Position numbers and translations under genes: made by a program. The notes under the pieces are model-generated. The model had not been told where the DNA came from. It was given only the letters and a program-made list of their open reading frames with translations, and ran no database searches. A stretch of 27,177 nt of DNA, from positions 1 through 27,177 of IMG/VR virus record IMGVR_UViG_3300037242_000184; one strand, given 5' to 3'. This stretch comes from a virus. Shown in pieces: positions 1 through 27,177 of this stretch. How positions within the stretch are numbered: position 1 is the stretch's first letter; each line of letters opens with the position of its first letter.

Positions 1-276
1 ACGCCAACGCTCTAATACCCATTCGACCCAATCGATCTGTCTCTGGAACAGGACGAAGGGCATGAAGGTGGGACGCCCTATGGCGGCGTTGCGGGGATCG
101 ACCGTAACGCCCCAATCCGTGATGAAGCTGGGAATGTGGTCGCGATAATAGGCCTTCAGAATTGGCAGGTTTTGCGGCTCGGCCCTGATTCGCGCGAGCG
201 CGGCCGCGCGGGCTTTCCAGACTTCGGTGTAATCCGGATTGTGCCAATCGAAGGAGGGCCGGATGATTTGGTTCAA
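1..276 (-). CDS. Phage terminase large subunit, N-terminal part (cut by window edge)
   Basis: This is the beginning of a terminase large subunit, the ATPase-nuclease motor that packages phage DNA into proheads. Only about 92 residues are inside the window. The visible part has the N-terminal pattern of many alphaproteobacterial prophage terminases: a YYRDHIPSFITDWGVTVDPRN stretch at about residues 48-68, followed by PFVLFQRQIDWVEW. The Walker motifs lie beyond the edge. No ATG is available in frame. The best start is TTG at 276-274, whose TTGA overlaps the stop of the preceding small gene, so translation is probably coupled. A GTG farther upstream is possible but would overlap that gene heavily. 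The family call rests on recognising the sequence pattern, not on a search. Confidence 0.8.
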   Translation of the reverse strand, partial: MNQIIRPSFDWHNPDYTEVWKARAAALARIRAEPQNLPILKAYYRDHIPSFITDWGVTVDPRNAAIGRPTFMPFVLFQRQIDWVEWVLERWR

Positions 277-461
277 AACCTGGCCCGGAACCGCCGTGAG
301 GCCCGATTCATCAAGGCCATTTCGAGCACGGCCGGCTTGTGGGTCTGGAATCTCATGCTGCCGGTGACGCCCTGCTCGATTAGGCGACCACCTCCGAACG
401 GCGATGTCCAAATCACCCGCCAGCGGAAGAGGCCTAACCACGTTTTGCGGGAAAGTTTCAT
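273..461 (-). CDS. Small basic protein ahead of terminase, 62 aa, unknown
   Basis: I do not recognise this protein. It is arginine-rich and has no clear domain. Its ATG (461-459) overlaps the TGA of the nucleotidyltransferase gene as ATGA, with a good AAGGGGTGAG ribosome-binding site, and its own TGA overlaps the TTG of the terminase. That double coupling is the main support for it being translated. It may serve mainly to carry ribosomes onto the terminase start, which lacks an ATG. Confidence 0.5.
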   Translation of the reverse strand: MKLSRKTWLGLFRWRVIWTSPFGGGRLIEQGVTGSMRFQTHKPAVLEMALMNRASRRFRARF

Positions 462-1219
462 TTGCTCACCCCTTTGCTTGTCGCGCTCCAGTGCCTTTGA
501 TGCGCATCGATCAGAAACCGGTTGACGGTTTCATAATCCGCCTGGATCGAGCATCGCTCGGCGAGTTCTTTAAGCTCCCGCTCCGCTTTCATGATCAGGG
601 CAAGCGCGTCTTTGAAAACGATCTTGCCAGCGCGAACGTTGCGGCACAGAGACAAATTCGGCTCTTCCATCGGCACAGAAAGATGGCGCTCCGAGATATA
701 TTCGATCCCCTGCAATCCAAGACGCAGAGCGTGCATGGCGAACTTCGTATCATACCCATATTGCTCGACCAGTTCTGGCCGCGAGACTTTTTTCGTGCGC
801 TCCCCGGTCAGAGCCATCCGTTGCGCGACGAGATATCCGTGGAACCGCCAAGCAGATCCCCGCGAAATAAAGGCATGGCGAATGCCGACAAGATCCTCGC
901 CGCTTTGCGTTAAAACAAGATAACGAGGGAGCCAGAGCAAAAGAATAATCGACGGGTTGCCATGCGCGGCGAGCCGACAAAATTTCCGCAACGAATAGAT
1001 TGTAAGGTCGAGATCGCCGGGGCCGCTCCGAACACCTTCTGGCTGTGTGCGGTAGAGGAACTGTTCGAAAAGCTGAAGCCCGAGGACGTATCCGGCCGGC
1101 TCGATGCAAACCCCCATTTCATCACGGTCGTCTTGACCTTCGATGGCAGTCCCATGGGCGCTCGATCCCACAATTCCGCGAAGGATCTCATTTTCGAGTG
1201 CAAGCGATTTGGGGTTCAT
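458..1219 (-). CDS. Nucleotidyltransferase, DNA polymerase beta superfamily (RlaP/COG3541 type)
   Basis: The protein has the N-terminal signature of the polymerase-beta nucleotidyltransferase fold: GSSAHG at residues 18-23, followed by an acidic D-x-D pair (D31 and D33 in DDRDEMGV) that would bind the two catalytic metals. The rest is helical, with a repeated YGYDTKFAMHALRL-type segment typical of the RlaP family. RlaP proteins are named for lying beside RNA ligases and are linked to RNA repair; stand-alone phage copies are common and their substrate is not known. No RNA ligase is seen here. The gene lies directly upstream of the terminase pair, and its stop overlaps the next start. Confidence 0.8.
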   Translation of the reverse strand: MNPKSLALENEILRGIVGSSAHGTAIEGQDDRDEMGVCIEPAGYVLGLQLFEQFLYRTQPEGVRSGPGDLDLTIYSLRKFCRLAAHGNPSIILLLWLPRYLVLTQSGEDLVGIRHAFISRGSAWRFHGYLVAQRMALTGERTKKVSRPELVEQYGYDTKFAMHALRLGLQGIEYISERHLSVPMEEPNLSLCRNVRAGKIVFKDALALIMKAERELKELAERCSIQADYETVNRFLIDAHQRHWSATSKGVSK

Positions 1220-1294
1220 GCGCTGGCTTCTGAAAGAGTCATTTCGCCGATTCCTTCTGCCGCCGATAATAGACCGACTGCGACATGCCGGCCT

Positions 1295-1555
1295 TTAAGA
1301 GGAAGCAATATTGTCTAATGCGGGTAGCAAAAGGAGGCCGCCATAAATACAGACGAGCCACCCGAGAACCACGACAGCGAGTGCGATATATATGGGGCGC
1401 TTACCGCTCTCGGTGTCGCAATTCTTGCAGCCGTTGTCATGAAACGCGATCTGAAACATTCCCCAACTAATCAGGGCGACGGAAAGCAGAAGAAGGAAAA
1501 CTCCTTCTGCTGCATGCCAATAGTCATCCGAAAGGAAATAGACTGCCCCGGTCAT
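1295..1555 (-). CDS. Small two-helix membrane protein, 86 aa
   Basis: The chosen start is the ATG at 1555, which overlaps the TGA of the upstream HTH gene as ATGA. The product begins MTGAVYFLSDDYW. It has one hydrophobic helix near residues 20-36 (VFLLLLSVALISWGMF), a short loop with two cysteines (CKNC), and a second helix near residues 56-75 (IYIALAVVVLGWLVCIYGG). It is probably an inner-membrane protein. No family is recognised. A holin-like role is conceivable from size and topology, but no lysis genes are nearby. Confidence 0.6.
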   Translation of the reverse strand: MTGAVYFLSDDYWHAAEGVFLLLLSVALISWGMFQIAFHDNGCKNCDTESGKRPIYIALAVVVLGWLVCIYGGLLLLPALDNIASS

Positions 1556-1866
1556 TGGCCGCCCCGTTGCCGGTACCAAGTCCGCCTCGATATCCCGGCT
1601 TCTTTCCAAGGACGCTGAGCCGAAAGCGTCTTATCTTCGGTGCCCTTCTTCGGCCTGCCGGCGCGCAGTATAGGCTTTCTCGGTTTTTTGGTGGACGGCT
1701 TTGTCTTTTTGACCGCCTCATGGATGGACTTCGTCAATTTCTTCGCGGGGACCGCATTCACCATTGCGCGAAGCTTCGGCTTCGGCGCCTCAGCTGCGAA
1801 TTTCTTGCAGATCAATCCGCAGTCGCCGCCGCAGAGCTTGCATTTCGGTTTGAGCATTTGGCACAA
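1552..1866 (-). CDS. Small Cys-motif and HTH-type protein, 104 aa
   Basis: The N-terminus holds a possible metal-binding cluster (CKLCGGDCGLICKK, with CxxCxxxCxxxC spacing). The middle is lysine/proline-rich and probably disordered. The C-terminus, WKEAGISRRTWYRQRGG, matches the recognition-helix end of the small HTH found in many rhizobial phage proteins. It is probably a DNA-binding protein; its place between the small and large terminase genes is compatible with a late regulator or packaging accessory. The stop overlaps the start of the membrane protein gene. Confidence 0.55.
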   Translation of the reverse strand: MCQMLKPKCKLCGGDCGLICKKFAAEAPKPKLRAMVNAVPAKKLTKSIHEAVKKTKPSTKKPRKPILRAGRPKKGTEDKTLSAQRPWKEAGISRRTWYRQRGGQ

Positions 1867-1903
1867 TTAGCGCGGTTTGGCACAATTAGCAAGCCGTCTG
1901 ATT

Positions 1904-2377
1904 TCAGGCCGCCGCGCCGATCATCCGGAGATAAACCCGTTCCGCGTCCTCGGCATCAGGGATCCGCGTCACATTGCCATCGCCGAAGGGCCGAGGTTCC
2001 TCTGTCGGCGCGGGAGCCATAACCGCTATAGCCTTGAAAGTGGGGCTCTGGTATTTCGCCAACTCCTTGGAAACATAGGCGCATCGATCGAACCACTGAC
2101 CGAATCGATCCCAGTCTTCGTCAGGATTCTTCTGCCCGCCAGTTAGGATTTCGCGCTTCGGCGTCGGCCGGTGCAGGGCCATGCAGCCCTCGGCCAGCTT
2201 CATCAGCTTCCCCAAGGTCTCCTCGCCGGTCCGCGCGCCCGCACGGATGCGGTCGATCTGCGATCCAATAGCGGCTTCCCGCTCTTGGATGACCCTGTTT
2301 TTGCTGCCCTTTTTCCTGCCCGCACCGGGACGAAATCCGCCGCGAGTGGACGCCTTAACGGTTTCAGTTTCGGTCAT
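1904..2377 (-). CDS. Probable terminase small subunit-like protein, 157 aa
   Basis: The N-terminus carries a GGFRPGAGRKKGSKNR stretch, the basic AT-hook-like motif seen at the start of many phage small terminase or packaging DNA-binding proteins. A helical middle region and an acidic tail follow. Small terminase subunits recognise phage DNA and recruit the large subunit. The large subunit here lies about 1.6 kb downstream with four small genes in between, an unusual but not unknown separation. The assignment rests on the N-terminal motif and on position. A general phage DNA-binding protein remains possible. Confidence 0.45.
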   Translation of the reverse strand: MTETETVKASTRGGFRPGAGRKKGSKNRVIQEREAAIGSQIDRIRAGARTGEETLGKLMKLAEGCMALHRPTPKREILTGGQKNPDEDWDRFGQWFDRCAYVSKELAKYQSPTFKAIAVMAPAPTEEPRPFGDGNVTRIPDAEDAERVYLRMIGAAA

Positions 2378-2386
2378 GACGAGACG

Positions 2387-2415
2387 AAACTACCCGTCGC
2401 AATCAAAAGGGGCAA
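2387..2415 (-). promoter_or_regulatory. Possible promoter giving a near-leaderless transcript
   Basis: On the minus strand TTGCCC (2415-2410) is followed after exactly 17 bases by TAGTTT (2392-2387). The start codon of the next gene comes nine bases later, and no Shine-Dalgarno sequence is visible. A transcript from here would have almost no leader. The boxes are only moderate matches to the sigma70 consensus, so the call is tentative. Confidence 0.3.
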
Positions 2416-2442
2416 GAGGGAACGCCGAGCAAGGGAGTGATT

Positions 2443-2898
2443 TCATGATTTCCGGGGTTTCAAGGTTTGAATTGAGGCGACCTCCTCGCAGATCGGCAGG
2501 TTGGCGCGCGGGCCGAGGACGTCGACGTGGCAGTCCGAGCAGTCCGGGCATGGCTCGTCGAGCGGCTTGCCGTTCTCGGCGTGCTTCGGGCAGAGATGGC
2601 ACCAGCAGGCGAGGTTCGTGCAGCGAAGCGGTTCGAAGCGCCCGACGCACTGACGCTCGAGGCGTTCCAAATCTCTCCGATAAGCGGCGATGGCGTCGGC
2701 GACGCTCATGATCTGGAATGAATCCGATACGGTTCCATCGTCGCTTATGAAATCGTCCTGATCCCCGATTCTCCAGCGGTTGCCCCATATGCCCGGACGG
2801 CTGCAATTCACCGCCGGCAGCCCGTTCACCGCGCGCGAGTGCTCTTGCAGATTGAAGCCCTTGCGGCGGGAAAGTTGAAGGCGGACTGGGAACGTCAT
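2443..2898 (-). CDS. DUF4326 domain protein, 151 aa
   Basis: The N-terminal half has the DUF4326 pattern: PVRLQLSRRKGFNLQEHS, then NCSRPGIWGNRW. The conserved cysteine part follows at LACWCHLCPKHAENGKPL with CHVDVL, the usual 'CWC...PCH.D.L' ending of the family. The function of DUF4326 is unknown; it is frequent in phages and near nucleotide-modification genes. Its start overlaps the stop of the preceding gene as ATGA. Confidence 0.75.
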   Translation of the reverse strand: MTFPVRLQLSRRKGFNLQEHSRAVNGLPAVNCSRPGIWGNRWRIGDQDDFISDDGTVSDSFQIMSVADAIAAYRRDLERLERQCVGRFEPLRCTNLACWCHLCPKHAENGKPLDEPCPDCSDCHVDVLGPRANLPICEEVASIQTLKPRKS

Positions 2899-3161
2899 GG
2901 CGCACGCTTTTTGAGCGACATAAGCGCGGCGATATCTTTACTCTCGTCGTCGGGCCAACAACGCGTATAATAAATTTTCTCGCCGTTCACCCGCGCCTCA
3001 ACAGAGTGGATTTCGACGGTATAGCTATTCGTTTTCGGATCATAGGGACGACGGACAAACGTGTAGCCTTTGCCGAGCAGCGCAACGGCGGCGTCGAGTG
3101 CCGCATTCCAACTCGCCACATCGATCTTGGGTCGGCCGGCTTTTGGCCTGATAGGCTTCAT
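2895..3161 (-). CDS. Small unknown protein, 88 aa
   Basis: The start is the ATG at 3161, in an ATGA overlap with the DUF5131 gene; the longer frame upstream is a shadow of that gene. The product starts MKPIRPKAGRPKIDV and has a predicted alpha/beta body with several beta strands (SYTVEIHSVEARVNGEKIYYTRCW). No family is recognised. The tight four-base overlaps on both sides support it as a real member of the operon. Confidence 0.6.
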   Translation of the reverse strand: MKPIRPKAGRPKIDVASWNAALDAAVALLGKGYTFVRRPYDPKTNSYTVEIHSVEARVNGEKIYYTRCWPDDESKDIAALMSLKKRAP

Positions 3162-4324
3162 CCGCGCACCTGCGGGAATGCGTTGTGCTCGATGCCGTCG
3201 AGCAGGCGCCCGGCGGCGTGCTTGCCGACGCGGATCAGGGTCGAGCCATCCGATTGATGCTCGTAGCGGCGCCCGCAAGACTTCGCGAGCAGCGCGGCAT
3301 CTTCGAAATTGAGCGGACGCGCCGGTTTCCCAGGGCTCGCCCAATCCGGACTTCGGATGATCTGACTCGGCCCGCGTTGGATCATGTCGAACCATTCGTC
3401 GGCGTCGATCCACTCGCCGTTCTGCTTGTGGAAATAGGCGACGCCAGCTGCGTCGCATTGATCGCGAAGGGACAGGAACGATGAACGAAGCGTGCCCCGC
3501 GCGTGCAGTCCGCTCTCGCCGCCCCCTATGACCAAATCAAGCGCGGGATGATCGGACGGAACCGGCCGCCGTTCGCCGTAATCTCCTGCGATGTGGGCTA
3601 CGCCGGCAAAGAGGGCATCGATCGTTTTGCCGTAGAGGTCGCCGACAAAATTCAGGGAGATATGCCCGAGAAGCGGCTCTGCGCTGATGAAGCGCACCGG
3701 CGCCGGCGTGGCGAGAAGATCCGGAATGCGCTCGTCGGCGGTTGCTTGGTCTTCGCAGGACGTGCCGAGCCAGAGGTTCGGGAGGGGCCAGCGATGGCGT
3801 ATCGACGCCGGCGTGACATTCTCGGCAAAGGCGACGTCGCGGTGGCGATTACATTCGGCGGCGATCCGCGAACAGGTATCCGGCCCTCCAAACGAGTGCA
3901 CGGCTGCATCAGCAAGATATTCGCGTGCGCGCTCCGGCCGCTTCGTCAGCACCTGGAAAATGTGCTGCGGGCAGAGCGCCATGACCGCGAACATCTTGTC
4001 GATCATCTCGTCGGGCACGAAGTCGGCGAAGAGATCCGTCATTGAGCAGACGAAGATCTTGCGCGGCCGCTTCCAGTGCAGCGGGGCAAGCAGCATCTCC
4101 TCGTCGAGGAAGATGTCGATGTCGTCGCGGATGCCCGGCTTGAAAGGAAGTCCGTTGCCGGCCGGGGTCATGCCGCGCAGGTTTTGCCGCTCGCTATAGC
4201 AATAGCGGCAAGCCTCGCTCACGGGCTTGCAGTACCAGCCGATCTTGCCTGTCGCCTTATCGCGGGCGCGGATCGGATTCCATGACGCATCCGTCCATTC
4301 GATTTTCGACTTAGCGCCCATCAT
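3158..4324 (-). CDS. Phage Gp37/Gp68 family protein (DUF5131)
   Basis: The N-terminus KSKIEWTDASWNPI is the hallmark of the phage Gp37/Gp68 (DUF5131) family. A three-cysteine cluster follows at C32, C39 and C42 (C-x6-C-x2-C), reminiscent of radical-SAM iron-sulfur clusters. Further family landmarks are KRPRKIFVCSMTDLFAD, VLTKRPER, LPNLWLGTSCEDQ and VIGGGESG. The 388-residue length is ordinary for the family. Its biochemical role is not established. In many genomes it is paired with a three-Cys-motif partner (TcmP), which I do not find here. The start is the first of two adjacent ATGs (4324), overlapping the previous stop; the second (4321) is equally possible. Confidence 0.85.
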   Translation of the reverse strand: MMGAKSKIEWTDASWNPIRARDKATGKIGWYCKPVSEACRYCYSERQNLRGMTPAGNGLPFKPGIRDDIDIFLDEEMLLAPLHWKRPRKIFVCSMTDLFADFVPDEMIDKMFAVMALCPQHIFQVLTKRPERAREYLADAAVHSFGGPDTCSRIAAECNRHRDVAFAENVTPASIRHRWPLPNLWLGTSCEDQATADERIPDLLATPAPVRFISAEPLLGHISLNFVGDLYGKTIDALFAGVAHIAGDYGERRPVPSDHPALDLVIGGGESGLHARGTLRSSFLSLRDQCDAAGVAYFHKQNGEWIDADEWFDMIQRGPSQIIRSPDWASPGKPARPLNFEDAALLAKSCGRRYEHQSDGSTLIRVGKHAAGRLLDGIEHNAFPQVRG

Positions 4325-4581
4325 CCTTGCTCCCAATGCTTCACGCCCGCCACCTGAATTGCCCCGAGATCGGCCAATCCGATGATGACGCTGTCCCGCG
4401 CGGTGATCTTTCGCGAGCCGCTGCCGTCGCTTTCCGTCCACAGCCGCGCAGCGATGATAAACCCCTTCTCGCCCAACTCTGCGCCGAGGGCCTCGATCGT
4501 CGGCGCCGGATGCTCGATCGTCCAATAGACCGGGCGCCCCTGCGCATTCTTGAAACCGAAGAATACTTGGTAAATCATCAT
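4321..4581 (-). CDS. Small unknown protein, 86 aa
   Basis: The chosen start is the ATG at 4581, overlapping the TGA of the DnaJ-domain gene as ATGA. The product begins MMIYQVFFGFKNAQGRP and looks like a compact alpha/beta domain of alternating short strands and one helix (TIEALGAELGEKGFIIAARLW). No family is recognised. Position and overlaps support expression together with the DnaJ and DUF5131 genes. Confidence 0.6.
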   Translation of the reverse strand: MMIYQVFFGFKNAQGRPVYWTIEHPAPTIEALGAELGEKGFIIAARLWTESDGSGSRKITARDSVIIGLADLGAIQVAGVKHWEQG

Positions 4582-5207
4582 CGGGGCGAGCTTTCCCTCA
4601 TGATCGGCTGGCACATGTCGAGATGCTCCGAACGGTCGAAGCTGTAGGTCGCCGCGATCTCGATGGCCTTCTCTCTGATACCAATCGCATCCAGAAGATT
4701 TTCGCATTCCGCATCGATGGCGCGAAGGCGGCGCTCGAACATCTTGCGGATTAAATTCTCGGGCGACGACGTAGCAAAGCGGCGCATGACGTCTTCGGTA
4801 TATTTCCGAATGCCTTTACCCTTTTCTATGGTTTCCAGCATCTGCTTGATGTCATCACGCATCTTGGTCTTGAACTCGACCAAGATGAGCCGCCGACGCG
4901 GATCCACGCTCATGCCGGTCTGGACAAATAACGAGACTTCAGCGGCGATGAACGATTCTATCAAGCCGAGGGCGGCCGCGCGGGCGCTGTCGACCGGATC
5001 CTCGTCAACCACCCCAGTGCGGTCGAAGCGATCACGCTTCTTCGGGTCGGTCAGAACGGCGACTGCGCGGGAGACCTGATGAAATTTGCCCGGATCGCCG
5101 CCGCAATCCGGATGCGCCGCCTTCGCCTTTTTCCGATAGGCTTTGCGGATTGCCGGCGTATCGGCATCGCGCTCGACCTCCAGAATGTCATAGGGATTGA
5201 AGGTCAA
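4578..5207 (-). CDS. DnaJ-domain (J-domain) protein, 209 aa
   Basis: Residues 4-64 form a J-domain: YDILEVERDADTPAIRKAYRK, with the HPD triad at residues 32-34 that stimulates the Hsp70 ATPase, then the DPKKRDRFDRTG helix end. There is no glycine-rich or zinc-finger region, so this is a class III J-protein. The C-terminal 140 residues are helical and unlike any known client-binding domain. It probably recruits the host DnaK for a phage-specific task such as replication-complex remodelling or assembly; that is inference. The start is TTG at 5207, preceded closely by TAGGGGTGG; no upstream ATG exists in frame. Confidence 0.8.
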   Translation of the reverse strand: MTFNPYDILEVERDADTPAIRKAYRKKAKAAHPDCGGDPGKFHQVSRAVAVLTDPKKRDRFDRTGVVDEDPVDSARAAALGLIESFIAAEVSLFVQTGMSVDPRRRLILVEFKTKMRDDIKQMLETIEKGKGIRKYTEDVMRRFATSSPENLIRKMFERRLRAIDAECENLLDAIGIREKAIEIAATYSFDRSEHLDMCQPIMRESSPR

Positions 5208-5216
5208 TTGCCACCC

Positions 5217-5435
5217 CTACAACGGCCTGTAGATCGAGATCGGCTGGATGAAGCTGCGCCCGAATTGATCGCGGGCAATCTGGAAGTCGATGCGAAGGCC
5301 TTGCGCTAGCGCTTCGTTCAAGAGATCGCATATCGCTGGCAACGCGACACTCAGCCGCTCGCGGTATAATTTCGCCAACTCGGCATCGGATGGGCGTCCC
5401 TCGACCATAACAGGTCCGACTTTTATTTCATTCAT
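5217..5435 (-). CDS. Small unknown protein, 72 aa
   Basis: The start is the ATG at 5435, which overlaps the end of the CxxCxxCC gene by eight bases. The product begins MNEIKVGPVMVEGRPSDAEL and has a long helix (LAKLYRERLSVALPAICDLLNEALAQG) followed by a short beta segment. No family is recognised. Confidence 0.55.
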   Translation of the reverse strand: MNEIKVGPVMVEGRPSDAELAKLYRERLSVALPAICDLLNEALAQGLRIDFQIARDQFGRSFIQPISIYRPL

Positions 5436-5994
5436 CTTTCGATTCCTTCTTCGCCAGAGCGGCATCCGCCGCTTGCTTCCACATCTCGCTGCGAAGGCGA
5501 CGGATCGCCTCGGCCGGCATCACCCGGCTCTCGATCTCAATCCATTTCCCGTTTTCCGAAAGCCAAGGCGGGACGACGACGATCGAATGCCTCTGATCGG
5601 ACCGCACGATGATTGCCGACTCGGGGTTTGTCGCCCGCGCAGCGAACCAAGCGCGGAGATCTGGATCGCGATGCGCATCGGGACGATTCGGATCGACCCA
5701 GACTTGAACCGCCGAAAGCCGCCGACCGTTAACAGCGTCCTCGCCGAGGACAATGATGTCAGGAACCGGATCGACGACATAGCCAACACGATCAGGACGC
5801 CGGAACGGCGCCGATGAATCAAGAAGCCAGACGCAAGACCAAGCGCGGCATGAGTTCGGCCGCGTCTCGTAAATGCGGCATCCCTTGAAAGTGCTCTGAT
5901 ATTGGCACTTTTTCAGAGCGGGCTTCAACAGCTCTTTGACGGGAAGGAGGCGGCAGCAGGCCGTGCAAGATCCGCAATGTTTTATGAAGTCCAT
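5428..5994 (-). CDS. YkgJ-like CxxCxxCC cluster protein, 188 aa
   Basis: The protein starts MDFIKHCGSCTACCRL, giving the CxxCxxCC cluster at C7, C10, C13 and C14 that defines the YkgJ/UPF0153 family of putative zinc or iron chelators. Additional cysteines in CQYQ, KGCRIYETRPNSC and SCVW fit the extended family pattern. The function is not known. The longer upstream reading is rejected because its extra 77 residues cross the predicted promoter and a transposon end. This is the first gene after the promoter at 6033-6061 and so heads the second part of the leftward arm. Confidence 0.8.
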   Translation of the reverse strand: MDFIKHCGSCTACCRLLPVKELLKPALKKCQYQSTFKGCRIYETRPNSCRAWSCVWLLDSSAPFRRPDRVGYVVDPVPDIIVLGEDAVNGRRLSAVQVWVDPNRPDAHRDPDLRAWFAARATNPESAIIVRSDQRHSIVVVPPWLSENGKWIEIESRVMPAEAIRRLRSEMWKQAADAALAKKESKDE

Positions 5995-6032
5995 GGCGAT
6001 TTCAATTTTGGGTTTCTGGATCGCTCCGCGAA

Positions 6033-6061
6033 GCTTTAGGGATTTTTGTCCCCGCGCGCAA
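6033..6061 (-). promoter_or_regulatory. Predicted promoter with repressor operator inside its spacer
   Basis: On the minus strand TTGCGC (6061-6056), a 17-base spacer and TAAAGC (6038-6033) form a sigma70-type promoter for the gene starting at 5994. The spacer ends with GGGGACAAAAATCCC (6053-6039), flush against the -10 box. The main rightward promoter at 12927-12955 carries GGGGACAATTTTCCC in the same place. The two 15-mers differ at three positions in the centre. I infer control by the repressor encoded at 12606-12860. Confidence 0.55.
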
Positions 6062-6068
6062 CCGATTT

Positions 6069-6076
6069 CTTTCGGT
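6069..6076. repeat. Left copy of 8-bp target duplication
   Basis: CTTTCGGT lies directly outside the left terminal inverted repeat of the 6077-6839 element and is repeated in the same orientation directly outside the right one at 6840-6847. This is the expected footprint of a transposition event that makes an 8-bp staggered cut. Confidence 0.8.
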
Positions 6077-6093
6077 GGCACTGTTACAGTTTG
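6077..6093 (+). repeat. Left terminal inverted repeat (17 bp)
   Basis: GGCACTGTTACAGTTTG matches the complement of 6823-6839 at all 17 positions. It contains a smaller palindrome, ACTGTTACAGT. Beyond position 17 the two ends remain loosely similar (TGAAAC inward of this copy, AAATGG inward of the other). Confidence 0.8.
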
Positions 6094-6137
6094 TGAAACC
6101 GGGGGTGTCTTAGTTTGATTGTGGCAGCAGACGGCCC

Positions 6138-6437
6138 CTAGTGATGAGTAATGGTACTTGTACCCGTACCCGTACTTGTACCCGTACTTGTACCGGTGCC
6201 GGTGCCGGTGCCGGTGTGTAGACAAGTATTTATGCAGTTATGATTTTTGTCAGACGCCGCCTGTTGGCACTTTAAACTTGCCATGTCATCGGCCGCTGCC
6301 GGGGGACAATTACGGAGTTCGCTCATATAAGTTGCAACGCACGTTGCATCACAACTAGCTGCAACCACGCCGGTCCGCGATGCAGCCAAAACTACAACCG
6401 CCAACAAAGTTGCGAAGAAAAATTGTTGTGAACGCAT
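6138..6437 (-). CDS. Small secreted cysteine-rich protein with Thr-Gly repeat tail, 99 aa
   Basis: The start is the ATG at 6437, preceded by a very strong GGGGGGAAG ribosome-binding site; the ATG five codons upstream would have none. Residues 1-27 form a Sec signal peptide (FFFATLLAVVVLAA, likely cleavage around VVA-AS). The mature part has six cysteines at 29, 33, 44, 57, 68 and 72. They start and end with a CxxxC pair, a twin-CxxxC layout that suggests a disulfide-linked helical hairpin in the periplasm. The last 25 residues are a low-complexity T-G/T-S repeat ending in THH, encoded by a hexanucleotide repeat. No family is recognised. It is cargo of the 763-bp element, not a phage core gene. 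Confidence 0.65.
   Translation of the reverse strand: MRSQQFFFATLLAVVVLAASRTGVVAASCDATCVATYMSELRNCPPAAADDMASLKCQQAASDKNHNCINTCLHTGTGTGTGTSTGTSTGTGTSTITHH
6153..6217. repeat. Hexanucleotide microsatellite in coding sequence
   Basis: About ten tandem six-base units (GTACCC, GTACTT and GGTGCC variants on the plus strand) encode the Thr-Gly/Thr-Ser tail of the secreted protein. The period is a multiple of three, so gain or loss of units would change tail length without frameshift. The three GGTGCC units are identical, which suggests recent expansion. Confidence 0.7.
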
Positions 6438-6466
6438 CGGACTTCCCCCCATGTCTGAATTATGCT

Positions 6467-6484
6467 ATGCTTGGCGCCAAGCAT
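6467..6484. promoter_or_regulatory. Perfect 18-bp palindrome between two divergent cargo genes
   Basis: ATGCTTGGCGCCAAGCAT is a perfect palindrome placed between the start of the secreted protein gene (6437, minus) and the basic protein gene (6502, plus). It is well placed to be an operator for divergent transcription. No convincing -35/-10 pair could be fixed for either side, and no candidate regulator is evident. Confidence 0.45.
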
Positions 6485-6501
6485 CGACAGGTTGTAGCAG
6501 A

Positions 6502-6735
6502 ATGCCACGTGGACCAAAAGGCGAAAAGCGCCCTGCCGACGTGATCGGCAATGCCGTCCACGTCATGCGCATAGCGACAGGCGAGATCGCCGACGAGGTT
6601 CCCGACGACGGCAAAGACCCCGCAGCAAAGGCGCTTGGCAAGAAAGGCGGCGCGGCGCGGGCGAAGGCTATGACACCGGAAAAACGCGCGGAAATCGCCA
6701 AGAAAGCAGCCGCGAAGCGATGGCACAAGAATTAG
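6502..6735 (+). CDS. Small basic 'RNA-binding protein'-type rhizobial protein, 77 aa
   Basis: The start MPRGPKGEKRPADVIGNAV at 6502 is the usual beginning of a very common Hyphomicrobiales protein often annotated as RNA-binding. The middle VMRIATGE is conserved. The C-terminal half AKALGKKGGAARAKAMTPEK, followed by further lysine/alanine repeats, ends in AKKAAAKRW, similar to eukaryotic-type lysine-rich histone tails. It probably binds nucleic acid through this basic helix; experimental function is not known to me. An ATG at 6451 would add 17 atypical residues and is not used. It lies inside the transposon-like element, which may help explain why such genes spread. Confidence 0.75.
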   Translation: MPRGPKGEKRPADVIGNAVHVMRIATGEIADEVPDDGKDPAAKALGKKGGAARAKAMTPEKRAEIAKKAAAKRWHKN

Positions 6736-6736
6736 A

Positions 6737-6831
6737 GCTGCCGATAATATCGTGACCTGCCGGTAGGACAAACACCTGCCTAATTGTGCATAACCTGCCG
6801 TTTTCGCAATATCCTGCCATTTCAAACTGTA
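6737..6831. repeat. Five CTGCC motifs at exact 19-bp period
   Basis: The hexamers at 6737 (GCTGCC), 6756, 6775, 6794 and 6813 (all CCTGCC) are each 19 bases apart, with unrelated 13-base sequences between them. Nineteen bases is just under two helical turns, so a protein could read all copies from nearly the same face of the DNA. The array lies between the stop of the basic protein gene and the right terminal repeat, and the last unit runs into that repeat. It could be a transposase-binding subterminal array, an iteron-like origin element or an operator array. Confidence 0.65.
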
Positions 6832-6839
6832 ACAGTGCC
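6823..6839 (-). repeat. Right terminal inverted repeat (17 bp)
   Basis: CAAACTGTAACAGTGCC is the exact complement of 6077-6093 and closes the element. The next base begins the second copy of CTTTCGGT. Confidence 0.8.
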
Positions 6840-6847
6840 CTTTCGGT
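6840..6847. repeat. Right copy of 8-bp target duplication
   Basis: CTTTCGGT is identical to 6069-6076 and directly adjoins the right terminal inverted repeat. Confidence 0.8.
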
Positions 6848-6860
6848 CCCATTTCGCGGG

Positions 6861-7079
6861 TCAGTCGAACATCGGGCGAGCCTTGACAGCAATGAAGCCT
6901 TTTTCGGTGAGGTAAAGAAGATCAGTGGCGCCTTCACCGATGGTCCCGTCGCGCTCGCATCCTCGGATCAAATCTTCGACGAGCGATTCAGTGAAGATCG
7001 ACCGCTTTCTCAGGGTTTCCTTGGTCAAACACCCATGGTCCCAGATCAGCCTTAAAACGCACCATTCCGCGGCGGTCAT
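6861..7079 (-). CDS. Small winged-helix-type protein, 72 aa
   Basis: The start is the ATG at 7079, overlapping the stop of the methyltransferase gene. The product (MTAAEWCVLRLIWDHGCLTK, then a helix and a two-strand wing ending YLTEKGFIAVKARPMFD) follows the helix-helix-helix-wing order of a small winged-helix DNA-binding domain. The LTEKG segment is the common wing of MarR/PadR-like folds. It is probably a phage DNA-binding or regulatory protein. It is the last gene before the transposon-like insertion. Confidence 0.55.
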   Translation of the reverse strand: MTAAEWCVLRLIWDHGCLTKETLRKRSIFTESLVEDLIRGCERDGTIGEGATDLLYLTEKGFIAVKARPMFD

Positions 7080-8500
7080 GGCGTGCTGCCCTTTCCTCTC
7101 TGAAGTGCCCTTCGCTGGCTTGGGGAAAGCGGACGCTTCCACATCTCGTTCCACGGGCCATCCTTAGGGGCGGCCGCGGGAAGCCGCTCGGCGCCCGTTT
7201 CTGCGAAGCTACGGCAGGTTTTTTCGAGGATGGCCGATTGCTTGGCGAAATTCTGCCACCGTTGCACTGCGACATCGACATAGGCTGGGCTGATCTCGAT
7301 CGCGCGGCAGGCGCGCCGGGTCATCTCCGCCGCAATAATGGTCGTGCCGGAGCCGACGAATGGATCATAGACGGCATCGCCTGGCTTCGAGTTGTTTTCG
7401 ATCGGGCGCTTCATGCACTCGATCGGTTTTTGCGTGGAATGGCCGGTTTCGGATTTAGCGTGGGGAATCTCCCAGAGGGTTGTCTGCGAACGGTCGCCAC
7501 TCCAGAAATGCTTTCGCCCCTTTCGGACCGCGTACCAGCAAGGCTCGTGGCGCCAATGATAATCTCCGCGGCTTATGACGAAGCGCGGCTTTGCCCAGAT
7601 TATCTGGCAGACAATTTCAAACCCAGCGGCCTCTAAGGAAGCTTGGACGACGCTGGCATGCCGACCGGCATGCCAGCAGTAGACGACGCTTCCTGAAAAC
7701 AGTTTCCACGCCTCAGTCCAGTCTGTTCGGTCGTCGTTATGCACGGCCGATATGGCGCTCGCGCCATATCCAATTGAACCTTTCTTCGCGGCTTCGTTGC
7801 GCCAGTTTGCATCATATTCCACGCCATAAGGCGGATCGGTCACCATCAGATGCGGCTTCGCGCCGGCGAGACAGCGCTGGACGTCATCGGCCTTCGTCGC
7901 ATCACCGCAGAGCAGCCGATGGCCGCCGAGCAGCCAAACATCGCCCAGCACGCTTACTGGATCGGCCGGCGGCTCCGGTGCAGCTTCCGGATCGACCGCG
8001 CCTTCTGTCCCAGCGAGAACACCAAATCCGCGAAGCTCGATTTCCGGGAATCCGAGGAGTTCAACGTCATAGCCCTCGGCCTTCAGACTGAATAATTCCT
8101 GCTTGATCAGATCGTCGGACCAGCCCGCCAAAAGAGCAACTTGGTTGTCCTGAATCCGCATCGCGCGCTTGTCGACTTCGGAAAGTCCGAACCTTTGAAC
8201 GAAGGGAAAGTCCAGCAACCCCGCGGCGGCCGCAGCCTGAAGGCGCCCGTGGCCCTTGATGATGATCCAGTTCTCATCAACGACGATGGGCTGATCGGAG
8301 CCGTGCTTGCGGATGAGATCGGCAAGAAGGGCGATCTCGGCGGCTGGGTGACTTCTAGCGTTGAGCGGATACGGCTTGAAGCGCTTCAGCGGAGCGCGGC
8401 CCGAGATCATCTTCTGGTCCGCGCCGGGGACGGAAAACGGATCGACCGCATCGCGCATCGCCGCGGGAACTCTGGTCGGCGGTCTTTTCACGGGCATCAC
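7076..8500 (-). CDS. ParB-domain and DNA methyltransferase fusion, 474 aa
   Basis: Residues about 33-130 form a ParB/Srx-like nuclease-fold domain (PLKRFKPYPLNARSH, then IIIKGHGRLQAA). Residues about 185-430 form an SAM-dependent DNA methyltransferase of the N4-cytosine/N6-adenine beta type: the catalytic DPPYG motif is at 222-226 and the SAM-binding DPFVGSGTT at 379-387. The order catalytic motif then SAM motif fits the beta class. Such ParB-methyltransferase fusions are common in phages and usually act as orphan modification enzymes that protect phage DNA; no restriction enzyme is encoded beside it. The start is GTG at 8500 (GTGA overlap) or the ATG three bases later. Confidence 0.9.
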   Translation of the reverse strand: MMPVKRPPTRVPAAMRDAVDPFSVPGADQKMISGRAPLKRFKPYPLNARSHPAAEIALLADLIRKHGSDQPIVVDENWIIIKGHGRLQAAAAAGLLDFPFVQRFGLSEVDKRAMRIQDNQVALLAGWSDDLIKQELFSLKAEGYDVELLGFPEIELRGFGVLAGTEGAVDPEAAPEPPADPVSVLGDVWLLGGHRLLCGDATKADDVQRCLAGAKPHLMVTDPPYGVEYDANWRNEAAKKGSIGYGASAISAVHNDDRTDWTEAWKLFSGSVVYCWHAGRHASVVQASLEAAGFEIVCQIIWAKPRFVISRGDYHWRHEPCWYAVRKGRKHFWSGDRSQTTLWEIPHAKSETGHSTQKPIECMKRPIENNSKPGDAVYDPFVGSGTTIIAAEMTRRACRAIEISPAYVDVAVQRWQNFAKQSAILEKTCRSFAETGAERLPAAAPKDGPWNEMWKRPLSPSQRRALQRGKGSTP

Positions 8501-9177
8501 GCGCTTACCTTTCGCGCCATCACTCTCCGGCCATCGGGAAGGCCGATGATCTCCCAGCCCAGCGTCAGCATCAGGGTTAGCGTCATGCCGATCTGGCCCG
8601 GCTTGAGTTCGGGCGCTTCGACGCCCTGATCTTCGAAGGTTCGAATTCGAAAAATCTCGTCCTGTTTCTTCCGCTGTTCGCCCAATGCCTTCAGCCGCTC
8701 TTCCTCGGCCGCGCGCTCCTGCTCGGCCTGCTCAGCCCGAATTTTCTTCCAATCCTTTGTCACGGCGCCGGTCCGCAGTTTCGCCTCCAGCGGGCGCCCC
8801 TTGAATTCCTCGGACAGATGGCGTTCATAGGCCGCCAGGAGGCCGTGCAGCCGTCCCTCGATCGGCCCGGCATCGAGCGAGAACTCCCACGGCCAAATCG
8901 CCGGGACGCTGTATTCCCCGCAGCCAGAGGCGAAGGCCAACGCCTTTTGGTCGTCGATCACGCCGAGAAAAGCCATCCAGGCCACCCATCTCTCCGGTGT
9001 CTCCGGTTTCCCGGATGCAGCCGATCCTGCGGCGTTGCGGATCGTCGAATAGGCTCCGAGCCCAGCTCGGACGAAAGCCTGAGCATTGCCGACGAAGCTG
9101 GTCCTAGTCACCACGCCTGCCGCGAATGGCCCGAGCAGAACTGGCGCCCCCTCAGCCTTCTTGCGCCGCTTGGTCAT
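8497..9177 (-). CDS. Unknown protein with charged central helix, 226 aa
   Basis: The start is the ATG at 9177, in an ATGA overlap with the preceding gene. The N-terminus is basic (MTKRRKKAEGAP). Residues about 135-185 are a long charged helix rich in E, R and K (EQAEQERAAEEERLKALGEQ), probably a coiled coil. The C-terminus is a compact TLMLTLGWEIIGLPDGRRVMARK segment. No family is recognised. Its position between the replication-type genes and the methyltransferase suggests a DNA metabolism role. Confidence 0.6.
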   Translation of the reverse strand: MTKRRKKAEGAPVLLGPFAAGVVTRTSFVGNAQAFVRAGLGAYSTIRNAAGSAASGKPETPERWVAWMAFLGVIDDQKALAFASGCGEYSVPAIWPWEFSLDAGPIEGRLHGLLAAYERHLSEEFKGRPLEAKLRTGAVTKDWKKIRAEQAEQERAAEEERLKALGEQRKKQDEIFRIRTFEDQGVEAPELKPGQIGMTLTLMLTLGWEIIGLPDGRRVMARKVSA

Positions 9178-9704
9178 GCGCGCTCGCCCGACGAGGCCGC
9201 GAGTCTCAGCCGGCGCTCGCCTTCCAAGGCCCGCCGCGCCTTCTCGCACCAGCACTCGCTCCCCTCAACCGCGCGCTTGACGTGGTCGCGGAGCTGCGAA
9301 ATCAGCGGCACGAAGCTGTAGCCCCCGATCTCGCCGCGGATCACGCCGCGGATGACGTGGAGAAGCGCCCACGCCGGAAGATCTTCAAGTTCACGGATAT
9401 AGACTTCGGCACGCCGCACAGGATCGCCGTGCTTCGCCGGGAGAACCTCGAACAACTCGGCCAAGGCCTCGGCGATATCTTCCGATTTTTCCCGCGCCGT
9501 TTGCTGGCTGATCTCGACCATGCCGAGCCAAGCTGCGACCTTGGCCGCCATATCCGCCCCAAGTTCGACGGGCGCTCCATTCCTGAATTCGCCGCGCACC
9601 CAGAAGCGACCAAGCGCGACATTGATTGCCGGCTCAATGTCCGTTCCCGGTGATGCCACCTGCGCCGACAAGTTCACCCTCGATGAAATCTCCTTGCTTC
9701 CCAT
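9174..9704 (-). CDS. Possible replication accessory (helicase-loader-like N-terminal type), 176 aa
   Basis: The helical core has the pattern IAEALAELFEVLPAKHG followed by DLPAWALLHVIRGVIRGEIG and PLISQLRDHVKRAVE. This resembles a family next to DUF1376 proteins in alphaproteobacterial prophages, described as replication or helicase-loader accessory proteins. The resemblance is by pattern only. The gene starts inside the end of the DUF1376 gene, a 71-base overlap; GTG codons downstream, for example at 9659, would shorten the overlap. The ATG at 9704 has a GGGAGAT ribosome-binding site and is preferred. Confidence 0.5.
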   Translation of the reverse strand: MGSKEISSRVNLSAQVASPGTDIEPAINVALGRFWVRGEFRNGAPVELGADMAAKVAAWLGMVEISQQTAREKSEDIAEALAELFEVLPAKHGDPVRRAEVYIRELEDLPAWALLHVIRGVIRGEIGGYSFVPLISQLRDHVKRAVEGSECWCEKARRALEGERRLRLAASSGERA

Positions 9705-10494
9705 TTTTCATCTCCCTTGCGCGCGCCGCGATGGCGCCGAAAACTTCCGAGGTCGTCAGCGGCCGACCGTTGCCGTTCTGGCGCGGCCCGAAGTTCGGCG
9801 GGTGCGCCCGCTGGGCCTCCCGCCGCATCCAGCCTTTGAACGCCGCGCCCCAATCAATCTTTTTGGCGCCCTTCGCCTTTGCCCATAACCGCATGTCCTC
9901 GGCGAACGCTTCAATCGCGGGCGCCTTTAATCCGCACCGGGAAGTCCCGTAAGCTACGTCGTCGTCGCTTGGCCGCCAGTCGCCCGGCAATTCCTTCGCG
10001 ATCGACTTCATCCGAGTTTTTGGCTTCGTCGTTCGGCTAGGCGCGTCAGCGCCGTTAATACCCTCGTAGCGAAGCGAAGAGGGTATAGAGTCTGGTTCTG
10101 TAGAAGATGCTAGAGCAAACGCCTTCTTTTGCTTTAGCAAAACACTAGCTTTTGCTAGATCTGGATTGCTATTTTTCAAAGCCTTAGCTAATCCACCGAG
10201 CGATCCAGCGGAGACCCTTGCATCGCTTTTTTTGTTCGCCTTCTCCAGCTCACCCTCGATCCTTTTGTGGATCCAACCGGGGCCGAAAAGCTGCGCGATC
10301 TTCGATCTGATCGACGCCCATTGCCGAATTCCAAGCTTGGCGATCAAAGCGAGTGACCGATCATCGTCCGGCAGCCCAGAATGCTGCCAATAGTGCATGA
10401 TCAGAAGCAAATAGGCACCGTGCTCAAGGGTGCTCAGGTGCGCTGTGTCGCCGAGATAATCCTTGACATAGAAGGGCATCCACGGATGGCTCAT
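9634..10494 (-). CDS. DUF1376 (YdaU-like) phage replication protein, 286 aa
   Basis: The N-terminal 90 residues are DUF1376: WMPFYVKDYLGDTAHLSTLE, followed by HGAYLLLIMHYWQ. This winged-helix-type domain begins many phage proteins that stand in the position of replication initiators or DnaT/DnaD-like loaders. The middle (residues 90-160) is low complexity with several lysines. The C-terminal part (DWRPSDDDVAYG, then a helical FAEDMRLWAKAKGAKKIDWGAAFKGWMRR-type segment cut by short loops) is the usual C-terminal partner found in these proteins and probably contacts DNA or the helicase. It is a good candidate for the phage's replication initiator. Confidence 0.8.
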   Translation of the reverse strand: MSHPWMPFYVKDYLGDTAHLSTLEHGAYLLLIMHYWQHSGLPDDDRSLALIAKLGIRQWASIRSKIAQLFGPGWIHKRIEGELEKANKKSDARVSAGSLGGLAKALKNSNPDLAKASVLLKQKKAFALASSTEPDSIPSSLRYEGINGADAPSRTTKPKTRMKSIAKELPGDWRPSDDDVAYGTSRCGLKAPAIEAFAEDMRLWAKAKGAKKIDWGAAFKGWMRREAQRAHPPNFGPRQNGNGRPLTTSEVFGAIAARAREMKNGKQGDFIEGELVGAGGITGNGH

Positions 10495-10553
10495 CCACGC
10501 CTCTCAATCAGAGGCGGATTGCAAAATCGTTCTAGAATTGGTAGGAAGGGCAT
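10491..10553 (-). CDS. Possible 20-aa leader peptide before the DUF1376 gene
   Basis: The ATG at 10553 has a GGAAG ribosome-binding site six bases upstream and opens a 20-codon frame (MPFLPILERF, then CNPPLIERRG). Its TGA overlaps the ATG of the DUF1376 gene. The same overlap style is used throughout the operon, and the DUF1376 start has no strong ribosome-binding site of its own. It could be a coupling leader, but so short a frame may be chance. Confidence 0.3.
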   Translation of the reverse strand: MPFLPILERFCNPPLIERRG

Positions 10554-10727
10554 GGATTTCTTCCGAGTGCCGTCGGGAGGGTCAAGAGGTGGCGCCTGAG
10601 CTCAAGACTCGGCGCCATTTCGCTGTTTGGCGAAGGACGCGAAGCTAGGACGATTCGCGGGGCATTTCGAATCTTTTGTCGGCGCCTGTGGGAATAGCGG
10701 GCAAAAGATCGAATTCAGCCTCCCGGC
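10554..10727. other. Non-coding gap with two inverted repeats
   Basis: No convincing gene lies here on either strand. Two stem-loops are visible. TTCGAATCTTTTG (10666-10678) pairs with CAAAAGATCGAA (10702-10713), with one bulged base and a 23-base loop, just past the stop of the 10728-11390 gene. TGGCGCC (10590-10596) pairs with GGCGCCA (10611-10617), the stem extending by GAG/CTC around a bulge. Neither is followed by a T-run on the minus strand. They may attenuate or punctuate the leftward transcript. Confidence 0.45.
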
Positions 10728-11390
10728 TTAGCCCAAAAGATCAGCGCCGAGGAACCGGCGCCCAGTCGCGCGGCAGATCTCGAGCACGCCCCAGCCGCCA
10801 GCACAGGGATCGACAACCAGCTCGCCCGGCTTCGTGACAGCGCAGATGAGGCGCTCCAATAGCCGGATAGGCTTTGCATGCGCGTGCCGGCGGCGTTCCT
10901 GGAGTTCGAGCCAGACATCCTCGATGCTGTGGTCCCGCCAGCAGCCAGCGGCCTTGATCGGGGCCTTCTGCGCGACGACAAGGAATTCGGCGCGGCAACG
11001 CGAGCGGCGCCCCATGCCGATTCGACCTTTGTCCCAGCAGAGAAGGTCGACGATCTGCAATCGGGTATAGCGAAGATAGGCCAAATGCCGGCCTCCCCCG
11101 ATCATGAACTTGTCGGCCCAGAGGAAAAGATGGCCGCTTGGGCGCAAGACGCGCTCGGCCTGCTCGACGAAGATGGCGATCAGATGCTCTGACATCGGCG
11201 GCAGCTTTGCCCGCTCTTTCTGCCGCGCGCCTTCGTTGCCGAAGGCCAAGGCGTCCAGGACCGACCGATATTGCGGGTCTAAGATCACAAGCGCGGCCTC
11301 GGCAGCGTGGATCGATCGAAGGAGCTTGAGGCCGTCACCCCCGTTCCTGGCGTCGCGCGCGAAGGCCGCGCCAGAAACCCGAGCGTCCAT
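10728..11390 (-). CDS. DNA methyltransferase with DPQY variant motif, 220 aa
   Basis: Catalytic motif IV is LDPQYR (DPQY at residues 38-41) in place of the common DPPY, and the SAM-binding motif is DPCAGG (194-199) near the C-terminus. The catalytic-then-SAM order puts it with beta-class N6-adenine/N4-cytosine methyltransferases. The DPQYR form with a following FGNEGARQKERA segment is a recognisable phage subfamily. It probably modifies phage DNA; target unknown. The start is the ATG at 11390 with AGG four bases upstream; an in-frame TTG at 11417 would overlap the RuvC gene. Confidence 0.8.
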   Translation of the reverse strand: MDARVSGAAFARDARNGGDGLKLLRSIHAAEAALVILDPQYRSVLDALAFGNEGARQKERAKLPPMSEHLIAIFVEQAERVLRPSGHLFLWADKFMIGGGRHLAYLRYTRLQIVDLLCWDKGRIGMGRRSRCRAEFLVVAQKAPIKAAGCWRDHSIEDVWLELQERRRHAHAKPIRLLERLICAVTKPGELVVDPCAGGWGVLEICRATGRRFLGADLLG

Positions 11391-11403
11391 GATCCTATTC
11401 GCC

Positions 11404-11916
11404 CTATCCCGCAGCAAGAATATTTTCTTGCGGCAGTTTCAGATGCCCGCGCTCTTCGCCGAGAAGCATGGCCCCATACCGGGCAATCAAGGCCGCGTCT
11501 GCCCTGTTGTGGTCCTTCTTCCGATCGAAGAATGCCGTTCCGGGGAAAAGCTTGATCGCCCGCTGGCGATCATCCTCTTTGGAGGCCCGAATCAGCCCGT
11601 GGGCCTTCTTCCAGGCCGTCGGCTCAATGATGGTGCTCGGGATGCCAAGGGCCTCCACGACCGCCTCTAAGGCTCCCACGGCCCTGCCGTAATGGAAGCC
11701 AGACGAGGCCCCCTGTTCCGGCATGGCTTGGCTTCTCTCGATGAAGGCGTGATCCGGCGCGTTGGCCCGGAGATAGCGGGCGAGATAGCCGACATCGACC
11801 CGCCGCTTGGCCTTCTCCCCCGTCGTCGGGACATCGATGGCATCGATGAGAACGCGCCCGTTCTGGACGAGCGCGATGCCGCCGTTGAGGCCGCAGTCTA
11901 TCCCAGCGATGATCAT
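11404..11916 (-). CDS. RuvC-like Holliday-junction resolvase, 170 aa
   Basis: The protein has the RNase H-fold acidic residues of the RuvC family: D7 in IAGIDCGLNGG, E60 in FIERSQAMPEQG, and H136/D140 in KKDHNRADAALIA. KLFPG and WKKAHGL segments also fit. RuvC cleaves four-way junctions; phage versions resolve recombination or replication branches before packaging. The 170-aa length is normal. It is probably the junction-resolving partner of the ERF/YqaJ recombination proteins on the rightward arm. Its start overlaps the upstream stop as ATGA. Confidence 0.9.
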   Translation of the reverse strand: MIIAGIDCGLNGGIALVQNGRVLIDAIDVPTTGEKAKRRVDVGYLARYLRANAPDHAFIERSQAMPEQGASSGFHYGRAVGALEAVVEALGIPSTIIEPTAWKKAHGLIRASKEDDRQRAIKLFPGTAFFDRKKDHNRADAALIARYGAMLLGEERGHLKLPQENILAAG

Positions 11917-12335
11917 TCCGCGGCCGGGCGCATCCGCGTCACATTGCCATCCGATTCGTTCTCGGCGTTGCGGGAGCGGCGCTTGGGCCTCTCCCCTTCG
12001 GGGATGGCTTCCTGCTCTTCCTCGTCGGCTTCGCCCTCAGGCTTGTCCATCTGGAAGCTCGGGGCCGAATCGGCGCGGGTTTTCAGGCCGGATTTGACGA
12101 AATAATCGTCGAATGTCTCCATGAAATCGTGGAGCCTTGCAGGCTCCATTTTGTCGAGCTTGCGGATCAGCGCGAAGACCTTCTTGTCCAACCCGTTTTT
12201 CTCGACGGCATCTCCGATCAATTGCCCTATGTCGCCGCGGACCGAATCCATGTCCGCCTGATGGCCGCGGACGGCTGCGAGTAGGTCTTTGAGCTTCCTC
12301 GGGCCGATTGACGTAGCTTCCTGTTTTCTCGACAT
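11913..12335 (-). CDS. Unknown helical protein with acidic linker and basic tail, 140 aa
   Basis: The ATG at 12335 has a clear GGAG eight bases upstream. Residues 10-85 are predicted helices (LKDLLAAVRGHQADMDSVRG, then VFALIRKLDKMEPARLHDFMETFDD). Residues about 95-115 are acidic and 115-125 basic (GERPKRRSRN). The helical core faintly recalls GapR/DUF2312-type phage and host proteins that bind overtwisted DNA, but the match is weak. Function unknown; the position directly upstream of RuvC suggests a DNA transaction role. Confidence 0.6.
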   Translation of the reverse strand: MSRKQEATSIGPRKLKDLLAAVRGHQADMDSVRGDIGQLIGDAVEKNGLDKKVFALIRKLDKMEPARLHDFMETFDDYFVKSGLKTRADSAPSFQMDKPEGEADEEEQEAIPEGERPKRRSRNAENESDGNVTRMRPAAE

Positions 12336-12348
12336 GAATCGTTCTCCG

Positions 12349-12540
12349 TTAGTGAAAGGCTTGGCTGGGCGCCGTCTCGAATTCGTCGTCCGAGATCAGA
12401 TCGCGGAAAAGCTTCGAGGCGCACTCCGCCGGCTCCGCCCCTACCTGTCGGCAGAAGGCGGAAAACCTCATATAGGTGTGCGAATCCATTTTGATCGGAA
12501 TGACGATCTCGGACTCGCGGGGCGCGGGCTCTTCTTCCAT
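12349..12540 (-). CDS. Small ribbon-helix-helix-like protein, 63 aa
   Basis: After an acidic N-terminus the sequence EIVIPIKMDSHTYMRFSAFC reads as a beta strand followed by two helices (AFCRQVGAEPAECASKLFRDLI), the order of a ribbon-helix-helix DNA-binding domain. This is the first gene of the leftward transcript from the promoter at 12570-12598 and might be an early regulator. No good ribosome-binding site is seen before the ATG. Confidence 0.5.
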   Translation of the reverse strand: MEEEPAPRESEIVIPIKMDSHTYMRFSAFCRQVGAEPAECASKLFRDLISDDEFETAPSQAFH

Positions 12541-12569
12541 CGGCCGAATCTACTCAAGGAGAGATTCGA

Positions 12570-12598
12570 ATGATAGAGGGCGGGACGATTTTCCCCAA
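12570..12598 (-). promoter_or_regulatory. Predicted leftward early promoter with operator (12581-12595)
   Basis: On the minus strand TTGGGG (12598-12593), a 17-base spacer and TATCAT (12575-12570) form a sigma70-type promoter 30 bases upstream of the first leftward gene. The plus-strand 15-mer CGGGACGATTTTCCC at 12581-12595 overlaps the end of the -35 box and most of the spacer. It matches the other operator-like sites of the window. Binding there would block RNA polymerase. Confidence 0.6.
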
Positions 12599-12605
12599 GG
12601 AAATC

Positions 12606-12860
12606 TCAGCGCTTGATCGTCATGAAAACGGCACGGAGCGGCGGGATCTTGAGATCGGCCGGCCATTCCTCCTGGAAATGCTCGACGATCTCCTGCAACT
12701 TGTCGATCGACAGTGATCGCGTTCCAGCCCGGAGATCCTCGAAAAATCCGCTGTTCCCGTAGAATTCCTTGGAAACGTGGCTGAGACTCTTGCCGGTCCC
12801 CTTTGCATAGGTTTCGGCAAGAGCTAGAAGATTGTCTCGGACGGTCGCAACAATCGACAT
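12606..12860 (-). CDS. Phage repressor-like HTH protein, 84 aa
   Basis: The product begins MSIVATVRDNLLALAETYAK. An HTH-like segment follows around residues 23-58 (GKSLSHVSKEFYGNSGFF, then EDLRAGTRSLSIDKLQEIVE), in the style of small XRE/Cro-type regulators. It lacks a cleavable C-terminal domain, so induction would not follow the RecA-LexA route. Support for a repressor role is mainly positional: the gene lies between divergent operons, and promoters on both sides and its own promoter carry the same 15-bp near-palindrome. There is no ribosome-binding site, and the predicted -10 box lies nine bases before the ATG, so the mRNA may be leaderless, as lambda cI is from PRM. Confidence 0.65.
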   Translation of the reverse strand: MSIVATVRDNLLALAETYAKGTGKSLSHVSKEFYGNSGFFEDLRAGTRSLSIDKLQEIVEHFQEEWPADLKIPPLRAVFMTIKR

Positions 12861-12869
12861 GGTGCTGGC

Positions 12870-12898
12870 GTTTTAGCAGGGGATGATCATCCCTGCAA
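12870..12898 (-). promoter_or_regulatory. Predicted repressor promoter with operator (12879-12893)
   Basis: On the minus strand TTGCAG (12898-12893), 17 bases and TAAAAC (12875-12870) lie just before the repressor ATG at 12860. The plus-strand site GGGGATGATCATCCC (12879-12893) fills most of the spacer and is the most symmetric of the four copies, within the larger near-palindrome 12876-12896. This layout predicts negative autoregulation. Confidence 0.6.
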
Positions 12899-12926
12899 TA
12901 TTTTTCGACTCAGTGCGGTTTGGGAC

Positions 12927-12955
12927 TTGACGCCGGGGACAATTTTCCCTAATGT
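12927..12955 (+). promoter_or_regulatory. Predicted main rightward promoter with operator (12935-12949)
   Basis: TTGACG (12927-12932), a 17-base spacer and TAATGT (12950-12955) form the strongest sigma70-type promoter in the window. GGGGACAATTTTCCC (12935-12949) fills the spacer up to the -10 box. It should drive the whole rightward early arm, whose first start codon is at 12996. Confidence 0.65.
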
Positions 12956-12995
12956 CCGAATTGTGATCGGTTCCTTGATTAAGGACGTTGCGAAA

Positions 12996-13436
12996 ATGAA
13001 TACCGGCTTCAATCGGGCAGAGATAATGCGAGCGGCCTGGAACCAGGCCCGCGCTTGTCATCGGCAGGCCTCTACCAGCCATCACTACGCTGAACAGGCC
13101 CGCAGCCCCCGTATCAGGCTCGGTATCGAGCCCGAAGCGCCATTCACCCGCAAGATCAGCGAATTCTTCGCCCATGGGCTTCGTGCGGCTTGGGAACAGG
13201 CCAAGCGCAAAGCGGCCTTTGCCCGGCTCCCGACCAATCGTCAGACCGCAATTCAGAACGCCGTGATCGAATTGGCCTGCGCCGAAGCGATCGAGAATTT
13301 CCGCGTGGCGCAGCCGAAGATCGCGGCGGCGCATGCGGCGGCAAAGGCGGCGGAACTCGATCTCTCCACGCATTTCTGTGACGAGGCGCTGCGGGCCGTG
13401 CGGCCGGCTGGCGTGATTGAGGAGCGATGCGCATGA
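12996..13436 (+). CDS. First rightward early protein, unknown, 146 aa
   Basis: The ATG at 12996 has AAGGA ten bases upstream; an earlier ATG at 12953 lies inside the promoter and is rejected. The product is helical, rich in alanine and arginine (FNRAEIMRAAWNQARACHRQ, then GLRAAWEQAKRKAAFARLP), with no recognised domain. It takes the position of cro in lambda but does not look like an HTH protein. Its stop overlaps the next start. Confidence 0.65.
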   Translation: MNTGFNRAEIMRAAWNQARACHRQASTSHHYAEQARSPRIRLGIEPEAPFTRKISEFFAHGLRAAWEQAKRKAAFARLPTNRQTAIQNAVIELACAEAIENFRVAQPKIAAAHAAAKAAELDLSTHFCDEALRAVRPAGVIEERCA

Positions 13437-13678
13437 GTTGGTCGCGGTATCGCGAAAAGACAAAGAACGGTTATGTGATTCATGCCGATGTCGAAAGCGG
13501 GGATGGTCGCACACTTTGCGGCTACGCCCTCGAAGGATCGTGTGTTGACGGTGAAACCGATACCGGGGCTGAAATAACCGAACGCGGCAAGATCAACTGC
13601 CCCGATTGTCTGCGAATCATCCGGCATTGCAAACAAATCCCGCAAACTGTACTCGATTGGAGTTATTTAATCCCGTGA
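13433..13678 (+). CDS. Small Cys-containing protein, 81 aa
   Basis: The preferred start is the ATG at 13433, in an ATGA overlap; the ATG at 13427 adds only two residues. The product has single cysteines in LCGY and GSCVD and a C-terminal CPDC pair followed by RIIRHC, perhaps a small zinc ribbon. No family is recognised. Confidence 0.55.
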   Translation: MSWSRYREKTKNGYVIHADVESGDGRTLCGYALEGSCVDGETDTGAEITERGKINCPDCLRIIRHCKQIPQTVLDWSYLIP

Positions 13679-14253
13679 CCTCCGCTCCCACCCCTCTCCA
13701 ATCCGCATGTGACGCCGCGAGCGATGAAGTCGAGCGCGTGGTCACGCAGATCTATCGTCGTTTCAACGATTGGAGCAAGCGCGGCTTCGGGCCTGACGAT
13801 GTGACGTGGTGCGAAGTCAAAGCGAACATTATCGAACTGGTCACGGCGATGCCGCGCGCCCCGCAGGAGTCTGTCAACGCGCAGATGTTGGAGGCGCTGG
13901 AGAAGATCGTCGCTGCCACGCAAAACCTCTGCGACAACTGGTATCCGGATGTAGATCAAGAGACAGCACGAAGTGCAGCGAAAGAGGAAATCGAAACTGC
14001 CCGCGCCGCCATTGCAGCCGCCGAGGCCGCGCCGAAGGATGAGTGGCAGCCGATTGAAAGCGCGCCGAGGGATGGAACGCGATTCCTCGCCTTCGCGCAT
14101 CAAGTCGATTCATTCGGCGAATGTGACTTCATTGGCACCTGCGAATGGAAAGGTGCTCTTGTAGAAGGCGGCTGGTCGTTTGGATTTCCAGCAAGCCCGA
14201 CCAACTGGTGCCCGTTCCCCGCTCCGCCATCTCAACCGGAGCCGGGACGATGA
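13675..14253 (+). CDS. Early protein with DUF551-like C-terminus, 192 aa
   Basis: The start is GTG at 13675, in a GTGA overlap with the previous stop; a longer frame from 13606 runs over that gene. The order is an N-terminal PLQSACDAASDEVERV segment, a helical middle with RAPQESVNAQMLEALEKIV, an alanine-rich IAAAEAAPKDEWQPIESAP hinge, and a C-terminal domain beginning DGTRFLAFAHQ and ending NWCPFPAPP. The WQPIESAPRDGT...F.PFP pattern is that of DUF551-like phage proteins. It is related to the gene at 24564, with which it shares a 46-bp identical DNA stretch in the hinge. Confidence 0.7.
   Translation: MTSAPTPLQSACDAASDEVERVVTQIYRRFNDWSKRGFGPDDVTWCEVKANIIELVTAMPRAPQESVNAQMLEALEKIVAATQNLCDNWYPDVDQETARSAAKEEIETARAAIAAAEAAPKDEWQPIESAPRDGTRFLAFAHQVDSFGECDFIGTCEWKGALVEGGWSFGFPASPTNWCPFPAPPSQPEPGR
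14008..14053 (+). repeat. 46-bp direct repeat, copy 1
   Basis: These 46 bases are identical to 24948-24993, more than 10 kb away and in the same orientation. Both copies encode the AIAAAEAAPKDEWQP hinge of two related proteins. Shorter identical stretches lie at the GATGAAGTCGAGCGCGTGG near 13723/24709 and at the C-terminal CGTTCCCCGCTCCGCCA. Confidence 0.8.
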
Positions 14254-14609
14254 CTCCCCTTCAATCCGCATGCGCGGCTGCAATGGCCACGATCAAAGCG
14301 CTCGCTGATTCGCCGGTTGCCGGCATGATCGGCCTCTATATCCAGCGCGAGCCGGAAGCCATCGAAGCGCTCGGCGACGCGGCAAGCGCCATCGCACCAT
14401 CGATCGACAACCTGTTCGCCACGATCTCATCCGAAGCCGACGTGGCAGGCGATTACGACAACGGGCTGATCATCGATCAAATCGCCGATGGCCTGGCACC
14501 CGCGCTGCGCCGCGCAGCCGAGGAGCTTTACGAAGATCAAGAGGTGAGCCCGCGCGAGGACCGGCGTCGCGCAGCCGAGGCGCGGGATGAGTTTCGGAGG
14601 GGCGCGTGA
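14250..14609 (+). CDS. Unknown early protein, 119 aa
   Basis: The ATG at 14250 overlaps the previous TGA. The N-terminus MTPLQSACAAAMATIKAL repeats that of the preceding protein (TPLQSACDAA), as if a short start cassette had been copied. The rest is an acidic helical protein ending with a charged helix (AEARDEFRRGA). No family is recognised. Confidence 0.6.
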   Translation: MTPLQSACAAAMATIKALADSPVAGMIGLYIQREPEAIEALGDAASAIAPSIDNLFATISSEADVAGDYDNGLIIDQIADGLAPALRRAAEELYEDQEVSPREDRRRAAEARDEFRRGA

Positions 14610-15025
14610 TGATGAGCTGGGATGACGTGATCGCCTTTTACGGTGCCGACGCAAGCGACTGGCTGGCCAGGTGGGATCGCGGCGAAATCGTCCACACGAT
14701 CGAAATGGGCGGCTTGTCCCCCGGCTACGAACAATGCATCCAAATCACCTGCGCCGAGATCCTGCGCTGGTTTCTCGATCATAAGCCCGACGCCGCGAAA
14801 TGCCACGACAAAGAAACGCGGCAGTCCGTTCTCAAGGATCTTGAAGCGGCCATTCACAAAATCGAAGTCGTCAAGCGTCTTGGCCTCTCTGGCGCGCAGT
14901 GGAGTCTCGCCGTCAATCTTGCTGCGAACATTTATGAGCGCGGCCCCATCGCCGTCATGACAGACCCGCGTATCGCTGATCGCCGGATTCAGGCGTGTCG
15001 CGATTTCCCAGGGGCGCAGCCATGA
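14609..15025 (+). CDS. Unknown early protein, 138 aa
   Basis: GTG 14606, ATG 14609 and ATG 14612 are all possible; the GGAGG at 14596-14600 best suits 14609. The product contains DWLARWDRGEIVHTIEMGGL, then SPGYEQCIQITCAEILRWFL and a C-terminal LGLSGAQWSLAVNLAANIYE helix pair. It resembles conserved but uncharacterised rhizobial phage proteins. It is probably cytoplasmic. Confidence 0.6.
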   Translation: MMSWDDVIAFYGADASDWLARWDRGEIVHTIEMGGLSPGYEQCIQITCAEILRWFLDHKPDAAKCHDKETRQSVLKDLEAAIHKIEVVKRLGLSGAQWSLAVNLAANIYERGPIAVMTDPRIADRRIQACRDFPGAQP

Positions 15026-15399
15026 CCTCCTCCCCCAAAATGCGCGTCAACCGGATCTTGCGAGTCGCAGATGCGATTGTTGGGCTGCGCAAAGTCAGGA
15101 AGCTCATCGCCGGGGGGTGGACGCGGGGAACTTTTGCACGAAACGCCCGTGGTGTGCCAGTCCAGGCTCAAGATAAGCGGGCAGTGCGGTTCTGTCCTAG
15201 CGGGGCATGTTGGCGAGTGGGCGGCGCCTGGCGCCTCATTCGCCTTATCGAAGCGGAGATCGGGCCTCGGGCAACGCTTAACATCTGGAACGATCGCCCC
15301 GAGAGGACCAAAGCTGAAGTCCTCGCCCTCATTGATAAGACGATCGCTGCCGAAAAATCCCGTCGCGCCGATGCACGGAAGCGGAGGGCGGCGGCATGA
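15022..15399 (+). CDS. DUF6197 family protein, 125 aa
   Basis: The start at 15022 overlaps the previous TGA. The sequence follows the DUF6197 pattern: a helix, then GGWTRGTFARNARGVPVQ, then KRAVRFCPSGACWRVGG, and IWNDRPERTKAEVLALIDKT at the C-terminus. The family is frequent in actinobacterial and alphaproteobacterial phages; its function is not known. It ends with a basic tail. Confidence 0.75.
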   Translation: MTSSPKMRVNRILRVADAIVGLRKVRKLIAGGWTRGTFARNARGVPVQAQDKRAVRFCPSGACWRVGGAWRLIRLIEAEIGPRATLNIWNDRPERTKAEVLALIDKTIAAEKSRRADARKRRAAA

Positions 15400-15668
15400 G
15401 CTACGGATTTACCTGTTTCAACTGCACTGAGAGCATCGACTTTGACGATCTGCCGACTCTGATCGATGAGAACGGCAACGATGTCCTGCCGCCTAGGGAT
15501 TGCAATGCGATCGATGACGAAGCCGAGCGCCGCGCTGGTCTTTTAGGTTGGTGCATCGGGCATCTGAACGGCCCCGCCCAGGGTTACATTTCATGTCCGA
15601 ACTGCCGCGAGGCAATGTTTGATGCGCGTCCTCTTGGGCGTCGTGCCCAGCGGAGGGCTGCGCCATGA
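15396..15668 (+). CDS. Small zinc-ribbon-like protein, 90 aa
   Basis: Two CxxC knuckles, CFNC at about residues 7-10 and CPNC near residue 68, frame a 60-residue acidic middle. They probably bind one zinc. The C-terminus is basic (GRRAQRRAAP). It overlaps both neighbours by four bases. No family is recognised. Confidence 0.6.
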   Translation: MSYGFTCFNCTESIDFDDLPTLIDENGNDVLPPRDCNAIDDEAERRAGLLGWCIGHLNGPAQGYISCPNCREAMFDARPLGRRAQRRAAP

Positions 15669-16249
15669 CGCGCTCACATCGAAAACTGCAAGCCGCGTGC
15701 GACGCCTTTAATGCTGTGCATCCTATAGGATCCACTATTCGAGTTTTTCCCGGCGATATACGCGGCCGACTCGATGAGGTTCAGATTATTGAGCCCGGCG
15801 CCTACGTCCTGAGCGCGTACACTGCGGTCGTGCAGGTGACGGGAGGCCACCGATGCATCGCGCTCTCGCATGTCTGGGGATCAGCCATCACCGCCCCTCA
15901 ATCCGAAGCGAAGGCGACGCATACGCCGGGGCCGTGGGGTTTCATACCTCATACGCCACGTTCGATCGACCTTTTGCGTGATCACTGGGAGGTCGGTCAG
16001 GTCAATGCGCCTAATTTCGGCTGCGCCATCGTCTTTGGCTCTGAAGCCAACGCGCGCCTGATCGCCGCATCGTGGGATTTGCTTCAGGCCGCGCAACTCT
16101 TGGAGAATGCCGAGGCTGCGCGTTGCGGCTGCGACGAGTGCGAAGATGAAGGGGAGCCCGAGTGCTGCAGCAAGTGCTTCCCTCTATTCGATGATGCCCG
16201 TGTCAAGCGGCGTCTCGCCATCGCAAAAGCTCTCGGAGCGCAGCTATGA
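15665..16249 (+). CDS. Two-module early protein (apparent fusion), 194 aa
   Basis: Residues 1-75 (LQAACDAFNAVHPIGSTIRV, ending ALSHVWG) are a small beta-rich module usually seen as its own phage protein. Residues 85-194 are a second familiar phage module: THTPGPWGF, then SEANARLIAASWDLLQAAQL, a cysteine cluster CGCDECEDEGEPECCSKC, and a helical tail. The join at about residues 76-84 (SAITAPQSE) resembles a start-region cassette of the neighbours (PLQSAC-like). The product may bind zinc. Function unknown. Confidence 0.65.
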   Translation: MTRSHRKLQAACDAFNAVHPIGSTIRVFPGDIRGRLDEVQIIEPGAYVLSAYTAVVQVTGGHRCIALSHVWGSAITAPQSEAKATHTPGPWGFIPHTPRSIDLLRDHWEVGQVNAPNFGCAIVFGSEANARLIAASWDLLQAAQLLENAEAARCGCDECEDEGEPECCSKCFPLFDDARVKRRLAIAKALGAQL

Positions 16250-16767
16250 CCGCCGTGCTCCAGCAATCCGACCCGATGCAATTGGCGATCGCAAAAACCG
16301 CCGACATTTCTTCCTGCGGCCTCTATCGCTATCTTCTCACACGTAGATGGGCCGATGGCGATATGCTCGGCTTCGTCATGCTCAATCCATCTACTGCCGA
16401 TGCGTCGATTGACGACCCGACGATTTGCAGATGCATGGGATTCGCGCGGCGTGAAAATCTGAGTGGGATTATCGTTGCCAACATCTTCGGATTTCGCGCA
16501 ATTCAGCCAGTGCAGCTTCTCAAGGCGGCCGATCCTATCGGCCCCGGCAATGATGAAGCAATCCGAACCGTAGCGAGGATTGCGGAACTCATTGTTTGCG
16601 CGTGGGGTGCGGGTAAATCCGGCAGATTTAGCTATGCGGGACGGCGTGCCGTAGGCATTCTCAAGGCGGAAGGTGCCGCGCTTGTGTGTCTTGGGCGCAC
16701 GACGAATCGTGAGCCCCGCCACCCCCTTTATATTCGCGCCGATCAACCGCTGGAGCCGTTTCCATGA
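16246..16767 (+). CDS. DUF1643 domain protein, 173 aa
   Basis: The protein shows the DUF1643 signature in order: YRYLLTRRWADGDMLGFVML, NPSTADASIDDPTICRC, IIVANIFGFRAIQPVQL, IGPGNDEAI and VCAWGAGKSGRF. The family is widespread in phages and mobile regions and has no confirmed activity. The length is normal for the family. It overlaps its neighbours by four bases. Confidence 0.85.
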   Translation: MTAVLQQSDPMQLAIAKTADISSCGLYRYLLTRRWADGDMLGFVMLNPSTADASIDDPTICRCMGFARRENLSGIIVANIFGFRAIQPVQLLKAADPIGPGNDEAIRTVARIAELIVCAWGAGKSGRFSYAGRRAVGILKAEGAALVCLGRTTNREPRHPLYIRADQPLEPFP

Positions 16768-17042
16768 CCGCGCCCTCTGCCGCGCAATCCATGTGCTGCC
16801 GCTGCGGCACGTGCCAGCGCAGCACACATGCGGTCAGAAAACGAGTTGCACAACGAATCGTGAGCGTTTTCCGAAAGAGGGCCGCAGATGAGCATAGCAC
16901 TTTCCATTGGATTCTTCATGATGGCGATCGTGGCAAACATTTTCACGCCGAGCGACCATCTCCCATTCTGGGCGCTTCTCGTTATGTCGAATATCTGGAG
17001 CGCGACGAGCGTCATAATCTCGCGATCCAACCGCAAGGATGA
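16764..17042 (+). CDS. Doubtful small Cys-rich protein, 92 aa
   Basis: The frame starts at an ATGA overlap with the DUF1643 stop and opens with MCCRCGTC, a possible metal site, and a basic stretch. From 16888 on it runs across the better supported membrane protein gene in another frame, and that half has no protein-like pattern. The start is well placed, so a short protein here is likely, but the full length may not be conserved. Confidence 0.35.
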   Translation: MTAPSAAQSMCCRCGTCQRSTHAVRKRVAQRIVSVFRKRAADEHSTFHWILHDGDRGKHFHAERPSPILGASRYVEYLERDERHNLAIQPQG

Positions 17043-17055
17043 AAACCGTGAATGA
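16888..17055 (+). CDS. Small two-helix membrane protein, 55 aa
   Basis: The ATG at 16888 is preceded by AGAGGG. The product has two hydrophobic helices, about residues 3-20 (IALSIGFFMMAIVANIF) and 26-46 (LPFWALLVMSNIWSATSVII), and ends in a charged tail SRSNRKDENRE. It is probably an inner-membrane protein. Its TGA overlaps the GTG of the next gene by a few bases. The hydrophobic pattern is too regular for chance, so I prefer it to the overlapping 92-aa frame. Confidence 0.65.
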   Translation: MSIALSIGFFMMAIVANIFTPSDHLPFWALLVMSNIWSATSVIISRSNRKDENRE

Positions 17056-17953
17056 CCAAACACCAGCTGGCCTCGGACATAATAATCCGCCGTTGCCCGA
17101 GCAAATCTCGCAGGCCCGCGTCGAACTTCCAGAGCAGGTCACCGCCTATCTCAATGAGCATTATCGAGATCGGCTCGACCAAGTGACGGAACTTCTCGAC
17201 CGCGCGCGCGATATCCCCAAAGTCATCGAAGACGACGAGACGATGGGGGAGGCGGCGAAGATCATCAAAGACCTTCGAGATCTCGGGCGCGCCCTCGATA
17301 CCGCCCGCGAAACCGAGAAGGGGCCATATTTCCGTTCCTCGCAGAGCGCCGACAATTTCTTCTTTGGGCTGATCGATAAGATCGCCCGCCGCGTAACGGC
17401 AAACCGGCCTGGCGCGGCCGATGTCCTTCAACAGCGCGTCAATGACTGGAATCAGCGCAAGCTCGCAGCCGAGCGGGAAGCTCGCCGCCAAGTCGAAGAA
17501 GCGGCGCGCCGGGAAGCCGAAGAGGCCGCTCGCCAAGCCGCCGTCGCCGCAGTCACGGCCGAGGAGGATCGCCTGGCGGCCGAGCGCGCCCGCAAGCCGG
17601 AGACGCAGGCCGCCAAGGAAGCCGTTGCGGACCTTTCCGAGACGAACGCGGCAGCGGCCAGGGCCGAAGCCGGAATTGCCGCCGACAAGGCCCAGGAAGC
17701 CCGCGTGGCGACTTTCGCCAAGGCGGCGGATATTGTCCGCCATCGTGTCGAAGACGGCCCGACAGTGACGATGACGACGGAGTCCTATGCGGTCGTGACT
17801 GACTTTGACGCGCTCGACGCCGCAGTTCTTTGGCCATTCGTCGACAACGCGGCGAAGGAGAAAGCGCTCCGAGCATGGGCGAAAGTCCACAACTTCAACA
17901 AGGCGATGTCCGGTGCCGAGGTCGGTCGCCGGCAGAAGACGGTGGTGCGGTGA
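17048..17953 (+). CDS. Long coiled-coil early protein with HNNPP start, 301 aa
   Basis: The start is GTG at 17048, eight bases after AAGGA (17035-17039); the ATG at 17039 sits on that site. The N-terminus NDQTPAGLGHNNPP is typical of a rhizobial phage family found just before the recombination genes. Residues 115-225 are a long coiled coil rich in A, E, R and K. A small folded C-terminal domain follows (VTDFDALDAAVLWPFV, then LRAWAKVHNFNKAMSGAEV). It may be a structural partner of the ERF protein or a nuclease inhibitor; this is inference from position. Confidence 0.7.
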   Translation: MNDQTPAGLGHNNPPLPEQISQARVELPEQVTAYLNEHYRDRLDQVTELLDRARDIPKVIEDDETMGEAAKIIKDLRDLGRALDTARETEKGPYFRSSQSADNFFFGLIDKIARRVTANRPGAADVLQQRVNDWNQRKLAAEREARRQVEEAARREAEEAARQAAVAAVTAEEDRLAAERARKPETQAAKEAVADLSETNAAAARAEAGIAADKAQEARVATFAKAADIVRHRVEDGPTVTMTTESYAVVTDFDALDAAVLWPFVDNAAKEKALRAWAKVHNFNKAMSGAEVGRRQKTVVR

Positions 17954-18240
17954 TGGGCGCGCTTCATAAATGTGAAGGATTAACTCCGAAGGCTGGATAC
18001 GGGAGCGCCGTCATTGACTGCATTGAGAACGAAGATGACACTCTTTGGGTCGGCAACGATGAATATAGCTCCCAGGTAGGATTCTGTCCTTATTGCGGGT
18101 TCAAAGCCAAAAAGATGCCTCCGATTGATGTGGCCAGCATGTTCTGCGGTGCTAGGCGCGGCACCCCTGCAGAAAAAGCGGCGGAGCAGGCGCGCCTGGA
18201 GGAGATTTTCACATTGCTCGGCTATGCGGTCGTGCGATGA
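17953..18240 (+). CDS. Small zinc-ribbon protein, 95 aa
   Basis: The ATG at 17953 shares a base with the previous stop (TGATG). The product has CEGL, VIDCIENEDDTLWVGNDEY and a clear FCPYCGFKAK knuckle, a pattern seen in conserved uncharacterised phage proteins. The C-terminal part is a single helix. It probably binds zinc. Confidence 0.65.
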   Translation: MGALHKCEGLTPKAGYGSAVIDCIENEDDTLWVGNDEYSSQVGFCPYCGFKAKKMPPIDVASMFCGARRGTPAEKAAEQARLEEIFTLLGYAVVR

Positions 18241-18866
18241 ACATCACCGAATGCTCGTGCGAGAAATGTCGGAGCGAATGCGGGCGCGTTCCAGGATGGG
18301 TTTTCCCTTGTGAAGCAATCGAAGGTGGCGTGATGGGCATGGACATTCACGGCGTGAAGCCGACCAGCGAAGCCGGAAAGTATTTCAGGCGCAACATTTG
18401 GGGGTGGCGACCGCTCGCGCAATGCGTGACGATACTCTGCCCGAAAGAAACGGCGCTCTGCAAACACTGGCAATCGAATGATGGCGACGGCCTGGATGGT
18501 CCAGGCGCGCGAGATCTCGCGGTTGCCTTGCAGGATAGGATCGATGTCGGCGACATACGCACTTACGTCAAGATTAGGGATGACATGCTTGCGTCGCTGC
18601 CAAACGAGACATGCGAGTGGTGCGGCGGAACTGGGACACGGCGTGATTCTATTGGCGTCGCTAGCGGACAGCCGGAGTGCAAGATCCCGGCCGACGCCAA
18701 ATGGATGGGCGGAGCGCATCCGCGGGCCGGACAAATCGGGTCGTGCAACGCTTGCGACGGCCGCGGCTTCAACCGGCCGAACCTGGCCGCATATCCGCTC
18801 GAAGAAAATGACGTCACGGAATTCATCGAGTTTTTGCGCGACTGCGGCGGCTTCGAGATTGATTGA
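18237..18866 (+). CDS. Cys-rich early protein with DnaJ-type zinc motifs, apparent fusion, 209 aa
   Basis: Residues 1-28 hold a cysteine module (CSCEKCRSECGRVPGWVFPC). Residues 33-90 (MGMDIHGVKPTSEAGKYFR, then NIWGWRPL) are the usual start of a separate phage family. Residues 125-180 contain CEWCGGTGTR and CNACDGRGF, paired CxxCxGxG knuckles like the DnaJ zinc domain. An internal ATG at 18333 would give the usual shorter protein, so either a fusion or two nested products is possible. The start at 18237 is in an ATGA overlap with the upstream gene. Confidence 0.6.
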   Translation: MNITECSCEKCRSECGRVPGWVFPCEAIEGGVMGMDIHGVKPTSEAGKYFRRNIWGWRPLAQCVTILCPKETALCKHWQSNDGDGLDGPGARDLAVALQDRIDVGDIRTYVKIRDDMLASLPNETCEWCGGTGTRRDSIGVASGQPECKIPADAKWMGGAHPRAGQIGSCNACDGRGFNRPNLAAYPLEENDVTEFIEFLRDCGGFEID

Positions 18867-18879
18867 GAAAGAACCTCCG

Positions 18880-19167
18880 ATGAGAGCACTTTACCCCATC
18901 GTCGGCACCAAATTTCGCGAAGGAGCCGAAGCGTTTCTCAAGACGCTCAAGGCCGGCGAGCCGCTGACGCTCGAACGCGAACCCGCCAACGCCTTTGATC
19001 CGCTCGCCGTCCAAGTCCATGCACGCGGCGTCTTCATCGGCTATCTGCCGAAGAAAGACCGGGCTGCGGTCGCGATGGCGATGGACGAGAACCCGCAGCT
19101 CGTCCCGAAGGCCGTTCTTCGCTTCTCCGCGAACAGCGGCTATCCGCACGCGGAGGTCGAAGAATGA
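18880..19167 (+). CDS. HIRAN-domain protein, 95 aa
   Basis: The whole protein is one HIRAN-like domain: LYPIVGTKFREGAEAFLKTL, then GEPLTLEREPANAFDPLAV with VFIGYLPKKDRAAVA. The DPLAVQV...IGYLP core is the family hallmark. HIRAN domains bind 3' ends of single-stranded DNA, as in HLTF, so a role in handling recombination or replication intermediates is likely. It lies a few genes upstream of ERF and YqaJ. The next gene overlaps by four bases. Confidence 0.8.
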   Translation: MRALYPIVGTKFREGAEAFLKTLKAGEPLTLEREPANAFDPLAVQVHARGVFIGYLPKKDRAAVAMAMDENPQLVPKAVLRFSANSGYPHAEVEE

Positions 19168-19397
19168 TGCCCGACCCGACGATTCGAGAGCCAGACCGGA
19201 TCACTATCAGATCGACCGATCCTGATGTTTTCCGCCTCTTCGAAAAGAGGAGCAAAACGGGTGAGCTGATCAATGTCTTCGGCCAGAAATGGTTCCTGGA
19301 GAGCTTTGATTATCCTTACGCGCTACCGAGTGGTGCGTTCAAATTTGAGGCTGTTCTTTGCAGGATCGTCGAATATGAGGTGGAGATCACAACATGA
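19164..19397 (+). CDS. Small unknown protein, 77 aa
   Basis: The product begins MMPDPTIREPDRITIRST and is a compact alpha/beta protein with aromatic-rich middle (KWFLESFDYPYALPSGAFKF). No family is recognised. Four-base overlaps on both sides support it. Confidence 0.55.
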   Translation: MMPDPTIREPDRITIRSTDPDVFRLFEKRSKTGELINVFGQKWFLESFDYPYALPSGAFKFEAVLCRIVEYEVEITT

Positions 19398-19579
19398 CAT
19401 TCCGCGAGTTCTGCAATGGCCTCCGCATGCTGCGCTCGATCGATTCCTCGGAGCTTCACGATCTGCCTTGGTATCCAGAATTCAATAAAGATCCCTACAG
19501 ATTCCTGATCACCTGCGCCGACGAGACCGCCGCGCGCATCTGGATAGTAATGCTCAAGCGAGGAGTGGCAGAGAAATGA
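19394..19579 (+). CDS. Small unknown protein, 61 aa
   Basis: The product begins MTFREFCNGLRMLRSIDSSE and ends with a helix (ADETAARIWIVMLKRGVAEK). It overlaps the ERF gene start by four bases and may act mainly with it. No family is recognised. Confidence 0.55.
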   Translation: MTFREFCNGLRMLRSIDSSELHDLPWYPEFNKDPYRFLITCADETAARIWIVMLKRGVAEK

Positions 19580-20529
19580 AAAAGCCGGACAAAATCGAGG
19601 CCGCTCCCCTTTTCGAAGGCGAGTCAGTCAAGGTCGGGGATGTCGTGACGAGCACCGATCTGCCCGATATGAAGATCATCGGAGTCCAGCCGAAACCGCG
19701 CAAGTCACAGGGCGTCCTGCCTCAAACGCGAGCCGTAGTTCCCGCCGCCCCAGCCAATCCCCTCGCGATGCTCCGCGATGTCATGGCGACAATCGAACGC
19801 GTGGCGGGTTCAAATATCAGCGCCGAAAATCTGGAAAAGATCCTGATGATGCAAGAGCGCATCATGGATCGGCAGGCGAAGCTCGCCTTCAACGAGGCTT
19901 TCGTCGCGATGGCGCCGAAACTCCCGCAGGTCACAAAGGACGGCCGGATCATTGCGAAAGGCGTCAGCAAGCAAACTGGGCGCGAATACGAACAGGACAC
20001 GCCCTATGCCAAATGGGAAACGATCTCGCCGCAGATCGTCCCGATCCTCTCCGAGCACGGCTTTTCGATCCGCCACCGCACTGAAACCGCCCCGGATCAC
20101 AAGATCCGCATCATCGCCATCCTCTACGGTCACGGCCATCAAGAGGAAAGCTACATGGATTTCGAGGTCGACTCGACCGGCAGCAAGAACAACGCACAGG
20201 GTCGCGTTTCGGCAACGACCTATGGACGGCGGATCACGGCGAGCGCGATCATCAATCTCGTGACGAAGGGCGAGGATGACGACGGCCGGGCGTCGGGCCG
20301 GCCACTGGTCGTCGGCGAGCCTTTGACCGAGGAGCAAGCCGGGAAGCTGATCGAGTTCTGCGATGCGGCCGAATTGGCACCGAGCGGCCTTTTGCAAGTT
20401 CTCAACAAGACGCGCCCGAAACCTCATCCAGTAGCCGCAACGCTGCGCGACATTCCATCCTCTCGATTTGATGAGGCCGTAAATTGGGTCCGCCAATATG
20501 AGGCAGAGAAAGGCGAGCGCAGCAAGTGA
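19576..20529 (+). CDS. ERF-family single-strand annealing protein, 317 aa
   Basis: After a 60-residue N-terminal region of low complexity, the ERF domain runs from about residue 85 to 235. It includes QAKLAFNEAFVAMAPKLPQV, TPYAKWETISPQIVPILSEH, and the diagnostic SATTYGRRITASAIINLVTK followed by GEDDDG. ERF proteins anneal complementary single strands in phage recombination, acting with an exonuclease. The partner is the YqaJ-type gene directly downstream, which overlaps by four bases, and a RuvC-like resolvase lies on the other arm. The C-terminal 80 residues are probably an interaction domain. Confidence 0.9.
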   Translation: MKKPDKIEAAPLFEGESVKVGDVVTSTDLPDMKIIGVQPKPRKSQGVLPQTRAVVPAAPANPLAMLRDVMATIERVAGSNISAENLEKILMMQERIMDRQAKLAFNEAFVAMAPKLPQVTKDGRIIAKGVSKQTGREYEQDTPYAKWETISPQIVPILSEHGFSIRHRTETAPDHKIRIIAILYGHGHQEESYMDFEVDSTGSKNNAQGRVSATTYGRRITASAIINLVTKGEDDDGRASGRPLVVGEPLTEEQAGKLIEFCDAAELAPSGLLQVLNKTRPKPHPVAATLRDIPSSRFDEAVNWVRQYEAEKGERSK

Positions 20530-21200
20530 TCGAGCCGTTCAAAATCGATGAAGGCAAAGGCTCGAAAGTCGAATGGTTCGATGTCGAGCAGCGTTCGGCG
20601 GAATGGTTCGCGCTTCGCTGCGGCACGCTGACGGCCAGCAATTTCGCGGCCATGCGCCGCGACGCCGATTCCAAAACACGAACGATCTTGATGCGGCGAA
20701 TCGCAGCCGAGATCATCAGCGGCTTGCCGATGGAGACCTACGCCAACGGCGCTATGGACCGCGGCAATCGGCAGGAGCCGGCCATCTTGGACGGATATGC
20801 GTTCCGGCGCGGCGTTGATGTCCAGCGGGTAGGTTTCGTGCGCCGGACGATCTCCACCTTTGGCGAGGATCTCGTGATCGGCTGCTCGCCGGATGGCGTC
20901 GTCGGCGATGAAGGTCTCGTCCAGGCCAAATCGATGCAGCCGGATCTTCTCGTCGCAATGATCGACAACGAAGCCTTTTTCCCAACCGAGCATGTCCCAC
21001 AGGCGCAAGGCGAGCTTTGGGTGACAGGCCTCCGCTGGTGCGATGTAGAGATCGGCTATGAAGGATGCCCCCTGCGCAAGTCGTTCCGCAACGAGAGGAA
21101 CGAGCAATATATCGGCGAGCTTCAAGATGCGGCCGAATCCTTCATGCACGATCTCCGCAAGCTCGTCGCGCGAGTCAAAGCAAAGGGGAGGATCCGGTGA
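20526..21200 (+). CDS. YqaJ-type viral recombinase/exonuclease, 224 aa, altered active site
   Basis: The protein follows the YqaJ/lambda-exonuclease pattern: QRSAEWFALRCGTLTASNF at residues 22-40, conserved G80 and E84 in RGNRQEPA, CSPDG with D123, then LVQAKS with K135. In the family the usual triad is D, then E-x-K; here the glutamate position holds glutamine (Q133, codon CAG). The enzyme should digest one strand of double-stranded DNA to feed the ERF protein, but the glutamine could lower metal binding. The GTG start overlaps the ERF stop as GTGA. Confidence 0.8.
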   Translation: MIEPFKIDEGKGSKVEWFDVEQRSAEWFALRCGTLTASNFAAMRRDADSKTRTILMRRIAAEIISGLPMETYANGAMDRGNRQEPAILDGYAFRRGVDVQRVGFVRRTISTFGEDLVIGCSPDGVVGDEGLVQAKSMQPDLLVAMIDNEAFFPTEHVPQAQGELWVTGLRWCDVEIGYEGCPLRKSFRNERNEQYIGELQDAAESFMHDLRKLVARVKAKGRIR

Positions 21201-21775
21201 AAAACCTGCCGATTCTCTTTTGCTGGCATGAAGTCAGCGTCGTCGATGATTACGGCCAAGTGACGCGACGCTGGATAATGGACCCGCTCCCGCGCTACGC
21301 CAACATGGCGAAAAAGCAATTTGCGGAGAACGAGGAATACCCTCTGGTCCCGCACGAGGTCCGCAACAGAAAGCACCACAACTTTTTCTTTGCGGCGGTT
21401 CAAGAAGGATTCGTCAACCTGCCGGAGAATGTCGCGGCCCGCTTCCCGACGCCGGATCATCTGAGGCGCTGGCTGCTGATCGATAACGGATGGTTTGATG
21501 AGAAGGAATTCGATTTCGAAGGGCGCGATGCTCACGTCCAAGCGAGACGACTCGGGGCCTTCATCCGTACGGAAGATTCCTACGCGAAGATCACCGTCCA
21601 CAAGACCAGCGCGACAAAATCGAAGATCATCGTCCGACGGGCGAAATCCCAGGCCGAAGACGCGATGGGTAAGGCTGACTTCGAGGCTTCGAGCACCGCC
21701 GTCCTCGACGCGTTGGCGGGGATGATCGGCGTCAAGGCCAGCCAGTTGAAGAAGGAAGCCGGGAATCACGCTTAA
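21197..21775 (+). CDS. Conserved phage protein of the recombination module, 192 aa
   Basis: The start is GTG at 21197, in a GTGA overlap. Landmarks are RNRKHHNFFFAAVQEGFVNL, ARFPTPDHLRRWLLIDNGW and FIRTEDSYAKITVHKTSATK. The RN..HH..FF segment recalls DUF1367-type phage proteins, but length and context differ. It is a repeated neighbour of YqaJ-type genes in rhizobial prophages as far as I recall. Function unknown; a role in recombination is inferred from position. Confidence 0.65.
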   Translation: MKNLPILFCWHEVSVVDDYGQVTRRWIMDPLPRYANMAKKQFAENEEYPLVPHEVRNRKHHNFFFAAVQEGFVNLPENVAARFPTPDHLRRWLLIDNGWFDEKEFDFEGRDAHVQARRLGAFIRTEDSYAKITVHKTSATKSKIIVRRAKSQAEDAMGKADFEASSTAVLDALAGMIGVKASQLKKEAGNHA

Positions 21776-21801
21776 ACTCAAACTTTGGATACTGAAATCT
21801 G

Positions 21802-22317
21802 ATGCCTCGCCTTCTCCGCCCCAGAATCCCTTATGAGACGCGCTGCCGCGTCCTTCTGCGGCAGTTGGGCGAGTTCTGGCCCCTGGCCAGGCGCCCCGCC
21901 ATAGAGGCCCACAAAGGCAGCTACGGGGCCTTCTTGCGCGAGATGATGGCAGACCTTGCCAATCTCCTCGGCTGCGAGGTCAGCGACCTCCGTCTCGATC
22001 ATGCCCCGGCGTTGGCACTCAGGAAGAAGAAGAAAAAGGGCGGCGTGATCGTCGGATACGTCCCCGACGCTTGCGATCCCGCATATCTTTTCTACCGGCC
22101 TCATGGAACGCAATTCGAGGGAAGCCACGATGTCAAAACTCGAATTAGAGGCGATCGCGGGCAGCGCTCCGACATCAGCCAGATTAAGCGCGCCCGACGG
22201 GCCGAGAAAAAGGCGAATGGCATCTTGAAGCCGAAGCGGAAGATCAAGAGCCGCGGCTTCGACAAATCGAAGCGGCCGTGCTGGCCGAAAGGCCGAAAGA
22301 TCGCGAGGAAGAAGTGA
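21802..22317 (+). CDS. Basic DNA-metabolism-type phage protein, 171 aa
   Basis: The N-terminus MPRLLRPRIPYETRCRVLLR, the middle YRPHGTQFEGSHDVKTRIRG, and the end GRKIARKK belong to a phage pattern with a conserved DVKTRIRGDRGQRSD core. The C-terminal half is strongly basic and should bind nucleic acid. An HNH-like nuclease is conceivable, but I cannot see a full HNH motif. It starts 26 bases after the previous stop, one of the few non-overlapping junctions. Confidence 0.6.
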   Translation: MPRLLRPRIPYETRCRVLLRQLGEFWPLARRPAIEAHKGSYGAFLREMMADLANLLGCEVSDLRLDHAPALALRKKKKKGGVIVGYVPDACDPAYLFYRPHGTQFEGSHDVKTRIRGDRGQRSDISQIKRARRAEKKANGILKPKRKIKSRGFDKSKRPCWPKGRKIARKK

Positions 22318-22574
22318 GCCCTATCCCGAGATATCGCCGACGAGAGCCGCTGCAGTCCGGTGCAAGAGGCTGGGACATCGAGCTCCACATCATCGACATG
22401 GGCCGGGCACTTCTTGATCTTTCCGCCGACGAATTCCCGAGTTGGCATCTCCGCTTCGATGCCTATCGTGACGCCGGCTTTCGCATCGAAGAGATCAAGC
22501 CCGACGTCGACGAAGAAATCCTTCGCCGCGAGCATTTGCGCCGGCAGGCCTTCAGCAACGGAATGCACCAATGA
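22314..22574 (+). CDS. Small unknown protein, 86 aa
   Basis: The start is GTG at 22314, with AGGAAG just upstream and a GTGA overlap; another GTG at 22278 lies farther into the previous gene. The product is alpha/beta (WDIELHIIDMGRALLDLSAD) with a charged helical end. It sits directly before the ATPase and may be its partner. No family is recognised. Confidence 0.55.
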   Translation: MSPIPRYRRREPLQSGARGWDIELHIIDMGRALLDLSADEFPSWHLRFDAYRDAGFRIEEIKPDVDEEILRREHLRRQAFSNGMHQ

Positions 22575-24310
22575 TCGAGCACCAGAAAGATGCCGCCTTC
22601 CCGATTCCGGCCAAAGCGATGGATGATCGGCTGGGCATCCTCGGAACATCTGGGAGCGGCAAAACATATTCTGCTTCGACGGCGGTCGAGCGGTTGATGG
22701 ATCAAAAAGCACGCGTGGTCGTCATTGATCCGCTTGGGGTTTGGTACGGGCTGCGTCTCATGGCCGATGGAAAGACCGCATCGCCTTACAATGTGGCGAT
22801 CTTCGGTGGCCCGCACGGCGATCTTCCGCTGACCGAAAATGCCGGGGCCTTGATAGGAGAAACCGCTGCCTCGATCGCAGAGAGCTGCATCGTCGATCTG
22901 AGCGAGCTTCCGACCAAAGCGTCAGAAATCCGATTCATGACTGCGTTCCTCGATGCGATGTATCGAAAATCCAAAGGGGGCAATCTCTTTCATCTGATCG
23001 TCGATGAGGCTGATCTGTTCGCTCCGCAGAAGCCGCAACACGACGAGACGAAGCTTCTCAACCGAATGGAGCAGATCGTGCGGCGTGGCCGCGTCAACGG
23101 ATTCATCCCGTGGTTGATCACTCAGCGATCTGCGGTTCTCAACAAGAATGTCTTGAGCATGGTGCGGGGATTGGTAGCTTTTGCCATGACCTCGTCGCAG
23201 GATCGGAACGCCCTGGATGCATGGATCGAAGGTCAGGCCGACCAAGCACAGGGTAAGGCGATCAAAGCGGCCCTGCCGACCTTGAAGCTCGGGCAGGCCG
23301 TCGTCTGGCTTCCTTCGCACGGCATTCTCAGAACCGAGCAATTCCCGCTCAAGAAGACGTTCGACAGTTCGCGCGCGCCGAAGCGCGGGGAGAAGCGCGC
23401 GACACGCGCACTGAAGCCGCTGGATCTCGGCGCTCTAAAGGACAAGCTTTCGACCATCGAAGCCGAGACGAAGGCGAACGATCCGACGGCGCTCAAGATC
23501 GAGATTGCGCGCTTGACGGTCGAACTGAAAAAGGCACAGCAAAATATAACCAAAAATATAACTGCGCCTGATCCGAAGGCGATCGAGGCGGCCGAGCAGC
23601 GCGGCTACGCAAAGGGCAACGATGCCGGATTTGAATTCGGCTATACTGACGGCTTACAGGCGGGTCGCGCGGATGCGCTCCAAGATATCCAAGAATACGC
23701 GCGGCAATGCCTTCCGGCGCCCGCCAAGCCGCGCCATGCGCCGCCGCTGCCGGCGCCCCCACGCGCGCCGAGCCCCAAGCCAGCGGTCGCCCCTGCGAAG
23801 CCTCGGGCCTATTCAGGCAATGGGGCAGAAGCCGGCCGGCCGCTTGGGGCCGAGCGCAATCCTTTGGCCGCGCTGGCATCAGCTTTCCCGGCCGGAATGA
23901 CGGAAGCGCAATGGGCGGTCGCCGCTGGCTTGAAACGCTCGGGCGGGACATGGGGCACCTATCTCTCGAGACTTAAGACAGCCGGGCGGATCGAAAAACG
24001 CGACGGCGTGTTCTACGCGACCGAACAAGGGATCGCCGATCTAGGCGGGAACATCCCGAGCCTTCCGCAGCCCGGACCTGAGCTTGTGGCGTTTTGGGCG
24101 CAACGCATTTCTGGAGCTTCGAAGATGCTTTGCCGTCTTGCCGAGGTTTATCCGGGCGCCCTCTCGCGCGCCGAACTCGCCGCCGATCTTGAGATGACCG
24201 AAAGCGGAGGCACCTTCGGTACCTATATCTCGCGGCTCCGGTCGCCGGGATTGATCGAAATAAAAGACGGGAAAATCAGCGCTTCTCCATCTTTGATGGA
24301 GCCGATATGA
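22571..24310 (+). CDS. HerA/FtsK-like ATPase with tandem C-terminal winged helices, 579 aa
   Basis: Residues 1-280 form a DUF87-type P-loop ATPase: Walker A GTSGSGKT at 25-32, Walker B LIVDEAD at 142-148 with E146, and TQRSAVLNKNVLSMVRG around 184-200. A coiled segment follows (295-340), then a proline-rich linker (about 385-410). Two similar winged-helix repeats close the protein, each with a GGT(W/F)GTY(L/I)SRL(K/R) helix (about 470-485 and 547-562). HerA-like ATPases pump or unwind DNA as hexamers, usually with a nuclease partner. Here the ATPase may work with the YqaJ/ERF system or take the place of a replicative helicase, since no DnaB-type gene is seen. Confidence 0.85.
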   Translation: MIEHQKDAAFPIPAKAMDDRLGILGTSGSGKTYSASTAVERLMDQKARVVVIDPLGVWYGLRLMADGKTASPYNVAIFGGPHGDLPLTENAGALIGETAASIAESCIVDLSELPTKASEIRFMTAFLDAMYRKSKGGNLFHLIVDEADLFAPQKPQHDETKLLNRMEQIVRRGRVNGFIPWLITQRSAVLNKNVLSMVRGLVAFAMTSSQDRNALDAWIEGQADQAQGKAIKAALPTLKLGQAVVWLPSHGILRTEQFPLKKTFDSSRAPKRGEKRATRALKPLDLGALKDKLSTIEAETKANDPTALKIEIARLTVELKKAQQNITKNITAPDPKAIEAAEQRGYAKGNDAGFEFGYTDGLQAGRADALQDIQEYARQCLPAPAKPRHAPPLPAPPRAPSPKPAVAPAKPRAYSGNGAEAGRPLGAERNPLAALASAFPAGMTEAQWAVAAGLKRSGGTWGTYLSRLKTAGRIEKRDGVFYATEQGIADLGGNIPSLPQPGPELVAFWAQRISGASKMLCRLAEVYPGALSRAELAADLEMTESGGTFGTYISRLRSPGLIEIKDGKISASPSLMEPI

Positions 24311-24573
24311 GAACTGCGACCCTTACGCCGACTCAACTCGCGGTCCTGCGGATCTTTGCCGAGCACGGGCCTCTCTCGAGAGAAGCGGCAAGAGCTCTCG
24401 CAGTTTCTCGCGGGATGAGATCGCAGGTTTTCGGGAACGCATACAGTCGGCTGTTTTGGATGCTCAAAGGCCATTCTGACGCACGCAAAATAAATCGAGT
24501 AGGGCGCACTGTGCTCGATGCCGCAGACCGAGAATCACTTCTGCCGAAAGAGGAGGCAACGCCATGCAAGTGA
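24307..24573 (+). CDS. Small winged-helix-type protein, 88 aa
   Basis: LTPTQLAVLRIFAEHGPLSR, then EAARALAVSRGM and a short C-terminal part with SRLFWMLK, reads as a winged-helix DNA-binding domain. It resembles the C-terminal repeats of the ATPase directly upstream and overlaps that gene by four bases, so it may be a detached third copy. Confidence 0.55.
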   Translation: MRTATLTPTQLAVLRIFAEHGPLSREAARALAVSRGMRSQVFGNAYSRLFWMLKGHSDARKINRVGRTVLDAADRESLLPKEEATPCK

Positions 24574-25202
24574 CGAATGCCGTTCGTACCGCTGCATACC
24601 AAGCAGCACATGCGCTGCCGATGCACGTAGGCGAACGCGAATTTATCGACGCCGCTCTCGAAGCCGCGTTCGCCATCGCGGAGAAAGCCGGGCCGCAGCC
24701 TTCGAAGGATGAAGTCGAGCGCGTGGCGCGGGGGATTGATCTAGATTGGTATGACGAAACCCGAGACGAATATAGGACTCGGATCGCGCGTGAAGCCATC
24801 GCCGCGATGAACCGCGCCCCGCAGGAGCCGGTCAACCCGCAGATGCGGGAGGCGCTGAAGGATCTCTTGCTGCATGCTGGTATTGCCGATGCTGACCCTG
24901 AAGATGTTGACGAAGATGACCGCACACGTGAACGCCGCGCCCGTGCTGCCATTGCAGCCGCCGAGGCCGCGCCGAAGGATGAGTGGCAGCCGACGCATCA
25001 ACATGCTGAAGGCGGCCTATATCGTTTTGTGAAGGATGGCTTGATGCGTGAGCACGATACGCCTCGAACTACCGGAGGATGGGTCGCAGCGATCTTCTAT
25101 GAGAACGAAGCGCGCCAAATGTTTGCTACGGCGCCGTCGCGTTGGTTAGCCCGTTTCACACCGTTCCCCGCTCCGCCATACCAACAGGACACGCCGAAGT
25201 GA
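24564..25202 (+). CDS. Early protein related to the 13675 gene, 212 aa
   Basis: The middle RAPQEPVNPQMREALKDLL and the hinge ARAAIAAAEAAPKDEWQP match the protein at 13675-14253, as does the end FTPFPAPP. The N-terminus (MQVTNAVRTAAYQAAHA) and the section after the hinge differ, so the two are mosaics with shared parts. This is the last gene of the coupled rightward arm. Function unknown. Confidence 0.7.
   Translation: MQVTNAVRTAAYQAAHALPMHVGEREFIDAALEAAFAIAEKAGPQPSKDEVERVARGIDLDWYDETRDEYRTRIAREAIAAMNRAPQEPVNPQMREALKDLLLHAGIADADPEDVDEDDRTRERRARAAIAAAEAAPKDEWQPTHQHAEGGLYRFVKDGLMREHDTPRTTGGWVAAIFYENEARQMFATAPSRWLARFTPFPAPPYQQDTPK
24948..24993 (+). repeat. 46-bp direct repeat, copy 2
   Basis: Identical to 14008-14053. 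Recombination between the copies would delete nearly the whole rightward arm, including ERF and the ATPase. Confidence 0.8.
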
Positions 25203-25231
25203 GCGCCAACCCCAAAAGAGGATCTTTCGCC

Positions 25232-26083
25232 ATGAGACACTCCATGCTTGCCGTCGCCTCTCTCGTTCTGCTCGGATGCTGCCAGCAACAGACCGGCAGC
25301 GCCGCTCCGCAGACCGCGCCGCCCTCGCCAAGCGATATGGCGGCCAAGTATGTCACGAACGTGCTCACCGGCCTTGCCGATGAAGCCGCCGTCGCGCATG
25401 TGATGCCCCGTTGGCAGGAATTCCATGATGCCTTCCGCGACGAGCAGGCGCGGCAGATTGCGGGATGGAGCTTCGCGGCGCACAGGTGGGGCGACTTCCT
25501 GACGCTCGACATTCGCCGCGGCGGGAACGCGGCGGCCAATAGATACTTCTCCACCACGATCAACCTCGCGGCGACGACGCGCATGGATCTTGTGCCGGGA
25601 CACGCACCTGATCTAGGCGGCGAGGTAAGCTACACCTTCGATTGCGAGTTGAACCCGGGAGTCAGCGGAGTCACCGACACGGGGAGCATGAACCAGGAGC
25701 AGATGGATTTGTACCAACGCGCCTGCTTCGACGGATTGGCCATGCCTCCCGCTGGATACCACTTCACCGTCATCCCACACCTTCCGCCGATGCCTGGGGA
25801 CCATGTCTTCGTCTACGGTCCCTCGCCTCCCGTATCGGCGGCATATGACGGGACCTATAACGTCGCGGTCGGATATGGGATGTCCATCACGCTTGGCGGG
25901 GATCTGGCGACCATCGTCGATAACCCCACCCGTAATTTCCCCCGCGCAGCGCAGGACGACGCCGTTGTCTTTGAGGGCATCAACTTCACGCTGTACGCGC
26001 CGGCCGGCCTAGGTGCGGGCGTGCGCGATGCGATCCTGCACGAGATGCAGAGAGGGTACGGTGGGGCGGCCGATGGAAAGTAA
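25232..26083 (+). CDS. Putative lipoprotein, 283 aa
   Basis: The ATG at 25232 has AGGA upstream and opens a short lipoprotein signal (MRHSMLAVASLVLLGC) with the lipobox LLGC at C16. The mature protein is glycine- and proline-rich with mixed beta structure (FTVIPHLPPMPGDHVFVYGP) and two distant cysteines. The residue after the lipid-modified cysteine is cysteine, not aspartate, so outer-membrane sorting is possible. No family is recognised. It may be a surface or entry-exclusion protein of the lysogen, together with the next gene, which overlaps its end by 11 bases. Confidence 0.65.
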   Translation: MRHSMLAVASLVLLGCCQQQTGSAAPQTAPPSPSDMAAKYVTNVLTGLADEAAVAHVMPRWQEFHDAFRDEQARQIAGWSFAAHRWGDFLTLDIRRGGNAAANRYFSTTINLAATTRMDLVPGHAPDLGGEVSYTFDCELNPGVSGVTDTGSMNQEQMDLYQRACFDGLAMPPAGYHFTVIPHLPPMPGDHVFVYGPSPPVSAAYDGTYNVAVGYGMSITLGGDLATIVDNPTRNFPRAAQDDAVVFEGINFTLYAPAGLGAGVRDAILHEMQRGYGGAADGK

Positions 26084-26549
26084 AATCTTGCGGATAGTCC
26101 TTCCAGGGCTCGCAATGTGGATGATCGGGGCCGTCTGTGGTTTCGATTCATTCGTTGCTTGGCAGGAATTTGAGGCGCACGCCAGCTATGTCGCGCCAGT
26201 CGAGCTGACCCCGGCAGAACGCGCGGCCGATATGCTCAACACCTCAGTTCCGCCGATGTCGATCCGGCTGACCTTCGAGCCGCAAGCGCAGTTCTATTCA
26301 GGCCGCCCACCGGGCGACGAAGCCTATACCCAGATCGGGCAGATCCCGTGCGAGATCGTCGCTCCGGCGGGATGGGGCATCCACGCCACGCCGCGATTTG
26401 GCTACGCGAATTGGGACGATCCTGACGACGGCATGATCCTGGCGCACGAGATCTTGCACTGCATCCGCGGATATTGGCATCCGGCCTGGGGCAAGATCTG
26501 CGCGACGCCGCCGAGGATTATCTTTTCCGTCCCGCGCGCGCCGCGCTGA
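26073..26549 (+). CDS. Membrane-anchored HExxH protein (possible metalloprotease), 158 aa
   Basis: The start is the ATG at 26073 with GGGCGG upstream. One N-terminal membrane helix (residues 6-24, LRIVLPGLAMWMIGAVCGF) anchors an exported domain. At 125-129 the motif HEILH sits in MILAHEILHCIRGYWHPAWG, the zinc site of gluzincin-like metallopeptidases; H136 could be a third ligand. Two further cysteines (C93, C130) might pair. The domain is small for a protease, so activity is uncertain. Overlap with the lipoprotein gene suggests a functional pair. Confidence 0.6.
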   Translation: MESKILRIVLPGLAMWMIGAVCGFDSFVAWQEFEAHASYVAPVELTPAERAADMLNTSVPPMSIRLTFEPQAQFYSGRPPGDEAYTQIGQIPCEIVAPAGWGIHATPRFGYANWDDPDDGMILAHEILHCIRGYWHPAWGKICATPPRIIFSVPRAPR

Positions 26550-26787
26550 ACTCGGCCATCATACTGTCGAGCCGCGCCATTGCCAGCGCCGAGCGTGCGC
26601 GCGAGAAGCAGGCGGGGGCTTTTATTTTGCCTTGGATGACCGGCGTCATGTGCATCTTGCGCCGCGCGTTCTCCCAAACAGCGTGGATGGCATACGGCTC
26701 GACGCCGTATCGCTTCGCAAGCTCTGGCCCGGACACCTTGCCGCGCGCGAGAACGATCTCGAAGCGCTGTTTCTGTGAAAGCGGCAT
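26518..26787 (-). CDS. Small HTH protein, 89 aa
   Basis: Residues 1-45 (MPLSQKQRFEIVLARGKVSG, then PELAKRYGVEPYAIHAVWEN) form a helix-turn-helix of the type found in small phage and transposase-like proteins. The rest is a basic helix with SRARSALAMARLDSMM. It converges on the HExxH gene and overlaps its end by 32 bases. No good ribosome-binding site was identified. Confidence 0.55.
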   Translation of the reverse strand: MPLSQKQRFEIVLARGKVSGPELAKRYGVEPYAIHAVWENARRKMHMTPVIQGKIKAPACFSRARSALAMARLDSMMAEFSAARAGRKR

Positions 26788-26804
26788 GGCGCGATTCCCT
26801 CAGA

Positions 26805-27020
26805 TCAATACGGATCGACGCGCGGCTTGAACCCTCCGGCATCGGCGTAATGCGTCTGCACCGCGAGATAGAGAACGAGGATGGTCGAAGCAGCATAGCC
26901 GAACGGCGTCATCGCATAATAGAGCAAGCGCCAGAGCCAAAGCCTCATCGCCGGCCGGGCTGCGGGCGCAGGTGGTGGTACGAAAATAGGTGGTCCGGGC
27001 TTATCGGGCGCGCCCGTCAT
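26805..27020 (-). CDS. Small membrane protein with proline-rich start, 71 aa
   Basis: The ATG at 27020 shares a base with the stop of the DUF3309 gene (TGATG). A proline-rich start (GAPDKPGPPIFVPPPAPAA) leads to one or two hydrophobic helices (LWRLLYYAMTPFGYAAS and TILVLYLAV). No family is recognised. Confidence 0.5.
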   Translation of the reverse strand: MTGAPDKPGPPIFVPPPAPAARPAMRLWLWRLLYYAMTPFGYAASTILVLYLAVQTHYADAGGFKPRVDPY

Positions 27021-27177
27021 CACAACCGCCCGTTCCCGAACAGGACAACAAGGATGATGATGACAAGGATCAACCCGATTCCGCCCGAAGGCCCGTAACC
27101 CCAGCCCGAGGAATAGCCCCACCTGGGCAAGCCGCCGATCAGCGCGAGAATCAGGATGATGATCAGGATGGTGAACA
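27020..27177 (-). CDS. DUF3309 family membrane protein, N-terminus outside window
   Basis: The visible 51 residues run FTILIIILILALIGGLPRWG, then YSSGWGYGPSGGIG, then a second hydrophobic helix LILVIIILVVLF. The two helices with an LPRW...WGYGPSGG loop between them are diagnostic of DUF3309, a roughly 50-residue family common in Hyphomicrobiales. Only the first few residues are missing. Function unknown. Confidence 0.8.
   Translation of the reverse strand, partial: FTILIIILILALIGGLPRWGYSSGWGYGPSGGIGLILVIIILVVLFGNGRL

What the first reader, a model, noticed from the sequence alone, without database searches (positions are those of the whole stretch)
22571..24573. HerA-like ATPase carrying two winged helices, with a third coded separately behind it
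Seen: Walker A and B motifs, then a proline-rich linker and two GGT(W/F)GTY-SRL repeats, then an 88-aa winged-helix-like gene overlapping by four bases. The repeats may load the motor on a specific DNA site. No replicative helicase gene is visible in the window, so this motor could serve replication or recombination in a new way.
Basis: partly seen in the sequence, partly recalled or inferred. Interest (0 to 1): 0.5.

Follow-up and report, generated by a model that had tools for sequence, protein, structure and literature searches.

The report
Phage DNA motor with matched readers
This phage gene encodes a ring-type DNA pump that ends in two DNA-reading domains whose reading helices are nearly identical within one protein, differ from phage to phage, and seem to be exchanged as a cassette, which suggests a motor with a swappable DNA address.

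Summary
The 579-aa HerA-type ATPase and its two C-terminal winged helices (WHs) are real; a third WH is not supported. The gene belongs to a widespread accessory family of phages, prophages and plasmids: 122 of 137 homologues carry exactly two WHs. It lacks HerA's N-terminal barrel and helical insert, and no conserved partner gene was found. It is no stand-in for a replicative helicase: DnaB occurs in 10 of 49 carrier records and 10 of 50 controls, and the window has its own primosomal-protein homologue. YqaJ is not enriched (7 of 49, 13 of 50).

The new result: within one protein, exposed recognition-helix positions of the two WHs agree in 94% of cases against 33% by shuffling (hold-out, n = 117), although the motif varies widely (181 distinct among 232). 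Scaffolds barely agree; codons argue against gene conversion. Motor and WH pair are inherited almost independently (rho 0.73 within the motor, at most 0.09 between motor and WHs). Best reading: a dsDNA translocase addressed by two identical, swappable readers of a short DNA word. The word and the process served are unknown.

The parts
22571..24310 (+). HerA-type ATPase with two C-terminal winged helices, 579 aa
   Evidence: ORF; Pfam DUF87 8.1e-8; AlphaFold2 mean pLDDT 90.2; homologues in viral, genome and plasmid collections
22583..23395 (+). motor core, residues 5-275: minimal HerA fold without N-terminal barrel or helical insert
   Evidence: Z 26.2 to an anti-phage HerA, 25.6 to archaeal HerA of HerA-NurA, 25.0 to Sulfolobus HerA
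22643..22666 (+). Walker A, residues 25-32 (GTSGSGKT)
   Evidence: G30 and K31 invariant, G28 at least 90% in 107 sequences; aligned with HerA
22991..23011 (+). Walker B, residues 141-147 (E146)
   Evidence: E146 invariant; aligned with HerA
23087..23128 (+). GRxxG (R174, likely arginine finger) and TQR (184-186) motifs
   Evidence: G173 and G177 invariant, R174/Q185/R186 at least 90%; aligned with HerA; the finger role is recalled, not tested
23429..23707 (+). long helices, residues 287-379 (possible coiled-coil stalk)
   Evidence: DSSP on the model: helices 287-302, 305-329, 335-379
23708..23830 (+). Pro/Ala-rich linker, residues 380-420, probably disordered
   Evidence: pLDDT below 50 in 382-393 and 401-417
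23855..24043 (+). winged helix 1, residues 429-491
   Evidence: model pLDDT 96; Z 10.8 to a MarR-type WH; WH profile E 1.5e-20 (the profile was seeded with this repeat)
23930..23971 (+). WH1 turn and recognition helix, residues 454-467
   Evidence: profile columns 25-38, matched with WH2 of the same protein
24119..24298 (+). winged helix 2, residues 517-576
   Evidence: model pLDDT 96; WH profile E 4.8e-18 (the profile was seeded with this repeat)
24194..24235 (+). WH2 turn and recognition helix, residues 542-555
   Evidence: profile columns 25-38, matched with WH1 of the same protein
24307..24573 (+). 88-aa ORF behind the motor gene; not shown to be part of the system
   Evidence: no homologue in viral contigs or phage records; no similarity to the WHs above chance

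Best explanation
The gene encodes a sequence-addressed double-stranded-DNA translocase of the HerA/FtsK class. The N-terminal ATPase forms a ring (inferred from its solved relatives) that pumps DNA. Long helices and a flexible linker carry two winged helices whose recognition helices present the same residues, so one chain reads two copies of one short DNA word and puts or turns the ring there. The recognition residues vary from phage to phage, nearly always in both copies together, and the WH pair as a whole has been exchanged between motors; the phages thus seem to trade the address and keep the engine. Shown here: the motor fold (predicted) and motifs, the two WHs, the matching, the swapping, the patchy distribution, recombination genes upstream in about a third of the loci, no conserved partner gene. 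Inferred: hexamer, pumping, DNA as the ligand, loading at the word. Unknown: the word itself, and whether it lies in the phage's own DNA (recombination, segregation, delivery), in the host or in rival elements.
For: Motor: Z 25-26 to HerA structures over residues 5-275, catalytic motifs aligned. Two WHs: 122 of 137 homologues, duplicates included; 176 of 179 motor ORFs in later loci, partly from the same contigs; model pLDDT 96. Matching, hold-out with the frozen profile and columns fixed beforehand (n = 117): WH1 equals WH2 at columns 29, 30, 31, 33, 34, 35, 37 in 93.6% against 33.0% shuffled; scaffold columns 32.8% against 26.9%. Set 1 (n = 115), on which the columns were chosen: 93.9% against 31.8%, scaffold 31.9% against 26.1%; column 33 alone 93% against 13%. 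Among 71 representatives of both sets below 45% scaffold identity: 89.9% against 28.2%. Column 33 is mostly N, S, R, D, G, A, T. The wing column 47 is matched in part (44% against 11%). Little sign of gene conversion: identical codons in 465 of 967 matched pairs (48.1%, expected 44.7%) and 501 of 1001 (50.0%, expected 43.6%). Swapping: pairwise-identity rho 0.73 between motor halves, 0.01-0.09 between motor and WHs, hold-out 0.73 and 0.05; L019/L026 share DNA similarity only over the motor, L004/L009, L066/L108 and L018/L061 only over the WH module. In a scan with the WH module it was found behind this motor in 21 of 22 viral loci, the other cut by the contig end.
Against: No target word was found: no repeats of note inside the genes and no convincing word dyad shared by phages with the same recognition motif, within the loci held. 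WH1 is only mildly basic (median net charge +3) and WH2 neutral (0), so WH2 may not bind DNA on its own. That the matched residues are exposed is inferred from the helix pattern; no coordinates were at hand. Helix columns taken as buried are matched in part: 32 (71% against 29%; 78% against 38%), 36 (47% against 34%; 68% against 41%); 39 is not. Some columns outside the helix are matched too (16, 20, 23, 40, 41, 47); 16, 20 and 47 were left out of the scaffold figures. The match is not universal: 19 of 115 and 12 of 117 proteins share 6 or fewer of the 9 motif positions (shared gaps count as equal). The small codon excess leaves room for some short conversion.
Confidence: 0.6

Rival explanations
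1. Recombination or end-processing motor of the phage (HerA-like role beside ERF, YqaJ or RecT): the ring moves on branched or broken DNA, and the WHs only help it hold DNA. Compatible with part of the best explanation, but without a specific address.
For: Ten families tied to recombination or DNA processing (RecT, two YqaJ clusters, DUF3799, ERF, NinB-like, RNase_T, SSB, AAA_23, DUF968; names) lie within 6 kb upstream in 29 of 86 loci and downstream in 1 of 85. The window has ERF, YqaJ, a NinB-like protein and a RuvC-like resolvase.
Against: The ten families were picked after seeing the neighbour list, so the upstream bias is partly by choice. No single partner is conserved; YqaJ is not enriched against controls (7 of 49 against 13 of 50). 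A general DNA-holding domain would not need two matched and variable recognition helices.
Confidence: 0.25
2. Weapon between mobile elements: the motor is addressed to a word in rival phages, plasmids or the host and displaces, moves or exposes that DNA; the address is swapped under an arms race. A special case of the best explanation.
Against: No conserved nuclease or toxin neighbour was found (clustering by BLAST could miss one), and PADLOC HerA and mad8 models match only the motor part of this protein.
Confidence: 0.25
3. The two recognition helices agree because they meet in a pseudo-symmetric protein interface (with each other or with a two-fold partner), not because they read DNA.
For: WH2 is not basic; the presumably buried helix column 32 is matched too. 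WH folds also serve protein contacts (recalled).
Against: The most strongly matched columns are the turn and one face of the recognition helix, with part of the wing, the usual DNA-contact set (recalled); column 33 is highly variable and mostly polar or small; the scaffold as a whole is hardly matched.
Confidence: 0.2
4. Replicative helicase or helicase substitute.
For: No DnaB_C match in the window; a motor gene near early genes.
Against: DnaB in 10 of 49 carrier records and 10 of 50 controls; primosomal-protein homologue in the window; patchy distribution.
Confidence: 0.05
5. Packaging motor (phrog_2666, the best PHROG match, is named terminase large subunit).
For: PHROG match 8.5e-17 over residues 16-257; Z 19.7 to the archaeal-virus packaging ATPase B204.
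Against: Separate Terminase_6N genes in 15 of 49 carrier records, 13 of them over the cut-off (other terminase families were not searched); the annotated relative MW202482 has its own terminase and portal.
Confidence: 0.03

Closest known systems
HerA of HerA-NurA and anti-phage HerA complexes (PDB 4d2i, 9x1m, 8xav)
   Same: ATPase fold and motifs (Z 25-26)
   Different: no N-terminal barrel, no helical insert, no conserved partner gene found; two C-terminal WHs
FtsK/SpoIIIE with a C-terminal gamma WH that reads KOPS (gamma/KOPS recalled)
   Same: works alike in outline: dsDNA pump plus C-terminal WH reader behind a linker; motor Z 15.8
   Different: motor closer to HerA; two WHs with matched variable helices; almost nothing before the motor in this protein
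HerA/FtsK 'clade 6' and related capture systems (PMC10853773, passages read)
   Same: HerA/FtsK ATPase with 1-2 C-terminal wHTHs and no linked nuclease in eukaryotic elements; their C-terminal D-s-G-x-[ST] signature resembles the T-F-D-S-S-x-T stretch here
   Different: those have a four-helix insert and mostly an N-terminal wHTH-derived extension; matching and swapping of the WHs are not mentioned in the passages read
RuvB branch-migration motor
   Same: ring motor with a C-terminal WH that resembles WH1 (Z 9.6)
   Different: AAA+ motor with one WH that works with RuvA (recalled)
MarR-family dimers
   Same: two WHs present two reading helices (recalled); fold of WH1 (Z 10.8)
   Different: there by dimer symmetry, here by two diverged domains in one chain

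Membership tests
HerA (HerA-NurA type) | Walker A, Walker B, GRxxG, [ST]QR motifs and HerA core fold | tested here: met
HerA (HerA-NurA type) | N-terminal barrel (HAS domain) before Walker A | tested here: not met
   24 residues before Walker A here; median 27 at the longest listed start over 103 homologues, of which 14 have room for 100 or more; the model shows no such domain
HerA (HerA-NurA type) | helical insert between Walker A and Walker B | tested here: not met
   median 118 residues between the motifs in the family, against about 250 in T. kodakarensis HerA (read from the alignment)
HerA (HerA-NurA type) | NurA or other partner nuclease next door | tested here: inconclusive
   no neighbour family in more than 24 of 130 loci, and that one is of the Gp37/Gp68 kind; some loci have nucleases nearby; NurA itself was not searched for
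HerA curated models (NCBIfam) | score over the curated cut-off | tested here: not met
   30.8 and 30.6 bits against cut-offs of 800 and 970
FtsK/HerA translocase superfamily | motor fold and signature motifs | tested here: met
FtsK/HerA translocase superfamily | hexamer that pumps dsDNA | not testable with these tools
   only single chains could be folded
Clade-6 HerA/FtsK of PMC10853773 | 1-2 C-terminal wHTHs | tested here: met
Clade-6 HerA/FtsK of PMC10853773 | four-helix insert in the ATPase | tested here: not met
   no helical insert in the model and a short stretch between the Walker motifs
Clade-6 HerA/FtsK of PMC10853773 | C-terminal extension signature | tested here: inconclusive
   a rough pattern fits 123 of 232 proteins, 84 with an arginine close before it
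DnaB-type replicative helicase | DnaB_C domain | tested here: not met
   not among the Pfam matches of the protein; no match in the record
Terminase large subunit | sole large packaging ATPase of the phage | tested here: not met
   15 of 49 carrier records hold a separate Terminase_6N; MW202482 has its own terminase
MarR-like winged helix | wHTH fold | tested here: met
   VIA rows cover mostly WH1, and Foldseek had no match at E <= 0.001

The most novel reading that the evidence does not exclude
A DNA motor with an exchangeable two-reader address: the two winged helices of each protein carry a matched recognition word that changes in both copies together, so that phages pass on address cassettes independently of the engine, and the residue-to-base code could be read from the natural variants (181 distinct motifs among 232 proteins) and used to send a translocase to chosen DNA.
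Probability: 0.4. Interest if true: 0.85.

Novelty: new variant of a known kind. Interest (0 to 1): 0.68.

Why it matters
Translocases that start at a DNA word are few (FtsK at KOPS is the textbook case, recalled). Here more than two hundred natural motors carry different readers with a built-in check, since each reader occurs twice. That makes the target code solvable by binding assays on a panel of variants, and makes it testable why phages keep and trade such motors: own-genome handling or conflict with other elements. It also warns that 'HerA helicase' or 'terminase' labels on these genes may mislead.

Tried and rejected
Replicative-helicase substitute: rejected on DnaB counts. YqaJ/ERF partnership: no record-level enrichment of YqaJ; ERF was run on carriers only. 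Packaging motor: rejected. Iterons inside the gene, as in lambda O (recalled): not seen; 8-mer copies in the stretch before the WHs 2.50 against 2.30 in synonymous shuffles, 9-mers over the whole gene 3.11 against 2.69. Arrays of a 12-base unit before the motor in L021 and L025 looked like target sites but in L021 seem, by eye, to lie in a coding repeat of another gene. Shared word dyads in five groups of phages with equal recognition motifs (15 tests, words of 4 to 6 bases, 60 random groups each): four tests reach or pass the 5% level of random groups (CACA inverted, spacing 1, group SGGRNSS; AGAGC direct, spacing 7, the window's group GGTGTYS; GCCGGA inverted, spacing 4, group S--DTYQ; CGCCGC direct, spacing 0, group SGGNNLG), where about one is expected; two of them are ties with that level and one is a GC-rich simple repeat, so I take them as weak leads only. 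A target outside the loci held is not excluded. The Gp37/Gp68-like neighbour as partner: scattered positions. The parsimony counts on the motor tree (column 33, 62 of 70 changes on shared branches, 58 to the same residue) are not used as evidence, because the WH module does not follow that tree. Literature: nine searches in the open-access library; by title and start of abstract none was on this family or on matched tandem WHs; most subscription papers and all preprints are not held. Papers: passages only of PMC12839542, PMC7824862, PMC10853773. Fold absence: no FtsK gamma chain appeared among the listed WH matches, which excludes nothing.

Rows dropped and limits: set 1 left out seven duplicate loci (L001, L002, L033, L067, L090, L092, L105); of 137 motor ORFs 13 had no WH and 2 had one (from the list: five end at a contig end, one has its WH pair in another frame; the rest are unexplained). 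The hold-out dropped WH pairs at least 90% alike to set 1 or to each other (176 to 117); 22 of its 180 input loci had been fetched with WH-module patterns and three came, the other 155 with motor patterns. The seven helix columns and the three left-out scaffold columns (16, 20, 47) were chosen on set 1. Viral scans return at most 80 loci, so the family is larger than what was studied. Co-occurrence counts used the window and carrier records of 40 kb or more (49). Controls were the contigs of 40 kb or more from two capped terminase scans: 54, of which four known carriers (L144, L224, L256, L291) were left out, so 0 of 50 describes the remainder. One search scored at most 11 candidates in each genome shown, so its count is a lower bound.
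Full report
WHAT WAS CLAIMED AND WHAT IS THERE. The window is a virus record of 27,177 bases, possibly a fragment. ORF 22571-24310 encodes 579 aa. Pfam sees DUF87 at 8.1e-8 and TrwB_AAD_bind at 7.6e-5, both over their cut-offs; HerA_C is below its cut-off. PHROGs give phrog_2666, named terminase large subunit, 8.5e-17. AlphaFold2 on an alignment of 107 sequences gives mean pLDDT 90.2. The core (residues 5-275) matches HerA structures at Z 25-26, conjugation ATPases and the viral packaging ATPase B204 at 16-22, FtsK at 15-16. Profile alignment with solved HerA proteins places Walker A, Walker B, GRxxG and [ST]QR on each other. There is little room for the N-terminal barrel in most members and the stretch between Walker A and B is short. 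Behind the core come long helices, a linker with low confidence, and two winged helices. By VIA-align the first resembles MarR-type readers (Z up to 10.8); Foldseek alone gave no match at E <= 0.001 for the pair; by profile the pair matches SmtB and MarR proteins at 2e-5.

THE THIRD WINGED HELIX. The 88-aa ORF at 24307-24573 has no homologue in viral contigs or phage records, is not hit by the WH profile and aligns to WH1 and WH2 at chance level, while WH1 and WH2 align to each other with z = 21. In the nearest relative, L002 (99.1% identical DNA over 2,048 bases around the motor gene), the same place holds a poorly alike, stop-broken frame with similar ends (z about 5). It is an ordinary overlapping neighbour as far as could be tested.

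THE FAMILY. Scans with the motor gave 243 viral stretches, of which 80 were kept, 51 bacterial or archaeal loci and 24 plasmid records. Of 137 ORFs with the motor, 122 carry exactly two WHs, two carry one, 13 none. Among 54 contigs of 40 kb or more with one of two terminase families taken from carriers, four were known carriers and the other 50 had no match, while the same search found the gene in 9 of 9 known carriers. In 120 further genomes drawn from one bacterial order it was found in 2 (a lower bound, which counts 3 of 121 with the centre). It looks like an accessory gene.

REPLICATION AND RECOMBINATION. DnaB_C occurs in 10 of 49 carrier records and 10 of 50 controls (1 of 31 in one terminase group, 9 of 19 in the other); the window encodes a primosomal-protein homologue. 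So the data give no sign that the motor replaces DnaB. YqaJ occurs in 7 of 49 carrier records and 13 of 50 controls, ERF in 4 of 49 carrier records; the window is one of the carriers in the YqaJ and ERF counts. Ten recombination-related families, picked after seeing the neighbour list, lie within 6 kb upstream in 29 of 86 loci and downstream in 1 of 85. No neighbour family is conserved enough to be an obligate partner.

MATCHED RECOGNITION HELICES. Aligning both WHs of 115 non-redundant proteins to one profile, I asked how often WH1 and WH2 of the same protein hold the same residue, against shuffling WH2 among proteins. Most scaffold columns agree little more than by chance; a few outside the helix are matched in part (16, 20, 23, 40, 41, 47). 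The recognition helix agrees in most proteins: column 33 in 93% (13% expected), columns 29-31, 34, 35, 37 in 89-100% (22-63% expected). Yet the motif differs widely between proteins: 103 distinct pairs among 115, and 82 of 115 proteins have at least 8 of 9 positions equal, shared gaps counted. The window has GGTWGTYLS and GGTFGTYIS; others have for example STGYTNPRS twice, SSGYGNNLG twice, GSNIRGRLS twice. By helix pattern (inference, no coordinates) columns 33, 34, 35 and 37 are exposed and 32, 36, 39 buried; 39 is not matched, 36 weakly, 32 intermediately. The seven columns were then fixed and tested with the frozen profile on new loci: 117 proteins whose WH pairs are less than 90% alike to the first set give 93.6% against 33.0%, scaffold 32.8% against 26.9%. 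With 71 representatives of both sets below 45% scaffold identity it stands at 89.9% against 28.2%.

IS IT GENE CONVERSION? If copies were homogenised at DNA level, matched residues should share codons. They do so in 465 of 967 cases (48.1%), where codon use of the same gene predicts 44.7%; in the hold-out 501 of 1001 (50.0%) against 43.6%. A small excess remains in both, so some short conversion is possible, but selection on the protein seems needed to keep the helices alike while the scaffolds drift.

SWAPPING. Pairwise identities of the two motor halves correlate at rho 0.73; motor and WH identities at 0.01-0.09, in the hold-out 0.73 and 0.05. L019 and L026 have 94% identical cores and 24% identical WHs, and BLASTN of the two loci finds similarity only over the motor. 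L004 and L009, L066 and L108, and L018 and L061 share similarity only over the WH module; L006 and L008 share that module plus one 73-base piece of the motor. So motor and reader have moved as separate cassettes among phages otherwise unlike in the loci compared. In a scan with the WH module, 21 of 22 viral loci have it behind this motor and one is cut. In plasmids it lies under genes named HerA-like, DUF87, ATP-binding or type IV secretory, two hypothetical proteins and one unannotated record, 12 records in all, all of them also hit by the full protein; with a second WH query, one of five records has the module in a separate gene, probably a broken copy (inference).

HOW IT MOST LIKELY WORKS. 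A ring translocase (inferred) carries per chain two identical readers. Two readers of one word suggest a repeated site, direct or inverted, at which the ring loads or is oriented, as gamma does for FtsK (recalled). I could not find the word (four weak leads in Tried and rejected). WH1 is mildly basic and WH2 neutral, so a protein interface is not excluded.

WHAT IS KNOWN. Passages of PMC10853773 describe HerA/FtsK ATPases with one or two C-terminal wHTHs in eukaryotic elements of their clade 6 and the capture of such ATPases by defence systems; passages of PMC12839542 describe rapidly evolving wHTHs with HerA/FtsK in related systems. The architecture is thus a variant of a known kind. The matching and the swapping I found in none of the nine literature searches (listed in Tried and rejected), judged by titles, abstract starts and the passages named.

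VERDICT. Observation partly confirmed, replication reading not supported, site-specific loading supported indirectly and made testable.

Noticed in passing
window 7076-8500 (-): Protein with ParB-type and DNA methyltransferase parts (phrog_498 1.3e-121; ParB PHROGs at the N-terminal part); a second methyltransferase-like ORF lies at 10728-11417.
   Followed up: no
window 11404-11916 (-): RuvC-like Holliday junction resolvase (phrog_1770, 2.1e-35).
   Followed up: no
window 18478-19167 (+): HIRAN-domain protein next to the recombination genes (Pfam 6.7e-10).
   Followed up: no
window 24564-25202 and 13606-14253 (+): Two related ORFs of 212 and 215 aa (phmmer 1.4e-15) at either side of the early region.
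   Followed up: no
L021 2168-2887: About 720 bases of 12-base units (24-base period, 30 copies) before the motor gene, by eye inside another gene; a shorter array of a like unit in L025.
   Followed up: partly
genome G104, behind L110 (Kaistia dalseonensis): Two copies of the motor gene in one genome.
   Followed up: no
L304 (Mycolicibacterium aubagnense plasmid): WH module as a separate small gene near a tyrosine-recombinase gene, the motor part about 14 kb away; perhaps a copy split by an insertion.
   Followed up: partly
L002 8030-9814: In the nearest relative the motor's stop is shifted, adding 15 residues that read into the neighbour gene.
   Followed up: partly
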